NCBI RefSeq assembly: GCF_014472395.1
Contig: NZ_JACSZW010000009.1
Span: 1-64,000 of the forward strand
DNA: 64,000 bases
Origin: Pedobacter sp. N36a
Lineage (GTDB): Bacteria > Bacteroidota > Bacteroidia > Sphingobacteriales > Sphingobacteriaceae
Direction of reading: 5' to 3'
Below the pieces are notes generated by a model that saw only the letters and a program-made list of their open reading frames with translations, had not been told where the DNA came from and did not search any database. Shown here piece after piece: positions 1-64,000 of this stretch. Made by a program: the position numbers and the translations under genes. The number at the start of each line of letters is the position of its first letter. Position 1 is the stretch's first letter.

Positions 1-1934
1 CCGCCCCCCCCGCCGCCACCTCCACCAGAAGAACCTCCACCGCTACTTCCAGAACTCCAGCTTGAACTTCCGGACGATCCAGAAGAAGAGCCTGTATCTG
101 GTTTGCTCGCACTGACTGCGCTGGTAAAGGGTACGAAAAAACTTTTGGCGATATGAGGGTAATAGAATTTGTCACCTTCATACCAATCCGGACTGTAATC
201 TGCCTGATTGAGTAGCGCTTCAAATTTGGCTCCCCAGGCATTCTCTACATCAAGTGCGAGTGCATAAGGCAAAAATTTTTCAAACAATGCTGGCGTGTGT
301 TCCGGTGGGTTCAGTAGATTTAAGCGATCTTCCTCAGCCGTTTCCAGGTACATTTTAAATCCTTTAAGCTTACTGATTGCATCGGTTCCTGCTGGAGTAG
401 GTGCTCTGATCAAGTAAACATATAGGGCGTACATGGTCGTGCTGACTGCGATGAATACCAGCGAAACGATGGGTAATCTGCTCAGGTTAGAAAGGAGCAT
501 AAATAGCGGAATACCACCAAAGCCTGCTCCCCAAATGATCAGAAAAATTCCTACAGGTATAGATTCGCGGATCATTTTGAATCCTCCAAAGAAGCAAAAT
601 CCCCCGATCAGAATAAAAGGAAGGAAAAAAAGCATCATCAATGGAGTACCCGTTCCTACAAAAATTATAAAAACAGCAAATGCTGCCAGCGTAATCAGTG
701 TCGATTTAATCAAATATTTTTTGTGACTAATGAAGAATTTTTTTAAATCAAGCTGAGGTTTCAATCGATCGCTATGCGCATTCTTTGCAGCATTGATGGT
801 CGAGCCATTCGATTTATTGATGTATATCCTATTTCTTTTGTTGAAGAAACGAACATAAATGGCATCTTCTTCTTTCGACAGCAGATTTGTTGAACCCGTT
901 GATTTTTCCAAAGCGTAATCTTCTTTTTTAGGATCCGCGACTCCTTTGCTGATTTTTATGACTTTTTTAACAGCCATATTGATGACCGAGATGGCAAAAG
1001 ACTTATCATCTATTTTTTTGATGTAAAAATAACGGAGCAGGGCTGGAGACCAATCATTGGGTATATTAAATGTAGGGATGATCACAGGTTCCTGCGGATC
1101 CCGCCCATATCGTGACCAGCTGATGTAATAGTAAGTTCCAAGACCAATCAGCAGCAGCAATGTCAAGGTTATTTTCAGATAGTCCTGGTAAAAGAGTTCT
1201 AAATTAGAGGGCCTGTGTATAATCCCTTTGGTAAAAGCGGAAGCCACAGTAAATCCACTTCCTGTGGACAGACTTTCAGTAGTTTGAAAACTGATGGAAT
1301 GGTCTTGATTGATGCTGATATTACAGTTTTTACTTGTGGAACCAGAAGGGCCAGTATAACAAGCGGTATTGCCCGGTAGTGCTCCATTAGGAAGTACAAT
1401 TGTCGCAGAAGCCTTTTCTATCTCGAAATCCCAGTCGTTACCAGTAACATTCCAATAAATTTCATCATAGTTCCTAAAGAAGCCGACCTGCCCTTTAGTT
1501 TGGTAATTGATTTCATAAGTATAGATGCCTGGATCTAGAATAATATCCTCATTCCCCATATAGATACTGCGGATGCTGCCATCGTTTTTGGTCTTATAGT
1601 TTTCTTTTTTTCCATCCCTTAAAATGCTCGTTATCTTAAAATCGGCAGATTTCCTGTCGCCAAATATATCTTTTCGATAAACCGGAATACTCCTGACAAT
1701 ACCACGTTTAATCTGGGATCCAGATGCATAAACCTTGATTTTTTCAGATAGGTACATCATACCTGAAGTGTCAATCCTGATGTCGCTGTGAAAAGAAATG
1801 ATTCTTTCAGAATGGTTTTCCTGCGCGCTTTGTGGAGTAAGTGGTTCCTGCGCTAAAGTTTTTGTGAACAAAGCAGGAAGGAATAGCAAAATCAGGGACA
1901 CACTAAGCCGCGTAAATAGATGTTTGAGTTTCAT
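1..1934 (-). CDS. DUF2207-type membrane protein (3' end cut by window edge)
   Basis: The open frame runs from an ATG at 1934 to the window edge, about 644 codons without a stop. It begins with a signal peptide ending near ALFTKTLAQ, followed by a long extracytoplasmic beta-rich region with a motif like YEINYQTKGQVGFF, a membrane segment near codon 265 (LTLLLLIGLGTYYY), a soluble stretch, a pair of hydrophobic helices around codons 390-435, and a Ser/Gly-rich tail rich in tryptophan and glycine that is still running at base 1. This is the layout of the DUF2207 family (predicted membrane proteins of unknown function with a Gly-rich C terminus). It lies 10 bp downstream of a LemA gene on the same strand, a pairing known in many bacteria. 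The function is not established. The stop codon lies outside the window. Confidence 0.85.
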   Translation of the reverse strand, partial: MKLKHLFTRLSVSLILLFLPALFTKTLAQEPLTPQSAQENHSERIISFHSDIRIDTSGMMYLSEKIKVYASGSQIKRGIVRSIPVYRKDIFGDRKSADFKITSILRDGKKENYKTKNDGSIRSIYMGNEDIILDPGIYTYEINYQTKGQVGFFRNYDEIYWNVTGNDWDFEIEKASATIVLPNGALPGNTACYTGPSGSTSKNCNISINQDHSISFQTTESLSTGSGFTVASAFTKGIIHRPSNLELFYQDYLKITLTLLLLIGLGTYYYISWSRYGRDPQEPVIIPTFNIPNDWSPALLRYFYIKKIDDKSFAISVINMAVKKVIKISKGVADPKKEDYALEKSTGSTNLLSKEEDAIYVRFFNKRNRIYINKSNGSTINAAKNAHSDRLKPQLDLKKFFISHKKYLIKSTLITLAAFAVFIIFVGTGTPLMMLFFLPFILIGGFCFFGGFKMIRESIPVGIFLIIWGAGFGGIPLFMLLSNLSRLPIVSLVFIAVSTTMYALYVYLIRAPTPAGTDAISKLKGFKMYLETAEEDRLNLLNPPEHTPALFEKFLPYALALDVENAWGAKFEALLNQADYSPDWYEGDKFYYPHIAKSFFVPFTSAVSASKPDTGSSSGSSGSSSWSSGSSGGGSSGGGGGGGG

Positions 1935-1944
1935 AATGATGCTT

Positions 1945-2493
1945 TTAAAAAGAAACTTTTACTGGATCGCGTTCTGTAGAATTGTTTATTTCGAAGAAAA
2001 CGCCGTTTTCGAATCCAAATACCGAGGCAACAAGGTTGGAAGGGAAGGACTGAACCTGATTGTTATGCTCCCTCACTGTGCCGTTGTAATATCTTCGGGA
2101 AAGTTCAATTTCAGATTCTATGGTTTCCAATTGAGTTTGGAGTAGTTGGAAATTCGTATTTGCCTTCAAATCAGGATAGCTTTCAGCAATCAGCATCAGT
2201 CTGCTGATGTTTTCCGAAAGATGGTTCTCGCTATTGATTTTCTCTTGATTTTGATGGGCCTGAATCGCTTCATTTCGCAGCCGAACCAGATCTTGCATCA
2301 GTTTCTGTTCATGATTGGCATAACCTTTAACCGTTTCAATGAGGTTAGGAATCAATTCATACCGTTTCTTTAAATACACGTCAATTCCGCTCCAGGCTTC
2401 TTTCATCCTGTTTTTCTTATTCACAAGTGTGTTGTAATAATAGATGCTGCCAACTATTAGCAAGCAAATTAGGGCGATTAAGAGATATAACAT
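1945..2493 (-). CDS. LemA family protein
   Basis: 182 aa. It has an N-terminal signal-anchor helix (LYLLIALICLLIVGSIYYYN) followed by the conserved LemA core: a W-x-G-I-D-V-x-L-K-K-R-Y-E-L-I-P-N-L motif near residues 35-52, long amphipathic helices, and near the end the RRYYNGTVREHNN and FPSNLVASVFGF signatures. The length is normal for the family. LemA proteins are membrane-anchored helical-bundle proteins of uncertain function. The downstream DUF2207 gene starts 10 bp after the stop, so the two are probably one operon. No clear -7 box precedes the start. Confidence 0.93.
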   Translation of the reverse strand: MLYLLIALICLLIVGSIYYYNTLVNKKNRMKEAWSGIDVYLKKRYELIPNLIETVKGYANHEQKLMQDLVRLRNEAIQAHQNQEKINSENHLSENISRLMLIAESYPDLKANTNFQLLQTQLETIESEIELSRRYYNGTVREHNNQVQSFPSNLVASVFGFENGVFFEINNSTERDPVKVSF

Positions 2494-2518
2494 AGGTAAG
2501 AGAAAGATAGAAAAAAAA

Positions 2519-2638
2519 CTAGGTATTTTTGTGCCTGGTTAAAGTGAATTTGATTTCCGGCCTTCTTCCTCTTAAAGTTGTAATTTCGTCCGGTACAGGT
2601 GTGAATTTTAATTGCTTAAAAAGCCAGTCCCAGGTCAT
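2519..2638 (-). CDS. small hypothetical ORF upstream of lemA
   Basis: A 39-codon frame (ATG 2638, TAG 2519) beginning MTWDWLFKQLKFTPVPDEI and ending in a basic stretch. The composition (Trp, paired basic residues, few rare codons) looks like protein, and it lies 25 bp upstream of lemA on the same strand, so it could be a leading gene of that operon. No family is recognised. It could be a chance frame; there is no independent evidence of translation. Confidence 0.3.
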   Translation of the reverse strand: MTWDWLFKQLKFTPVPDEITTLRGRRPEIKFTLTRHKNT

Positions 2639-2811
2639 ATGAAAAATAAGATCGATGAAATGCTGACAACTTACGGACTGAACGTCGTCAGGACATTATT
2701 TTCAAACGATCTAATAATGAAAATTATCTGGAACTGATCAGGAAGCATTTCTCCGATGGAGCTTAAATCCTAATAGACTGTTCCTTTAATCGAAGGGCCC
2801 TTTTTGGATTC
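2639..2811. other. gap before the radical SAM gene, possible gene remnant on + strand
   Basis: From 2640 the + strand reads MKNKIDEMLTTYGLNVV and then, after a shift of frame, IIFKRSNNENYLELIRKHFS to a stop near 2766. Both pieces look protein-like, but they are in different frames and no family is recognised. Together with the small ORF on the other strand this accounts for the 318-bp interval between lemA and the radical SAM gene. It may be a decayed small gene. Confidence 0.25.
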
Positions 2812-2833
2812 ATGGCATTCCAAACTATTATCG

Positions 2834-2841
2834 TATTTTTG
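2834..2841 (+). promoter_or_regulatory. candidate -7 box (TATTTTTG) for the radical SAM gene
   Basis: A perfect match to the Bacteroidetes -7 consensus TAnnTTTG. It lies 22 bp before a TTG codon at 2863 and downstream of the first in-frame ATG at 2812, so if it is used the protein must start at 2863 rather than 2812. No clean -33 TTG at the usual 19-21 bp spacing is visible. Confidence 0.4.
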
Positions 2842-2862
2842 CGAAGTAATAGTAATTCCATT

Positions 2863-5061
2863 TTGAAAACAGATCTTTTCCTTGTCACCCCTCCCTTTAC
2901 CCAGCTGAATACCCCGTATCCTGCAACTGCTTATATTAAAGGTTTTTTGAATACCAAAAATATTTCATCGACTCAGGCTGATTTAGGTATTGAAGTGATT
3001 TTGGCTTTATTTTCAAGGAAAGGTTTGGAAGAATTGTTCGCTCATGCGGAGAAAAAAGCCAGCCCCCAAAAAAGTCCGAATGCAAGACGGATTCAGGCTT
3101 TAAAAGGGGAGTATATCAAATCTATTGATGCGGTGATTGCTTTCCTGCAAGGGAAAAATCCAACTTTGGCTTTGCAGATTTGCCAGGAGGATTATCTACC
3201 GGAAGCCTCAAGGTTTGAGCAATTGGATGAGTTGGATTGGGCATTTGGAAGCATGGGGACGCAAGACAAAGGAAAGCATTTGGCTACTTTGTACCTGGAA
3301 GATATCTCAGATTTCATCATCGAATGTATTGACCCGAATTTTGGTTTTAGCCGTTATGCTGAAAGATTAGGCAGGAGCGCCAACTCATTTGATGAGCTTT
3401 ACGAAGCCCTAAATCAGGAATATACCTATATGGATAAACTCCTGATGGAGATTCTGGAAGCAAAGCTTGCGCTGATTCAACCTAAAATGTTCTTGATTTC
3501 TGTTCCTTTTCCAGGGAATCTATATGCCGCTTTCCGATGCGCGCAGTATGTGAAAAGAAACTATCCTGAGGTTAAAATCTCTATGGGCGGCGGTTTCCCA
3601 AACACAGAATTACGTTCCCTTTCTGATGCAAGAGTATTTGAATTTTTCGATTACATCTCGCTTGACGATGGCGAATTGCCGATTGAACTGATCTATAATG
3701 CGGTCATCAAACCAGGCGAATTTCATTTGTACAAAAGAACTTTTCTATTAGAGAATGGAGCAGTTTCTTATAGAAATGATGCCTTAAGAAGTGATTATAA
3801 ACAAGCGGATGTAGGCACACCTGATTATAGCGACTTACAATTAGATCAATACATTTCGGTCATAGAAATCGTAAATCCAATGCACCGGATGTGGAGTGAT
3901 GGACGATGGAATAAACTGACAATGGCACATGGCTGCTATTGGGGGAAATGTACATTTTGCGACATCTCTTTAGATTATATTAAAGTCTATGAACCTGTTG
4001 CGGCTAAACTGATCGTAGATCGGATAGAAGAACTCAGCGAAAAAACCGGTCAGAATGGCTTTCACTTTGTAGATGAGGCGGCACCTCCAGCATTAATGAG
4101 GGAAGTGGCATTAGAGATTCTAAGAAGAAAAATTTCTGTGACCTGGTGGACAAATATTCGCTTTGAAAAAAGCTTTACCAGAGATTTATGTATCTTGCTG
4201 AAAGCCTCAGGCTGTATCGCCGTCTCGGGTGGTTTAGAGGTTGCATCTGATCGCTTATTGAAACTAATTGATAAAGGCGTAACGGTGGAACAGGTAGCCC
4301 GTGTTACCCGAAACCTGACGGAAGCAGGGATTCTGGTGCATGCTTATTTGATGTACGGTTATCCAACACAAACCGTTCAGGAAACTGTAGACAGTCTGGA
4401 AATGGTCAGACAATTATTTGAAGCAGGTGTTTTACAATCAGGTTTCTGGCACCAGTTTGCAATGACTGCTCACAGTCCCGTTGGCCTCTATCCAGAGAAA
4501 TTTGGTGTGGTAAAGGAAACAGAAGCCATAGGCACTTTTGCTAATAACGACATCAATTACATCGATAAAACAGGAATAGACCATAACAAATTCAGTTTCG
4601 GCCTAAAAAAATCACTGTTTAACTTCATGCACGGCATCTGTTTCGAGTATAAATTGCAGGAATGGTTTGATTTCAAAATCCCAAAAACAGAAATCCCTGC
4701 CGACTTTATTGAAAAAGCCATAAAAGAAGATAGTAAACTGAATACCAAACCAACCGCTAAAGTAGTATGGTTAGGAGGGAAACCCGATACTGAAATCTTT
4801 ACGAAGTATAAAAAGAATAAACCTTCGGAAACCATGGTGCTAACTTTTCATGATAAAAAAGAAAGCTTTACCATTCAGGCCGATAAAAAGGAAGGAGAAT
4901 GGCTGAGCGCTATCTTACAGAAAATAGCGGCATCCAATACCCAGGTATATACTTTCCAGGAAATCAAGGCTGATTATGAGCAGTCAATGGAACTTTTTGA
5001 ACTGTTTTGGTACTCCGAACCTATTTATAACCTAAGGGATTCAGGCTTATTAGTGCTGTAG
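2863..5061 (+). CDS. B12-binding-type radical SAM enzyme, unknown substrate
   Basis: About 732 aa from a TTG start (the frame extends to an ATG at 2812). The protein opens with DLFLVTPPFTQLNTPYPATA, the usual start of cobalamin-binding radical SAM proteins, and has a Rossmann-like region ending in SMGGGFPNTELR and FDYISLDDGELP. The cluster-binding motif is GCYWGKCTFCD, with Cys at codons 375, 380 and 383 counted from 2812. The CX4CX2C spacing is wider by one than the canonical CX3CX2C. After it come GFHFVDEAAPP, VSGGLEVASDRLL and YLMYGYPTQT, matching the later strands of a radical SAM barrel, then about 200 residues of family-specific C terminus. It stands alone with no partner gene that reveals the substrate. 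TTG is preferred as start because a -7 box lies between 2812 and 2863. Confidence 0.82.
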   Translation: MKTDLFLVTPPFTQLNTPYPATAYIKGFLNTKNISSTQADLGIEVILALFSRKGLEELFAHAEKKASPQKSPNARRIQALKGEYIKSIDAVIAFLQGKNPTLALQICQEDYLPEASRFEQLDELDWAFGSMGTQDKGKHLATLYLEDISDFIIECIDPNFGFSRYAERLGRSANSFDELYEALNQEYTYMDKLLMEILEAKLALIQPKMFLISVPFPGNLYAAFRCAQYVKRNYPEVKISMGGGFPNTELRSLSDARVFEFFDYISLDDGELPIELIYNAVIKPGEFHLYKRTFLLENGAVSYRNDALRSDYKQADVGTPDYSDLQLDQYISVIEIVNPMHRMWSDGRWNKLTMAHGCYWGKCTFCDISLDYIKVYEPVAAKLIVDRIEELSEKTGQNGFHFVDEAAPPALMREVALEILRRKISVTWWTNIRFEKSFTRDLCILLKASGCIAVSGGLEVASDRLLKLIDKGVTVEQVARVTRNLTEAGILVHAYLMYGYPTQTVQETVDSLEMVRQLFEAGVLQSGFWHQFAMTAHSPVGLYPEKFGVVKETEAIGTFANNDINYIDKTGIDHNKFSFGLKKSLFNFMHGICFEYKLQEWFDFKIPKTEIPADFIEKAIKEDSKLNTKPTAKVVWLGGKPDTEIFTKYKKNKPSETMVLTFHDKKESFTIQADKKEGEWLSAILQKIAASNTQVYTFQEIKADYEQSMELFELFWYSEPIYNLRDSGLLVL

Positions 5062-5264
5062 TTATTTTGCCCGTATCCGAATACTGCTGAGGCGGTATGG
5101 TGGCGCAGTGGTAAACGATCAAATAATTACGATTGCAGATTTACAATGAAACTTATCGGCTAAGACCGTAAACAGAGTCAATATGCTATTACAAAGTAAT
5201 TCTGTGTTCTTTCTGGTTTGAAATAAAATAATTCCAGCAATGTTATGGCTGCAAAATGATACTG

Positions 5265-5729
5265 CTATTTGACCGGCATAAAATCTACACTTTTTGAGAA
5301 TATCTTAAAACGCCAGTAACCTTTTACCCTCAGCAAACCTTTATTGGTGATAAAAACGTAGGAGCTCCATTCTTTACCGGTTAATGCGTCGTAGATCACC
5401 CCATCTTCCCAGCTGTTACTTTCTTTATTAAAGGTGAGGAGCTTAAGGATTTCCAGGCCAAGTATCTTCCGTTTCCTTAAAGCCGGATCAGGATTTTGCT
5501 CATCTCTTCTCATTTCTGCAGGCCTGTTGAGGTCGTCGGTATCATCGAACCAAACTATTTTTGCTTTGTATTTATGATTTTGCTTATAGACTTCTACGAT
5601 TAGGTTTTTCTTTTCAGTGATCCATTTGCCCACAATACGGTCAGGGTCCCGATGCTGATCTTGTGAGAAAGCAGGGGCCAAAAAGAATAAACTCAGTACT
5701 AAGGATGTTAATAAAAATAATCTGCCCAT
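5265..5729 (-). CDS. DUF2147 family secreted protein
   Basis: 154 aa from the ATG at 5729; the frame is open to 5789. The inner start is chosen because it gives a clean signal peptide (MGRLFLLTSLVLSLFFLAPA, then FSQ) and has a GGAGG sequence about 11 bp upstream. The mature part contains RIVGKWITEKKNLIVEVYK, then KILGLEIL, GVIYDALTGKEWSSYV and LRVKGYWRF, the order seen in DUF2147 proteins (small periplasmic beta-rich proteins). Function unknown. It is a single gene, with the divergent radical SAM gene ending upstream of its 3' end. Confidence 0.82.
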   Translation of the reverse strand: MGRLFLLTSLVLSLFFLAPAFSQDQHRDPDRIVGKWITEKKNLIVEVYKQNHKYKAKIVWFDDTDDLNRPAEMRRDEQNPDPALRKRKILGLEILKLLTFNKESNSWEDGVIYDALTGKEWSSYVFITNKGLLRVKGYWRFKIFSKSVDFMPVK

Positions 5730-5873
5730 ACAAAAATTACCTCCATCGGTCATGTTGGAAATGATTTTCACACTAGAAGGTACGGACAAAAATTTAAAGG
5801 AATGGCAAAAACTAACGAAAAAAGATTAGAATAATTGAACCGAACAATCGCAAAGAACCATCGGATCTCTGCA

Positions 5874-6731
5874 CTAGGGTGCTAAAGTGCCATTGTCATT
5901 TCTAGACAATACCGCTGGACTGGCATTTGCATATTTCTTTAAAAACTTCAGGAAGTGACTCAGGTCGTTAAAGCCAAATTCGTTGCTGATTTCTTTTTTA
6001 ATTTTACCACCAGAACTCAGCTGCGTTTCAATCAATTTATATTTATAATCGTCAATATACTGTTTAATAGAAACTTTTACCTGCCGCTTAAACAGGCTGC
6101 TCAAATAGTTTGGAGAGAAATTGAAATGTAGCGCCAAAACACTGAGCTTCAGAGATTCCGGTTGATGAATGTGCGCATGGATAAATTCAATAATAGAAAT
6201 CACCAGGTCGCCATTAGAGGAGGGCTGAGCAATAATGTTTCCAATTGCATTTCTTTTGAGAATACTGAATACACCACGTATCAAATGAAACATTACCTCA
6301 TTGCCGATTCCAGGATTGGCTTCCCATTCCTGCACAATTAACCGCATCAACTGCTCAATTTTTTCCATATCCTGCTCAGATTTCACCAAACAGGTGTCAT
6401 AAGTAGCGGCAATGGCTAATAAATGATCTACGAGTTTTCTCCATGCGGCAGAAGATTTTTCATTTGATACCCCTTCCAGGTAGAGATGATTGAACTTCAA
6501 TACACTGAATTCTGTAAGCGCTTCAATCTCGAAAATATGAGCATCCTGTGGAGCTAGCAAGAATAAACTTCTCCCGGAATACCGCTGATCTACCTGATTA
6601 TGAGAATGTATGCCCTTGCCAGAATGAATAAATACCAATTCATAATGGTCATGGTTGTGCAAAGGAAAAGGCCATTTTTCCGTTTCAAAATGCCTCACAA
6701 ATAAGGCTTCATGCTGAATAAATCTTTTCAC
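5874..6731 (-). CDS. AraC family transcriptional regulator with cupin sensor domain
   Basis: 285 aa. The N-terminal half is a cupin-like sensor (FPLHNHDHYELVFIHSGKG with the HxHxxxE-like metal-site pattern near residues 25-33). The C-terminal 100 residues are the double helix-turn-helix AraC domain: LSVLALHFNFSPNYLSSLFK followed by ISNEFGFNDLSHFLKFLKKY. It is divergent from the MFS transporter at 6820, so it probably regulates that transporter and perhaps itself in response to a small ligand that cannot be named. A -7-like TATACTTG precedes the start. Confidence 0.92.
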   Translation of the reverse strand: MKRFIQHEALFVRHFETEKWPFPLHNHDHYELVFIHSGKGIHSHNQVDQRYSGRSLFLLAPQDAHIFEIEALTEFSVLKFNHLYLEGVSNEKSSAAWRKLVDHLLAIAATYDTCLVKSEQDMEKIEQLMRLIVQEWEANPGIGNEVMFHLIRGVFSILKRNAIGNIIAQPSSNGDLVISIIEFIHAHIHQPESLKLSVLALHFNFSPNYLSSLFKRQVKVSIKQYIDDYKYKLIETQLSSGGKIKKEISNEFGFNDLSHFLKFLKKYANASPAVLSRNDNGTLAP

Positions 6732-6788
6732 AGTTGCTTTTTACAAGTATAAGATGGATATCTACCATTTCCAGGAGCGCTCGGATAA

Positions 6789-6796
6789 TAGCTTTG
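6789..6796 (+). promoter_or_regulatory. candidate -7 box (TAGCTTTG) for the MFS gene
   Basis: A perfect TAnnTTTG match 23 bp before the ATG at 6820 and inside the upstream extension of the open frame (which reaches 6754). It supports the shorter start. It lies in the divergent region shared with the AraC regulator. No good -33 element is seen. Confidence 0.45.
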
Positions 6797-6819
6797 CAGC
6801 ATTCATCAAACGATTAATT

Positions 6820-8022
6820 ATGTTACCCAATCAAAGTACAAAGATACGCACTGGAGTGATTCCTTTAATGGCAGTTTCCGCAGGTATTATAGTAGCAAAC
6901 GTGTATTATAACCAGCCTATTCTTAGAGAAATCGGCTTAACCATGCAGGCTTCAGAAAGCGAAATCGGCAAAATATCTATGATTTCACAGCTGGGATATG
7001 GACTGGGGATGTTTTTTTTGCTGCCATTGGGCGATAAAGTAAACCGCAAAAACCTAATTGTTTTACTCTCTGCATTATTGTGCCTCAGCTTAATATTAGT
7101 AAGTTTTTCAAATACACTTTTACAAATTTCCGTACTCAGTTTCTTTGTTGGTTTGTTCTCTACACCGGCACAGATTATTCTGCCAATGGCCGCAACCTTA
7201 GGAAAGGAAAACCGTGGTGCAACTGTAGGGAAAGTCTTTAGTGGAATCCTGGTTGGAATTTTAGGTGCAAGGGTCATCGCTGGCCTGCTAACCGAATTTT
7301 TTGGCTGGCGTTCCGTATTTGCACTTTCCGCATTTATGGTCCTTATCGTCAGTGTTTTATTGAAAATATACCTTCCTGAAGCACCGGCAAAATTCAAAGG
7401 CAATTATGTGAGTCTACTCAAATCAACATTATCCTTAATCAAAGAATACAAGGTGCTCCGACAGGCAGCAATCCTCGGTGCCTTTACTTTTGGGGTATTC
7501 TGTTCCTTCTGGACGACGCTTACTTTTCATTTAAGTGCAGCTCCTTTAAATTTCCATGCGGGTACCATTGGTTTATTTGGCCTGATTGCCATTGGAGGGG
7601 CTTTAGTAGCTCCGTATTTTGGGAAACTGGCAGACAAAGGGAGTGTTTACAAGTCTTTATTCCTCACCGTTTCCATGATCATTGGCAGCATTATTCTGAT
7701 CAAATTATTCCCTTTTTCTGTTGCCGTACTTGTGATCAGCGTATTCTTTCTGGACATTGGGGTACAAGCTACTCAAATCACCAACTTCACCAGAATTTAC
7801 AGTTTGGATGAACAGGCACACAGCAGGTTGAACACGATCTATATGACCACTTATTTTATCGGTGCTGCGGTAGGAACCTATGCCGGTTTACTCGCCTGGA
7901 AATTCGGAGGCTGGGAGGGAGCCACCTGGCAGATGCTCGCATGGAGTAGTATAGCCCTGATGATTGTGATACTTTCCGCTAAATCAAAGGTATTATTTCG
8001 GGCAAAATCAGCTGCTGTATAA
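6820..8022 (+). CDS. MFS transporter (sugar/drug efflux type)
   Basis: About 400 aa with twelve predicted membrane helices. The conserved loop 2-3 motif reads GMFFLLPLGDKVNRKNL, and NVYYNQPILREIG near the start is typical of the DHA-type MFS subfamily often annotated YnfM/AraJ-like. The ATG at 6820 (MLPNQSTKIRTGVIPLM) is preferred to the frame's first ATG at 6754 because of a -7 box at 6789. The substrate is unknown. The divergent AraC gene is the likely regulator. Confidence 0.88.
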   Translation: MLPNQSTKIRTGVIPLMAVSAGIIVANVYYNQPILREIGLTMQASESEIGKISMISQLGYGLGMFFLLPLGDKVNRKNLIVLLSALLCLSLILVSFSNTLLQISVLSFFVGLFSTPAQIILPMAATLGKENRGATVGKVFSGILVGILGARVIAGLLTEFFGWRSVFALSAFMVLIVSVLLKIYLPEAPAKFKGNYVSLLKSTLSLIKEYKVLRQAAILGAFTFGVFCSFWTTLTFHLSAAPLNFHAGTIGLFGLIAIGGALVAPYFGKLADKGSVYKSLFLTVSMIIGSIILIKLFPFSVAVLVISVFFLDIGVQATQITNFTRIYSLDEQAHSRLNTIYMTTYFIGAAVGTYAGLLAWKFGGWEGATWQMLAWSSIALMIVILSAKSKVLFRAKSAAV

Positions 8023-8158
8023 GTTTTTTATAAACTGATTTTTAAGGGTCAAACACCATAGTGTTATATTTACACGATGTTTCTTCCTAATATTAACATA
8101 AATAGGAAATTCATGGCTAAGAATTTGTCAAAAATTAACTATACTAAATTAATAATTA

Positions 8159-8166
8159 TATATTTG
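8159..8166 (+). promoter_or_regulatory. candidate -7 box (TATATTTG) upstream of adk
   Basis: A perfect TAnnTTTG match in AT-rich sequence. The nearest upstream TTTG (8124-8127) is too far away (31 bp) to be a normal -33 element, so this is a weak promoter call. adk may use a closer, poorer promoter. Confidence 0.3.
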
Positions 8167-8184
8167 CAACCTCAAAAGGACTTT

Positions 8185-8209
8185 ACTTGTTTTGAACGTT
8201 AAAACAGGT
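8185..8209. repeat. near-perfect 25-bp palindrome
   Basis: Arms ACTTGTTTT and AAAACAGGT around a GAACGTT centre, with one wobble position. It lies just after the -7 box at 8159 and overlaps the stop codon of the small minus-strand frame. It could be an operator or an AT-rich hairpin; there is no U-run to mark it as a typical terminator. Confidence 0.4.
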
Positions 8210-8384
8210 AATTCGAGCTAAAATTGGCTTCTTTCTTATGGAAAGTATCAATTTTACCCTTGAATCCTCTAGAAATGGTCTCCAAAATGATAGGCTGGTT
8301 TTGAAGACTGAAAGTATCAGATGATTTGAAATCTTTTTGTTTGCCAGGTGGATTTGCAGGGTAGGAATTTGGGGCTGGGATCAT
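8199..8384 (-). CDS. small hypothetical ORF, doubtful
   Basis: A 61-codon frame from ATG 8384, beginning MIPAPNSYPANPPGKQKDF and ending KKEANFSSNYLF. The composition is protein-like and no overlapping gene explains it, but no family, ribosome site or promoter supports it. It may be chance or a remnant. Confidence 0.22.
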   Translation of the reverse strand: MIPAPNSYPANPPGKQKDFKSSDTFSLQNQPIILETISRGFKGKIDTFHKKEANFSSNYLF

Positions 8385-8460
8385 TTGAATAATTACACTA
8401 AATAGGAAACTAAAGTCGCAGGTGAAAGCCTTAGACTTTCTAAATTTAAAGACAAACCAA

Positions 8461-9030
8461 ATGCTTAATTTTGTTCTCTTTGGCCCACCGGGTGCAGGCA
8501 AAGGCACTCAATCTCAGAAATTGATCGACCAGTATCAATTGATCCACATCTCCACAGGTGACCTTTTTAGGGCTCACATTAAAAATCAATCACCATTAGG
8601 GCAGAAAGTAAGTGAGTTGATCGCAGACGGACAATTGGTTCCTGATGAGATTACCATCGCTATGCTGGAAGAAGAAGTGGATAAAAACCCAGAAGCTAAA
8701 GGCTTTATTTTCGACGGTTTTCCTCGTACAGTTCCTCAGGCAATTGCGCTGGATGAATTTTTAGAGAGCAAAGGCAGCAATATTGCAGGTGTAATCGCTT
8801 TAGATGTTGATCAGGAAGAATTAACCAAACGTATCGCGCAGCGTCAGTTGGAAAGCGGTCGTGCGGATGATCAGGCAGATAAACTGCAAAAAAGAATCGA
8901 CGAGTATTTTAGCAAAACCATTCATGTTTTGCCATATTACGAAGCACAAGGTAAACTAAGTAAAGTCAATGGTATCGGTAATATCGATGCGATCTTTACC
9001 GAGTTACGTGCGGTTGTTGATCAGTATTAG
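8461..9030 (+). CDS. adk: adenylate kinase
   Basis: 189 aa. It interconverts ATP + AMP and 2 ADP in the cytoplasm. It begins MLNFVLFGPPGAGKGTQSQK with the P-loop GPPGAGKGTQ; next come the AMP-binding region HISTGDLFRAH and the FIFDGFPRTVPQA motif with the conserved DGFPR. The LID is short (QRQLESGRADDQ), without the zinc-finger cysteines of long forms, as usual in this phylum. The ATG at 8461 is chosen over an in-frame ATG at 8422 because the P-loop lies at the usual distance from it. obgE follows after a terminator-like hairpin. Confidence 0.97.
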   Translation: MLNFVLFGPPGAGKGTQSQKLIDQYQLIHISTGDLFRAHIKNQSPLGQKVSELIADGQLVPDEITIAMLEEEVDKNPEAKGFIFDGFPRTVPQAIALDEFLESKGSNIAGVIALDVDQEELTKRIAQRQLESGRADDQADKLQKRIDEYFSKTIHVLPYYEAQGKLSKVNGIGNIDAIFTELRAVVDQY

Positions 9031-9040
9031 TATAAAAGAT

Positions 9041-9060
9041 GTGCCGGAAACTCCGGCATA
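9041..9060 (+). terminator. hairpin after adk (weak)
   Basis: TGCCGGA-AAC-TCCGGCA stem-loop 10 bp after the adk stop, followed by AT-rich sequence but not a true U-run. It could slow or end adk transcripts together with the next hairpin. Confidence 0.4.
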
Positions 9061-9100
9061 TTTATCATAAATTTGGTGCTGTTTAAAATCAGTATCGCAA

Positions 9101-9127
9101 AAGCCCGACTTTTAAGTCGGCTTTTTT
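9101..9127 (+). terminator. intrinsic terminator between adk and obgE
   Basis: CCGAC-TTTTAA-GTCGG stem followed by CTTTTTT. It lies only 20 bp before obgE, so obgE either uses read-through or a promoter within the hairpin region; no -7 box was seen there. Confidence 0.65.
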
Positions 9128-9146
9128 ATTTTTAAAAAAGAAGGTT

Positions 9147-10151
9147 ATGTCGCAAGGTTCAAATTTTGTAGATTATGTTAAAATATGCTGTCGCTCAGGT
9201 AAGGGAGGGGCAGGTTCTGCACACTTGCATCGTGATATACGCACTTCTACAGGTGGTCCTGATGGTGGTGATGGCGGGCGCGGTGGACACATCATATTGA
9301 GAGGAAACTCACAATTCTGGACTTTGCTCCATTTAAAATACCGTAAGCACATCATCGCTCAGGATGGTCAGCCAGGCTCAAGCGGTACCTCTTCCGGTAA
9401 ATTTGGTAAAGATGAAATTTTAGATGTACCTCTTGGAACCATCGCTAAAGATGCGGAAACAGGGGAAGTACTTTTCGAAATCACTAAAGATGGAGAAACT
9501 AAAATCCTGACACCAGGGGGGCGTGGTGGATTGGGAAACTGGCATTTCAAAACGCCAACCCAGCAAACGCCACGTTTTGCTCAGCCAGGTGAATCTGGTA
9601 AAGAACAATGGATGGTACTGGAATTAAAAGTCCTTGCTGATGTAGGTCTGGTAGGTTTCCCTAACGCCGGAAAATCAACATTGCTATCTGTATTGTCGGC
9701 AGCGAAACCAGAAATCGCAGATTATCCTTTTACTACTTTAGTTCCAAATCTGGGTATTGTAGCCTACCGTGGCGGTAAGTCATTTGTAATGGCTGATATT
9801 CCTGGAATTATTGAAGGCGCTTCAAAAGGTAAAGGTTTAGGATTTCGCTTTCTTCGTCATATCGAAAGAAACTCAGTATTGCTGTTTATGGTACCTGCGG
9901 ATACACACCGTACCATTGCGGAGGAATATGAGATTCTGAAAACCGAACTGAGAGATTACAATCCGGAATTGATGCAAAAACCTCATTTATTAGCCATCAC
10001 GAAATCTGATATGCTGGATGAAGAATTGATGACAGAAATGAAAAAGGACATTCCTACGCATGTTCCATCAATCTTTATCTCTTCTGTAGCTCAAAAAGGC
10101 TTAACAGAATTGAAAGATATGTTATGGGAATCCATTAATGAAGAAGCCTAG
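9147..10151 (+). CDS. obgE: GTPase Obg/CgtA
   Basis: 334 aa. This is a conserved ribosome-associated GTPase. The glycine-rich Obg fold occupies residues 1-160 ([28 protein letters not shown]). The G domain follows with G1 [11 protein letters not shown] near 167, G2/G3 FTTLVPNLG and [16 protein letters not shown], and G4 TKSD. The Gram-positive OCT C-terminal domain is absent, as is usual for this length class. adk lies upstream. Confidence 0.97.
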
Positions 10152-10181
10152 TTAAATATTCCCAATAACGATTATAGGAGA

Positions 10182-10225
10182 GACCTTTCTATAGCCTAAA
10201 CAGCAGTAGAAAGGTCTTTTAGTTT
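10182..10225. terminator. shared hairpin between obgE and the GNAT gene
   Basis: AGACCTTTCTA and TAGAAAGGTCT form an 11-bp stem with a 14-nt loop, followed by TTTTAG on the + strand. It lies between convergent genes and includes the last codons of the minus-strand GNAT gene, so it probably ends transcription from both sides. Confidence 0.65.
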
Positions 10226-10675
10226 CTTCTCCATACAAATGCTGCCTGGTACGCCCTCATATGGGGCATAATTTGGAATCTGATGGTATCCTCTTTTCTG
10301 ATATAAAATTACCGCTTCCTTCTGCTTGTCGCTGGTTTCCAGAATACACCTCTCGTACCCCATCTCTTTTGCCCATTTTTCCAGGTGAAAGAGGATGTTT
10401 GTGGCAATACCGATATTCCGAAACTCTGGATGTACAAACATACGTTTCACCTCCATGGTGCCGGAATCATATTCTTTAATAGATCCACAGCCAATTGCAA
10501 CCCCTTCCATGTAAGCGATCAAAACATGTTTAATGTGATCAGTTTTATTGAACTGATTAAAAAAAGATTGCGCTTCCCCATTGTTTTCACTCAGATTTTC
10601 ATCTAAAAGCGCAATGAGTTTCCTGAAATCTAAATGATCAGGATTCGTTCTGCTAAGGTGTATGTTGGTATTCAT
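10196..10675 (-). CDS. GNAT family N-acetyltransferase
   Basis: 159 aa. The GNAT fold is clear: GVAIGCGSIKEYDSGTMEVKR (beta 2-4) and the acetyl-CoA loop VHPEFRNIGIATNILFHLE (motif A, R/Q-x-x-G-x-A type), then LETSDKQKEAVILYQKRGY (motif B). The substrate is unknown. It is convergent with obgE and separate from the methyltransferase, with 72 bp between them. A TATATTTA sequence lies just upstream of the start and may be its -7 box. Confidence 0.9.
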   Translation of the reverse strand: MNTNIHLSRTNPDHLDFRKLIALLDENLSENNGEAQSFFNQFNKTDHIKHVLIAYMEGVAIGCGSIKEYDSGTMEVKRMFVHPEFRNIGIATNILFHLEKWAKEMGYERCILETSDKQKEAVILYQKRGYHQIPNYAPYEGVPGSICMEKKLKDLSTAV

Positions 10676-10747
10676 GGCACGATCAATTTCCCCTATAAAT
10701 ATAGGCCAGCCACTGGTTTAAGACCTGTGTTTAACCCGGCTGACGCG

Positions 10748-11653
10748 TTAATTAAGGTATGGGTTTTTTGGGATATTCTGTAATTTATACCCTTCTTTTT
10801 TAAGTTGCTGGACTGCTTCAGCTGTAGGTATTTCTTTAAAAATTATGGCTGATAAAACTTGTCCTGGAATGATTTTTAATTTTAACAGCAGGTCAAGAAT
10901 CGACTTTTTAAGACAAATAGATCTGAATTTTTTGCTGCGGTTATCTGCCGTAATTCCTTCAGCACCGCTGAAATAGAAATTCGGATTGATGCGCTTAAAG
11001 GCAACCATCGGTAGATTAAGTCCGGCTGCAAACTTCTCAAACTCACGCTCCGATACTTTATAGATAAAATTGCCCACAGGTTCATAAGAGAACCGGTTTT
11101 TCCAGACGCTGGAGCCAAGATTGTTTTTGATCGAGTTTAAGGTGTTTACCATAAAAAGCAGCAATGGCATTTTTGAAATTGGATCCTGCGGTTCTATGAT
11201 CACGATACCTTTTTTACAAACCCGAATCATTTCGTACAAAGCGGAATAAGGTCTTGGAAAGTGATGGTAAGACTCTTTACAGAGTACAAAATCATACGAA
11301 TTGTCATCAAAAGATAGTTTTTCCGCATTTTCTGAACGGAAATCATTGACTATTCCTTCCTGATGGGCAATCCTCAGAAAGTCTGTGTTCAGGTCGGTTG
11401 CAGTAGCCTGATTACCATTGTTCAGGATGTATCTGGCATCAAAACCATAAGCATCTCCAACAGTGAGCCATTTCTGACTTCTGTTTTTTAAAAGTGGATT
11501 GAGGCAATCAAAAAATAAACTTTGTAACCATGAACCTATATTGGTGGTATCTTCATATCTGCTCTTTTTAAAGTACGCGGATTTAGCTTCCGGGGTTGGA
11601 AACTTTTCATTGTACCATTTTTCATGAAGTTCATAGCTTTCTTTGTGGAACAT
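10748..11653 (-). CDS. SAM-dependent methyltransferase (class I)
   Basis: 301 aa. A class I Rossmann methyltransferase with motif I KWLTVGDAYGFDARYI near residues 61-76, an acidic residue ATATDLNTDFLR at the end of strand 2, and motif IV region FVLCKESYHHFPRPYSALYE as in the Methyltransf_11 group. The G-rich loop is GDAYGFD rather than the usual GxGxG, a common variant. The substrate is unknown; the C-terminal 100 residues are family-specific. It stands alone on the minus strand. Confidence 0.85.
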   Translation of the reverse strand: MFHKESYELHEKWYNEKFPTPEAKSAYFKKSRYEDTTNIGSWLQSLFFDCLNPLLKNRSQKWLTVGDAYGFDARYILNNGNQATATDLNTDFLRIAHQEGIVNDFRSENAEKLSFDDNSYDFVLCKESYHHFPRPYSALYEMIRVCKKGIVIIEPQDPISKMPLLLFMVNTLNSIKNNLGSSVWKNRFSYEPVGNFIYKVSEREFEKFAAGLNLPMVAFKRINPNFYFSGAEGITADNRSKKFRSICLKKSILDLLLKLKIIPGQVLSAIIFKEIPTAEAVQQLKKEGYKLQNIPKNPYLN

Positions 11654-11908
11654 TTGTGGTCAATTGCTTAGGTTGTATTAAATCTAAATATTTTTTCCCT
11701 AAAGAAATTAAACGTAAATGTTAAATTGTGTTAATATTATCCTTATTCTCATGCAATTAGCAATTCTATGAGTTCAGTAGGGAGGAAAAGGCTTGATCTT
11801 TGAGTCCCAGAAGGCCTACGAAGCTTCCATAGAAAAGAATACCTTAGAAGAAACATAAATGAGGTGCCCAGGAAAGGACACCATTACCTTTAAAACAATA
11901 ACATACGC

Positions 11909-13489
11909 ATGAAAAAATGCTTGATCATCCTTTTTGTCTGCTTTAGCAGTTTCGGTTTTGCACAGGATAAATATTGGCAGCAAGAAGTCAGTTATAAAAT
12001 AGATGTCGCCTTAAATGACCAGGCAAAGACCCTTGCAGGCTCAGAACAGATCGTTTACAAAAATAATTCTCCCAGCACCCTCGATTTCATCTGGTTCCAC
12101 ATCTGGCCAAATGCCTATAAGCAGGAATCTACCGCACTGTTCCAGCAATTAAAAAATGATACCAGTAGAACTAAGAAAATGGAAAAATATACTTTCGGCA
12201 GTATCGATGGGTTAAATTTTAAAGTGAATGGGCAAACTGCGGTTACAGAAGCGCATCCAAATCCGCAATATATTGATGTGATTAAAGTAAAATTACCGAC
12301 TCCTTTAAAACCTGGAGAATCTGTCAATATCAGTACAGACTTCAATGTAAAACTACCTTCCTATTTCTCGAGATCCGGTTTTGCCGATGGAGAGTTTATG
12401 ATTTGTCAGTGGTATCCAAAACCTGCAGTATTTGATAAAAGTGGCTGGCATGAATTCCCATATCTCGATATGGGAGAGTTTTATAGTGAATATGCTGCCT
12501 TTAAGGTCAACATTACCCTACCTTCAGACTATGTAGTGGGGGCTACGGGAGTATTACAGACTGCCGATGAACTGGCCCTGTATAAAAAATTGGGTGCCGC
12601 AAACGCCGCAAACAGGACCGGGAAGCCGGAGCTTTATAAATCGATCCACAAGTCTCCAACCAAGACGTTAACGTATGAAATTAATAATGTGCCTGATTTT
12701 GCCTGGTTTGCTGCAAAGAATTTTGTGATCCAGTATGATACCGCGCAGCTGGCTTCCGGAAAAGTGGTGGATGCTTTTACCTATTACCACAATAAAAAAC
12801 CTACTTTATGGACCAACAGTATCGATTATACCAAAGATGCGGTAAAGCATTACAGCAAATGGATTGGTGAATATGAATATCCCGTGGTTCAAGTGGTTGA
12901 AGGACCGGTTAACAATTCAAGTGGTGGAATGGAGTACCCAACCATTACTTTAATTACCAGTCCAGATGCTAAAAAAGAAACTTTAGATGCGGTCATTACG
13001 CATGAAGTAGGACACAATTGGTTCATGAGTATGCTGGGCAGCAATGAACGTCAGCATGCCTGGCTGGATGAAGGGTTGAATACTTATTTTCAATTCAGAT
13101 ATGAAGCGGAAAAATATCGCTCCAATAGTCTGTTTGGAGATGCCATTCCTGAACAAGTAAAGAAAATGCCGGAAAAAGAATTTCTATCCAGTATCTATAA
13201 TGCCCTGGCCTCAATTCCAATGAAAGCAGCCATTGAAACTCCTTCTGATAAATTTAGCAGTTCCGATGAATATAGCATGGCTTCCTATGTGAAAACCGCT
13301 TTATGGCTATTCATTTTGGAAAATGAAGTAGGAAGAGAAAAGATGGACAAAGCGTTTCAATATTATTTCAGTTTATGGAAGAATAAGCACCCTCAGCCAG
13401 AAGATTTGAAAGCGGCATTTGAAACCTCTTTAGGAGTGAATTTAGAGGCTTATTTTAAGCTGATTAACAAAGAGGGAGGTTTTAAATAG
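11909..13489 (+). CDS. M1 family zinc metallopeptidase
   Basis: 526 aa with signal peptide MKKCLIILFVCFSSFGFAQ, so it is exported. The zinc site is HEVGH at residues 365-369, with the third ligand Glu388 in WLDEGLNTYF, exactly the HExxH-x18-E spacing of M1 (gluzincin) aminopeptidases. GGMEYP upstream corresponds to the family's G-x-M-E-N substrate-binding motif. It is shorter than classical aminopeptidase N, ending soon after the catalytic domain, as in many Bacteroidetes paralogues. It probably trims peptides in the periplasm. Confidence 0.93.
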   Translation: MKKCLIILFVCFSSFGFAQDKYWQQEVSYKIDVALNDQAKTLAGSEQIVYKNNSPSTLDFIWFHIWPNAYKQESTALFQQLKNDTSRTKKMEKYTFGSIDGLNFKVNGQTAVTEAHPNPQYIDVIKVKLPTPLKPGESVNISTDFNVKLPSYFSRSGFADGEFMICQWYPKPAVFDKSGWHEFPYLDMGEFYSEYAAFKVNITLPSDYVVGATGVLQTADELALYKKLGAANAANRTGKPELYKSIHKSPTKTLTYEINNVPDFAWFAAKNFVIQYDTAQLASGKVVDAFTYYHNKKPTLWTNSIDYTKDAVKHYSKWIGEYEYPVVQVVEGPVNNSSGGMEYPTITLITSPDAKKETLDAVITHEVGHNWFMSMLGSNERQHAWLDEGLNTYFQFRYEAEKYRSNSLFGDAIPEQVKKMPEKEFLSSIYNALASIPMKAAIETPSDKFSSSDEYSMASYVKTALWLFILENEVGREKMDKAFQYYFSLWKNKHPQPEDLKAAFETSLGVNLEAYFKLINKEGGFK

Positions 13490-13493
13490 TATT

Positions 13494-13560
13494 TTATCCA
13501 CATGGTTGTTCACAGTGTTATCCACCGGTTATCCACTCTTTATCCACAGGGTTCTCCACA
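13494..13560 (+). promoter_or_regulatory. array of six DnaA-box-like sites, 11-12 bp apart (candidate origin or DnaA-binding locus)
   Basis: Six 9-mers in one orientation start at 13494 (TTATCCACA), 13506 (TTGTTCACA), 13518 (TTATCCACC), 13529 (TTATCCACT), 13540 (TTATCCACA) and 13552 (TTCTCCACA). Two are perfect matches to the general DnaA box TTATCCACA; the rest differ by one or two bases. Steps are 12, 12, 11, 11 and 12 bp, about one helical turn. The array sits in the 140-bp gap between the M1 peptidase and the MocR gene, with AT-rich sequence beside it. It may be oriC, a titration site, or a DnaA-controlled promoter; no dnaA gene is in the window. Confidence 0.7.
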
Positions 13561-13591
13561 TTTTCAAGGGTGAATATAGCCTATAAACAGC

Positions 13592-13618
13592 ACCATCAAA
13601 ATGAGTAAATTTGATGGT
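13592..13618. promoter_or_regulatory. inverted repeat overlapping the MocR promoter (candidate operator)
   Basis: Perfect 9-bp arms ACCATCAAA and TTTGATGGT separated by 9 bp, ending 11 bp before the MocR start codon. A -7-type TAAATTTG (13606-13613) overlaps the right arm. A GntR/MocR protein bound here would block transcription, so autoregulation is a reasonable inference. Confidence 0.55.
13606..13613 (+). promoter_or_regulatory. candidate -7 box (TAAATTTG) of the MocR gene
   Basis: A perfect TAnnTTTG match 16 bp before the ATG at 13630, embedded in the inverted repeat. No -33 TTG is seen at the usual distance. Confidence 0.4.
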
Positions 13619-13629
13619 TAAATTTTCCT

Positions 13630-15063
13630 ATGGACAAGTATAGATATGAAGAGATCTCTGCCGAGATTGCAATTAACATTACCGAAGGAAGGTTAAAACC
13701 AGGACATAAACTGCCTTCGGTTAGAAGCTTAAAACAGCAATATAAAGCAGGTTTAAGTACCATTAATAAAGCCTATGAGCTTTTAATTATTATGGGGCTG
13801 GTAGAATGCGTCCCCAAATCAGGATATTATGTGGCATTGCGGAAAGTAAACACTGGCGCTGTGGTCACTAACCCCCCGACCCAAACCAGGCTCAGAGATG
13901 AGCTGTTTAGAAACAATTTGCTAGCCATCACAGCGAGCATAAATCCAGGGCATCGCCACAGTGTCAGTGAATTTAATGTAGCTGCTCCGGATGATTTATT
14001 TATCCCTCAGAAAATGATCCTGAGAAATATGCAGCAGGTGATCCGCGAAAAGGGAACAAAACTGCTCAGATACTATCCTTCCAATGGCTCTGAGTCGCTG
14101 AAAGAGCAGATTACAAAACACTCGGCCTTAAACCATGGAACTTTTGATAGCGAAGGCTTGATCATTACTGATGGGGCATTACAAGCATTTTATATCGCCC
14201 TGGCCGCTGTAACCACTGCGGGTGATGCGGTGGCGATTGAAAGCCCATGTGTGTTTTCAATGTTGCAGGTACTGACTACTTTAAAGCTTAAAATTGTAGA
14301 GATTCCAGTGTTGAATACTGATGGTTTTGACCTGGGTTTTCTGGAGGAAACCCTAAAGACGATTCCTATAAAAGCGATTGCACTTACCCCAAATTTTCAT
14401 AATCCTACGGGCTTCCTGATGTCTGATGAGCACAAATTGAGGTTACTGGAAATTGCAAAAATGCGAGACATTCCCATCATTGAAAATGATGTTTATGGGG
14501 ACCTTAATTTTGGAGACCACCGTCCGGGAAACATCAGCTCCATGGACGGCAGTGGATTGGTCATGACCTTTTCCTCTTTTTCTAAAACCCTGGCCTCAGG
14601 AATTCGTTTAGGCTGGCTGTTTACGGGAAGGTTTTTTAAAGAAGCGGAACAAATCAAGTTTTCCCTGGGCAGTACTGTAGCTCCAGTGTACCAGGAAACC
14701 ATGCTGAACATTTTATCAACCAACAGCTACGAACGTCATATTCGTTCTTTCCGTATGAAATTGGCTAGCCAGTGTTACCAGACCATGGAGCTGATTTCTA
14801 CTCATTTTCCAGAGAAAACACTGATATCTACCCCAAAAGGAGGCTATAGCATCTGGCTTAAAATGGAAAGAGCTATTGATATGGTAAAGTTTCATTACCA
14901 TTGCGAGGAAATTGGCGTGCGCTTCACTCCCGGTTATACTTTTTCCTACAGCAATGCCTTCGAGCAATATTTTAGAATCGTTTTTGCAATGAAGTATACT
15001 CCTTCCAGAGAGAATGTACTGAAACAGGCAGGGTTATTTGCAGGAAGTGTCATTCGGGAATAA
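13630..15063 (+). CDS. MocR-type (GntR-aminotransferase fusion) transcriptional regulator
   Basis: 477 aa. The N-terminal winged helix is GntR-like (GRLKPGHKLPSVRSLKQQY, then LSTINKAYELL, residues 18-60). A fold-type I aminotransferase domain follows: TPNFHNPTG, IENDVYGDLNF and the PLP-lysine motif SSFSKTLASGIRLGW with Lys319. MocR regulators sense PLP-linked or amine ligands and usually control neighbouring genes. The GNAT gene just downstream on the same strand is a candidate partner. The region upstream carries an inverted repeat over a -7 box, and the DnaA-box array lies directly before it. Confidence 0.93.
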   Translation: MDKYRYEEISAEIAINITEGRLKPGHKLPSVRSLKQQYKAGLSTINKAYELLIIMGLVECVPKSGYYVALRKVNTGAVVTNPPTQTRLRDELFRNNLLAITASINPGHRHSVSEFNVAAPDDLFIPQKMILRNMQQVIREKGTKLLRYYPSNGSESLKEQITKHSALNHGTFDSEGLIITDGALQAFYIALAAVTTAGDAVAIESPCVFSMLQVLTTLKLKIVEIPVLNTDGFDLGFLEETLKTIPIKAIALTPNFHNPTGFLMSDEHKLRLLEIAKMRDIPIIENDVYGDLNFGDHRPGNISSMDGSGLVMTFSSFSKTLASGIRLGWLFTGRFFKEAEQIKFSLGSTVAPVYQETMLNILSTNSYERHIRSFRMKLASQCYQTMELISTHFPEKTLISTPKGGYSIWLKMERAIDMVKFHYHCEEIGVRFTPGYTFSYSNAFEQYFRIVFAMKYTPSRENVLKQAGLFAGSVIRE

Positions 15064-15181
15064 GATCTGTACCCCATGGATCATAGGATACTGAACCCCT
15101 TTTATCTTTTTTCAATACTTAATTTGCCCCAGAAATACGGATCAATAGCCAATCTGGGATTGATCCTTAATGACAATTAAT

Positions 15182-15709
15182 ATGGAAAATAAGATAAAAA
15201 CAAAGTTTACGATAGCTTCCGAAGAAGGAATTGCCCTGCTGCAAGAACTGGGAGAAAAACGCGCACAGGAGAAGTATACAGGATTACTCAGCCCCAGTCA
15301 AATCGAAAACTACTTGTTCGATAAATTCAATACGGATACCATCATCAGCAATTTAAATACATTTTCTAATCAATTGATCGTGGTTTATGTGGAGGATCAG
15401 CCTGCAGGATATGCCTACTTCAGCGGGAATGGAGATGTGCCAGAAGCGTTGAAAGATAAACGAGTGGTACACCTCGAAGATCTGGAAGTGCTGGATGCTT
15501 ATAAAGAAAGCGGGGCGAAGGAGTTCCTGATGGAAAAATTTCTGAATGTCTGCAAATCTTATGAGGTTTTGAAGATCAGAGAAAGATCTGATGCTCTGGA
15601 AATGATCGCTTTCTATGCGAAATATGGTTTTCAACAAAAGGGAATGGAAGAGATCAGTATCGCCGACGTCACATTTCCATCGGTTATACTGATCAGAGAA
15701 AATCCTTAA
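15182..15709 (+). CDS. GNAT family acetyltransferase
   Basis: 175 aa from ATG 15182; an in-frame ATG at 15170 is also possible. It shows GNAT features: QLIVVYVEDQPAGYAYFSG, then VVHLEDLEVLDAYKESGAKEFL as a divergent acetyl-CoA loop, and KIRERSDALEMIAFYAKYGF as the C-terminal motif. The substrate is unknown. It follows the MocR gene by about 120 bp on the same strand. MocR genes often lie beside GNAT enzymes that they regulate, but here that is an inference from position. Confidence 0.8.
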   Translation: MENKIKTKFTIASEEGIALLQELGEKRAQEKYTGLLSPSQIENYLFDKFNTDTIISNLNTFSNQLIVVYVEDQPAGYAYFSGNGDVPEALKDKRVVHLEDLEVLDAYKESGAKEFLMEKFLNVCKSYEVLKIRERSDALEMIAFYAKYGFQQKGMEEISIADVTFPSVILIRENP

Positions 15710-15718
15710 AAGCCGTTG

Positions 15719-16945
15719 CTATTTTCTATTAATAAAAGATTCTTTTTTCATGGTGTTCCTGCAAATCCATAAGCTGATCAGCATAAATACTGCAGCAGCA
15801 AGGAAGGGAGCACCAGAAAATTTAAATGGTGCTTTAGGACTGGTAAACCAGGCAAATAAATTGGTCATGAGCAGCGGCCCAACAATCGAAGTAGCACTCA
15901 TCAGACTGGTTAAAGCACCTTGTAACTCTCCTTGCTCATTTTGTGGGACGTTTTGAGAGATCGTGGCCTGCAATGCAGGACCCGCAATTCCACCCAGACA
16001 ATAAGGCACAAGAAAGGCAAACATCATCCAGCTTTGGTTGGCAAAGGCGAATAACAACATACCCAGGACAGAAAAGGCGAGCCCGATATAAATGCTCTTT
16101 TCATTACCTAACCGCGGACTCGTATACCTGATTAAGCCACCCTGAACCAATGCTACCAAAATTCCGGCAGTGGCCAGTGAAATTCCGATGAGGAAAGTAT
16201 TCCATTGGAAACGTTCGATATTGATGAAAGTCCAGGTACTTTGCAGCGCCTGACCAGCAATATAAATGAAAATTAAAGACACAATTAAACCACCAACGCC
16301 TTTGTACTTTTTGAGACAAAGTAAGGAACCCATCGGATTTGCTCTGGACCACTCAAAAGGACGTCGGTGGGCCTTATCCAGTGATTCTGGCAGTACAAAA
16401 TAGCCGTAAATCACATTGATAAATGTAAGTACTGCCGCCGCAATAAAAGGAACTCTTGGGCCAAGCTCGCCAAGCAGTCCGCCTAAAGCAGGACCAACTA
16501 CAAAGCCCAGACCGAAGGCCGCGCCAATTAAGCCGAAGTTTTGAGCCCTGTTTTTGGGTGTACTGATGTCGGCAATATAGGCTGTAGCAGTAGTCATACT
16601 GGCACCAAACATGCCTGCAATGATCCGTCCGAGGAATAACCACCAGATACTTGGCGCCAAAGCCAGGAAAATATAATCGATGCCGAAGCCAAACAAAGAG
16701 AAGAGTAATACTGGTCTTCTGCCATATTTATCACTCAGGTTTCCTATGATTGGCGCACAAATGAATTGCATAATGGCATAAGCAAACATGAGTAAACCGC
16801 TCCATTGTGAAGCTTCACTGATATTGCCATGGATCAATTGTTCTATCAATTGAGGGAATACCGGAATAATCAGCCCAATGCCAATCACGTCCAATAACAT
16901 GGTGATGAAAATGAAGCTTAACGCCGCTTTTCTGGATGATGCCAT
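15719..16945 (-). CDS. TCR/Tet-type MFS drug efflux transporter
   Basis: 408 aa with about twelve helices. It begins MASSRKAALSFIFITMLLDV, then GIGLIIPVFPQL, as in the TetA-like DHA1 subfamily. The loop 2-3 motif is GNLSDKYGRRPVLL, and motif C is GLGFVVGPALGG in helix 5. The substrate cannot be deduced; close relatives export tetracyclines or other drugs, and resistance is not implied. It is convergent with the GNAT gene (9 bp apart) and has no adjacent tetR regulator. Confidence 0.88.
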   Translation of the reverse strand: MASSRKAALSFIFITMLLDVIGIGLIIPVFPQLIEQLIHGNISEASQWSGLLMFAYAIMQFICAPIIGNLSDKYGRRPVLLFSLFGFGIDYIFLALAPSIWWLFLGRIIAGMFGASMTTATAYIADISTPKNRAQNFGLIGAAFGLGFVVGPALGGLLGELGPRVPFIAAAVLTFINVIYGYFVLPESLDKAHRRPFEWSRANPMGSLLCLKKYKGVGGLIVSLIFIYIAGQALQSTWTFINIERFQWNTFLIGISLATAGILVALVQGGLIRYTSPRLGNEKSIYIGLAFSVLGMLLFAFANQSWMMFAFLVPYCLGGIAGPALQATISQNVPQNEQGELQGALTSLMSATSIVGPLLMTNLFAWFTSPKAPFKFSGAPFLAAAVFMLISLWICRNTMKKESFINRK

Positions 16946-17022
16946 AAAATTTTCAGGATTTGAAGGCGCAAGTTATTGCTTCTAATTTAAAAATCAGGCT
17001 TTCTGATCTGAGATATTATGGG

Positions 17023-17382
17023 TTATGCGCTATTTTCTACAAAATTTTTCAATGATGTGCCTAGAATATAGGTCCAGCCTTGCTAAAATGAGTCCCTGGA
17101 AAAATCAGGATTGTCGCTGCGAAAGGTTTCTATTCCGGTAGGTTTAAGTTTTAACCTGGTCTTCGCTTTCAGCTAGTGTAAAACTGACCAGCGTTTCTCC
17201 TGGAAATTGATCATATTTCCAACTGTAACTCAATTATTTTTCTGGAATCAAGGTGTTCACTTTACAAATATGCAGGTATTTCGTGTCATCTTTTGATCCG
17301 TAAAATAATTTCTATAAATCCGCTGTCGGGGAAGTTTTTTGTCAAGGAGTAGCGAGCGTATTCTTTTTGAAGATACCGAAAG
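17023..17382 (-). pseudogene. decayed AHSA1/SRPBCC-domain gene
   Basis: Reading the minus strand across frames recovers a continuous AHSA1-like protein: KEYARYSLTKNFPDSGF, then YGSKDDTKYLHICKVNTLIP, then LSYSWKYDQFPGETLVSFTL, then GIETFRSDNPDFSRDSF, then QGWTYILGTSLKNFVE. The last three fit the C-terminal half of the family, including the GW...L..L motif. It is broken by frameshifts near 17150 and 17305 and by in-frame stops at 17083-17085 (TAG) and 17234-17236 (TAA). The 5' end is missing; the palindromic repeat element begins about 50 bp beyond it. AHSA1/SRPBCC proteins bind hydrophobic ligands or act as Hsp90 co-chaperone homologues. This copy cannot make a full protein. Confidence 0.75.
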
Positions 17383-17430
17383 CATTACAATTTTGGTTAT
17401 CGAAAAAACGAAGAAATAGTCAGTAATTGG

Positions 17431-17580
17431 TCGGTTTGTGGTCGGGTAGTGTTCGGATACTGGTCGGCCTTAGTATAGGGTTCGGAGGGGGTTCGGAGGG
17501 GGTTCGGAGGGGGTTGCCTTAGTCTCGGCTACCCCAACCCTCTAGCAACCCCCTCCGAACCCTATGCCAAGGCACATCTC
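17431..17580. repeat. GC-rich tandem and inverted repeat element
   Basis: Three perfect 11-bp units TTCGGAGGGGG lie at 17481-17491, 17492-17502 and 17503-17513. The stretch 17468-17493 (starting GCCTTAGTATAGGGTTCGG) is matched in reverse by 17545-17573 (ending GAACCCTATGCCAAGGC) with only a few mismatches, so a long hairpin can form. The 50 bp before it repeat GGTCGG and GTTCGGAT motifs. The base composition is far from the surrounding DNA. It resembles a mobile intergenic palindromic (REP-like) unit rather than a normal terminator. Confidence 0.7.
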
Positions 17581-17623
17581 TTCCCGAGCACATCCAGGCC
17601 TTTCTTTGAAGAGCGCTGCTTCC

Positions 17624-17857
17624 TTAATTGCAGGACTCTAATGTGGTACTCATCAGTCGGTCATTTTCATTGTATACATAGGAGCGGGTCTTGCAATTGT
17701 CTTCCATATGCCTGATGTATTTAAATGTAGTGAATAAACCAGCTGTTTTGCCAGTAACCATCTGGCGGTTATTGTCCCAGGCCATTTCATTAATACTAAC
17801 CAACTTTTTAGGACTTAAGCTGTTAATAGCTAAATTTTGTATAAACATCTTCCTCAT
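17624..17857 (-). pseudogene. downstream part of a frame-split hypothetical gene
   Basis: A 77-codon frame containing NEMAWDNNRQMVTGKTAG and ending RSYVYNENDRLMSTTLESCN. It overlaps the end of the ORF at 17823-18131 in the +1 frame and reads as its natural continuation (YEY.. ... YVYNENDRLM, tyrosine-aspartate repeat-like). A single base change of length near 17823-17850 would join the two into about 170 aa. It is unlikely to be translated alone. It could instead be a sequencing error. Confidence 0.5.
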
Positions 17858-18131
17858 CGTTCAGATATTCATAAATAAGTTCAGAATCGGGTGTGCTTTC
17901 TTTAATCAGTCGACCCAGATGATCATAGCTTGATCGGAGATCCATATCAGGCATGAACTCATTTTTTTGTGAAAATCTTCTGATACATTGTTTCAAATCA
18001 CTTAAGTAGAAAGTTTCGTAGGCGACCGGTACTTCATCTTTTAGGCTGACTTTATGGTAACGATCCGGCTCATAAACGAACCAGGTGAGTATTTTCTCGT
18101 TTTCATTGTTGATCATCCCAATCTTTTTCAA
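17823..18131 (-). CDS. hypothetical protein with YD-repeat-like segment, probably frameshifted
   Basis: 102 aa starting 2 bp after the HD-domain gene stop, so it is the second gene of that operon. The N-terminal part is KKIGMINNENEKILTWFVYE; later YDHLGRLIKESTPDSELIYEY resembles an RHS/YD repeat. It ends abruptly at LNDEEDVYTKFSY, while a protein-like frame continues in +1 (17624-17857). No function can be given. Confidence 0.55.
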   Translation of the reverse strand: MKKIGMINNENEKILTWFVYEPDRYHKVSLKDEVPVAYETFYLSDLKQCIRRFSQKNEFMPDMDLRSSYDHLGRLIKESTPDSELIYEYLNDEEDVYTKFSY

Positions 18132-18133
18132 TG

Positions 18134-18739
18134 TTAATTTTTCTTTAAAATACCTCTGGTGATACTTTCTTCAAATAGATACTGCGTATGGTCCCATAAT
18201 ACTTCAGAACCTTCTTTCATTCTACACGTTTTTTTGAGCACCGTATCATATTTTACCTCAAATTCGCTCCAGGTTCCCCCTTCATTAGATACATTTTGAA
18301 GCACTGGTTCCAGTCTGTCAATGGTCTTGGCAAACTTGGATTCTGTAGTGATTCCAGCTTCAAATTCTTCCCATAGTGAAATAAATTCTTTTGCTTGCTG
18401 TACGGGTAAAAGGCCAAAAATTCTTGCCGCAGCCTTCTGTTCTTCTACAGTATTGTCGTGATTCGCGTTGGTATCATATAAAAAAATATCTCCTGAATCG
18501 ATCTCTACAATGTCGTGAATGAGCAGCATCTTGACCACTTTCATTACGTCTACTTTTTCATTCGCGTGCTCGGCAAGTACCATGGCCATCATCGCGAGGT
18601 GCCAGCTGTGCTCCGCATCGTTTTCATGTCGCATACTGTTGAATAGACGCGTTTTTCGCTGTATATATTTGAGTTTGTCAATTTCGTGAATGAAGGCCAT
18701 CTGTTTGGCCAGATTCGTTAAATCCATAAGGGTTTTCAA
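18134..18739 (-). CDS. HD domain hydrolase (YfbR/HDDC2-like)
   Basis: 201 aa. Metal-binding HD-domain residues are visible: RHENDAEHSWHLAMM with His in HExxxEH, then MLLIHDIVEIDSGDIFLYD with the paired His-Asp, and later KTIDRLEPVLQN with a conserved Asp. This arrangement is that of HD_3-type 5'-deoxynucleotidases (HDDC2/YfbR), which remove phosphate from dNMPs; the exact substrate here is inferred. A -7 box TACTTTTG lies on the minus strand at 18754-18761. The next gene starts 2 bp after the stop. Confidence 0.85.
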   Translation of the reverse strand: MKTLMDLTNLAKQMAFIHEIDKLKYIQRKTRLFNSMRHENDAEHSWHLAMMAMVLAEHANEKVDVMKVVKMLLIHDIVEIDSGDIFLYDTNANHDNTVEEQKAAARIFGLLPVQQAKEFISLWEEFEAGITTESKFAKTIDRLEPVLQNVSNEGGTWSEFEVKYDTVLKKTCRMKEGSEVLWDHTQYLFEESITRGILKKN

Positions 18740-18753
18740 GATTTTTAAAGACC

Positions 18754-18761
18754 CAAAAGTA
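18754..18761 (-). promoter_or_regulatory. candidate -7 box (TACTTTTG) of the HD-domain gene
   Basis: A perfect TAnnTTTG match on the minus strand, 15 bp before the ATG at 18739, which would give a short leader. No clear -33 element. Confidence 0.4.
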
Positions 18762-18837
18762 GGCTTTTATTCGTCTTTTTCTATCATATTCTGGTCAGGT
18801 GTATCCCCATTACTGAGTAGCTAATTTGGCAGCGGAC

Positions 18838-18868
18838 TTGTTTTTTAGCCTCTTTTTTCGTACCTTTG
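18838..18868 (+). promoter_or_regulatory. Bacteroidetes-type promoter for the porin/ABC operon
   Basis: TTG at 18838-18840, exactly 20 bp, then TACCTTTG at 18861-18868. Both the -33 TTG and the -7 TAnnTTTG elements are present at the known spacing, making this the best promoter in the window. Transcription would start near 18875, leaving a leader of about 175 nt before the porin gene. Confidence 0.65.
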
Positions 18869-18874
18869 TCGTGT

Positions 18875-19049
18875 TTTTAATTTAAAGCTCAGCGGATTCG
18901 TCGGAATTTGCTAGTCAATTTCTTTTAAAGAAACAGGTGTAAATCTGTTCAAATGTCTAAGGGGATTGTCCCCCGATTTTCATTTAATGTTTTATTTAAA
19001 GCATTTGATTACAAACAGTAATGGAACTGATTTGTACTAATAAAATATT
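18875..19049 (+). promoter_or_regulatory. long, potentially structured 5' leader of the porin-ABC operon
   Basis: Four possible hairpins follow each other: AGCGGATT-CGTCGG-AATTTGCT (18890-18911), TTTCTT-TTA-AAGAAA (about 18919-18933), AACAG-GTGTAAAT-CTGTT (about 18932-18949), and GGGGA-TTG-TCCCC (18961-18973). AT-rich, apparently unstructured sequence leads to the start codon. No known riboswitch class is recognised from its sequence. Together with upstream sequence from 18740 this fills the 310-bp gap. It may regulate the operon or be a separate small RNA. Confidence 0.4.
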
Positions 19050-20429
19050 ATGGTAAAATTCACACAGCTCATAGGCTGTTTAACACTATTTTTTGTTGTC
19101 CCACTGACGACGCTGGCCCAAGATCCAACCCCCATATTAACCGCTGCAGCCCGAATTCCATTAGGTGCAGATCAGCTGGACAGGAGAGATCAGCCAGATT
19201 CGACAAGAAAGGCAAGCAGAGAAGGCCAGGCAGAGAAGGCTTTTCCAAAAAACAAGTCAGATACGATCAAAAAGAATGTTCCGAATGAACCGGATGTTCC
19301 GAATAAAGAAATCATTCCGACTACACAAAAAGATACAGCAGGCCGGGGAAAACAGGCAGATTCAATACAACAGGCAGAAAAGCCTACACTCAAAATAGGA
19401 GGTGCATTGAGGTTCAACTACAACCTTTCCTCCTGGAAAAAAGAACAAGTAAAAAGAGGCGGAGATTTCGGACTGGATATGTTCAGAATCAATGTAGATG
19501 CCTCCCACAAAAAACTCGATTTCCACGCAGAGTATCGGTTTTATGCTAAAGCCTCTGGCGGATCTTTTTTAAAAGATGGGTATTTAACCTATCACTTCAA
19601 TGACAGCACCAATCTCGCAATTGGACTCGTTCAAAATCCCTTCGGGAACACGACATATAACTCTCACAACTGGTTTTTTAACCTTCCCTATTACCTGGGC
19701 TTTGAAGATAAAGCATCCATGGGAATCAGGTTTCATCAACGCAACAACCGCTGGATGTATGATTTGGCCTTCTTTAAAAGTGCAATGGAGCTAGATTTTG
19801 GCGATAAAACCAGCATTGATCCTTCCCGATATTCTTATGATGTTGCGGGCAGAAATAAAGAAGTAAACCAGGGGAACGTAAAAACGGAGTATTTACTCTC
19901 AGAAAATAAACGAATCGGTATTTCAGGAATGTTGGGCGGTGTTTACAACATCCCTACCGGAAATATGGGATCCAGATGGGCAGCAGCCATACATACCGAC
20001 CTTACTTTTGGGAAGTTCAATGTCAAGCTGCAGTCGATGTATTATCAATACCATCTCGCAGATTCAGCACAATATAACCAAACCGTAAATCTGGGTGCTT
20101 ATGGTTCCACTTATGATGTGGCCACAAAAGCATATTTACACACTGCATCTGTCGCCTTTACCCAACCTGTAAATATTGGCCCAGTCAGTTCAATCACCTT
20201 TTATGAAAACTATTCCTATATGGATAAAACACAAAAAGGAAGTACTGATACGCAGATGAATGTATTGGGAATGATGCTGAATGCAGGAAATCTAGTCACC
20301 TATGTGGATTGGGCATCAGGAAAAAATCAACCCTGGTTAGGTCCTGAATGGCAGAATGGTCTCGCCTCAGGAAATCCAGACGCCAAATGGCACAGTCGTT
20401 TTAACATTAACATCGGCTATTACTTTTAA
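19050..20429 (+). CDS. outer-membrane porin-like beta-barrel protein
   Basis: 459 aa with a signal peptide (TQLIGCLTLFFVVPLTTLAQ). Residues 30-115 are a polar, low-complexity linker rich in Lys, Asp, Gln and Pro. A beta-barrel starts at about 120 (LKIGGALRFNYNLSSWKKEQ) with alternating hydrophobic strands and ends in the C-terminal aromatic signature FNINIGYYF. This is the general layout of phosphate-selective porin-like proteins (OprO/P or OprP-type folds). The quaternary-amine ABC transporter genes follow within 18 bp, so it may be the outer-membrane entry channel for that substrate. That pairing is an inference. Confidence 0.75.
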   Translation: MVKFTQLIGCLTLFFVVPLTTLAQDPTPILTAAARIPLGADQLDRRDQPDSTRKASREGQAEKAFPKNKSDTIKKNVPNEPDVPNKEIIPTTQKDTAGRGKQADSIQQAEKPTLKIGGALRFNYNLSSWKKEQVKRGGDFGLDMFRINVDASHKKLDFHAEYRFYAKASGGSFLKDGYLTYHFNDSTNLAIGLVQNPFGNTTYNSHNWFFNLPYYLGFEDKASMGIRFHQRNNRWMYDLAFFKSAMELDFGDKTSIDPSRYSYDVAGRNKEVNQGNVKTEYLLSENKRIGISGMLGGVYNIPTGNMGSRWAAAIHTDLTFGKFNVKLQSMYYQYHLADSAQYNQTVNLGAYGSTYDVATKAYLHTASVAFTQPVNIGPVSSITFYENYSYMDKTQKGSTDTQMNVLGMMLNAGNLVTYVDWASGKNQPWLGPEWQNGLASGNPDAKWHSRFNINIGYYF

Positions 20430-20446
20430 CATCACATCTACGAAAA

Positions 20447-21685
20447 ATGTCTAAACTTAAAATAGAAGACCTTACCCTAATTTTTGGGAAGGAAAAGGAG
20501 GTTGCGCTTTCTTTATTGAAGCAAGGGAAATCCAAAGCGGAGATCCTCAAAGAAACAGGTTGTACAGTAGCGGTGAAAAATGCCAGCTTCGCAATTGAAG
20601 AAGGTGAATTTTTTGTCATTATGGGATTATCAGGAAGTGGTAAATCCAGTTTATTGCGTTGCCTGAACAGGTTAATTGAACCTACCGCAGGAAACGTGAT
20701 TTTAAATCAACGAAATATTACCTCTCTAGGCGACCTGGAATTACAAGCTGTTCGTCGAAAAGAAATGGCGATGGTATTCCAGAATTTCGGACTGCTGCCA
20801 CACCGTACAGTATTGGAAAATGTAGCATTCGGATTGGAATTGCAAGATATTCCAAAAGAAGAAAGAGAAGAAAAAGCGAAAGCTGTGATTGATCTGGTGA
20901 GCCTTCGTGGTTATGAAAATCAGCATACAGGCGAACTTTCAGGAGGGATGCAGCAGCGTGTTGGTCTGGCCAGAGCTTTAGCCAATGATCCGGAGATTTT
21001 ATTGATGGATGAAGCCTTTTCTGCACTGGATCCGCTGATCCGTACGCAAATGCAGGACGAGCTGATCGATCTGCAGGAGAAAATGCACAGAACTATTGTT
21101 TTTATTACACATGATCTGGATGAAGCCATTCGCTTAGGGGATCGCATTGCGATCATGAAAGATGGAGAAATTATACAAATAGGTACGCCAGAAGATATTT
21201 TAACCAATCCGGCAACAGATTACGTGGCTTCTTTCGTTGAGAAAGTAGACCGTAAATCAATCATCACTGCCGCCAGTCTGCTTTTTGAAAAACCAACCGT
21301 AGCGATTTTCAAAAAGGATGGGGTAGAAGGTAGTTTGCGAAAAATGCGTATTTCCGGATTGACCTCTTTACCAGCGGTATCAGTTGATAAACATTTCCTG
21401 GGTTTTGTATACCTGAAGGATCTGCTGGAGCTGAAAGCACAAAAAGAGCATACCATTGAAAAAGCAATCATCAAGGATATTCCTGTGGCTTATCCGGAAA
21501 CAACGGTAGAACAGATGCTGCCATATATTGCTGAAAACGGCAGAGCAGTACCTGTAGTAGACGAAAAAACAAATAAACTGATCGGCATCGTATCCCAAAC
21601 TTCCCTGTTAATAGAAACCACAGGTACAAGCTGGGAAAGCGTAACTGGAAACACAATTGATCACCTTCAAAAAGAAATTATTTAA
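20447..21685 (+). CDS. proV: quaternary amine ABC transporter, ATP-binding subunit with CBS domains
   Basis: 412 aa. ABC ATPase: Walker A GLSGSGKSSLLRC near residue 65, Q-loop MVFQNFGLLPHRTV, signature LSGGMQQRVGLARAL, Walker B ILLMDEAFSALDPLIRTQM, and switch His in FITHDLDEA. Residues 1-40 are the extension LTLIFGKEKEVALSLLKQGK that is characteristic of the ProV/OpuAA glycine betaine subfamily. Two CBS motifs occupy residues 275-400, as in OpuA, where they sense ionic strength. It forms an operon with the porin, permease (overlap at the stop/start) and binding protein. Confidence 0.93.
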   Translation: MSKLKIEDLTLIFGKEKEVALSLLKQGKSKAEILKETGCTVAVKNASFAIEEGEFFVIMGLSGSGKSSLLRCLNRLIEPTAGNVILNQRNITSLGDLELQAVRRKEMAMVFQNFGLLPHRTVLENVAFGLELQDIPKEEREEKAKAVIDLVSLRGYENQHTGELSGGMQQRVGLARALANDPEILLMDEAFSALDPLIRTQMQDELIDLQEKMHRTIVFITHDLDEAIRLGDRIAIMKDGEIIQIGTPEDILTNPATDYVASFVEKVDRKSIITAASLLFEKPTVAIFKKDGVEGSLRKMRISGLTSLPAVSVDKHFLGFVYLKDLLELKAQKEHTIEKAIIKDIPVAYPETTVEQMLPYIAENGRAVPVVDEKTNKLIGIVSQTSLLIETTGTSWESVTGNTIDHLQKEII

Positions 21686-22512
21686 TGATACATATAGGGA
21701 CATACATAGAACAATTTATAAACTGGCTGACACTAAACTTTGGCGCGTTTTTTAACGTGATCAAGATTGTGGTAGAATCTGTCGTTAATTCGGTAGAATG
21801 GGTACTGATGTTTCCTCCATTTTACATCGTCATTGCTTTAATCGCCTTTTTGGCATGGAAACGTACCGGCTGGGGCGTAACCGTCTTTACTATTCTGGGA
21901 ATGGGTTTGATTTGGGGAATGGGCTATTGGGATCAGACGATGGCTACCCTGGCGCTGATTTTATCTGCGGCTTTTATCGCCTTGCTGATGGGTGTTCCAT
22001 TGGGGATCTGGGCGGCTAAAAATCCAACGGCAGGAAAAATCATCCGTCCGGTACTGGATTTAATGCAAACCATGCCTGCATTCGTTTACCTGATTCCTGC
22101 GGTGCTGTTCTTTGGATTAGGTAAAGTGCCTGGGGCTTTTGCAACGGTCATCTTTGCGATGCCACCTGCAGTTAGGTTAACCACTTTAGGGATTAGTCAG
22201 GTGCCTGCTTCTATCGTAGAGGCTACGCGTTCATTTGGTGCAACGCCTCGTCAGCTGCTTTTTAAAGTAGAATTGCCGCTGGCATTACCAACCATCCTGG
22301 CTGGCGTAAATCAAACCATTATGATGGCACTTTCTATGGTCGTGATCTCTGCAATGATTGCAGCTGGTGGATTAGGTGAGGTGGTATTGAAAGGAATTAC
22401 GCAGCTAAAAATCGGTTTAGGTTTTGAAGGTGGGATCGCTGTAGTGATTCTAGCTGTGATACTGGACAGGATTACACAGTCGTTTGGCGTAAAGAAACCA
22501 GTTAAGGTTTAA
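21685..22512 (+). CDS. proW: quaternary amine ABC transporter, permease subunit
   Basis: 275 aa with about six membrane helices in the binding-protein-dependent permease domain. The EAA loop reads EATRSFGATPRQLLFKVELP, the cytoplasmic contact with the ATPase. AAKNPTAGKIIRPVLDLMQT followed by MPAFVYLIPAV is typical of ProW/OpuAB. The start codon overlaps the stop of the ATPase gene by one base, so translation is coupled. It moves glycine betaine, proline or a related compatible solute across the inner membrane by family assignment. Confidence 0.93.
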   Translation: MIHIGTYIEQFINWLTLNFGAFFNVIKIVVESVVNSVEWVLMFPPFYIVIALIAFLAWKRTGWGVTVFTILGMGLIWGMGYWDQTMATLALILSAAFIALLMGVPLGIWAAKNPTAGKIIRPVLDLMQTMPAFVYLIPAVLFFGLGKVPGAFATVIFAMPPAVRLTTLGISQVPASIVEATRSFGATPRQLLFKVELPLALPTILAGVNQTIMMALSMVVISAMIAAGGLGEVVLKGITQLKIGLGFEGGIAVVILAVILDRITQSFGVKKPVKV

Positions 22513-22606
22513 GCTTAGAAAATAAAGTTTAAACACAAAGGATGCTATAGACGAGGCTTCCTGAATGAATATTGAAAATTAGTACAACATCATAAAATAA
22601 GATAAC

Positions 22607-23470
22607 ATGAAAAAAATATTTGCTAGTATATTGATCGCATTGGTAATTGGTACCATCGCTTCCTGCGGAAAAACCAATGATGATAAAAAAGTAACGATTG
22701 CCTATGTAAACTGGGCAGAAGGGGTGGCAATGACACAGTTGTCGAAAGTTTTATTGGAAAAGGAAGGGTATACCGTAGCGCTGAAAAACGCGGATGTAGC
22801 ACCTGTTTTTGCAGCTGTAGCAGGTGGCGATGCCGATGTTTTCCTGGATACCTGGATGCCGGTAACGCATAAAGAATACCTGGATAAATTTGGTGCAAAT
22901 CTGGAAGTTTTAGGAACGAACTTTAAAAATGCAAGGATTGGTTTTGTGGTTCCAGAATATGTAAAGATCAGCAGTATTGAAGATCTAAACGTAAATGCGA
23001 AGCTTTTTAACGGTAAAATCGTTGGGATTGATGCTGGTGCAGGAATCATGAATAAGGCAGAACAAGCCATTAAAGATTACGAGCTGAAATTAGAATTACA
23101 GTCTTCAAGTGAGGCAGCTATGCTAGCTGTATTGAAGAAAAGTATTGATGCGAAAGCGCCAATAGTGATCACAGGATGGGCACCACATTATATCTTCAGT
23201 ACTTATAAATTAAAGTTCTTAAATGATCCGAAAGCTGTTTTTGGTGCGGTAGAATCGATTCAAACAGTAGCCAATAAACATTTTGTAGCAGCTAAGCCGA
23301 AGGTGGCAGAATTTTTTAGAAACTTCCAACTGGATGAAGCAGAACTAAGTTCTTTAATGGCTGCTTTGGAAAGTAATACGAATGAAAAAGTAGCGGTTGT
23401 GGAGTGGTTGGCTAAACACCAGGAACTGGAATTGCAGCTGCGTTCTTTTATAAAATCAGACACGGAGTAA
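22607..23470 (+). CDS. proX: quaternary amine ABC transporter, substrate-binding lipoprotein
   Basis: 287 aa. The lipoprotein signal peptide ends GTIASC with the lipidated Cys at position 20, so it is membrane-anchored on the periplasmic face. The mature part is an OpuAC-type binding domain: KKVTIAYVNWAEGVAMTQL, then AGGDADVFLDTWMPVTHKEY and ITGWAPHYIFSTYKLKFL. The W-containing loops supply the aromatic cage used by this family to hold trimethylammonium groups, so glycine betaine, choline or carnitine are plausible ligands. It starts 95 bp after the permease gene and ends before a long hairpin. Confidence 0.92.
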   Translation: MKKIFASILIALVIGTIASCGKTNDDKKVTIAYVNWAEGVAMTQLSKVLLEKEGYTVALKNADVAPVFAAVAGGDADVFLDTWMPVTHKEYLDKFGANLEVLGTNFKNARIGFVVPEYVKISSIEDLNVNAKLFNGKIVGIDAGAGIMNKAEQAIKDYELKLELQSSSEAAMLAVLKKSIDAKAPIVITGWAPHYIFSTYKLKFLNDPKAVFGAVESIQTVANKHFVAAKPKVAEFFRNFQLDEAELSSLMAALESNTNEKVAVVEWLAKHQELELQLRSFIKSDTE

Positions 23471-23502
23471 TTTAAGCATTATCCTCATAAAACACATTTA
23501 GC

Positions 23503-23539
23503 AGCAGAGGCCGTATCATTTGATGATGCGGCCTCTGCT
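23503..23539. terminator. long hairpin after the ABC operon
   Basis: AGCAGAGGCCG...CGGCCTCTGCT inverted repeat extended by ATCAT/ATGAT, forming a roughly 17-bp stem with a tiny loop. It lies 33 bp after the binding-protein stop. A U-run is missing, but Bacteroidetes terminators often lack a clean one. It may also stop transcription arriving from the minus-strand cassette. Confidence 0.55.
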
Positions 23540-23608
23540 GGTTTAAAGAGCCTCTACATTTTTATATATCCTGTATATTGGGGTTGAGTTATACTTAAGC
23601 TGATCAGC

Positions 23609-24184
23609 TTATTCGTATGTTTTCGTTCCTGCTAAATATAGGATTGGGGTCAAATAAATAAAATGGTCAGTCTTTAGTTTTTTTTGTTTAAGGTCTAAAT
23701 TAAACATAGTGGCTATTCTATCTAGAATTTCACCATCCCCAGCCTTCAGCATAGGTGTTGCCATGGTTGGCTTATTGATCCAGGTAATTTGTATGGCTAC
23801 CGGGATCACCAGGATCGCTTCCTTTTTTTCCTTTAGAACAGAAGAGAAGTTAATGTATTTTAAGAAATAAAAATCTTTATATAAAACCTTCGCGATGCTG
23901 TCATTCACATTTATGGTTTTAACTAAAGTGCTATCCTTGTGCTTGACTACATTTAGCTCAATCGCAAAGCTATATAATGCAACAGAATCTTTAAGCTTTC
24001 CCTCGTAATCAACATCAGTAATCGAAAAATGCCTTCTAATGAGTTCGTTGACCGAGTCCTTTTGGTTTTTAAATTCAATTGGGTCAAGGCCAAAATATTC
24101 TTTTATAATTTTTTCCCTGTGCTGAGCATTACTGATTAAAGCATTAAAGCACAATAATAGAATGATGAAAATGGATTTTTTCAT
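23609..24184 (-). CDS. hypothetical exported protein
   Basis: 191 aa with signal peptide KKSIFIILLLCFNALISNAQ, so probably periplasmic or secreted. The mature part has no recognised domain; it contains EYFGLDPIEFKNQKDSVNEL and YLTPILYLAG near the C terminus. It overlaps the upstream ORF by four bases (ATGA), so it is translationally coupled to the HExxH protein gene. The low GC of the stretch suggests recent acquisition. Confidence 0.6.
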   Translation of the reverse strand: MKKSIFIILLLCFNALISNAQHREKIIKEYFGLDPIEFKNQKDSVNELIRRHFSITDVDYEGKLKDSVALYSFAIELNVVKHKDSTLVKTINVNDSIAKVLYKDFYFLKYINFSSVLKEKKEAILVIPVAIQITWINKPTMATPMLKAGDGEILDRIATMFNLDLKQKKLKTDHFIYLTPILYLAGTKTYE

Positions 24185-24690
24185 TTATTAAGTTTTATTA
24201 TTATGGCACAATTTGGTGTGCCTTTGGATGATGGATCACCAGTGTAGTTATATGGAAGGTAAGCATTTGTAATTTCGGTTTTGCTTAAACTCTCTCCTTG
24301 ATTAGTATTAAATCTTTCATCGTCAGTGGCATTTTGAAAAATATCTCCCATTCCAGACCATGCTAAACTCCAAGCATCAGTATTAGGCATATTATATTTG
24401 CTGATCAGGTAACCTGCAATATCTTTTGCGAAATTACTAAACATAAAGTTGTGTTGTTGTTCTATAGGATCATTTCTATAGGTGCTATTCGTCTCTAATA
24501 GATAAGCGTGAACCATCTCATGAATTAAGTTAGTAACTACAAATTCTTTTGAACTGTCTTTAAAATAATTATGGTTTAGTGTGATATTAGCTTTAAATAG
24601 ATTATTTATGTGGTCGATAGTAGCTTTGGTTTGAGCCTGATCCCGTTCCTGAAGATCCTGGGTGTCCAATTGTTGAACCTGGGTTTGTAC
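24181..24690 (-). CDS. HExxH zinc-metallopeptidase-like fragment, probable C-terminal part of the upstream lipoprotein gene
   Basis: The frame is open from 24690 and has a TTG at 24669 but no good ATG. It contains TNLIHEMVHAYLL, an HExxH zinc site like that of SprT-type or secreted metallopeptidases, and ends in GTPNCAIIIKLNK. It overlaps the lipoprotein frame by about 90 bp in the +1 register, and the protein sequence reads on naturally from it (upstream Ser/Gly linker, downstream INNLFKAN), so the two are probably one gene broken by a frameshift. It may be a separate coupled ORF. Confidence 0.5.
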   Translation of the reverse strand, partial: VQTQVQQLDTQDLQERDQAQTKATIDHINNLFKANITLNHNYFKDSSKEFVVTNLIHEMVHAYLLETNSTYRNDPIEQQHNFMFSNFAKDIAGYLISKYNMPNTDAWSLAWSGMGDIFQNATDDERFNTNQGESLSKTEITNAYLPYNYTGDPSSKGTPNCAIIIKLNK

Positions 24691-25523
24691 CTATTGGATC
24701 ATTTAACTCCGGAAAAAGGTCGCTACAGTCAATTTGCTTTCGCTGAAGTAAGACTCCAGGGTATCCATTTTGATCAACTGTTGGAATTTCTCTAACATTT
24801 ATCCAACAATTGCCATCGTTATCCTTGTACATCCTACCAATATTATCATCTCCTAAAGCCATTAAGTCTGGAACTTTTTTATCAAGAACAGTCTGTTTCT
24901 TTTGAGTCCATTTCGTAGAGCTTGTCTGATTTCTTGATAGATCTCCATTAGTGAACTCTGATGTATAAACTTCCCCATTTTTATGATAGGAGTAGGTCTT
25001 TTTTAAATTTCCATCCCAATCAGCTATTTTAATTTTTCCTATATATTTAACTCGCTTTCCTCGTAACCACTCTAGGTCAGGATATAAAGTTACCCAGTCT
25101 GCAGTTAGCTCATTGTTGTCTTTTTTTGTAATTAAAAGGTAGTTCAATTCATCAAAATTAACAGTTTCATTTTTCCCTACTCTTAGAAAGGACTTTAATC
25201 TGAAATTGATAGGTATAGCAACTGCAGTACCATTATTTACCCCCTTGTAAGTGGCTTTATTCCATAATGGCTCTTTGTATAGGAGGTCATTTACGTTATT
25301 ATTTAATATTAAATCCTTAGCTGTAAGTCTTTTATACGATCTTAGCATTTCAGTTGTTAGCCTACTATTCGGGACAACGTGATCTTGAAAATAGCTTTTA
25401 GCTTCATTTATACTTATTCTATTCGTTGTTTTTGGTGAAATTATTTCTTTTTTACATCCAAAAATCAATAAATTAAAGAAAAGTAATAGGGTTGACCATT
25501 CTCTTGCTTTGTTTTTTTTTCAT
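24602..25523 (-). CDS. lipoprotein of a putative peptidase, frame-disrupted at both ends
   Basis: The ungapped frame runs from about 25519 to the stop at 24602 (288 codons from a TTG at 25468). Upstream of that TTG it still reads WSTLLLFFNLLIFGC, a classic lipoprotein signal peptide with the lipid Cys, but the natural ATG (25521-25523) is one frame off: ATG is followed by nine A, and eight would restore MKKNKARE in frame. Further on, WTQKKQTVLDKKVPDLM and CWINVREIPTVDQNGY precede a Gly/Ser linker, after which the HEMVH fragment continues in another frame. Two breaks suggest a pseudogene, a phase-variable gene or sequence errors. Confidence 0.5.
25512..25520. repeat. homopolymer tract of nine A (on the coding strand) behind a start codon
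   Basis: The minus strand reads ATG followed immediately by nine A. One base fewer would put the ATG in frame with the lipoprotein signal peptide. Tracts of this kind are hot spots for slipped-strand mispairing and also for sequencing errors. Confidence 0.7.
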
Positions 25524-25678
25524 GAAGGTGTTTTATTTGGTTCTAATCGTAAATTATTATTATTCTTGTTAATAAAAGAGTTTTTCGAAATTTTTTTCCA
25601 GTTGAAGGACTTCGTTATTAATTTTTCTTCAACTGATTTAAATTCAGAACCAGTCTTTTTACCAAATAAACATGACAT
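25520..25678 (-). CDS. small ORF coupled to the lipoprotein gene
   Basis: A 52-codon frame from ATG 25678, beginning MSCLFGKKTGSEFKSVEEKL and ending in an Asn/Lys-rich tail. Its TGA overlaps the ATG of the lipoprotein gene (ATGA), the same coupling used between the two genes downstream. No family is recognised. The coupling is the main support. With the gap promoter, it fills the interval 25524-25887. Confidence 0.4.
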   Translation of the reverse strand: MSCLFGKKTGSEFKSVEEKLITKSFNWKKISKNSFINKNNNNLRLEPNKTPS

Positions 25679-25729
25679 AATTTTTAAGATTCTATATTAA
25701 AAATATCACTGTTCTACGTAGAATATAGG

Positions 25730-25737
25730 TACTTTTG
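25730..25737 (+). promoter_or_regulatory. candidate -7 box (TACTTTTG) of gap
   Basis: A perfect TAnnTTTG match about 150 bp before the gap start codon, which would give a leader of about 145 nt. No recognised motif is seen in that leader. A -33 TTG is not evident. Confidence 0.4.
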
Positions 25738-25887
25738 CCCCATAATTTCAGGGATTTGGAGCTGTTTCTTCCAGGCCATGAATTTATGTCAGCAGGAAGG
25801 GAGATCGCCAATTAAGTATTAGCGGGATGGACCAGGACTGCAACCAACAAAATAACCAACAAGAACATCGATAACTAACATTTTCCA

Positions 25888-26883
25888 ATGAAAATAGCAA
25901 TTAATGGTTTTGGTAGAATTGGCCGTGTTTTTTTACGCAGCGCCATCGAAAAAAACATCAATGTTGTGGCCATCAATGACCTCGGAGATCCGGCAACACT
26001 CGCGCATTTATTCAAATACGATACGGTTCACCGTGGATTTAAGGGTACAGTAAGCTTTGAGGCTGATGCTTTAATTGTGAATGGAAAGAAAATTCAGGTT
26101 TATGCAAAGTCTAATCCGGCAGAATTGCCTTGGGCGGAACTTGGGATCGACCTGGTTTTAGAATCTACCGGTAAATTTACCAGCAGAGCAGGAGCGGATC
26201 TGCACTTGCAGGCAGGAGCGAAACAGGTATTGATTTCGGCACCTGCCGCAGATAAGGATATCCCTATGGTGGTATTGGGTGTAAACGAAACGCATATCGA
26301 TTTGAAGTCGCCCATTCTGTCTAATGCTTCCTGTACCACAAACAATGTGGCACCAATGGTGAAAATCCTGGACGACAACTGGGGCGTTTTGGAAGGATAT
26401 ATTACCACGATCCATTCCATGACTGGTGATCAGAACCTGCATGATGGACCGCATAAAGATTTAAGAAGAGCGAGAGCGGCCTCGGCTTCGATCATTCCAA
26501 CGAGTACAGGAGCGGCAAAAGCGATCACCAATATTTTTCCTCATCTGGAAGGGAAATTGGGTGGTGCAGGGATCCGGGTTCCAGTATTGAATGGTTCTTT
26601 AACTGATTTTACCTGTCTGCTGAAAATACCGACTACAATTGAAGAAATCAATGCTGCATTCAAAAAAGCATCAGAAAATGAATTAAAAGAGTTGGTAGAA
26701 TATACCGAAGACCCTATAGTTTCCGTTGATATTCTAGACAATCCACATTCCTGCATCTTTGATGCACAGCTGACCTCTATCGTTGGTGATATGGTGAAAG
26801 TGGTGGGTTGGTATGATAATGAGTCTGGATATTCCAACCGTTTGGTGGATCTGGTATTAAAAATTGCAGCAACACATGATTAA
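25888..26883 (+). CDS. gap: glyceraldehyde-3-phosphate dehydrogenase, type I
   Basis: 331 aa. Glycolytic/gluconeogenic oxidation of glyceraldehyde 3-phosphate to 1,3-bisphosphoglycerate. NAD-binding GFGRIGRVFLR is at residues 7-17 and ISAPAADKDIP follows. The catalytic site is SNASCTTNNVAP with Cys149, and GAAKAITNIFPHLEGKLGG and WYDNESGYSNRL are the usual later motifs. Its partner enzyme pgk is 0.5 kb downstream, consistent with a glycolytic gene group. Confidence 0.98.
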   Translation: MKIAINGFGRIGRVFLRSAIEKNINVVAINDLGDPATLAHLFKYDTVHRGFKGTVSFEADALIVNGKKIQVYAKSNPAELPWAELGIDLVLESTGKFTSRAGADLHLQAGAKQVLISAPAADKDIPMVVLGVNETHIDLKSPILSNASCTTNNVAPMVKILDDNWGVLEGYITTIHSMTGDQNLHDGPHKDLRRARAASASIIPTSTGAAKAITNIFPHLEGKLGGAGIRVPVLNGSLTDFTCLLKIPTTIEEINAAFKKASENELKELVEYTEDPIVSVDILDNPHSCIFDAQLTSIVGDMVKVVGWYDNESGYSNRLVDLVLKIAATHD

Positions 26884-27304
26884 GAGAATTACAGCGGCAG
26901 AGACCTTGCCACTAAGAAGTTTAGTCCTGAGAAATGGGATGGCTTATGAGCAGTGTGTTTTTCCTCAGGATGATCAGGCAGGTGTTTTTCATCTGGGCTG
27001 TTTTGAAGGAACAGAACTGGTTACTGTAGCGACATTTTTTCCAGAGGATCGTCCAGAACAAGGCTCAGGAGGCTTTCGCTTGCGCGGTATGGCTTCTGAT
27101 CCGGCCTTTGCTGGAAAAGGATATGGCGCAAAGCTGATAAAATTTGCAATTGATGAGCTGACATCAGCTAATGCTGCTTATATTTGGTGCAACGCGCGTA
27201 GTTCTGCAGCTGCTTTTTATGAGAAGCTGGGCTTTGTATTGATTTCCGAAGAGTTTGAAATACCAGGCGTAGGACCTCATTTCGACATGCTCAGAAAGCT
27301 GTAA
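26876..27304 (+). CDS. GNAT family N-acetyltransferase
   Basis: 142 aa from ATG 26876, overlapping the gap stop by 8 bp (ATGATTAA); an in-frame ATG at 26864 is less likely. It has LRGMASDPAFAGKGYGAKLIKF (acetyl-CoA loop) and WCNARSSAAAFYEKLGF (motif B), as in the Acetyltransf_1/YitI-like group. The substrate is unknown. Its position, coupled to gap and before pgk, suggests co-transcription. Confidence 0.88.
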   Translation: MIKRITAAETLPLRSLVLRNGMAYEQCVFPQDDQAGVFHLGCFEGTELVTVATFFPEDRPEQGSGGFRLRGMASDPAFAGKGYGAKLIKFAIDELTSANAAYIWCNARSSAAAFYEKLGFVLISEEFEIPGVGPHFDMLRKL

Positions 27305-27398
27305 AAGTTCATTTGAACTCAGCGGTATGACGTAAATAATTTAACACTTTTTTTAAAGTAGTACCATTCAAAACCAATAATTCTAAACAATAACAATA

Positions 27399-28592
27399 AT
27401 GAGAACAATAGACCAGTGTAATTTCAAAGATAAAAAAGCTTTAGTAAGGGTAGATTTTAATGTGCCTTTGGATGCTGAATTTAACATTACTGATGACAAA
27501 AGAATGCGTGCTGCATTGCCAACCATTACTAAGATTTTGAATGATGGTGGTTCAGTAATCCTGATGTCACATTTAGGTCGTCCAAAAAACGGACCAGATG
27601 ACAAATTTTCTTTGAAACACATCCTAGGTGACCTTTCCAGAATGTTAGACCTGGAGGTGAAGTTTGCAAATGATTGTATTGGAGAAGAGGCTGCAGACAA
27701 AGCTAGAAACCTGGAGCCAGGACAAGTTTTGCTATTGGAGAACCTTCGTTTTTACAAAGAAGAAGAAAAAGGAGACCGTGATTTCGCTGAGAAATTATCG
27801 AAACTTGGTGATGTATATGTGAATGATGCTTTTGGTACTGCACACCGTGCGCATGCCTCTACAGCGATCATCGCTGAATTCTTCCCGAATGATAAATACT
27901 TTGGTTATTTAATGGCTGAAGAGCTTAAAAATGCGGAGAAAGTAAACGATGGGGCAGTGAAACCATTCACTGCGATCATGGGTGGCGCGAAAGTGTCAGA
28001 TAAGATTTTATTAATTGAAAGCCTGTTGGATAAAGTGGATAACCTGATCATTGGTGGTGGTATGGCTTATACTTTTGCGAAAGCTCAGGGTGGTGAAATC
28101 GGTACTTCTCTTTTAGAGGAAGACAGAATGGCGCTTTGTCTGGAATTGCTGGATAAAGCAAAAGCTAAAGGAGTGAATTTATACCTTCCTTTAGATACCG
28201 TGATCGCGGATAAATTCTCTAATGAAGCAGAGAAGAAAAACGTAGATACGGGTTGTATTCCTACAGACTGGATGGGCTTAGACATCGGTCCAAAAACGAT
28301 CGCTTTATTTTCTGAAGTGATCAAAGGTTCGAAAACTTTGCTTTGGAATGGCCCGATGGGTGTTTTCGAGATGGCAAACTTTGAACAGGGAACACGTGCA
28401 ATTGCTGATGCAGTTGTGGCTGCTACTCAGGATAATGACGCGTTTTCACTGATTGGTGGCGGTGATTCTGCTGCGGCGATCGCAAAATTCAATTTAGAGG
28501 ATAAAGTGAGCTATGTTTCTACCGGTGGTGGTGCATTATTGGAGTATATGGAAGGTAAAGAATTGCCAGGTGTAAAAGCCATTAATGACTAG
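27399..28592 (+). CDS. pgk: phosphoglycerate kinase
   Basis: 397 aa. It makes ATP from 1,3-bisphosphoglycerate and ADP. The N-terminal signature is [13 protein letters not shown]; substrate-site motifs are [12 protein letters not shown] and [13 protein letters not shown]; and the nucleotide site near the C terminus is [14 protein letters not shown]. The length is normal. It follows gap and the GNAT gene, with a strong terminator 21 bp after the stop. Confidence 0.98.
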
Positions 28593-28613
28593 TCTTTTCG
28601 TATGAAAAAATAG

Positions 28614-28652
28614 ACAGGCGCTTCGCGATTTTGTGAAGCGCCTGTTTTTTTT
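28614..28652 (+). terminator. intrinsic terminator after pgk
   Basis: ACAGGCGCTTC ... GAAGCGCCTGT stem with a short loop, followed by eight T. It separates the glycolytic genes from the division cluster. Confidence 0.9.
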
Positions 28653-28726
28653 ACCACCTCATTTACTGTGTTTTCGATCCCCTCAAGGCATAAAAAAAGG
28701 GGTACGAATTATGTTGATAATTTTTT

Positions 28727-28756
28727 GTGGTAGAATGTGGTAAAAAGTGGTAGAAA
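28727..28756 (+). promoter_or_regulatory. three 10-bp GTGGTA repeats upstream of mraZ (candidate MraZ operator)
   Basis: GTGGTAGAAT, GTGGTAAAAA and GTGGTAGAAA follow one another without gaps, ending 40 bp before the mraZ start codon. MraZ is known in other bacteria to bind short G-rich direct repeats spaced by one helical turn in its own promoter; this array has that form. A TATTTTTA sequence at 28761-28768 may be the -7 element. Confidence 0.65.
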
Positions 28757-28796
28757 TATCTATTTTTACACTACATTATAAAGACCACATAAAGAA

Positions 28797-29270
28797 ATGG
28801 TTCAACTGTTAGGAGAGTTTGATTGTAAATTGGATGCGAAAGGCCGCTTGATGGTTCCTTCGTCTCTGAAAAAACAATTGCCTAATGTTGAGGCTGAGGG
28901 ACTTGTGATCAATAGAGGTTTTGAAAAACACCTCGTGATCTACCCTAAAAAAGTATGGGAAGGAATAGTGGAAGAGTTGAGTAAGTTGAATCCATACGAA
29001 CAAAAAAACAGAGAATTTATTCGATACTTCACGCGCGGTGCCACGGAATTGACGTTGGATGCAGCAGGAAGGGTTAATTTACCTAAATCTTTATTGGAAT
29101 CTGTAGGCATTGAAATCAACACAGAGTTGGTTTTGGCTTGCCAGTTTGATAAGATTGAGGTATGGTCGAAAAAGGGATACGATGCTTTGTTTGATCAGGA
29201 ACCAGCTGACTTTTCAAAACTTGCAGAAGAAGTAATGGGTAATAAAAATAGGAGGAGCGATGGAGAATAA
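28797..29270 (+). CDS. mraZ: transcriptional regulator MraZ
   Basis: 157 aa. Two SpoVT/AbrB-like domains: MVQLLGEFDCKLDAKGRLMV at the start and FTRGATELTLDAAGRVNLP about residues 78-96. MraZ is the nucleoid-associated DNA-binding protein that heads and controls dcw clusters, forming ring oligomers. The direct repeats 40 bp upstream are its likely binding site. rsmH overlaps the 3' end by 11 bp. Confidence 0.96.
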   Translation: MVQLLGEFDCKLDAKGRLMVPSSLKKQLPNVEAEGLVINRGFEKHLVIYPKKVWEGIVEELSKLNPYEQKNREFIRYFTRGATELTLDAAGRVNLPKSLLESVGIEINTELVLACQFDKIEVWSKKGYDALFDQEPADFSKLAEEVMGNKNRRSDGE

Positions 29271-30165
29271 TTACCACATTCCTGTCATGTTGAAAGAATG
29301 TATCGATGGTTTGAATATCAAACCCGATGGCGTATATGTGGACGTTACCTTTGGTGGTGGCGGACATTCAAGAGAAATATTAAAGCATTTAGGAAAAGAC
29401 GGAGTGTTGATCGCCTTCGATCAAGATCCTGATGCACAGCGCAATAAAATTGATGACCCGCGTTTCATTTTTGTAGATCAGAACTTTGCCTTTATTAAAA
29501 ATAACCTGCGTTTGCTAGGTTATAAAGCGGTAGATGGCATTTTAGCTGATTTAGGCGTCTCCTCACATCAGTTCGATGTTCCGGAGCGTGGCTTTTCTAC
29601 CAGATTTGAATCTGACCTGGATATGCGTATGGACAAACAAGGGGCATTAACGGCTGCCGATGTGCTGAATACCTATGCAGAAGATAAACTGCATAAGATT
29701 TTCGGTATTTATGGCGAAGTGAAAAATGCAAAGTCCCTGGCCCGTGCGGTTGTGACTGGTCGTGTAGAACAGCCAATTAAAACCCTTGCGGATTTTAAAA
29801 AAGCGGCTGGTGCTCATATTCCCAAAGGGAAGGAAAACAAATACATGGCTCAGGTTTTTCAGGCGTTACGCATTGAGGTGAACAAAGAGATTGAGGTGTT
29901 AGAGAACTTTTTAACGCAAACAGCCGATATCCTGAAACCAGGCGGTCGTTTGGTGGTGATGTCTTACCATTCATTGGAAGACAGACCGGTTAAAAGTTAC
30001 CTTGCTAAAGGCAAATTCAGAGGGGAAGTGGAGAAAGATTTTTATGGTAACGAAGAGAAACCATTCAAAGTCATCACCAGAAAAGCGGTGATTGCCGACG
30101 ACCAAGAGTTGGAACGCAACAGTCGCGCAAGGAGTGCGAAGCTCAGAATTGGAGAAAGATTATGA
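29260..30165 (+). CDS. rsmH: 16S rRNA (cytosine(1402)-N4)-methyltransferase
   Basis: 301 aa. It methylates N4 of C1402 in the 16S rRNA decoding centre (formerly MraW). It begins with YHIPVMLKECIDGL; the SAM motif is VDVTFGGGGHSREIL; LADLGVSSHQFDVPERGFS and RALRIEVNKEIEVLENFL are family signatures. It overlaps mraZ by 11 bp and ftsL by 4 bp (ATGA), consistent with tight co-translation in the cluster. Confidence 0.97.
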   Translation: MENNYHIPVMLKECIDGLNIKPDGVYVDVTFGGGGHSREILKHLGKDGVLIAFDQDPDAQRNKIDDPRFIFVDQNFAFIKNNLRLLGYKAVDGILADLGVSSHQFDVPERGFSTRFESDLDMRMDKQGALTAADVLNTYAEDKLHKIFGIYGEVKNAKSLARAVVTGRVEQPIKTLADFKKAAGAHIPKGKENKYMAQVFQALRIEVNKEIEVLENFLTQTADILKPGGRLVVMSYHSLEDRPVKSYLAKGKFRGEVEKDFYGNEEKPFKVITRKAVIADDQELERNSRARSAKLRIGERL

Positions 30166-30584
30166 GTAACCAGTTCAGGCAAAATATAGAAGAAGAGGAT
30201 GAACTGGGATCTGAAGAAATTCAGATTAAGAAACCCAAAAGGAAGAATAGGGAGCCTGAGAGTGGTAAAGCGTTCTTTAAGAAGTTATTTACCGAAGGGG
30301 TAGTAACTAAGGAAGCGGCAACAGATATGTTACCGTTTTTACTGTTTTTGTCGGTTTTGTGTATGCTTTACATCGCAAATAGCCACATGGCAGTGAAGAA
30401 CATTAGAAATATTGACAAGTTAAATAAAGAGGTAAAGGAGTTGAGCTGGGAATATAAATCGCTGAAAGCTGATTTAATGTTCAAAAGTAAGCTGACTGAA
30501 GTTGCTAAAAAAGTAGATACCCTAGGGATTAAGGAATTAACCGAACCCCCTAAAAAAATTGTTATAAACGCTAATGAACATTAG
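30162..30584 (+). CDS. ftsL: FtsL-like cell division protein
   Basis: 140 aa. A bitopic membrane protein with a charged cytoplasmic N terminus (about residues 1-55, rich in Glu and Lys), a single membrane helix (LPFLLFLSVLCMLYIA) and a periplasmic coiled coil of about 50 residues (NIDKLNKEVKELSWEYKSL). Sequence similarity between FtsL proteins is low; the call rests on topology and position between rsmH and ftsI. FtsL bridges FtsB/FtsQ and FtsW/FtsI in the divisome. Confidence 0.85.
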   Translation: MSNQFRQNIEEEDELGSEEIQIKKPKRKNREPESGKAFFKKLFTEGVVTKEAATDMLPFLLFLSVLCMLYIANSHMAVKNIRNIDKLNKEVKELSWEYKSLKADLMFKSKLTEVAKKVDTLGIKELTEPPKKIVINANEH

Positions 30585-32676
30585 AGCAAACATATTATTA
30601 CGTGTTTATCTGTCATTCGGACTGATTGTACTGCTTGCCGTAGCAGTACTTGTCAGACTATGCGATGTGCAATTTGTAGAGGGGCATAAGTGGCGTGCCA
30701 TGGCCGACAGCCTCTCTACTAAGTATATCAATGTGGAAGCGGCTCGTGGAAACATTTATTCTTCAGACGGAAGTCTGCTGGCGACCTCCATTCCTGAATA
30801 TGAATTGAGAATGGATTTGTTTGCTGGTGGTATTGACGACAATAAGGTGTTCTTCGGAAAAGTGGATTCTTTAGCCATGAAATTATCAGAATTCTTTAAG
30901 GACAAAAGCCCTAAGGAATATTCGCGTTACCTGCGTTCAGCCAGACAGGATAGCTCACGTTACCTGCTGATCAAACGTAAAGTTGGTTATCAGGAATTGA
31001 AAATCATCAGAACGTTCCCGCTATATAATATCGGTAAATATTCTGGTGGCCTGATTGCTGTGCAGCAAAACAAAAGAATTAAACCATTTAAGTTTTTGGC
31101 TTCCAGAACAATTGGGTACAAAAATGAAAATGTGGCCAACGGTGTAGGTCTGGAAGGTGCTTATGGCAATTATATCAATGGTGAAAGTGGAAAGAGATTG
31201 GTGCAGCGTATTGCCGGTGGCGTATGGATGCCGGTTAATGATGAAGCAGAGGTAGCCCCTAAAGAAGGAGCGGATATCATTTCTACTATCGACATTAATA
31301 TGCAGGATTTAGCGCAAACTGCTTTAGAGCGACAATTAAAGTTAAGTGATGCAGATCATGGTACTGTGATCCTGATGGAGGTAAATACTGGTGAGGTGAG
31401 AGCCGTAGCCAATTATACCAGGGTATCAGAAGGTGTTTATGAAGAGAAATTTAACTATGCCATTGGTGGCAGTCAGGATCCAGGCTCTACCTTCAAACTA
31501 GCTTCATACATGGCATTGCTGGAAGATAAAAAAGTAGATACGAATACTTTGGTCGATACAGGTGATGGTTTTTACCGTGTTCCGGGACATACAATTAAGG
31601 ATTCACATGGTGGTATTGGTGTGGTAACAGTCATGAAAGCATTTGAGCAATCCGCCAATACAGCGATTGCTAAACTGGTAAATACACATTATAAAGAAAA
31701 CCCTGCGCAATTTACGGATCATTTGTACGATATACATATGAACAAGAAACTGGATTTACAGATTCCTGGAGAAGCACAGCCAGTGATTAAAAATCCATCG
31801 AACAGAAGTTGGAATAAGAACCTGACGCTAGCCCAGATGGCTTATGGTTATGAGATGCAGATTACGCCATTACAAATTCTGGCCTTTTATAATGCGGTTG
31901 CGAATAATGGTAAATACATCTCCCCAATTTTTGTGAAGGAAATTAGGAGACTGGGCAATCCGATTGAGCAATTCCATGCCAGAGTGATTAGCGAGCAGAT
32001 TTGTTCGGATAAAACGGTGAAGAAATTACAAGCCATGCTGGAATCAGTGGTGACCAAAGGTACCGGTAAGCTTATGGGCTCTCCTTTTTATCGGGTTGCG
32101 GGAAAAACAGGAACGGCCCAGGTGGCAGATGGAAATAAAGGATATCGTGCGAAGAGAAGTTACCAGGCCTCGTTCTGCGGTTATTTCCCTGCGGATAAAC
32201 CTAAATATTCGATTATGGTATCTATCAATGGTCCTAAAAATGGTTATTATGGGTCAACAGTGGCGGGTCCGGTATTTAAAGAAATAGCAGATCGTATTTA
32301 TGCAAGTGACATCCAGATGTACAATAATGTTCAGGATCACCTGGTAGGCAATACCAAAAATCCTGAAGCGAAATCGGGACAAAGTAAAGCGGTAAAGAAA
32401 GTATATGGTGCTTTCGGGATCAAATCTTTATACGCGGCAAAGTCGGACTATTTCAACAGTATTGATACCAATAACGGGATCGTTTACGAAGAATACAACG
32501 CTATAAAAGGATTGATGCCTAACGTAAATGGAATGGGACTGAAAGATGCCCTATACCTTTTAGGAAATGCAGGTTTGAAAACAAAAGTTAGAGGAAGTGG
32601 AAAGGTGTTTAGTCAGTCGATTCCTTCCGGCAGTAAAATAGGTAGAGGATTAGGAGTAGATTTAGAATTAAGATAA
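30574..32676 (+). CDS. ftsI: division transpeptidase PBP (FtsI family) with C-terminal PASTA domain
   Basis: 700 aa. Membrane anchor at residues 4-30, pedestal domain, then class B PBP transpeptidase. The active-site SxxK is S305-T-F-K in GSTFKLASYM, the SxN motif is S360-A-N, and K511-T-G-T is the third motif. Residues about 635-700 form one PASTA domain (IKGLMPNVNGMGLKDALYLL ... LEL). It cross-links septal peptidoglycan. A PASTA tail is frequent in Bacteroidetes FtsI and may contact glycan. Confidence 0.95.
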   Translation: MNIRANILLRVYLSFGLIVLLAVAVLVRLCDVQFVEGHKWRAMADSLSTKYINVEAARGNIYSSDGSLLATSIPEYELRMDLFAGGIDDNKVFFGKVDSLAMKLSEFFKDKSPKEYSRYLRSARQDSSRYLLIKRKVGYQELKIIRTFPLYNIGKYSGGLIAVQQNKRIKPFKFLASRTIGYKNENVANGVGLEGAYGNYINGESGKRLVQRIAGGVWMPVNDEAEVAPKEGADIISTIDINMQDLAQTALERQLKLSDADHGTVILMEVNTGEVRAVANYTRVSEGVYEEKFNYAIGGSQDPGSTFKLASYMALLEDKKVDTNTLVDTGDGFYRVPGHTIKDSHGGIGVVTVMKAFEQSANTAIAKLVNTHYKENPAQFTDHLYDIHMNKKLDLQIPGEAQPVIKNPSNRSWNKNLTLAQMAYGYEMQITPLQILAFYNAVANNGKYISPIFVKEIRRLGNPIEQFHARVISEQICSDKTVKKLQAMLESVVTKGTGKLMGSPFYRVAGKTGTAQVADGNKGYRAKRSYQASFCGYFPADKPKYSIMVSINGPKNGYYGSTVAGPVFKEIADRIYASDIQMYNNVQDHLVGNTKNPEAKSGQSKAVKKVYGAFGIKSLYAAKSDYFNSIDTNNGIVYEEYNAIKGLMPNVNGMGLKDALYLLGNAGLKTKVRGSGKVFSQSIPSGSKIGRGLGVDLELR

Positions 32677-32677
32677 T

Positions 32678-34135
32678 ATGCAATTACAAGACGTTTTATA
32701 TGGAATCGCAATAACAAACCTGGTTGGATCTACCAATAGGGAGATTACTGCGCTTGTTTTTGATTCCCGTCAGGTGATTAAAGATGCGGTGTTCTTTGCC
32801 ATTAAAGGAACGCTTTCAGATGGTCATAAATATATAGAAAATACGATACAGGCAGGTGCTTCTGTGATTGTGTGTGAGCAGATTCCTGCGCAGACCGTTC
32901 CGGGAGTAGTTTATATACAGGTAGACAATAGTTCGGTCGCCTTAGGAGAAATGGCGGCTAATTATTATGGCAACCCTTCTTCGAAATTAAAATTGGTGGG
33001 AATTACCGGTACAAATGGCAAAACGACGATAGCAACGATCTTGTTTAAACTGTTCCGTACGCTGGGCTATCATGTAGGATTGATTTCTACGGTACAAAAC
33101 CACATCGATGATGTGGTGATTCCGGCTACGCACACTACGCCAAACCCGATTGCCTTAAATGAGTTGCTGCAGAAAATGGTAGATGCAGGCTGTGAATATT
33201 GCTTTATGGAAGTGAGTTCTCATGCCGTAGTTCAGCACCGTATTGAAGGTTTAGATTTTGTGGGTGCTGTGTTTTCGAACATCAGCCATGACCATTTAGA
33301 CTTCCATAAAACTTTCGACAATTACATTAAAGCCAAAAAGGCATTTTTTGATGGATTGCCGGCAGGTGCCTTTGCGCTGACCAATCTGGACGATAGAAAC
33401 GGGATGGTGATGCTGCAGAATACCAAAGCTACCAAAATGACTTATGCTTTAAAACAGCTGGCTGATTTTAAAGCAAGAGTGGTAGAAAATAGCTTCAATG
33501 GTTTACACCTGGAAATTGATCAGGCAGATGTATTCTTTAAACTCGTGGGTTCTTTCAATGCGTACAATCTGGTGGCCGTTTACGGTACCGCAGTATTGTT
33601 AGGCGAAGATAAACTGGAAGCGTTAACCGCACTGAGCAACCTTACGGGAGCTGAAGGCAGGTTTGATTACATCACCTCGAGTAACCAGATCATCGGCATT
33701 GTAGATTATGCACATACACCAGATGCGGTGCAGAATGTATTGAGTACCATCGCTGACATTAGAAAAGGCACTGAACAGGTGATTACCATCATCGGCTGTG
33801 GCGGCGATAGAGATAGAACAAAACGACCAATTATGGCACAGGTGGCCTGCGATTGGAGTGATAAGGTGATCCTGACTTCGGACAATCCAAGGTCGGAAAA
33901 CCCGCAAACGATAGTAGAGGAAATGGAAAAGGGCGTGTCGCCAACAAATAAAAGGAAGACGTTGAGCATAGTAGATAGAAGAGAAGCGATTAAAACGGCT
34001 TGCTATTTAGCAAAACCAGGAGATATTATCCTGCTTGCTGGAAAAGGGCATGAAAAGTATCAGGAAATCAATGGCGTGAGGTATCATTTCGATGATAAGG
34101 AAATATTAATGGAACAATTAAACTTGATCAGCTAA
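32678..34135 (+). CDS. murE: UDP-MurNAc-tripeptide synthetase MurE
   Basis: 485 aa. Adds the third peptide residue to UDP-MurNAc-L-Ala-D-Glu. ATP site [31 protein letters not shown], and the residue-selecting motif DNPR at 402-405 ([17 protein letters not shown]). DNPR marks enzymes that use meso-diaminopimelate, so the cell wall is probably A1-gamma type. The start is 1 bp after ftsI; mraY overlaps the stop by 1 bp. Confidence 0.97.
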
Positions 34136-35382
34136 TGTTATATTATTTATTCGAATACCTAAACGCACATTACGATTTTCCGGGATTGAGGTTATTTCAA
34201 TACATCACTTTCCGTACTTCCTTAGCAATCATTATTTCCTTAATCATTACTACTGTTTTTGGCCGCGCCATTATCAACTATCTGCAAAAAATGCAGGTGG
34301 GTGAAACTGTGAGAAACCTGGGACTGGAAGGACAGATGCAAAAACAAGGAACCCCAACAATGGGTGGAATTATGATCCTGTTAGGGATTTTGGTGCCTAC
34401 TTTATTATTGGCTAACCTTTCTAATATTTATGTATTACTGATGATCATTACCACCGTTTGGATGGGGGTGATTGGCTTTGTCGATGATTACATTAAGGTT
34501 TTCAGAAAAAACAAAGAAGGCTTAGCAGGTAGGTTTAAAATCGTTGGACAAGTTGGTCTGGCCTTAATTATTGGCTGGACGATGTATTTCAATCCTAATA
34601 TCGTAGTGCGTCAGACGGTGGATGAATCCGGTATTACCAATGCAACTGCGCCGATGGTATTGCGACAAAAAGGAGAGAGTTTTTACTATACACAGGATGT
34701 GAAATCTACCTTGACTAATGTTCCTTTTTATAAAAATAACGAGTTTGATTACGCCAAAGTCCTAAAGTTTTTAGGAGAAGGTTATGAGAAATATTCAGTG
34801 TTTGTGTTCTTGTTTTTCGTAGTCATTATTGTGACTGCGGTATCCAATGGGGCAAATATCACAGATGGGATTGATGGATTGGCTACAGGAACTTCCGCTA
34901 TTATTGGGATTACCCTGGGCTTGCTGGCTTATGTATCGGGTAATACCGTGATTGCCGACTATCTGAATATCATGTATATTCCAAACTCCGGGGAGCTGAT
35001 GATCTTTGCGGGTGCCTTTGTAGGTGCTTGTGTTGGCTTTTTATGGTATAACTCCTACCCTGCACAGGTGTTTATGGGAGATACCGGAAGTCTGGCCATT
35101 GGTGGGATCATCGCCGCTTTTGCCATCATGATCCGTAAAGAATTATTGATCCCGGTTTTATGTGGTGTATTCCTGATTGAAAACTTGTCTGTGATCATTC
35201 AGGTGAGCTATTTTAAATATACAAAAAAGCGGTTTGGAGAAGGAAAAAGGGTGTTTTTGATGTCTCCTTTACACCACCACTATCAGAAAAAAGGATACCA
35301 TGAAGCTAAAATCGTTACACGATTCTGGATTATTGGAATTTTATTGGCCATCATTACGATTATCACTTTAAAACTTCGATAA
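34135..35382 (+). CDS. mraY: phospho-MurNAc-pentapeptide transferase MraY
   Basis: 415 aa, about ten membrane helices. It transfers phospho-MurNAc-pentapeptide to undecaprenyl phosphate to make lipid I at the inner membrane. Catalytic Asp motifs [22 protein letters not shown] and [11 protein letters not shown] are present, and [20 protein letters not shown] is the conserved cytoplasmic loop. A loop of about 40 extra residues between helices 4 and 5 (after [10 protein letters not shown]) is typical of Bacteroidetes MraY. It is joined to murE and murD by 1-bp overlaps (TAATG). Confidence 0.98.
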
Positions 35383-36725
35383 TGGAAAAGCAAAGGATAG
35401 TCGTTTTAGGAGCCGGTGAAAGCGGTGTAGGTGCAGCTATTTTAGCCCAGAAACAAGGATTTGACGTTTTTGTATCTGATCTAGGTGCCATCCCTTCGCA
35501 GTATAAAGAACGTTTGCAGGAACTGAATATCGCTTTTGAAGAAAAGCAGCATACGGCTGAACTGATCTTGAATGCGGTAGAAGTAGTGAAGAGCCCCGGG
35601 ATTCCGGAAGCTGCTCCAATGATCAAAGCGCTGAAAGCAACAGGCATTTCAGTGATCTCGGAAATTGAGTTTGCGAAAAGATATACCAAGGCAAAAACGA
35701 TTTGTATTACCGGATCGAATGGTAAAACAACGACTTCCTTGTTGACGTACCACATTTTAAAAAATGCGGGATTGAACGTTGCCCTGGCAGGAAATATTGG
35801 AAATAGCTTTGCCGCATTGGTTGCAACAGCTGATTTTGATTATTACGTATTGGAAATTTCCAGTTTTATGCTGGACGATATGTATGATTTCAAAGCCGAT
35901 ATTTCCATTTTATTGAACATTACGCCGGATCATTTGGACCGGTACGACTATAAACTGAGTAATTATGCAACCTCGAAATTGCGGATCACTCAAAATCAGC
36001 AGAGTGATGATGTTTTCATTTATTGTGCTGATGATGACGAGACTTTGAAAGCCATGAAGTCTGTCAAAATCAATTCAGGGATGCTGGCTTTTTCTATCCG
36101 TAAGGAGATTGAAAATGGCGCTTACCTAGAGGGCAATAACTTACACATCAACATTAACTTAAAAGAGGAATTAACCATGTCGATCACAGAATTAGCTTTA
36201 CAAGGCAAGCATAATGTTTATAATTCTATGGCTGCGGGCATAGTTGCGAAAATATTGGATATTAAAAATTCCGTGATTCGTGAGAGCATGAGTGACTTCA
36301 AAAATGTGGAACATCGTCTGGAACATGTTGGTAAAATCTCCGGCGTGGAGTATATCAACGATTCGAAAGCGACCAATGTGAACTCTACCTGGTATGCGCT
36401 GGAAAGTGTGAACCCGGGTGTGATCCTGATTATGGGTGGTGTAGACAAAGGCAATGACTATAGCATGCTGAAAGACCTGGTTCGTGAGAAAGTTAGGGCA
36501 ATCGTCTGCTTAGGAAAAGACAATAAAAGGATTCATGAGGCTTTTGAAGATGATGTAGAAGTGATCGTCAATACCTTCTCTGCAAATGAAGCTGTTCAGG
36601 TGGCTTACCACTTAGCAAATAAAGGAAATACGGTGCTGTTGTCGCCGGCCTGCGCAAGTTTTGACCTGTTCAAAAACTACGAAGACCGTGGCAATCAGTT
36701 TAAAATGGCTGTGAAAGAACTATAA
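35382..36725 (+). CDS. murD: UDP-MurNAc-alanine D-glutamate ligase MurD
   Basis: 447 aa. Adds D-Glu to UDP-MurNAc-L-Ala. The N-terminal Rossmann domain starts IVVLGAGESGVGAAILAQ; the ATP site is CITGSNGKTTTSLLTYH; NITPDHLDRYD and VEYINDSKATNVNSTWYALE are Mur-ligase signatures. Normal length. It overlaps mraY by 1 bp; ftsW starts 3 bp after the stop. Confidence 0.97.
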   Translation: MEKQRIVVLGAGESGVGAAILAQKQGFDVFVSDLGAIPSQYKERLQELNIAFEEKQHTAELILNAVEVVKSPGIPEAAPMIKALKATGISVISEIEFAKRYTKAKTICITGSNGKTTTSLLTYHILKNAGLNVALAGNIGNSFAALVATADFDYYVLEISSFMLDDMYDFKADISILLNITPDHLDRYDYKLSNYATSKLRITQNQQSDDVFIYCADDDETLKAMKSVKINSGMLAFSIRKEIENGAYLEGNNLHININLKEELTMSITELALQGKHNVYNSMAAGIVAKILDIKNSVIRESMSDFKNVEHRLEHVGKISGVEYINDSKATNVNSTWYALESVNPGVILIMGGVDKGNDYSMLKDLVREKVRAIVCLGKDNKRIHEAFEDDVEVIVNTFSANEAVQVAYHLANKGNTVLLSPACASFDLFKNYEDRGNQFKMAVKEL

Positions 36726-36728
36726 GTT

Positions 36729-37895
36729 ATGATCGCAATTAATCAGATTTTAGACAAGACAAAAGGAGATCGCTGGATATGGCTGATCATCATCCTTTTA
36801 TCGCTGATCTCTATACTTACGGTGTATAGTGCAACTGGAACGTATGCCTATAAAGTGAATAAAACCGTAGAAAAAGTTTTATTGACCAAGCACTTGATCT
36901 TTGTGATCATGGGTATAGGGATGATCTATATCTCGCATTTACTGGATTATAAATATTATGCTGGAATCTCCAAAATCCTGATGATTATTACCATTCCACT
37001 GTTGTTCTATACCGCGGTGTTTGGAGCGAATATCAATGATGCTTCGCGTTGGGTAAAGATTCCGGTAATTGGATTGACCTTCCAGACTTCCGATTTGGCA
37101 AAATTGGCACTGATTACTTTTTTGGCAAGGATGCTGACGAAGAAGCAGGAAAATATTAAAGATGTAAAAGAAGCCTTTCTTCCAATTATGGGATCGGTAT
37201 GTGTGGTTTTTGTACTGATTGCCTGGGCGAATTTATCGACGGCAATTATGTTGTTTGGGGTGAGTATCCTTTTGTTGATTATCGGCAGGATCTCTATTAA
37301 ACAGATCTCCATAGTTTGTGCCGGTGGTGCAGTATTGCTCTTGTTTATTGTGTTTTTAGGGCCTAGAGCAGGAACGTATAAATCCAGGGTAAACTCATTC
37401 TTACATCCGGAGCTGCAAAATTCGGATAAGACCTATCAGGCAGATCAATCCAAAATCGCATTGGCAACTGGTGGTGTTTTTGGAAAAGGTCCTGGAAATA
37501 GTACGCAAAGAAATTTCTTACCTCACCCATATTCGGATTTTATCTTCGCGATTATCGTGGAAGAATATGGTTTGCTGGGAGCAATGACGGTGATTGTGCT
37601 GTACCTCGTACTGCTCTACCGATGCGTTCGGATTGTGACGCAAAGTCCCAAGGCCTTCGGGGCCTTGCTGGCTGCCGGATTGAGCTTTAGTCTGACGATT
37701 CAGGCTTTTGCCAATATGGCCGTAGCCGTTGGTTTAGGTCCGGTTACCGGGGTGCCTTTACCATTGGTCAGCATGGGAGGTACTTCCATGATTTTTACCA
37801 GTATCGCCTTTGGAATTATCCTGAGTGTGAGCAGGGATGTAGAAGAGAATAGTCATAAAAAAGTAGTGGTAGGTGAGATTCCTGCTATAGATTAA
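36729..37895 (+). CDS. ftsW: lipid II glycosyltransferase FtsW
   Basis: 388 aa, about ten helices, of the SEDS family. It polymerises glycan strands at the septum in partnership with FtsI. Conserved parts are VYSATGTYAY near the first periplasmic loop, SRWVKIPVIGLTFQTSDLAK, the large loop QADQSKIALATGGVFGKGPG, and the C-terminal PLPLVSMGGTSMIFTSIAFG. The position in the dcw cluster between murD and murG points to FtsW rather than RodA. Confidence 0.95.
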   Translation: MIAINQILDKTKGDRWIWLIIILLSLISILTVYSATGTYAYKVNKTVEKVLLTKHLIFVIMGIGMIYISHLLDYKYYAGISKILMIITIPLLFYTAVFGANINDASRWVKIPVIGLTFQTSDLAKLALITFLARMLTKKQENIKDVKEAFLPIMGSVCVVFVLIAWANLSTAIMLFGVSILLLIIGRISIKQISIVCAGGAVLLLFIVFLGPRAGTYKSRVNSFLHPELQNSDKTYQADQSKIALATGGVFGKGPGNSTQRNFLPHPYSDFIFAIIVEEYGLLGAMTVIVLYLVLLYRCVRIVTQSPKAFGALLAAGLSFSLTIQAFANMAVAVGLGPVTGVPLPLVSMGGTSMIFTSIAFGIILSVSRDVEENSHKKVVVGEIPAID

Positions 37896-37899
37896 GAAG

Positions 37900-39027
37900 A
37901 TGAAGAGAGCAACGAGAGTAATTATTTCAGGTGGTGGTACTGGCGGACATATTTTTCCGGCGATATCGATAGCGAATGCCTTAAAACGCATGGAGCCTAG
38001 CTGTGAGATTTTATTTGTCGGCGCAACAGGCAGAATGGAAATGGAAAAGGTTCCTGCTGCCGGTTATAAGATCATTGGTTTAAACATCAGCGGTATACAA
38101 AGAGGCTCGATCGTAAAAAATTTAAGTTTGCCATTTAAAATGCTAGGAAGCATGCGTAAAGCCTTGCAGTTAATTGCTGATTTTAAACCTGATGTAGTAG
38201 TTGGTGTAGGAGGTTATGCTTCCGGACCCATCTTATTTGCTGCATCATTAAAAAATATTCCTTACCTGATTCAGGAGCAAAACTCCTATGCCGGGGTAAC
38301 CAATAAATGGTTGGGGAAAAAAGCTTCGAAAATATGTGTGGCTTTTGACGATATGGACCAGTTTTTCCCTGCAGCGAATATCCTGAAAACAGGAAATCCA
38401 GTTAGGAAAGATGTGGTAGACATTGCGCAGAAACACCATGCTGGAGCCGAATTATTGAAACTGGATCCATTAAAGAAGACCATTCTGGTGACAGGTGGTA
38501 GTTTGGGGGCAGGTACCTTAAACAAAAGTATTGAAAAGCATTTACAAGATTTAATTGCTGAAGATGTTCAGGTAATCTGGCAGACGGGCAAGTTTTATTA
38601 TAAAGGGATTGTGGAGCGCTTAGGTTTGGATTACCATCCGAATGTATGTATTCTGGAGTTTCTGAATAAGATGGACATGGCTTATGCTGCTGCCGATCTG
38701 ATCATTTCCAGAGCAGGGGCTGGTACGATTGCAGAGCTTTGTCTGATTAAAAAACCGGTAATTCTGGTGCCTTCGCCAAATGTAGCGGAAGACCACCAGA
38801 CGAAAAACGCAATGGCATTGGTGAAGCACCATGCGGCACTTTTAATTGCCGATCGCTCTGCAGAAGATATGCTGGTATCAGAAGCGTTAACGTTGTTAAA
38901 AGATAAGGATCGCTGTAAAACGCTTTCTGAGAATATAGGAAAAATGGCTCTGCCTGATGCGGATCACATCATTGCAGAAGAGGTGTTAATTTTAGCAGGG
39001 AAAGGAGGTCTACGTGAAGTTAGATAA
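37900..39027 (+). CDS. murG: lipid II synthase MurG
   Basis: 375 aa. Peripheral glycosyltransferase (GT28) that adds GlcNAc to lipid I. N-terminal ISGGGTGGHIFPAISIANAL glycine loop, VVGVGGYASGPILFAA, and LIQEQNSYAGVTNK; the UDP-GlcNAc site contains SRAGAGTIAEL followed by KPVILVPSPN. Starts 4 bp after ftsW and overlaps murC by 14 bp. Confidence 0.98.
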   Translation: MKRATRVIISGGGTGGHIFPAISIANALKRMEPSCEILFVGATGRMEMEKVPAAGYKIIGLNISGIQRGSIVKNLSLPFKMLGSMRKALQLIADFKPDVVVGVGGYASGPILFAASLKNIPYLIQEQNSYAGVTNKWLGKKASKICVAFDDMDQFFPAANILKTGNPVRKDVVDIAQKHHAGAELLKLDPLKKTILVTGGSLGAGTLNKSIEKHLQDLIAEDVQVIWQTGKFYYKGIVERLGLDYHPNVCILEFLNKMDMAYAAADLIISRAGAGTIAELCLIKKPVILVPSPNVAEDHQTKNAMALVKHHAALLIADRSAEDMLVSEALTLLKDKDRCKTLSENIGKMALPDADHIIAEEVLILAGKGGLREVR

Positions 39028-40369
39028 GATTAAGAGGATTTATTTTGTAGGCATTGGCGGGATTGGCATGAGTGCATTGGCCCGTTATTTCAAAAACAGA
39101 GGCTGCGAGGTTTGTGGTTATGATAAGACGCGTACTACCTTGACCATCGCTTTAGAACAGGAAGGAATTGCCATTTCTTATGTGGATGAGGTGTTCAGCC
39201 TGCCAGTAGATTTTTTAACCAATGATGAATATACTTTAGTGGTATATACACCTGCGATTCCTAAAAATAGTGCTTTGCTTCATTATTTTCAGGAGCAGGG
39301 CTTTGTGATGAAGAAACGTTCTGAAGTATTAGGGATTATCAGCGAAGGACAGTTTTGTATTGCTGTTGCCGGTACTCATGGAAAGACCACTACTTCTTCG
39401 ATCATTGCACATGTGCTGACGGCTACCGGTTTTGGCTGTACCGCTTTTTTAGGCGGCATTGCCAGCAATTATAATAGCAATTTTTTATTGGGAACCAACC
39501 ATGTAGTTGTGGTGGAAGCCGATGAATATGACCGTTCTTTCCTGACTTTACATCCGGATATTTCGGTGATTACTTCTATGGATGCGGATCACCTGGATAT
39601 CTATGGTGATGCGAATCAGCTGCAAGAATCTTTCCGGCTGTTTGCCGGACAATTGAAACCGGAAGGGACTTTGTTCGTTAAGGCAGGTTTGCCTTTGGAA
39701 GGCGGCCTGAATTATAGTGCTGGAATGGATTCTCCGATCAAAGGGGAAAATATTCGTGTAGCAGGATCAAAGTTTGTTTTTGATTATGTAGATGGAGCGG
39801 TTGAGATTTCCGATGTAGCGTTAATGTTGCCAGGAAAACACAACGTTGAAAATGCAGTAGCGGCAATAGCGGTGGCCTTAAAGCTAGGCATTGATGCGGA
39901 TCAAATAAAGGGCGCTATTGCCAGTTTTAAAGGAGTAAAAAGAAGGTTTGAATATATTGTGAATACAAAAAATCACATTTATATCGACGATTACGCACAT
40001 CATCCTGAAGAATTAAAAGCTTGTTTTCATGCGGTCAGACAACTGTATCCGGAGAAGAAAATGACGGTGATTTTTCAGCCCCATTTGTTCAGTCGCACAC
40101 GCGATTTTGCCGATGGATTTGCAGCAGTACTGAGTACCGTAGATGACCTGATTTTACTGGACATTTACCCGGCAAGAGAGCTGCCGATTGAAGGCGTTGA
40201 TTCGGCATTTTTGCTCGATAAAATCACCTTGAAAAGTAAAGAGATTTGCGCGAAAGACCTTGTTTTGGAGCGTATTAAAACTAAAAACCCGGAACTGCTG
40301 ATTACCGTTGGTGCCGGAGATATTGACACGTTAATACAACCATTAAAAACTAATTTCACTAATGTTTAA
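39014..40369 (+). CDS. murC: UDP-MurNAc-L-alanine ligase MurC
   Basis: 451 aa from a GTG inside the murG 3' end. It attaches L-Ala to UDP-MurNAc. IYFVGIGGIGMSALARYF is the N-terminal Rossmann loop, AVAGTHGKTTTSSIIAHVL the ATP site, and VEADEYDRSFL and IDDYAHHPEELKACF the ligase signatures. Fits a Bacteroidetes MurC of normal size. ftsQ starts 8 bp before its end. Confidence 0.97.
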   Translation: MKLDKIKRIYFVGIGGIGMSALARYFKNRGCEVCGYDKTRTTLTIALEQEGIAISYVDEVFSLPVDFLTNDEYTLVVYTPAIPKNSALLHYFQEQGFVMKKRSEVLGIISEGQFCIAVAGTHGKTTTSSIIAHVLTATGFGCTAFLGGIASNYNSNFLLGTNHVVVVEADEYDRSFLTLHPDISVITSMDADHLDIYGDANQLQESFRLFAGQLKPEGTLFVKAGLPLEGGLNYSAGMDSPIKGENIRVAGSKFVFDYVDGAVEISDVALMLPGKHNVENAVAAIAVALKLGIDADQIKGAIASFKGVKRRFEYIVNTKNHIYIDDYAHHPEELKACFHAVRQLYPEKKMTVIFQPHLFSRTRDFADGFAAVLSTVDDLILLDIYPARELPIEGVDSAFLLDKITLKSKEICAKDLVLERIKTKNPELLITVGAGDIDTLIQPLKTNFTNV

Positions 40370-41567
40370 AGACATCAATTGGAAATTTGTATTCAGATGC
40401 TTTGCATGGGTAGTTTGCCTGTGTGGGGTGGTTGTGCTCATGAGTTTCATCAGCATGAAAAAGGATACGGTGACCATTACGAATGTGAAAATATTGATCC
40501 CTGGAGCAGATAATTTCATTGAGCGAGAGGAGATCGATGCGGTTTTAAAGCAGAGCCAGGGCTCTTTGATCGGTCAAAAGCTAGAAAATATCAACCTGCA
40601 GGCAATAGAGAAAAAGATTCAATCTAATCCCTATATTGCTCAGGCAACCGTGTATGCAGACATGGATGGCGTGATCCATATTGAAATCAAACAGCGTCAG
40701 CCGATTTTAAGGGTAATTAATGCTGGAGGACAGGACTATTATATTGACCGTGACGGACTAAAAATGCCGGTGTCTCCGAACTTTACGGCCAACGTTTTGG
40801 TAGCTAATGGAAACATTATGGAGCGTTTTAGTGGTAGAGTAGACACTTTAATCACCAAATTGGCAGCAGATTTGTACGAGACGGCTTTGTTCATCAAAAG
40901 AGATACTTTGTGGGATGCACAAATTGAGCAATTGTATGTAGATGATAGAATGGATATTGAGTTGATCCCAAGAGTAGGTAACCAGCGCATCTTGCTGGGC
41001 TCTGCTGATTCCTTGCAGGTGAAAATGAGAAATCTTCTGGCGTTTTATAAGCAGGCCATGCCAAAAGTGGGATGGGATACCTATAAAACGATTAATATAA
41101 AATATACGAATCAGGTGGTTTGTGAAAAGAATATACCAGATTCGCAGATAGTGAACGGTGTAAAACGACCGAAGATTGTGGATACTGCAAAAGCGAATAA
41201 AGGGCTGGTCAATGCCTTGGTATTGCAGCAGATTGCAAGGGAAATGAAAAACGATGCGGATGATCCTTACGTTCCGGATGGAGCAGCAGCTGTACAATCA
41301 GCGCCAGCTCCGACAGTGAAACCGGCCATCAAGCAGCCAGTTGCACAGAAGAAACCGGAAGTAAAGAGCGCTGCGCCGAAAAAGCTGGAGCCGAAAAAAT
41401 CGGAACCCAAAAAAACAGCAGCGGTAAAACCTCCGGTCAAGAAGCCGGAAACTAAACCAGTTGTTAAAGCAAAGCCACTTACGAGTCCGCTGAAAAAGAC
41501 GAGTACGGCAAAAACAGAGAAAAAAACAACTGCTAAGAAACCGGTAACGGCAGCAGAAAAGAGATAA
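40362..41567 (+). CDS. ftsQ: FtsQ-like cell division protein with long Lys/Pro/Ala tail
   Basis: 401 aa. One N-terminal membrane helix (FRCFAWVVCLCGVVVLMSF), then a POTRA-like segment (IEREEIDAVLKQSQGSLIG) and the FtsQ beta domain (IHIEIKQRQPILRVINAGGQ). The last 95 or so residues, from about 305, are made of Lys, Pro, Ala and Ser (for example KKPEVKSAAPKKLEPKKSE), a low-complexity periplasmic tail not found in E. coli FtsQ. FtsQ recruits FtsB/L/I/W to the septum. The call relies on position and topology. Confidence 0.88.
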   Translation: MFKDINWKFVFRCFAWVVCLCGVVVLMSFISMKKDTVTITNVKILIPGADNFIEREEIDAVLKQSQGSLIGQKLENINLQAIEKKIQSNPYIAQATVYADMDGVIHIEIKQRQPILRVINAGGQDYYIDRDGLKMPVSPNFTANVLVANGNIMERFSGRVDTLITKLAADLYETALFIKRDTLWDAQIEQLYVDDRMDIELIPRVGNQRILLGSADSLQVKMRNLLAFYKQAMPKVGWDTYKTINIKYTNQVVCEKNIPDSQIVNGVKRPKIVDTAKANKGLVNALVLQQIAREMKNDADDPYVPDGAAAVQSAPAPTVKPAIKQPVAQKKPEVKSAAPKKLEPKKSEPKKTAAVKPPVKKPETKPVVKAKPLTSPLKKTSTAKTEKKTTAKKPVTAAEKR

Positions 41568-41619
41568 AATACAGATACCAGAAAACAAAAAGAATATAAC
41601 TCAGCAAATCGATATAGTT

Positions 41620-42981
41620 ATGGGCAAAGAAAAATCTATCGTGCAGTCTCCAATCGTAGTAGGATTGGATATTGGTACTACAAAAATTTGCGTGATCGTT
41701 GGTCGGCGCACTCAGCATAAAAAAATAGAGGTATTGGGCATTGGAAAAGCGGAATCAGCAGGGGTAACCCGTGGTGTGGTTTCGAACATCCAAAAAACAG
41801 TTCAGGGAATCGCACAGGCAGTAGAAGTTGCCAGCGGTCAATCGAATGTAGAAATCCGCGTGGTGAATGTTGGTATCGCTGGTCAGCATATCAAGAGTTT
41901 GCAGCACCGTGGGATTTTGACCAGGAGAGAGCTGAACAATGAAATTGGGAAGAAAGACATCGACAAATTAATTGATGATATGTTCAAACTGGTGATGCCC
42001 CCAGGAGAAGAAATCATCCATGTCTTGCCTCAGGAATTTACGATCGATAATGAGCCCGGTGTGAAAGACCCGATCGGGATGGCAGGAGTGCGCTTAGAAG
42101 CGAATTTCCACATCATCTCCGGACAGGTAACTGCGGTTAAAAATATCATGAGATGCGTAACCAATGCTGGGTTGCAAACTCAGGAATTAATACTAGAGCC
42201 TCTTGCTTCTTCAGAGTCGGTGTTGAGCGACGAAGAGAAGGAAGCTGGTATTGCCTTAGTGGATATTGGTGGTGGTACAACTGATATTGCTATTTTTCAT
42301 GAAGGCATCATCCGCCATACTGCTGTGATCCCATTTGGGGGTAACAGTGTAACGGAAGATATTCGTGAAGGATGTTCTGTGATGAGAAACCAGGCTGAAT
42401 TGCTGAAGACCCGTTTCGGTTCTGCCCTGGCTGAAGAGAACAAAGAAAATGAAATCATTTGTGTTCCCGGCCTTCGTGGAAGAGAGCCAAAAGAGATCTC
42501 TGTGAAAAACTTAGCTTATGTGATCCAGGCCCGTATGGAAGAAATCATTGAGCATGTTTATTATGAGATTAAATCGTCTGGTTATGAGAAAAAATTAATC
42601 GGTGGTGTAGTAATCACTGGTGGCGGTGCTTTGCTGAAACACCTTTCTCAACTGGTAGAATATGTAACTGGTTTGGATTGCCGAGTGGGTTATCCGAATG
42701 AGCATTTGTCGAAATATGAAGACATGCCGAAGACCATTTACGACGATTTGAAAAGCCCGATGTATGCAACCAGTGTTGGTTTGCTGATCAAAGGAATTCA
42801 AAAAGCGGAAGAACTGATCGAAGAAATGAAACAGCCAGGCGTATATGTTGAAAAACCAAAGGATCCTAAAGACAAGAACAAGAATTCTGGTGGTGGACTG
42901 TTCGACAAGCTGCTGGCCAAGGCTAAAGACTTCGTCAAGGACGATATGAACGTAAGCGACGAAGATTACATTAAATCATAA
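41620..42981 (+). CDS. ftsA: cell division protein FtsA
   Basis: 453 aa, actin-fold ATPase that tethers FtsZ to the membrane. It begins with SPIVVGLDIGTTKICVIVGR (phosphate-1), then GVVSNIQKTVQGIAQAVEVA of the SHS2/1C domain, ALVDIGGGTTDIAIF (phosphate-2) and GVVITGGGALLKHLSQLVEY. After about residue 410 comes a Lys/Asp-rich linker and an amphipathic C-terminal helix (FDKLLAKAKDFVKDDM), the expected membrane tether. 52 bp separate it from ftsQ; 78 bp or more lie before ftsZ. Confidence 0.97.
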   Translation: MGKEKSIVQSPIVVGLDIGTTKICVIVGRRTQHKKIEVLGIGKAESAGVTRGVVSNIQKTVQGIAQAVEVASGQSNVEIRVVNVGIAGQHIKSLQHRGILTRRELNNEIGKKDIDKLIDDMFKLVMPPGEEIIHVLPQEFTIDNEPGVKDPIGMAGVRLEANFHIISGQVTAVKNIMRCVTNAGLQTQELILEPLASSESVLSDEEKEAGIALVDIGGGTTDIAIFHEGIIRHTAVIPFGGNSVTEDIREGCSVMRNQAELLKTRFGSALAEENKENEIICVPGLRGREPKEISVKNLAYVIQARMEEIIEHVYYEIKSSGYEKKLIGGVVITGGGALLKHLSQLVEYVTGLDCRVGYPNEHLSKYEDMPKTIYDDLKSPMYATSVGLLIKGIQKAEELIEEMKQPGVYVEKPKDPKDKNKNSGGGLFDKLLAKAKDFVKDDMNVSDEDYIKS

Positions 42982-42985
42982 ATAC

Positions 42986-43012
42986 TTATCCACAATTAGC
43001 GATTTTTCCACA
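42986..43012 (+). promoter_or_regulatory. DnaA box(es) between ftsA and ftsZ
   Basis: A perfect TTATCCACA at 42986-42994 and a second site with one mismatch, TTTTCCACA, at 43004-43012, in the same orientation with an 18-bp step. They lie in the only sizeable gap of the late cluster, directly before ftsZ. DnaA control of ftsZ is known in Caulobacter; here it is an inference. Confidence 0.5.
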
Positions 43013-43110
43013 TTCCAAACAGTAATAGAAAAGCCCTGTTAAAAAATGGTATTATTACGTTGGTAGATGAACAGGAAAAACGAATTTTTAAACAACTGAT
43101 TCATAAAGAT

Positions 43111-44742
43111 ATGCAGTTCGAAATGTTAAAAGATAAGTCATCAATCATCAAGGTAATTGGTGTTGGTGGCGGTGGTGGTAATGCGGTAAACCATATGTAC
43201 CGTCAGGGAATTACAGGTGTAGACTTTATTATTTGTAATACAGATGCGCAAGCATTGGAGTTTAGTCCGATCCCTAACAAGGTACAACTGGGTGCTAGCT
43301 TAACGGAAGGAATGGGTGCAGGCTCAATTCCCGAGGTGGGAAAGAACTCTGCAATAGAGAATATAGATGACATCAAACAGATGCTTGGAAGCACTACAAA
43401 GATGTTATTTATTACTGCCGGAATGGGTGGTGGTACTGGAACAGGTGCAAGCCCAATCATTGCAAAAGCAGCGAAAGAATTAGATATATTAACAGTTGCT
43501 ATCGTGACTACGCCATTTGCCTTTGAAGGTAAGCGACGTAAGATGCAAGCCAATGATGGTTTGGATGAGCTGAAAAAATATGTAGACTCTTATCTGGTGA
43601 TTTCGAACGACAGGTTAAGGGAAATTTTTGGTAACCTGACTTTAGGTTCCGCATTTGCGCAGGCAGATGATATCTTAACTACCGCAGCCAAAGGAATTGC
43701 CGAAATCATTACAGTACCTGGATACATCAACGTGGATTTTAAAGATGTGCGTACGGTGATGAAGGACAGTGGGGTTTCGATCATGGGTAGTTTTGCTTGT
43801 GATGGTGAAAACAGAGCATTAAATGCAGTGGAAGGCGCTTTAGCTTCCCCATTGTTAAAAGATAACGAGATTGAAGGTGCCAGATATATTTTATTAAATA
43901 TCAGTTCAGGATTACGTGAAGTAACGATGGATGAGGTGACCATCATCACAGACTATATTCAGGACAAAGCTGGATTATCTGCAGACCTGATCTGGGGTAA
44001 CTGTATCGATGAGAATCTGGAGGATAAATTATCAGTAACGATTATTGCCACTGGATTCCAAACTACGGAACAACGTGATGAAGAAAAAAAGAATGTAAGA
44101 AAAGTTTCTTTGCTTACGCCTGAGGAAGCCCCATTAGTGAAACCGGTAGAGCCTGTTAATTCTTTTATCGCAGCAAGACCAGAAGCTTATTCCAATGAGC
44201 CGGTGATGAAATCTAAAGAAGAGATCAAACAATCTGATCTTTTTGGTGATCTATATGGCAACAATAAAAGAGGGTATCAGGAACCAGATAATAATGGCAT
44301 CGTCAGACATACTTTGGTAGAAGAAGAAGCGGTAGCTGAAGAGCAGCAAGATCCTTCTTTTGAATTTGAAATCAAAGTAGCTGAAACCGATTTTACTTTT
44401 GAAAAACCTGAAGCTGTATTCCATAACAATGTAGAACCACAACGTCAGGAAGTGCTGGAGCAAGGAGCCGATGATGATAAAAATGATGATTCTATTGAAG
44501 ATCAGTTGAAAAAATCTAAAGAGCGTATCTTGAGATTAAAAGACCTGAGCATGAAACTGAGAACCAGCAATGGTTTACAGGAACTGGAAAATGAGCCAGC
44601 TTATAAACGTAAGCAAATGCAGTTGGAACAGGTTCAGCATTCTTCAGAGTCTCAGGTTTCAAGATTTACCTTGAGTAACGATGAGGAAGGATCAACAGAG
44701 ATCAGACCTAACAACTCATTTTTACACGATAACGTTGATTAA
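43111..44742 (+). CDS. ftsZ: cell division GTPase FtsZ
   Basis: 543 aa from ATG 43111; the frame is open upstream to a TTG at 43060. The GTP-binding N-terminal domain has IKVIGVGGGGGNAVNHMYRQ and the tubulin signature GGGTGTGASP, then TTPFAFEGKRR and NDRLREIFGN. The core ends around residue 330 (VTIIATGFQ). A long acidic, Glu/Gln-rich linker of about 190 residues follows, ending near ITEIRPNNSFLHDNVD. Typical linkers are shorter; long ones are normal in Bacteroidetes. FtsZ assembles the division ring. The start at 43111 (MQFEMLKDKSSIIKV) fits the family; the upstream extension has no counterpart. Confidence 0.97.
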   Translation: MQFEMLKDKSSIIKVIGVGGGGGNAVNHMYRQGITGVDFIICNTDAQALEFSPIPNKVQLGASLTEGMGAGSIPEVGKNSAIENIDDIKQMLGSTTKMLFITAGMGGGTGTGASPIIAKAAKELDILTVAIVTTPFAFEGKRRKMQANDGLDELKKYVDSYLVISNDRLREIFGNLTLGSAFAQADDILTTAAKGIAEIITVPGYINVDFKDVRTVMKDSGVSIMGSFACDGENRALNAVEGALASPLLKDNEIEGARYILLNISSGLREVTMDEVTIITDYIQDKAGLSADLIWGNCIDENLEDKLSVTIIATGFQTTEQRDEEKKNVRKVSLLTPEEAPLVKPVEPVNSFIAARPEAYSNEPVMKSKEEIKQSDLFGDLYGNNKRGYQEPDNNGIVRHTLVEEEAVAEEQQDPSFEFEIKVAETDFTFEKPEAVFHNNVEPQRQEVLEQGADDDKNDDSIEDQLKKSKERILRLKDLSMKLRTSNGLQELENEPAYKRKQMQLEQVQHSSESQVSRFTLSNDEEGSTEIRPNNSFLHDNVD

Positions 44743-44762
44743 CCAGTCGATTTAAATATTTG

Positions 44763-44797
44763 AAAAGCCTTAGCAATTTTATTGTTGAGGCTTTTTT
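44763..44797 (+). terminator. intrinsic terminator after ftsZ
   Basis: AAAGCCT-TAGCAAT-TTT-ATTGTTG-AGGCTTTTTT: a long stem with one mismatch pair region and a U-run of six, 20 bp after the ftsZ stop. It ends the dcw transcript. Confidence 0.85.
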
Positions 44798-44919
44798 GGC
44801 ATAATAATCGTGTGGGAAGGGCAAGCGGAATAAAGCGCTGCCAGGTAAAATTGCTATTACAGCAGATTAACCTTAAATTTGCAGAAAAATAAGATACATA
44901 ACATTTAAATAAATACACA

Positions 44920-46161
44920 TTGGATATTTTTGATAAAGTAGCAAAACGCATGGGACCAATTGGTCAGCACCAGAAATGGTCACATGGATATTTCTCTTTT
45001 CCTAAATTAGAGGGAGATATCGCACCTCACATGAATTTTCGTGGCAAAGAACATTTAGTTTGGAGTTTAAACAACTATTTAGGATTGGCTAATCACCCTG
45101 AAGTAAGGGAAGCGGATAAGCAGGGTGCGACGGATTTTGGTATGGCTTACCCGATGGGTGCAAGGATGATGTCTGGTAACTCTAAGTACCATGAGCAAAT
45201 GGAGCAGGAATTGGCTGAATTTGTTGGGAAAGAAGATGCCTTCTTATTGAACTTCGGTTACCAGGGTATGGTATCGATCATCGATTGTTTAGTAGATAGA
45301 AATGACGTGATCGTTTATGATGCGGAATCTCATGCTTGTATTATTGATGGTTTACGTTTACACATGGGTAAACGTTTTGTTTACCAGCACAACGATATTG
45401 AAAGTGCACGTAAGCAATTAGAACGTGCTACTAAACTGACTGAACAATCTGGTGGTGGGATTCTTTTGATCACTGAAGGTGTATTTGGTATGTCTGGTGC
45501 ACAAGGTAAATTGAAGGAATTGATTGAATTGAAAAAAGAGTTCAATTTCCGTCTTTTAATTGACGATGCACATGGTTTTGGTACAATGGGCCCAACAGGT
45601 GCTGGTACACATGAAGAGCAAGGCTGTATTGAGGGTGTAGATGTGTATTTCGGTACTTTCGCAAAATCAATGGCTGGTATTGGTGCTTTTGTTGCTTCTA
45701 CTCAAGAATTAACCAACTATTTCCGTTACAATATGCGTTCGCAGACTTTCGCGAAGGCTTTGCCAATGCCAATGGTAATTGGTTTATTGAAAAGGTTAGA
45801 GCTGCTTAAAAATAATCCAGAGTTAAGAGAGCGTCTTTGGCTGATCGCAACGACCCTTCAAGAAGGTTTAAGAGCACGTGGTTTTGATTTAGGGATTACC
45901 AATACGATGGTGACTCCTGTGTTCTTAAAAGGAGAGCTGTTAGAAGCTACGGCATTGACAATGGACCTGCGTGAGAACTATGGCATCTTCTGTTCGATTG
46001 TAGTTTATCCAGTGATCCCTAAGGGACTAATTGAGTTAAGGTTGATTCCAACTGCTGTTCATACTTTGGAAGACGTACAACGCACTTTAGACGCTTTTAG
46101 TGAGGTGTCTGAGAAGTTGAAAACGGGCTATTACAAAGAACATCAGTTCTCTATGGCTTAG
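44920..46161 (+). CDS. alpha-oxoamine synthase family PLP enzyme (serine palmitoyltransferase or cysteate acyltransferase-like)
   Basis: 413 aa from a TTG start; no better start is visible. Fold-type I PLP enzyme of the BioF/KBL/SPT family, with SLNNYLGLANHPEVREAD, MGARMMSGNSKYHEQ, IDDAHGFGTMGPTGAGTHEE and the lysine motif YFGTFAKSMAGIGAFVAS. These enzymes condense an amino acid with an acyl-CoA or acyl-ACP. In Bacteroidetes the members make sphingoid bases (Ser) or sulfonolipid bases (cysteate), and the sequence alone does not choose. An extended N-terminal segment (WSHGYFSFPKLEGD) precedes the core. It is single, after ftsZ. Confidence 0.82.
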   Translation: MDIFDKVAKRMGPIGQHQKWSHGYFSFPKLEGDIAPHMNFRGKEHLVWSLNNYLGLANHPEVREADKQGATDFGMAYPMGARMMSGNSKYHEQMEQELAEFVGKEDAFLLNFGYQGMVSIIDCLVDRNDVIVYDAESHACIIDGLRLHMGKRFVYQHNDIESARKQLERATKLTEQSGGGILLITEGVFGMSGAQGKLKELIELKKEFNFRLLIDDAHGFGTMGPTGAGTHEEQGCIEGVDVYFGTFAKSMAGIGAFVASTQELTNYFRYNMRSQTFAKALPMPMVIGLLKRLELLKNNPELRERLWLIATTLQEGLRARGFDLGITNTMVTPVFLKGELLEATALTMDLRENYGIFCSIVVYPVIPKGLIELRLIPTAVHTLEDVQRTLDAFSEVSEKLKTGYYKEHQFSMA

Positions 46162-46183
46162 GCTATTTTATAAGAATTGAAGA

Positions 46184-46214
46184 AAGACTGCTTTTTTAAG
46201 GCAGTCTTTTTTTT
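46184..46214 (+). terminator. intrinsic terminator after the oxoamine synthase gene
   Basis: AAGACTGC-TTTTTTAA-GGCAGTCTT stem followed by TTTTTT, 22 bp after the stop codon. Confidence 0.85.
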
Positions 46215-46344
46215 GAGTCTAAAAATTAGTTTTCAAAAGCACTTTATTTATTGTCTGAAAATCTTTTTTTTATAGAATAAACACCTTACTTTAGTAATAG
46301 AGTATCAATCAAACCATTAAAAACTAAAAAGGAGTAAATTAACG

Positions 46345-46527
46345 ATGAAAAAATTTAATGAAGCAAAAGAACTTGTTGCTGCTTTAGAAGCAGATGCTGA
46401 CAAATTCTACAACAAAGCAAATAGCGCCGCGGGAACACGTGTTCGTAAAGGTATGCAGGATCTTAAGAACTTAGCTCAAGCGATTCGTTTGGAAGTTCAG
46501 GAAACTAAAAACAAAGACGCTAAATAA
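46345..46527 (+). CDS. histone H1-like (Hc1-type) small protein
   Basis: 60 aa, helical and charged: MKKFNEAKELVAALEADADK, then FYNKANSAAGTRVRKGMQDL, ending ETKNKDAK. This matches the small histone H1/Hc1-like proteins annotated in many Bacteroidetes, thought to bind DNA, though many have a net charge near neutral and the role is not proven. It is a single gene bounded by strong hairpin terminators on both sides. The start is preceded by AAGGAG at 46329-46334, an unusually good ribosome-binding site for this phylum. Confidence 0.8.
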   Translation: MKKFNEAKELVAALEADADKFYNKANSAAGTRVRKGMQDLKNLAQAIRLEVQETKNKDAK

Positions 46528-46538
46528 GCTTTTTGATT

Positions 46539-46580
46539 CCATAAAAAAAGCGTCCAGGCAACCGGGACGCTTTTTTTATG
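46539..46580. terminator. bidirectional terminator between the H1-like gene and dapA
   Basis: CCATAAAAAAAGCGTCC ... GGGACGCTTTTTTTATGG forms a perfect 17-bp stem with loop AGGCAACC. The A-run on one side and T-run on the other terminate both converging transcripts. Confidence 0.9.
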
Positions 46581-46626
46581 GAATAAGGTTTTTACAGCTT
46601 CGGTGTTTTTATGCTTTTAATGATGT

Positions 46627-47508
46627 TTAAGCACTAATTCTGTTGGTTTCTGAAATGATGGCTTTGCGCAGGGTATCAGTTACCTGTACCAATGGCAAAC
46701 GCACATAGTCGTCACATACACCTAATTGCTTTAAGGCTGCCTTTATGCCACCAGGGTTTCCTTCTGCGAAGATCAGTCTGGTGAATTCGATTAAGTCCAG
46801 GTGTAAAGGAGCTGCTGCTTTAAAATTACCATTTAAACATAATCTGATCATGTCAGACAATTGCTTCGGTAAAGCGTTTCCTACAACAGAGATTACACCT
46901 ACTGCGCCTAACGCGATCATCGGCATCGCCACTGGATCATCACCCGAAATCAACATAAAATCTGCTGGTTTATCACGCAGGATCTGGTTGAACTGGTCGA
47001 AACTTCCAGACGCTTCTTTGGTACCAATGATATTTTTGAAATCATTAGCTAAGCGGCAGGTAGTTTCTGGGCTTACATTGCTGCCCGTACGGCCTGGTAC
47101 ATTGTAAAGAAACACAGGTAATGCACTGGCTTCCGATACGGCCTTATAGTGTTGGTAAATGCCTTCCTGACTTGGCTTATTATAATATGGACTGGCTGAT
47201 AGGATCGCATCATAACCACTCACTTCGAAATCTTTTATACTTTGGGCAAGTTCAGCCGTATCATTTCCTCCGATACCAGCTACGAGCGGTAAACGACCAT
47301 TGTTAATTTCAGCAGTAAATTCCCAGATCTTCTTCTTGTCGCTCTTATTCAGTGTTGATGCTTCTCCCGTTGTACCTAAAGATACCAGGTATTCTACTTT
47401 TCCTTCAACGAGGTGATTGATCAGGTTTTTAAGGCCTGTATAATCCACTGTTCCGTCTGCATTAAATGGGGTGACTAATGCCACACCCGTTCCGTGAAAT
47501 TTGTTCAT
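46627..47508 (-). CDS. dapA: 4-hydroxy-tetrahydrodipicolinate synthase
   Basis: 293 aa. Condenses pyruvate with aspartate semialdehyde in the lysine/meso-diaminopimelate pathway, which feeds the murE enzyme encoded in this window. Schiff-base Lys is in IIGTKEASGS, substrate Thr-Thr in SLGTTGEASTL, and the tyrosine in LYNVPGRTGSN. It is transcribed with ligA upstream, 9 bp apart. Confidence 0.97.
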   Translation of the reverse strand: MNKFHGTGVALVTPFNADGTVDYTGLKNLINHLVEGKVEYLVSLGTTGEASTLNKSDKKKIWEFTAEINNGRLPLVAGIGGNDTAELAQSIKDFEVSGYDAILSASPYYNKPSQEGIYQHYKAVSEASALPVFLYNVPGRTGSNVSPETTCRLANDFKNIIGTKEASGSFDQFNQILRDKPADFMLISGDDPVAMPMIALGAVGVISVVGNALPKQLSDMIRLCLNGNFKAAAPLHLDLIEFTRLIFAEGNPGGIKAALKQLGVCDDYVRLPLVQVTDTLRKAIISETNRISA

Positions 47509-47517
47509 CTTTTTTAT

Positions 47518-49548
<2,031 letters not shown>

Positions 49549-49553
49549 TCAGT

Positions 49554-50234
49554 TTATAAAGGGGGCAGATTGCTTTCTATGCGCTTAAAAATCTCCAGGT
49601 ATTCCGGCGTTAAGGCATCACGGTAAATGATCAGTTTTTCTGTGAGCATTTCTGTCTGCGATTCCGTAAAGGGATTTGGCCAGATGCGCATACAAATTCT
49701 GTTGAGTGCATAAGAGATGTTTTCAATCTTCTGATAGCTGAATAGGTAGCGGCTCGTGATGAAGTTATCCAGGAATTTCATGAAAATACTGGTGTCTGTG
49801 ACTCCGCAGTTTGTTAAGAAAAGGTCAATAGCTTTTTTATCAGCTTTGATCAGCTGTTCGTAAAAGGTATTGATGCTGACGATGCATTTTACAGTTAGAA
49901 TATGATCCAATACCAGCTCAATGCCAATATGTGCCAGGAAAAAAGGTTTTACTGGACTGTTTTCACAAGCGGGTAAAATCAACTGTTTTAAAGCATGGGT
50001 TTGAACTTTAAAGAAGTCTGAATTGTGAAAAATTCGATCTACTTCCAGATGTCTTTCCCAGCCTTTTAATAGTGAATACTGAATTGAATCCACTAGGAAA
50101 AGATGCTTTTCTTTTAGTGGATATAGGTTGATTTCTTTCTGTGCATTTTTGATCAGATCGGGCAAAATGACGCCTAAGACCATGTTTTCGTCTGGGTTGT
50201 CTCGTTCAAAATAATAGTGGGAAAGAAAGTTCAT
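49554..50234 (-). CDS. AcpH-like hydrolase (ACP phosphodiesterase family), uncertain
   Basis: 226 aa. Begins MNFLSHYYFERDNPDENMVL and then GVILPDLIKNAQKEIN, similar to the N-terminal NFLxHxxL..G..L.D pattern of AcpH, which removes phosphopantetheine from acyl carrier protein. KGWERHLEVDRIFHNSDFF and HIGIELVLDHILTV carry the His/Asp residues expected of the HD-like fold. The function is inferred and sequence conservation is weak. It is 23 bp upstream of ligA on the same strand and may be in its operon. Confidence 0.55.
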   Translation of the reverse strand: MNFLSHYYFERDNPDENMVLGVILPDLIKNAQKEINLYPLKEKHLFLVDSIQYSLLKGWERHLEVDRIFHNSDFFKVQTHALKQLILPACENSPVKPFFLAHIGIELVLDHILTVKCIVSINTFYEQLIKADKKAIDLFLTNCGVTDTSIFMKFLDNFITSRYLFSYQKIENISYALNRICMRIWPNPFTESQTEMLTEKLIIYRDALTPEYLEIFKRIESNLPPL

Positions 50235-50323
50235 CGCTTTAAAAGTAGCGATTTTTGTTCAGTTTCGCCCTTTCTGAGGGGGATTGAATTGCGTCTATGC
50301 CTCAGCTTCTTCCATATTTGTCT

Positions 50324-50331
50324 TATATTTG
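50324..50331 (+). promoter_or_regulatory. candidate -7 box (TATATTTG) of tyrS
   Basis: A perfect TAnnTTTG match 22 bp before the tyrS ATG at 50354. The upstream open-frame extension (to 50297) would include this box, which supports 50354 as start. A second TATTTG lies 10 bp upstream. Confidence 0.5.
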
Positions 50332-50353
50332 CGGCAAACTAAGGAGATATATA

Positions 50354-51640
50354 ATGACCAATTTCGTTGAAGAGTTACGCTGGAGAGGCATGCTGCAGGA
50401 TATAATGCCCGGTACTGAAGAAAAATTAAATGAAGGAATGACATCGGGGTATATCGGCTTTGACCCAACTGCAGATTCATTGCATGTGGGCCACCTGACC
50501 CAGATCATGACTTTAATACATTTTCAACGTGCAGGACATAAACCTTATGCTTTGGTAGGCGGGGCAACGGGAATGGTTGGTGATCCTTCAGGTAAATCTG
50601 ATGAGCGGAACCTGCAAACGGAGGATATGGTAGAACATAACCTTGCTGGAATGAGAAAACAGCTTTCGAAGTTCCTGACGTTTGAGGAAACTGGAAACGG
50701 TGCCGTAATGGTGAATAATGCAGACTGGTTTAAGGATATGAATCTTTTTACTTTTATCAGAGATGTTGGTAAGCACATTACAGTAAACTATATGATGGCG
50801 AAAGACAGTGTAAAGCGACGTCTTGAAGGTGATTCAGGATTGTCATTTACAGAGTTTTGCTACCAATTAATCCAGGGTTTCGATTTTTACTACTTGTGGA
50901 AACACCACAATTGTTTAGTGCAGATGGGTGGATCAGATCAATGGGGAAATATCGTAACAGGGACGGAATTGATCAGACGTAAAGATGGAGGTACTGCCTT
51001 TGCAGTTACTACAAAGCTGATTAAAAAAGCAGATGGGACTAAATTCGGTAAGACGGAAAGCGGTGCAGTTTGGTTAGCTCCAGAGAAAACTTCTCCATAC
51101 AAATTCTACCAGTTCTGGTTGAATGCTTCTGATGATGATACTAAAAAATGGATCAGAATTTTTACTTTAAAAACAAAAGAAGAAATTGAAGCCTTAGAAG
51201 TTGAGCATGATGCAGCACCACATTTGCGCATTTTGCAGAAGGCATTGGCGGAAGACATTACGGTGAGAACGCATTCTGAAGAAGCTTTAGAAACTGCGAT
51301 TAAAACTTCTGAGTTTTTATTCGGTAATGGCTCTTTAGATTTCTTTAAGACTTTAAATGAAACACAGGTATTAGAGATTTTTGAAGGTATTCCTCAGTTT
51401 GAAATTTCAAAAGAAGAATTGATGTTAGGAATTGATGCAGCTACTTTACTGGCAGAAAAATCAACTGTGCTGGCTTCAAAAGGAGAAGCTAAGAAATTGA
51501 TTCAAGGCGGTGGTGTTGCGGTAAACAGAGAGAAATTGAAAGACGCTTTAGAGGTAATTGGTTCAGAGCACCTTTTGAATGATCAGTTTATCATTGTGCA
51601 AAAAGGAAAGAAAAATTACTTCTTATTGACTGCAAAATAA
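50354..51640 (+). CDS. tyrS: tyrosyl-tRNA synthetase
   Basis: 428 aa. Charges tRNA-Tyr in two steps via tyrosyl-AMP. Class I signature HVGHLTQ near residue 47 (HIGH-like), tyrosine-binding QLIQGFDFYYLW, and KFGKTESGAVWLAPEK as the KMSKS equivalent. The C-terminal S4 RNA-binding domain carries KKLIQGGGVAVNREKLKD. The start at 50354 is preferred because of the -7 box at 50324. A strong terminator follows. Confidence 0.98.
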   Translation: MTNFVEELRWRGMLQDIMPGTEEKLNEGMTSGYIGFDPTADSLHVGHLTQIMTLIHFQRAGHKPYALVGGATGMVGDPSGKSDERNLQTEDMVEHNLAGMRKQLSKFLTFEETGNGAVMVNNADWFKDMNLFTFIRDVGKHITVNYMMAKDSVKRRLEGDSGLSFTEFCYQLIQGFDFYYLWKHHNCLVQMGGSDQWGNIVTGTELIRRKDGGTAFAVTTKLIKKADGTKFGKTESGAVWLAPEKTSPYKFYQFWLNASDDDTKKWIRIFTLKTKEEIEALEVEHDAAPHLRILQKALAEDITVRTHSEEALETAIKTSEFLFGNGSLDFFKTLNETQVLEIFEGIPQFEISKEELMLGIDAATLLAEKSTVLASKGEAKKLIQGGGVAVNREKLKDALEVIGSEHLLNDQFIIVQKGKKNYFLLTAK

Positions 51641-51654
51641 TAAAAATATAGCGT

Positions 51655-51689
51655 AAAAAATCCCGGTCCTTATCAGGCCGGGATTTTTT
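51655..51689. terminator. bidirectional terminator after tyrS
   Basis: AAAAAATCCCGG ... CCGGGATTTTTT perfect stem with an 11-nt loop, between convergent tyrS and the LuxE-like gene. Confidence 0.9.
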
Positions 51690-51739
51690 ATGCGCTCACA
51701 TTTTATTTAAAATTGTAGCGATAATATTAGTAAGTTCAA

Positions 51740-52738
51740 TTATTGGACCAGCAAGTTGCAGCCCCTGATATCTGCATTATCAAAACGCCCTAAAACTTCA
51801 AAAGAGCCGTCAGGAAACAGGCGTCCTAAATCTTGTGTCGCGATAAAAGAGCAGGAGTTTACGTTGGAAAGGTCGATCATATTGATCCCACCAGTACTTT
51901 TATTCTCGACTAGGCTCAGCGGATCATTGGTGTCGCGCAGATAAATTTTCATCCATGGCGGACAATTGAAAATACCAGATCCTTTAGAATAAGCCTGACC
52001 TAATAATTCGGTCATACCATACTCACTATGGATATCGGCTACGCCGAAACCTTCCTGCAGCAATTGATGCAGTTCTTCCCGTACCATCTCTTTTCTTTTT
52101 CCTTTCATACCGCCAGTTTCCATGACAACCAATTCCGGGAAATTAATGGGATACTTTTCGATAAAGTCCAGCAGGGCATAAGTGACGCCGATCAGGATCG
52201 TCTTTTGACCGCTGGCCTGCAGTGCTGTTAATTTTTGATGTAATTCTTCATGGTTGTGCAGGAAATAGCCGCTATCTGGATGTTTGCTGTCTCTGATTAA
52301 AGCATCGACCATGTAGATCAGCGAAGATCCTCCCCGTTCCAAATAAGAAGGCAGTAAAGCCAGAAAACAAGTATTTTCAATACTGCTATAAAATTGCTCA
52401 AATGCTAAGGTAAAGCTCTGGTCGTAGACTGATAAGTCGGTTACCAGGTGCTTACTTTGCGACATTCCGGTAGTACCAGAGCTGCTAAATGTAATCTCTA
52501 CCGGATCTTTGCTACTCAATACTTCATGAGTTTTGAAAAAGCTGATCGGCAGAAAAGGAATTTCTTTGGCGAATTTGATGCCCTCTGGCTGCACCTTAAG
52601 GTGAGAAATATAGGCTTTATAAACGCTGCAGTTTTCTACCTGGTGCTTAAATACCTCTAGGCAGGTTTCTTCAAACTGTTCATTATTAGAGATAGAAAAT
52701 ATTTGCTTGATTAAGTTCTTCACCCTGCAAAAATACAC
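51740..52738 (-). CDS. LuxE-like acyl-protein synthetase/adenylate-forming enzyme
   Basis: 332 aa starting at a GTG (a second GTG is at codon 6). It carries the adenylate-forming signature FSSSGTTGMSQSKH near residue 84, then METGGMKGKRKEMVREEL and HSEYGMTELLGQAYS, as in LuxE and the phenylacetate-CoA ligase-like group. LuxE activates fatty acids for bioluminescence, but no lux genes are here; orphan LuxE-like genes in Bacteroidetes are of unknown role, probably acyl activation. It follows a membrane protein gene by 9 bp. A TATTTTTG box on the minus strand (52728-52735) overlaps the first codons. Confidence 0.8.
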   Translation of the reverse strand: MYFCRVKNLIKQIFSISNNEQFEETCLEVFKHQVENCSVYKAYISHLKVQPEGIKFAKEIPFLPISFFKTHEVLSSKDPVEITFSSSGTTGMSQSKHLVTDLSVYDQSFTLAFEQFYSSIENTCFLALLPSYLERGGSSLIYMVDALIRDSKHPDSGYFLHNHEELHQKLTALQASGQKTILIGVTYALLDFIEKYPINFPELVVMETGGMKGKRKEMVREELHQLLQEGFGVADIHSEYGMTELLGQAYSKGSGIFNCPPWMKIYLRDTNDPLSLVENKSTGGINMIDLSNVNSCSFIATQDLGRLFPDGSFEVLGRFDNADIRGCNLLVQ

Positions 52739-52747
52739 AAGAATGCT

Positions 52748-53101
52748 TTAGTTGGCGGGTTGATTTTTATTTAGTAGTGCTTTTCTAAATTGGTAGCCGC
52801 AAAAACCACTTACAGCGGCTGAAAAAGCGCCTAAAATTGCCGTTAATGCCAACACGAGGTACCAACTCTTTACGCCAATCATTTCGGCCACACGGCCGGC
52901 CAGGATATGGTTGTTGGGGATGCTTTTAAACAATGCCATGCCTATCCAGAGTAGTAATATGGCGAAGAAAGGGGCCCATAGGGATATTTTTGCCGTCTTG
53001 CCGATCAATCCGCAGGTAGCGAAAGAAATCACGATGATGATCCACCAGGGAAGGACCATTTGCAATAAAAAGGATACGATGAGTATGACTAGAAAAACCA
53101 T
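52748..53101 (-). CDS. small membrane protein, unknown
   Basis: 117 aa with three or four membrane helices (FLVILIVSFLLQMVLPWWII at the start; APFFAILLLWIGMALF; YLVLALTAILGAFSAAVS). No family is recognised. It begins 4 bp after the penicillin-acylase-family gene and ends 9 bp before the LuxE-like gene, so the three form an operon. Confidence 0.65.
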   Translation of the reverse strand: MVFLVILIVSFLLQMVLPWWIIIVISFATCGLIGKTAKISLWAPFFAILLLWIGMALFKSIPNNHILAGRVAEMIGVKSWYLVLALTAILGAFSAAVSGFCGYQFRKALLNKNQPAN

Positions 53102-53105
53102 TGGC

Positions 53106-55544
53106 TTATTTTTTGGTTATTTTTAAGGTAGAAATTATTTTGGCAGCAGGATCATTTGGGCTTTGCATGAAATAAAGATCATACAATTTGCCACTGGCCC
53201 AGGTATCGATCATGTTGTCATAGAAGCGGCTTCCAGGATTTCCTGATTGTCCACCAGGAAACACCCCATGTCCTTTAGGATTTTTACCCAGCTCGATGAC
53301 CATTCTCCAGGAAGGACCGTTCGTTTCACTGAGGGCATTGATGGTCATTTTTCCACCTCCTGTCATCAATACTTTAGAACCAAAACCGGGGATTTTGGCA
53401 AGGTGTGGCACATTGCTATGTTTCACATTTGCCCAGGCCCATTCCATGCTGATGGCACCATATTTTCTTTCCAGACTGTCGCAGGCATATTTGAAGGCTT
53501 CATTTACTGCGTCATTCAATGTTTCTTTTGCTGGGGTATTGACGTTATCAAACCATTTGGAATTCGGTTCCTTTTGGATCAGCTGAACGGTACGATCTCT
53601 GGATGGGAAGCGCATTGGAACAGCATCCACGGTAAATTCATCATTCCAGATATTGAACATCAGTCTTTTTGTCCATAGGTCGAATATGCTGGCTGCAACA
53701 GATTGGGCGCCATAATATTTGTTCCATCCGGAAGTGATCCTAAAAGCTTCTTTTTGTGTCGCATTGAGTCCTGGCTGATCAACAAGCGGGAGGATATAAG
53801 GCAGGATGTTTTGTGCGTAGATACTGTAAGCATCCGTTTGCATTAGGCGGATGCTGTCAGCAGTAGCTTTAGTCATCGCAGAAAGGCGGTCGTTGATTCT
53901 TTTGCCGCGTTCATAAGGACTGAATTCCCAATTGATATAGTAGGGGTAAGTTTGATCTGTAGAAGATTGATTGGCAGAGCTGACAAAGTTTCTTGAAGGG
54001 TTTTTAACCGTTGGATTCTGCGAGGGAGGAATCCATCCTTGCCAGTCATTTTTAGGATCTGTTCCGTCTAAGATAAATTTCCCCTGGTCTTTCCATTTCA
54101 AAGGGAATTTACCATTTGCGGTGATGGAAATGTCATTATCCGCGGAAGCGAATACAAAGTTCTGTGCTGGTGCAGTGTAATAAGTCAGGGCATTTCTGTA
54201 ATCGTTGTAGTTTTTACCTCTGTTTAATAAGTAAAAAGTTTTTAGCTCATTGGATTTCTCATGTGCGATCCAGCGGAGGGCATTTCCAATCGGCACATTT
54301 GCAGCTTTAGAGAAATCTTTAGGCTTTTGCAGGTAAACTACAGGGCCATGGTGAGTATAGAATACGGTGTCAACTTCCGTTTTTTCTCCCAGAATCTTAA
54401 TCTTTTCCAAACGCGTGCTGGTATTTTTCCATTGGTTGTCATACCAGTAGCTTTTATGGGTATTGTCCTTGAACTTGATCTGGTAGAAATCTAACACATC
54501 TGCGGCCACATTGGTGACACCCCAGGCAATGTTTTGGTTGAAGCCGATTACGATTCCTGGTGCCCCAGGAAGGGATACTCCGTAGGCATTTAAGCCAGGT
54601 GCATGGAGTTGGATCTGATACCAGATGGAAGGCAGGGTCAGGTCCAGATGGGGATCATTTGCCAGGATAGGAGATCCGGAAAGTGTTTTTGCTCCTGATA
54701 TTGCCCAGTTATTACTGCCGATACCTTCAATTTTCTCCTGAGTTTTGATGTTCGCAGTATTCATTTCTGTAAATGCAGCAGGAGGTGTAGGAATTGGCAG
54801 TGGTTTAAAATCCCATTTGGTGCCTACAGGGATAATCGGGTCTTCTTTGAAAGGGTAATCTGGAAATAAATCTTTGACTACTTCGGTGCCAAATTTCTTC
54901 CGGATATTCGTCATGTAAAACTCGTCGGAGCCCATGGCCAGCACTGCCGACATCTGTTTTAATAATAATGCACATTTCAATGGGGTCCAGTCTTCTGGTT
55001 TAAAATCTAATATTTTGTATTCTAAAGGCAGTTTTGCCGGATTTAGACTGCTGATATAAGCGTTGATACCTGCAGTATAAGCAAGGATCATTTCTTTAGA
55101 TTTCGGGTCTGCCATCATGCCTTCCAGCGATTTCTCTGCGCCATACACCATACCCATTCTGCGTTGGTACCGATCAAGTTCTATGGCTTTTTTGCCGACT
55201 ACTTCTGATAAGCGTCCGGCAGCATAACGTGTTTGAAAATCCATTTGCCATAAACGATGCATTGCAGTTACATAGCCCTGTGCATAATATACATCATGGT
55301 CGTTTTGCGCAAATATATGAGGGATCATACGGTCGTCAAACGCAATATCTACGTTTTTCAGGGTTCCTTTCAATGCTAGATTTGTTTTTGAGGAAATCGC
55401 TTTATTTTCCGCGTTTTGCCAAAATCCTGTGAAAGGATTCAGAAATTTAAGTAGTGGAGGGGTATTCCCAAACTTCGTATTCAAGGCATAGGCGAGGAGT
55501 ATGGGAATAATCACGCAAACCAAGGCTTTTAATTTATTCATCAT
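53106..55544 (-). CDS. penicillin acylase family (Ntn-hydrolase) protein
   Basis: 812 aa from the ATG at 55544 (frame open to 55616; a second ATG directly follows). An N-terminal helix (ALVCVIIPILLAYALNT) suggests export or membrane anchoring. The N-terminal nucleophile of the beta chain is Ser277 in GIGSNNWAISGAKTLSG, exposed by self-cleavage; PHLDLTLPSIWYQIQLH and FNQNIAWGVTNVAADVLDFY follow the family pattern. Members cleave amides such as penicillins or acyl-homoserine lactones; the substrate is unknown. It leads an operon with a membrane protein and the LuxE-like gene. Confidence 0.9.
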   Translation of the reverse strand: MMNKLKALVCVIIPILLAYALNTKFGNTPPLLKFLNPFTGFWQNAENKAISSKTNLALKGTLKNVDIAFDDRMIPHIFAQNDHDVYYAQGYVTAMHRLWQMDFQTRYAAGRLSEVVGKKAIELDRYQRRMGMVYGAEKSLEGMMADPKSKEMILAYTAGINAYISSLNPAKLPLEYKILDFKPEDWTPLKCALLLKQMSAVLAMGSDEFYMTNIRKKFGTEVVKDLFPDYPFKEDPIIPVGTKWDFKPLPIPTPPAAFTEMNTANIKTQEKIEGIGSNNWAISGAKTLSGSPILANDPHLDLTLPSIWYQIQLHAPGLNAYGVSLPGAPGIVIGFNQNIAWGVTNVAADVLDFYQIKFKDNTHKSYWYDNQWKNTSTRLEKIKILGEKTEVDTVFYTHHGPVVYLQKPKDFSKAANVPIGNALRWIAHEKSNELKTFYLLNRGKNYNDYRNALTYYTAPAQNFVFASADNDISITANGKFPLKWKDQGKFILDGTDPKNDWQGWIPPSQNPTVKNPSRNFVSSANQSSTDQTYPYYINWEFSPYERGKRINDRLSAMTKATADSIRLMQTDAYSIYAQNILPYILPLVDQPGLNATQKEAFRITSGWNKYYGAQSVAASIFDLWTKRLMFNIWNDEFTVDAVPMRFPSRDRTVQLIQKEPNSKWFDNVNTPAKETLNDAVNEAFKYACDSLERKYGAISMEWAWANVKHSNVPHLAKIPGFGSKVLMTGGGKMTINALSETNGPSWRMVIELGKNPKGHGVFPGGQSGNPGSRFYDNMIDTWASGKLYDLYFMQSPNDPAAKIISTLKITKK

Positions 55545-55740
55545 GATTGAATTAAATGTACGCTTTATCTTTTCAATAAAAGGGAATAGATTTTTTATGC
55601 TTTTGCAATTTAACATAAAACTTAATTCATTTAAAATGAAAATTAGATTTCGTCAATTAAACTGTGTACAAAATTCAGTTTGGATAATTAAAAAATTGTA
55701 TTAATTTTAAGATAAATTAACCAATTATAAATTCTCGAGT

Positions 55741-58629
55741 ATGAGCAAAACTTTTACAAAAACGATCCTCACGTTTTTATTGCTGTGTATGACCGCCGTA
55801 TTTGCACAGGCACAAAATGTGATCATTAGTGGAACAATTACTGATAAAAACACTAAGGAGCCAATACCAGGTGTTGGGATTACCATTAAAGGCACTACCT
55901 CCGGCACTGCAACAGATATTAATGGGAAGTACAATTTTAGTACCTCACAGAAAGCTCCCTTTATTTTGGTCATTTCCTATGTAGGTTATGCACCTATCGA
56001 AAAGCAAATCACTGGAAACGCATCAAATGTAGACGCAGCAATGGAACAAGTAGGTATTCTAGGACAAGAAGTGGTAATTTCTGCTTCGAGAACACCAGAA
56101 CGTATTTTGGAATCTCCGGTTTCAGTGGAAAGAATGGGCGCTACAGCCATCAAAGAAATTGCCGCGCCGTCCTTCTATGATGCTTTATCGAATATGAAAG
56201 GGGTGGAGATGAGTACGCAGAGTTTAACTTTTAAATCTATCAATACCAGAGGATTTAACTCTAATGGAAATACACGTTTCAATCAATATGTGGATGGAAT
56301 GGATAATCAAGCACCAGGATTGAATTTTTCTGTGGGTAATATTGTTGGGATCAACGACCTTGATGTTGACAATGTAGAGCTCTTACCAGGTGCTTCATCT
56401 GCATTGTATGGTGCAGGGGGGATTAGTGGTACTATGCTGATCACTTCAAAAAACCCTTACGATTATCAGGGTGCTAGTTTTCAATATAAAAGCGGGATCA
56501 ACCATGTGAATGATGGTACTACTGATGTACAGCCTTTCAATCAGCTGGATGTTCGTGTAGCAAAAGCATGGAACAATAAGTTTGCGTTTAAAGGAAGTTT
56601 CTCCTTCCTGCAGGCAGAAGATTGGCACGCCAACAATTATACCGATTTTGACCGTGCTGCACGTAAGGTGAAAGAAGGTAATAGAATTTCAGATCCTAAC
56701 TATGACGGGATTAACGTATATGGAGACGAAGTCAGTCAGAATATGAAAAATGTGGCTCAAGCGGCTATAAACGCTGGAACTGCTGGTTTCGTACAACAGG
56801 CCTTGGGTCTTGCAACTGCGCCAACAGCCGCTCAGATTGCTGGGTTTAAATCTAATCCTGCTGGTTTAGCCGCTTTAAATGGCTTTCTAGGTACTGACCC
56901 AAGGTTCAGACCCTTTGTTGCAGGATTGGCAAATCCAGCATTACTCCCGGATCAGGCGGTATCCAGAACAGGTTATGATGAGGTAAATCTGGTAGATTAT
57001 AAAACACAGTCGCTGAAAGCTTCCGGTGCATTGCACTATCGTTTCTCGCCAACCATTGAGGCGATTGCACAGGCCAACTGGGGAACTGGAACATCCGTAT
57101 ATACAGGTTCAGACCGTTATTCGCTGCGTAATTTCAGCATCGGACAATATAAACTGGAATTAAAAGGCCAGGATTTCTTCTTAAAAGGATATACCACTCA
57201 GGAGCGTTCCGGAGATTCTTATATCTCTTCTATTTTGGGCAGTTATATCAATGAATCTTCTAAGAAATCGACAGATTGGTTTCCTGAATATGTAGGGAAT
57301 TTTATAGGTGCAAAAGCATCAGCTCCGGGTGTTACGGATGCTCAGGCCCATGCTGCGGCAAGAGCTGCGGCGGATAGGGGCAGGTTTCAACCAGGGTCTC
57401 CTGAGTTTGAGGCTGCAAAAGATAAGATTATGAATACCACTATCGCCAGTACAGATTTTAAGAAAGGCGTTTACGGAGCTAAGTTCAATGATAAAACAAA
57501 TTTGTATCATTATGAAGGCATGTACAATTTCACTAATGCATTGAATAATGTAGTGGAATTACAGGTAGGTTCTTCTTACCGAATGTATCAGTTAAGATCT
57601 GGCGGTACAATTTTCGACGATCTGAACAACAGTATCGACATCAATGAATATGGCGCTTTTGCTCAGATCGGTAAGAAATTCTTTAATGAAAAGGTGAAAT
57701 TAACCTTCTCTGGCCGTTATGATAAAAGCTCTAATTTTGATGGCAGGTTTACTCCAAGGATCACTGGTGTATTTACTGTTGCGCCAAATAATAACATCCG
57801 CGTTTCTTATCAGACCGGTTACCGTAACCCCACCACACAGAATCAGTATATAGATTTATCTGTTGGCGGTGGTTCTCAGCGATTGATTGGTGGCTTACCA
57901 GCAAGCTTGAACAAGTATGAATTATTGACCAATAAGCCCTATACAGATGTGAGTTACCGTGCATTTTTAGCATCTGCTTCAGCAGGTGCGCCAAATCCAG
58001 CTTTATTAAAAGCTTATGATTTTGATGTTAAAGGTGTTCGCCCGGAAAGTGTACAGGCTTATGAGCTGGGCTACAAAGGTCTGTTAGGCCCGAAAGTCCT
58101 GATTGATGCTTACGCTTATTACAGCATTTATAAAGATTTCATTACTGCTGTTGATGTGTATCAGAACAAAGATGGTGCTTTCACCAAGTTTGGAGTTCCG
58201 GTAAACGCGAAAGGAGAAGTGAAAACTTACGGTGGTGCCATCGGTCTGGATTACCTGATTGGTAAATATAATTTGAGTGGTAACGTTTCTTATAACAAGA
58301 TCGGCGATCTTCCTGATGATTATATCAATGATTTCAATACACCAGAATTCCGTTACAACTTGGGATTTGGCAATAGAGAAATCATCAAAAATGTAGGTTT
58401 TAACGTGAATTGGCGCTGGCAAGGTAAATTCTACTGGAACTCTTCATTTGCTTCCGGAGAAGTACCTGCATTCAGCACGCTTGATGCACAGCTGAACTTT
58501 AAAATCCCTTCAGTGAACTCCATGATTAAAATTGGAGGATCTAACGTATTGAATAAATACTACTTCACTTCTTATGGTAATCCTTCTGTTGGAGCACTGT
58601 ATTATGTGTCTTATGTATTCAACCCATAG
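55741..58629 (+). CDS. TonB-dependent outer-membrane receptor
   Basis: 962 aa with signal peptide (TILTFLLLCMTAVFAQAQ). A carboxypeptidase-regulatory-like beta domain at residues 23-100 (ISGTITDKNTKEPIPGVGIT) precedes the plug (VVISASRTPERILESPVSVE) and a 22-strand barrel ending in a final Tyr/Phe-rich strand (SVGALYYVSYVFNP). No susD gene follows, so it is not a classic SusCD pair. It imports a ligand using TonB energy. Neighbours are the GH31 and glgB genes, which hint at alpha-glucan, but the ligand is unknown. Confidence 0.92.
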   Translation: MSKTFTKTILTFLLLCMTAVFAQAQNVIISGTITDKNTKEPIPGVGITIKGTTSGTATDINGKYNFSTSQKAPFILVISYVGYAPIEKQITGNASNVDAAMEQVGILGQEVVISASRTPERILESPVSVERMGATAIKEIAAPSFYDALSNMKGVEMSTQSLTFKSINTRGFNSNGNTRFNQYVDGMDNQAPGLNFSVGNIVGINDLDVDNVELLPGASSALYGAGGISGTMLITSKNPYDYQGASFQYKSGINHVNDGTTDVQPFNQLDVRVAKAWNNKFAFKGSFSFLQAEDWHANNYTDFDRAARKVKEGNRISDPNYDGINVYGDEVSQNMKNVAQAAINAGTAGFVQQALGLATAPTAAQIAGFKSNPAGLAALNGFLGTDPRFRPFVAGLANPALLPDQAVSRTGYDEVNLVDYKTQSLKASGALHYRFSPTIEAIAQANWGTGTSVYTGSDRYSLRNFSIGQYKLELKGQDFFLKGYTTQERSGDSYISSILGSYINESSKKSTDWFPEYVGNFIGAKASAPGVTDAQAHAAARAAADRGRFQPGSPEFEAAKDKIMNTTIASTDFKKGVYGAKFNDKTNLYHYEGMYNFTNALNNVVELQVGSSYRMYQLRSGGTIFDDLNNSIDINEYGAFAQIGKKFFNEKVKLTFSGRYDKSSNFDGRFTPRITGVFTVAPNNNIRVSYQTGYRNPTTQNQYIDLSVGGGSQRLIGGLPASLNKYELLTNKPYTDVSYRAFLASASAGAPNPALLKAYDFDVKGVRPESVQAYELGYKGLLGPKVLIDAYAYYSIYKDFITAVDVYQNKDGAFTKFGVPVNAKGEVKTYGGAIGLDYLIGKYNLSGNVSYNKIGDLPDDYINDFNTPEFRYNLGFGNREIIKNVGFNVNWRWQGKFYWNSSFASGEVPAFSTLDAQLNFKIPSVNSMIKIGGSNVLNKYYFTSYGNPSVGALYYVSYVFNP

Positions 58630-58650
58630 TCTCTCGTTACTTTAAATTTG

Positions 58651-58680
58651 AGAAACCCTGGCAGGAATGCCGGGGTTTTT
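58651..58680 (+). terminator. intrinsic terminator after the TonB receptor
   Basis: AACCCTGGCA-GGAA-TGCCGGGGTT stem with one T·G pair, followed by TTTT. 21 bp after the stop codon. Confidence 0.8.
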
Positions 58681-58808
58681 TATTCGCTAAGGTTTTAGCT
58701 ACCAATCGAGAAGCTTAAAATAATCCTTTGGTTTACTGTAAATTTTAACAATCTTAGTTGTACACAATACACGATCTACCAATCTACTACTTATAAAAAA
58801 CGATTTTA

Positions 58809-61280
58809 ATGGAAGAACAACACGAACAAAGGAGAGAAATAAAAGAGGAGGAGAAAATTCCCGAAATTGTTGAGGACACAATTCAACATTTAAATAATCC
58901 GGTTACCGATTTAAAACCTATTGTAAAAAAATATTTGTCTGCGGTGCAGAAGGTAAAGAAAGAGGGGAATAAGTTCTTCTTTTCGGATGGAGATGCTAGA
59001 GTAGAAGTGCGGGTAGTGAGCGACGAAATTATCAGGGTAAGATTAGCCCCGCATGGTGTTTTTCTGGATGATTTCTCTTATGCGGTACCTGTAGTCGATC
59101 AAAAGGTGACTACTTTTAAAATGATTGAGCTAGAGGATCACTATGCGATTTCTACCAATACCATTACTTGTAAAGTTGCAAAAGCAGATTTTAACATCTC
59201 CTTTGTAGAGAACCTGAATCAGATGGTGATGAGCGAAGATGAGGCGCCGATGCACTGGGAGGAAAATGTTGAATTTGGCGGTTACTACGTTTATGCGACT
59301 AAGAAATGCCGTGCTGAAGAAAATTTCTTTGGCTTAGGTGATAAATCAGGGAATATGAACCTGAGAGGTCGCCATTTCCAGAATTGGAATACTGATGCGT
59401 ATTCTTTTGGATGGGACCAGGATCCTTTGTATCGCACCATTCCTTTCTATGTTGGCGTACACCAGCAAGCCGCTTATGGAATTTTCTTCGACAATACCTT
59501 CCGTTCTTATTTTGACTTTGGAAAAGAAGATAACCAGAAGACCAGTTTTTGGGCTGATGGCGGTGAATTGCAATATTATTATATCCATGGGCCACACATG
59601 ATGGACGTGGTTAAAAGATACCAGACCTTAACAGGAACGCATCCTATGCCTCCTAAATGGGCCTTGGGCTACCACCAATGCAGGTGGAGCTACTATCCGG
59701 AAAAGAAGGTGAAAGAAATCGCAGATGGTTTCCGCTCCAGAAATATTCCTTGTGATGCGATCTATCTGGATATTGATTATATGGATGGCTACCGTTGTTT
59801 TACCTGGAATAAAAACTATTTCCCTGATCCTAAAAGGATGATCAAGGAATTGGCTAATGACGGCTTTAAAACCGTGGTTATGATAGATCCGGGGATTAAA
59901 GTGGACGATAATTACTGGGTTTTTAAAGAAGGTAAAGCGCACAATTATTTCTGTAGAAGGAGTGATGATTACTTCATGGAAGGTCATGTATGGCCAGGTA
60001 GGTGCCAGTTTCCAGACTTTACCAACCCTGCTGTCAGGGAATGGTGGGGTAATTTATACAAGGAATTAGTAGATATTGGCGTGGCTGGCGTTTGGAATGA
60101 TATGAATGAGCCTGCAGTTTTCGGTGCAGGGACTTTCCCGAATGATGTAAGGCATAATTATGATGGGTATAGAGGTTCACATCGCAAGGCACATAATGTG
60201 TATGGGATGCAGATGGTCCGCTCTACTTACGACGGATTAAAGAAATTGATGCGCAATAAACGTCCTTTTACGATTACCAGGGCAGGTTATTCTGGAATGC
60301 AAAGGTATGGTTGTGTGTGGACAGGTGATAACGTGGCGACCTGGGAGCACTTGAAAATGGGCAATATCCAGTGTCAGCGGATGTCGGTTTCCGGCGTACC
60401 TTTCTGTGGAACAGATATTGGTGGATTTAGCGGCGAACCAGATGCGGAATTGTTTACACGCTGGATTCAACTGGGTACTTTTTCTCCATTTATGCGCGCA
60501 CATTCCGCAGGAGATACCGCAGAAAGAGAGCCATGGAGCTTTGGAGAGCCATATACGAGCATCAACCGGACTTTCATCGAGTTGAGGTATAGATTGATGC
60601 CTTACTTGTATTCGGTGTTCTGGGAACATCACCGTTACGGTTTCCCTATCCTCAGACCTTTGGTTATGTTGGAGCAGGAAAATGTCGGAAATCATTACCG
60701 TCAGGATGAGTTTACTTTTGGAGATAAGATCTTGGTTTGTCCGGTTTTGGAGCAAGGTGCAACTTCAAGAATGGTCTACTTACCGAAAGGTAAATGGTAT
60801 AATTTCTGGACGCATGAAATCCTCAGCGGGGAAAGTGAACACCTGATCCAGGCGGCTTTAGACCACATGCCGCTATTTGTGCGTGCCGGTTCCGTAATTC
60901 CTGAATATCCAGTGATGCAATATGTAGGTGAGAAAAATATCGATGAGGTTTTACTCAATATCTATTATTCAGATTATGAGGTAAATTCATTTTTCTATGA
61001 AGATCATGGAGATACATTTGCCTACGAACAAGATATTTATTCGGAGAAAAAGTTTAGCGTAAAAGGAGATGGTCAGAAGCTGAGTATCGAACAAAGTGTA
61101 GCCGGACTTTACACACCAAATTATGAGTTATACGATTATACGGTGATCGGAATTCCATTTAAAGTGAACAAAATCACCGTAGATGAGAAGGACGTAAAAG
61201 ATTATTATATAGATGAACGTAATTGCTTGCGTTTCAAATCCAACAAGAATTTCATGACAGTAAAGATATATGGTGAGTAG
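58809..61280 (+). CDS. GH31 family alpha-glucosidase
   Basis: 823 aa, no signal peptide, so probably cytoplasmic. The catalytic nucleophile is Asp431 in VWNDMNEPAVFG, and the acid/base candidate is Asp507 in CVWTGDNVATWEHL; GLGDKSGNMNLRGRHFQNWN and HQCRWSYYPEKKV mark the N-domain and barrel start. It begins with a charged Glu-rich stretch (EEQHEQRREIKEEEKIPEI). It probably releases glucose from alpha-glucans or oligosaccharides. glgB starts 23 bp downstream, so the two form an operon. The long Glu/Lys-rich first 25 residues are unusual and may be a start-site artefact. Confidence 0.95.
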   Translation: MEEQHEQRREIKEEEKIPEIVEDTIQHLNNPVTDLKPIVKKYLSAVQKVKKEGNKFFFSDGDARVEVRVVSDEIIRVRLAPHGVFLDDFSYAVPVVDQKVTTFKMIELEDHYAISTNTITCKVAKADFNISFVENLNQMVMSEDEAPMHWEENVEFGGYYVYATKKCRAEENFFGLGDKSGNMNLRGRHFQNWNTDAYSFGWDQDPLYRTIPFYVGVHQQAAYGIFFDNTFRSYFDFGKEDNQKTSFWADGGELQYYYIHGPHMMDVVKRYQTLTGTHPMPPKWALGYHQCRWSYYPEKKVKEIADGFRSRNIPCDAIYLDIDYMDGYRCFTWNKNYFPDPKRMIKELANDGFKTVVMIDPGIKVDDNYWVFKEGKAHNYFCRRSDDYFMEGHVWPGRCQFPDFTNPAVREWWGNLYKELVDIGVAGVWNDMNEPAVFGAGTFPNDVRHNYDGYRGSHRKAHNVYGMQMVRSTYDGLKKLMRNKRPFTITRAGYSGMQRYGCVWTGDNVATWEHLKMGNIQCQRMSVSGVPFCGTDIGGFSGEPDAELFTRWIQLGTFSPFMRAHSAGDTAEREPWSFGEPYTSINRTFIELRYRLMPYLYSVFWEHHRYGFPILRPLVMLEQENVGNHYRQDEFTFGDKILVCPVLEQGATSRMVYLPKGKWYNFWTHEILSGESEHLIQAALDHMPLFVRAGSVIPEYPVMQYVGEKNIDEVLLNIYYSDYEVNSFFYEDHGDTFAYEQDIYSEKKFSVKGDGQKLSIEQSVAGLYTPNYELYDYTVIGIPFKVNKITVDEKDVKDYYIDERNCLRFKSNKNFMTVKIYGE

Positions 61281-61303
61281 GATAACAAATTAAAATCATT
61301 TTC

Positions 61304-63289
61304 ATGAGCACATCAGTTAAGCGCAGTTCCGATAAAATAATAGATATTACAGCAGTTCCAGCAGTAGGGCAAAAGCATAAAAGTGTTTGGGTGTATAGCT
61401 TATTTACTGATTTTGATGTTTCCTTATTTGTCAGTGGAAAGCACTTCCGACTGTATGAAAAAATGGGGGTTCACCTGCAGCAGGTAGATGGCAGAGAGGG
61501 GGCCTACTTTGCCGTATGGGCACCAAATGCACAAAATGTAAGTGTGGTTGGTAATTTTAACCAATGGGATGCCAGTGCTCATCCATTGAATAAGCGATGG
61601 GATGCCTCTGGAATTTGGGAAGGTTTTATCCCTGACCTGAAAAATGGAGAGGTTTACAAGTACGGTATTAAAGGTTTTGATGGCCTAGACATCCAAAAAG
61701 GTGATCCATTTGCGAGGCATTGGGAGCATCCTCCTAGGACAGCTTCGGTGATTTGGGAAGCTGATTACCGATGGAGGGATAAAAGCTGGTTGAAAAAACG
61801 GCCAAAGATAAATGCATTAAATCAGCCACTATCGGTCTATGAACTGCATTTAGGCTCCTGGCAAAGGGACCCTGCAGAACCACAGCGGGTACTCACTTAT
61901 AAGGAGATTGCCACTAGCCTCGTACCTTATATTTTGGATATGGGTTTTACTCATGTAGAGCTGATGCCCATCATGGAATACCCATATTTTCCTTCCTGGG
62001 GCTATCAGATTACCGGATATTTTGCAGCGAGTTCCAGACATGGCACTCCGGAAGAATTGATGTATCTGATTGATGAACTTCATAAACATGATATCGGGGT
62101 GATCCTGGATTGGGTACCTTCCCATTTTCCCGGTGATGCACATGGACTTTTTCATTTTGATGGTACTCATTTGTACGAGCATGCGGATATGAGGAAAGGT
62201 TTTCACCCAGATTGGAAATCGTACATTTTTAATTATGATAGAAACGAGGTTAGGTCTTTCTTAATCAGCAATGCGATGTTTTGGATGGATAAATTCCATG
62301 CAGATGGACTTCGCGTAGATGCAGTCGCCTCTATGCTGTATTTCAACTTTTCAAGAAAAGCAGAAGAAGCGGCGACGAATGAGTTTGGCGGACCGGAAAA
62401 TCTGGGGGCTATACAGTTTCTTAAGGACTTGAATGAGGCGGTTTATGGCAGCTTTGAGGGGATACATACCATCGCAGAAGAGAGCAGTACCTATCCTGGA
62501 GTGACACATCCCTTAAAGGACGGGGGACTGGGTTTTGGGATGAAATGGATGATGGGATGGATGAATGATACCTTGAAGTATTTCAAGAATGATCCGCTGA
62601 ATCGGAGTTTTCACCATCATCAGTTAACTTTTAGCGCTACTTATGCCTTTACCGAGAAGTTTATGCTGCCTTTTTCACATGATGAGGTGGTACATGGGAA
62701 GTCTTCTATGATTTACAAAATGCCTGGTGATGAATGGCAGAAGTTTGCCAACCTGCGACTTTTATATGCCTATATGTTTACGCAGCCAGGAACCAAGCTG
62801 CTGTTTATGGGGAATGAATTCGCACAAACACATGAATGGGATTTTAAAAGTTCCCTGGATTGGCATTTAATCCAGCACGCACCTCATCTGGGTATGCAGA
62901 ATACGGTTAGAGCACTAAATAATTTTTATCGCAGTGAACCAGCACTCTATGAACATAGTTTTTCTTATGAAGGCTTTGAATGGATTAATGCGGATGATAC
63001 CGATAATTCTGTTTATGTGTACCTGAGGAAAGGGCTTAAAGCGAAAGATACCTTAATCGTTATTTTGAATATGACTCCTGTTTTAAGGGAAAATTACCGG
63101 ATTGGACTTCCTTTTAAAGCAAAATGGAAAGAGATATTTAATACAGATGCGGAGGAGTTTTTTGGCAGTGGGAAAGGAAATCAAGGCATCTTACTGGCGC
63201 CTGAATCTTTAGGCTGTCATGGCCGGGAGTATTCTATTCAATTGCAGCTCCCTCCTTTAGGGGCGATCGTATTGAAACAAGGGAAATAA
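61304..63289 (+). CDS. glgB: 1,4-alpha-glucan branching enzyme
   Basis: 661 aa. Introduces alpha-1,6 branches into glycogen. N-terminal CBM48 (FAVWAPNAQNVSVVGNFNQW), GH13_9 barrel with YELHLGSWQRDP, the nucleophile Asp339 in GLRVDAVASMLYFNF, and the general acid Glu392 in HTIAEESSTYPGV; SHDEVVHGKSSMIYKM is the last conserved region. The N-terminal extra domain of E. coli GlgB is missing, as in the shorter bacterial class. It follows the GH31 gene by 23 bp; glycogen metabolism is the likely setting. Confidence 0.97.
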   Translation: MSTSVKRSSDKIIDITAVPAVGQKHKSVWVYSLFTDFDVSLFVSGKHFRLYEKMGVHLQQVDGREGAYFAVWAPNAQNVSVVGNFNQWDASAHPLNKRWDASGIWEGFIPDLKNGEVYKYGIKGFDGLDIQKGDPFARHWEHPPRTASVIWEADYRWRDKSWLKKRPKINALNQPLSVYELHLGSWQRDPAEPQRVLTYKEIATSLVPYILDMGFTHVELMPIMEYPYFPSWGYQITGYFAASSRHGTPEELMYLIDELHKHDIGVILDWVPSHFPGDAHGLFHFDGTHLYEHADMRKGFHPDWKSYIFNYDRNEVRSFLISNAMFWMDKFHADGLRVDAVASMLYFNFSRKAEEAATNEFGGPENLGAIQFLKDLNEAVYGSFEGIHTIAEESSTYPGVTHPLKDGGLGFGMKWMMGWMNDTLKYFKNDPLNRSFHHHQLTFSATYAFTEKFMLPFSHDEVVHGKSSMIYKMPGDEWQKFANLRLLYAYMFTQPGTKLLFMGNEFAQTHEWDFKSSLDWHLIQHAPHLGMQNTVRALNNFYRSEPALYEHSFSYEGFEWINADDTDNSVYVYLRKGLKAKDTLIVILNMTPVLRENYRIGLPFKAKWKEIFNTDAEEFFGSGKGNQGILLAPESLGCHGREYSIQLQLPPLGAIVLKQGK

Positions 63290-63307
63290 GTATTTATAGC
63301 TCTATTT

Positions 63308-63348
63308 AAACGACAATAGCCTTCGTATTACGGAGGCTATTGTCGTTT
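63308..63348. terminator. palindromic hairpin after glgB
   Basis: AAACGACAATAGCCT ... AGGCTATTGTCGTTT perfect 15-bp arms with an 11-nt loop, between convergent glgB and the TPR gene. Probably a bidirectional terminator. Confidence 0.8.
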
Positions 63349-63369
63349 GAAATTAAAGGCTTTACGTTT

Positions 63370-63897
63370 TTAATCTGGTGATTGAAAGTTGTAAATTACC
63401 TGAGAAGTTAATCTCTTTTTGTCTTTTAATCGCTGCAGATTGTCATGCAGTGCACTTTTGTCTTCTATGCCAGTACTGTTTAATAGTGCTTTCTTATAGA
63501 ATTTGTTGGCTGCTTCCCATCTTTTATCCTGCTCTGCGTAAATTCCCATTTGCTCATAAATACAGCATTTGCAAACTCCTCTAGTAGCGAGGGCTTGCTT
63601 GAATACTTGCTCTACTAATCTGGACATCTCTAAAGTGCAGAGCAGTCGTAAATAAGGAAGGTAAGTATCCGGAAATTCCGGATCTAGCTCGATACATTTC
63701 TTGTAATAATAGCCCGCAGTTTGATAATTTTTAAGTTTATCCTGATAGATATTCGCGAGGCTGCAGTAGGCTCTTGCATATTCAGGATCTTCCTGGATAA
63801 TTGCATTTAGTAAATGAAGTGCTTTTGGCGGCTCTCCGAAATTTAATTCTTCAAGCGCTTCCAAATACTTTTCTTCAGTGGTATATAAAATGTCCAT
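63370..63897 (-). CDS. tetratricopeptide repeat protein
   Basis: 175 aa built from helix pairs of the TPR type: EKYLEALEELNFGEPPKALH, then DPEYARAYCSLANIYQDKLK, YKKCIELDPEFPDTYLPYLR, and KRWEAANKFYKKALLNSTG. TPR domains mediate protein-protein contacts; no partner can be deduced. It lies alone on the minus strand at the end of the window, and no signal peptide is seen. Confidence 0.85.
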   Translation of the reverse strand: MDILYTTEEKYLEALEELNFGEPPKALHLLNAIIQEDPEYARAYCSLANIYQDKLKNYQTAGYYYKKCIELDPEFPDTYLPYLRLLCTLEMSRLVEQVFKQALATRGVCKCCIYEQMGIYAEQDKRWEAANKFYKKALLNSTGIEDKSALHDNLQRLKDKKRLTSQVIYNFQSPD

Positions 63898-64000
63898 AAG
63901 GAATTGTGTCGTTTTTAATCCGATAAGAAAAATTCGGGTGTTATGAAATCGTTATTATTGATGCTGCCTGAATATCAGCAGGGATAAAAAGGATATTCCA

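Follow-up and report, generated by a model that had tools for sequence, protein, structure and literature searches.

Introduction

DnaA sinks and DnaA-controlling sites are known mainly from Escherichia coli and Bacillus subtilis; our literature searches found no paper on either in the Bacteroidetes. In B. subtilis, deletion of six DnaA-box clusters outside the origin is reported to lead to early initiation, and these clusters (DBCs) are proposed to lower the amount of free DnaA (PMC5295017). The datA locus of E. coli, which is described as having two consensus boxes and four boxes with one mismatch, binds DnaA and is also proposed to lower free DnaA (PMC5835720). At E. coli oriC, according to the account in PMC6727663, low-affinity sites on the same strand and 2 bp apart bind DnaA-ATP cooperatively and are filled from strong sites.

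Here we analysed an array of DnaA-box-like 9-mers in a Pedobacter genome (83 contigs, 5.25 Mb). The window, i.e. the whole stretch of DNA that was analysed, comprises 64 kb from the start of contig C83 (214,468 bp). The array and its neighbours are, in window coordinates:

11909..13489, + strand: M1 peptidase gene (PF01433), upstream of the array
13494..13560, + strand: phased array of six DnaA-box-like 9-mers, with the same register in P. polysacchareus and Pedobacter sp. PLR
13494..13502, + strand: box 1, exact TTATCCACA, identical in P. polysacchareus and PLR
13506..13514, + strand: box 2, TTGTTCACA, identical in P. polysacchareus and PLR
13518..13526, + strand: box 3, TTATCCACC
13529..13537, + strand: box 4, TTATCCACT
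13540..13548, + strand: box 5, exact TTATCCACA, identical in P. polysacchareus and PLR
13552..13560, + strand: box 6, TTCTCCACA
13592..13618, unstranded: inverted repeat ACCATCAAA-9 nt-TTTGATGGT, between the array and the MocR gene
13630..15063, + strand: MocR-type regulator gene (GntR and aminotransferase domains; PF00392, PF00155), 69 bp downstream of the array

By analogy, the array is best read as a variant of extra-origin DnaA-box clusters, comparable to those of B. subtilis or to datA. As in the case reported from B. subtilis, one chromosome would carry multiple DnaA-box clusters away from its origin; in contrast, the Pedobacter arrays, known here from sequence alone, lie on one strand, are helically phased, have up to 18 boxes and include one in coding sequence. 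Like datA as described, the locus is non-coding and holds several DnaA boxes away from oriC. The datA locus is, however, reported to be IHF-dependent and to promote DnaA-ATP hydrolysis, and our comparison with it is one of boxes alone. The resemblance to the low-affinity arrays of E. coli oriC, as these are described, is in weak boxes of one orientation near strong anchors, the Pedobacter spacers being 2-3 bp and the exact boxes being 1 and 5; unlike that origin, which is presented as two facing arrays, the Pedobacter array has all its boxes pointing one way and does not appear to be at an origin.

Results

An ordered array in a short intergenic gap

The original prediction of six one-strand TTATCCACA-like 9-mers at 13494-13560 was confirmed, as were their steps of 12, 12, 11, 11 and 12 bp (spacers of 3, 3, 2, 2 and 3 bp) and the claim that two are exact and the others have one or two mismatches (three with one, one with two). 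The short intergenic gap said to hold them runs from 13490 to 13629, between the stop codon of the M1 peptidase gene (which ends at 13489) and the ATG of the MocR-type gene at 13630. The AT-rich surroundings also claimed were found only in part: the MocR-side flank is mildly AT-rich (0.65-0.72 AT in 40-bp windows, against a window mean of 0.594), whilst the array itself is mostly 0.50-0.57. The inverted repeat at 13592-13618 may terminate the upstream gene or serve as an operator for the MocR promoter. The sequence TAAATTTG at 13606, which we take to fit a Bacteroidetes -7 element, overlaps this repeat, and the aligned P. polysacchareus gap also holds a similar inverted repeat. Searches of the window and of two further loci described below (the nrd array and the nadA-nadB gap) gave no match in Rfam.

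To gauge chance, we estimated the number of arrays of such quality (5 mismatches over all 54 box letters, each step being free to be 11 or 12) expected on both strands of 5.25 Mb; with independent letters, a crude model, this is about 2e-15. The window contains 24 boxes with at most one mismatch where 19.7 are expected, a count reached in 19 of 100 shuffles, and genome-wide the exact box occurs 64 times and its reversed pattern 46 times. Individual boxes show no clear excess; what stands out is their arrangement in an ordered array.

Elsewhere in the window, a box before ftsZ (42986) had been called single, but a second, TTTTCCACA, lies at 43004. The TTATCCACA and TTTTCCACA of this ftsA-ftsZ gap (42986-43012) are identical in P. 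polysacchareus; in a more distant genome, G064, TTTTCCACA occurs three times and the sites are arranged differently.

The array is not at the skew switch

In its first choice, the original prediction took the array for oriC, the origin of the chromosome. A cluster of six DnaA boxes in an intergenic gap speaks for this, and distance from dnaA is no obstacle, as oriC need not adjoin dnaA in the Bacteroidetes. The reading is nevertheless hardly credible, being contradicted by GC skew in P. polysacchareus, by the absence of the array in P. gandavensis and in an outgroup genome (G074) and by the position of the skew sign change in this genome. On the 927,569-bp contig of P. polysacchareus, where 20 stretches were sampled and averages obtained from 18, strand-corrected third-position GC skew was positive in 17/18, on both sides of the array (229 kb); the exception was -0.020 at 100-120 kb. 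On C83 itself, 31 of the 41 5-kb bins were positive, nine negative and one zero, with no minimum at 13.5 kb (the contig end is only 13.5 kb from the array). The skew sign was constant on four other contigs of the genome (C11, 8/8 negative; C44, 4/4 negative; C22, 5/5 positive; C66, 3/3 positive) and positive in 17/20 averages on C33. It flips on C76, from -0.123 (20-40 kb) and -0.044 (125-145 kb) to +0.070 (290-310 kb). Skew, which the original prediction had proposed as a check in its cumulative form, does not put the array at a negative-to-positive switch. A simple pattern, which is a weak test, found no DnaA-trio-like run beside the array.

A better origin candidate lies on C76:

C76:134375-134726, between divergent genes: nadA-nadB gap, candidate origin, 75% AT, within the middle skew stretch of C76

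This gap contains exact TTATCCACA together with TTATCCATA and TTATCCACT. A 901-bp segment that contains the gap and the adjoining coding ends is 97-98% identical in P. polysacchareus (G403), G444, G331 and G269 and 89-90% identical in four more genomes, an unusual degree of conservation; for comparison, the M1 and MocR genes differ from those of P. polysacchareus or PLR at 35-52% of their fourfold sites. We consider the gap the best origin candidate, though an unproven one: the skew flip on C76 is bracketed only between 40 and 290 kb, and the local cumulative skew over a 20-kb stretch dips before the gap and drops still lower at the right end of that stretch, with no clean single minimum. The gap boxes are not kept in G064, whose nadA-nadB gap has no box with at most one mismatch.

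Sampled skew was too noisy to name an origin in G064 or G019. Around nadA-nadB of G064 (3.267 Mb) it ran -0.141, -0.068 and +0.013 and was positive again at 3.06-3.20 Mb; in G019, where nadA-nadB lies at 4.92 Mb, it was -0.180 at 4.90 Mb and +0.061 at 5.25 Mb, but +0.084 at 4.60 Mb. We also rejected as oriC a cluster at C33:335126-335458, given the mostly positive skew of that contig on both sides. It comprises eight boxes with at most one mismatch, on both strands, within 330 bp, beside an ORF of 210 aa that looks nitroreductase-like by eye. A similar palindromic pair in G019 and G006 was set aside as a hairpin between genes without shared neighbours. This hairpin, AAGTTATCCACA-TAAAA/TTTTA-TGTGGATAACTT (L093 near 7058, L094 near 6336), puts two DnaA boxes opposite each other in a stem that resembles a terminator.

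Box letters are conserved where the array is kept

The MocR protein is 91% identical to that of P. polysacchareus, 81% to that of PLR and 80% to that of P. gandavensis. The P. polysacchareus array has eight boxes in register, with one 23-bp unit duplicated, and that of PLR has six, at steps of 12, 12, 11, 11 and 13. The M1-MocR pair is kept without the array in P. gandavensis, where the gap is 27 bp, and in the outgroup G074, so that the array is present in 3/5 of the genomes in which the pair was seen. The other M1 orthologues fetched have no neighbouring MocR gene in the loci examined, and the 260 bp downstream of eleven of them contained no box with at most one mismatch. In the complete genome G444, which is close to this one, the strict triple-box pattern was unmatched at the M1-MocR site.

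A tree of M1 and MocR pairs PLR with P. gandavensis (98/98) and P. polysacchareus with this genome (100/100); on this topology, the array must have been lost once, in P. gandavensis, or gained twice. The common register of the arrays makes the loss likelier. With that loss, and with no strict-pattern match at the site in G444, the array would be dispensable.

Against PLR, 4/54 box letters have changed, compared with 159/306 fourfold-degenerate sites of the two flanking genes (p 8e-11), and 4/10 aligned spacer letters differ. Against P. polysacchareus the figures are 1/54 or 2/54 box letters, depending on which last box is taken as homologous (2 if its sixth), and 123/356 fourfold-degenerate sites (p 2e-8 or 2e-7). 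When the 20 boxes from all three species are compared, positions 1, 2, 4, 6, 7 and 8 are invariant and all changes fall at 3, 5 and 9. These comparisons indicate that the boxes are under purifying selection. The distance from the array to the M1 stop codon hardly varies, but that to the MocR start is 69 bp here and 111 bp in PLR, which speaks against a fixed promoter geometry.

A family of arrays in Pedobacter

A genome-wide search for box clusters, another check suggested with the original prediction, revealed other arrays of similar or larger size, so that one chromosome carries more than one such array outside oriC; as noted above, single exact boxes were unremarkable. A pattern of three phased boxes gave 26 matches in 10/399 family genomes, against seven in four genomes for a reversed control, and 19/26 were in this genome, P. 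polysacchareus and G331. One array, at C33:321023-321076, has five boxes at steps of 11, 12, 11 and 11; it has a counterpart in P. polysacchareus and a pattern-based one in G444. DnaA-box-like repeats also occur in the coding end of a topoisomerase IV/gyrase A-family gene (C1:137058; L012:9016-9171), and they are kept in P. polysacchareus, G331, G269 and G444. On the G444 chromosome (about 6.1 Mb), three further arrays were located relative to the nadA-nadB gap; their distances from it, about 0.5, 0.7 and 0.9 Mb (lengths rounded), would suit an early-copied sink, but three sites are few. Within the genomes searched, the arrays are best read as restricted to a Pedobacter clade, and the window array is of greater interest for its family than on its own.

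The largest array (C33:501033-501322; L014:11033-11322) has 18 boxes on one strand in about 290 bp. It lies between the gene for the ribonucleotide reductase large subunit, upstream, and a 67-aa cysteine-rich ORF, ending 85 bp upstream of this small gene. Its steps are mostly multiples of about 11 bp and their pattern is largely kept in the six genomes compared, all of which share the first seven steps of 22, 11, 22, 21, 10, 21 and 22 (an overlapping weak site in two of the six being counted within the 22). Exact TTATCCACA boxes open the array and recur in its middle in 6/6 genomes, and they close it in 5/6, an anchoring at both ends and in the middle that resembles the strong anchor boxes of E. 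coli oriC. Between this genome and P. polysacchareus, the TT...ACA core has changed at 1/90 letters, positions 3-6 at 13/72, the spacers at 31/128 and the flanks at 12/114; the other two pairs among this genome, P. polysacchareus and G444 differ at 2/90 and 1/90 core letters. The slowness of the flanks, 12/114 against 31/128 in the spacers, is part of the core-spacer contrast. By BLAST, the array portion of this locus (the nrd array) is present in 10/109 Pedobacter genomes, most other matches being to the small downstream gene only. The triple-box patterns caught it only partly.

Two dnaA genes

The genome has two full-length dnaA genes with 84% identity, at C11:218464-219894 and C44:5823-7247. 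The two proteins share their domain composition, and the C-terminal stretch that reads the box has identical residues in both; their P-loops differ (GASGLGKTH in the C11 protein, GGVGLGKTH in the C44 protein). An exact TTATCCACA box lies 173 or 175 bp upstream of each start. Two or three dnaA genes occur in 16/60 Pedobacter genomes, including this one, G074 and G075. A link between the arrays and the second dnaA is at most tentative: many multi-dnaA genomes, among them G012, G042, G048 and G063, gave no match to the nrd array part.

Discussion

We put at about 0.72 the probability that the locus is a chromosomal DnaA-binding array outside oriC. The original prediction had offered a DnaA-titrating or DnaA-controlled site as its alternative to oriC, and of its proposals this is the one that we retain, on the grounds of the purifying selection on the boxes and the family of similar arrays; from the sequence we infer that DnaA is the protein that binds, that it forms an oligomer and that the array serves as a sink. 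If the array works like E. coli oriC, DnaA would be anchored and seeded at the exact boxes 1 and 5, and further molecules would add head to tail along the weaker boxes; these share one orientation and recur roughly once per helical turn, which would keep the added molecules on the same face of the DNA. An array holding several DnaA molecules could, with the other arrays, lower free DnaA until oriC fires. A second and compatible use would be DnaA-dependent control of the MocR gene 69 bp further on. As to the main role, we tentatively lean towards the sink, at a little under even odds; control of MocR is possible in that place, at somewhat longer odds.

Were regulation of MocR the sole role, the array would be an operator, controlled by DnaA or by MocR itself and without effect on replication. 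The position upstream of the MocR ATG fits this, DnaA reportedly acts as a transcription factor in other bacteria, and the nrd array likewise precedes its small cysteine-rich gene. We consider it unlikely, as it is the distance to the M1 stop codon and not that to MocR which is kept among species, the P. gandavensis MocR gene does with a 27-bp gap and no array, and another array sits within the topoisomerase IV/gyrase A-family coding sequence.

That P. gandavensis has lost the array cleanly and that P. polysacchareus has duplicated a 23-bp unit count against a DnaA-binding array, as they resemble the behaviour of a drifting minisatellite, here with an 11-12-bp unit whose likeness to DnaA boxes would be accidental. 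Drift alone does not readily account for selection on box letters, for changes confined to positions 3, 5 and 9, for an nrd core that is kept while its spacers diverge or for a shared consensus that is exactly TTATCCACA, and we judge the minisatellite very unlikely. It is still harder to credit that the boxes serve another DNA-binding protein with a TTnTnCACA-like site. Motif resemblance is the sole tie of the array to DnaA, and the nrd boxes are variable at their third and fifth letters; yet the commonest letter at each position yields the DnaA box, and the same 9-mer lies upstream of both dnaA genes and in the nadA-nadB gap.

A more far-reaching scheme, which we think quite improbable, builds on the DnaA-binding array: replication timing in this Pedobacter clade would be set by dispersed, phased, one-strand arrays on which the C11 DnaA (GASGLGKTH) forms filaments on double-stranded DNA, with a division of labour between an initiator and a regulator DnaA, the nrd array as the chief sensor and the window array as a more recent satellite that the cell can do without.

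For a field built mainly on E. coli and B. subtilis, these arrays, in which as many as 18 weak boxes are lined up with exact ones as anchors, and which are apparently selected, gained and lost among species and found beside duplicated dnaA genes, would provide a natural comparison. They could be used to test whether one-strand boxes spaced by one helical turn load DnaA filaments on double-stranded DNA and time initiation.
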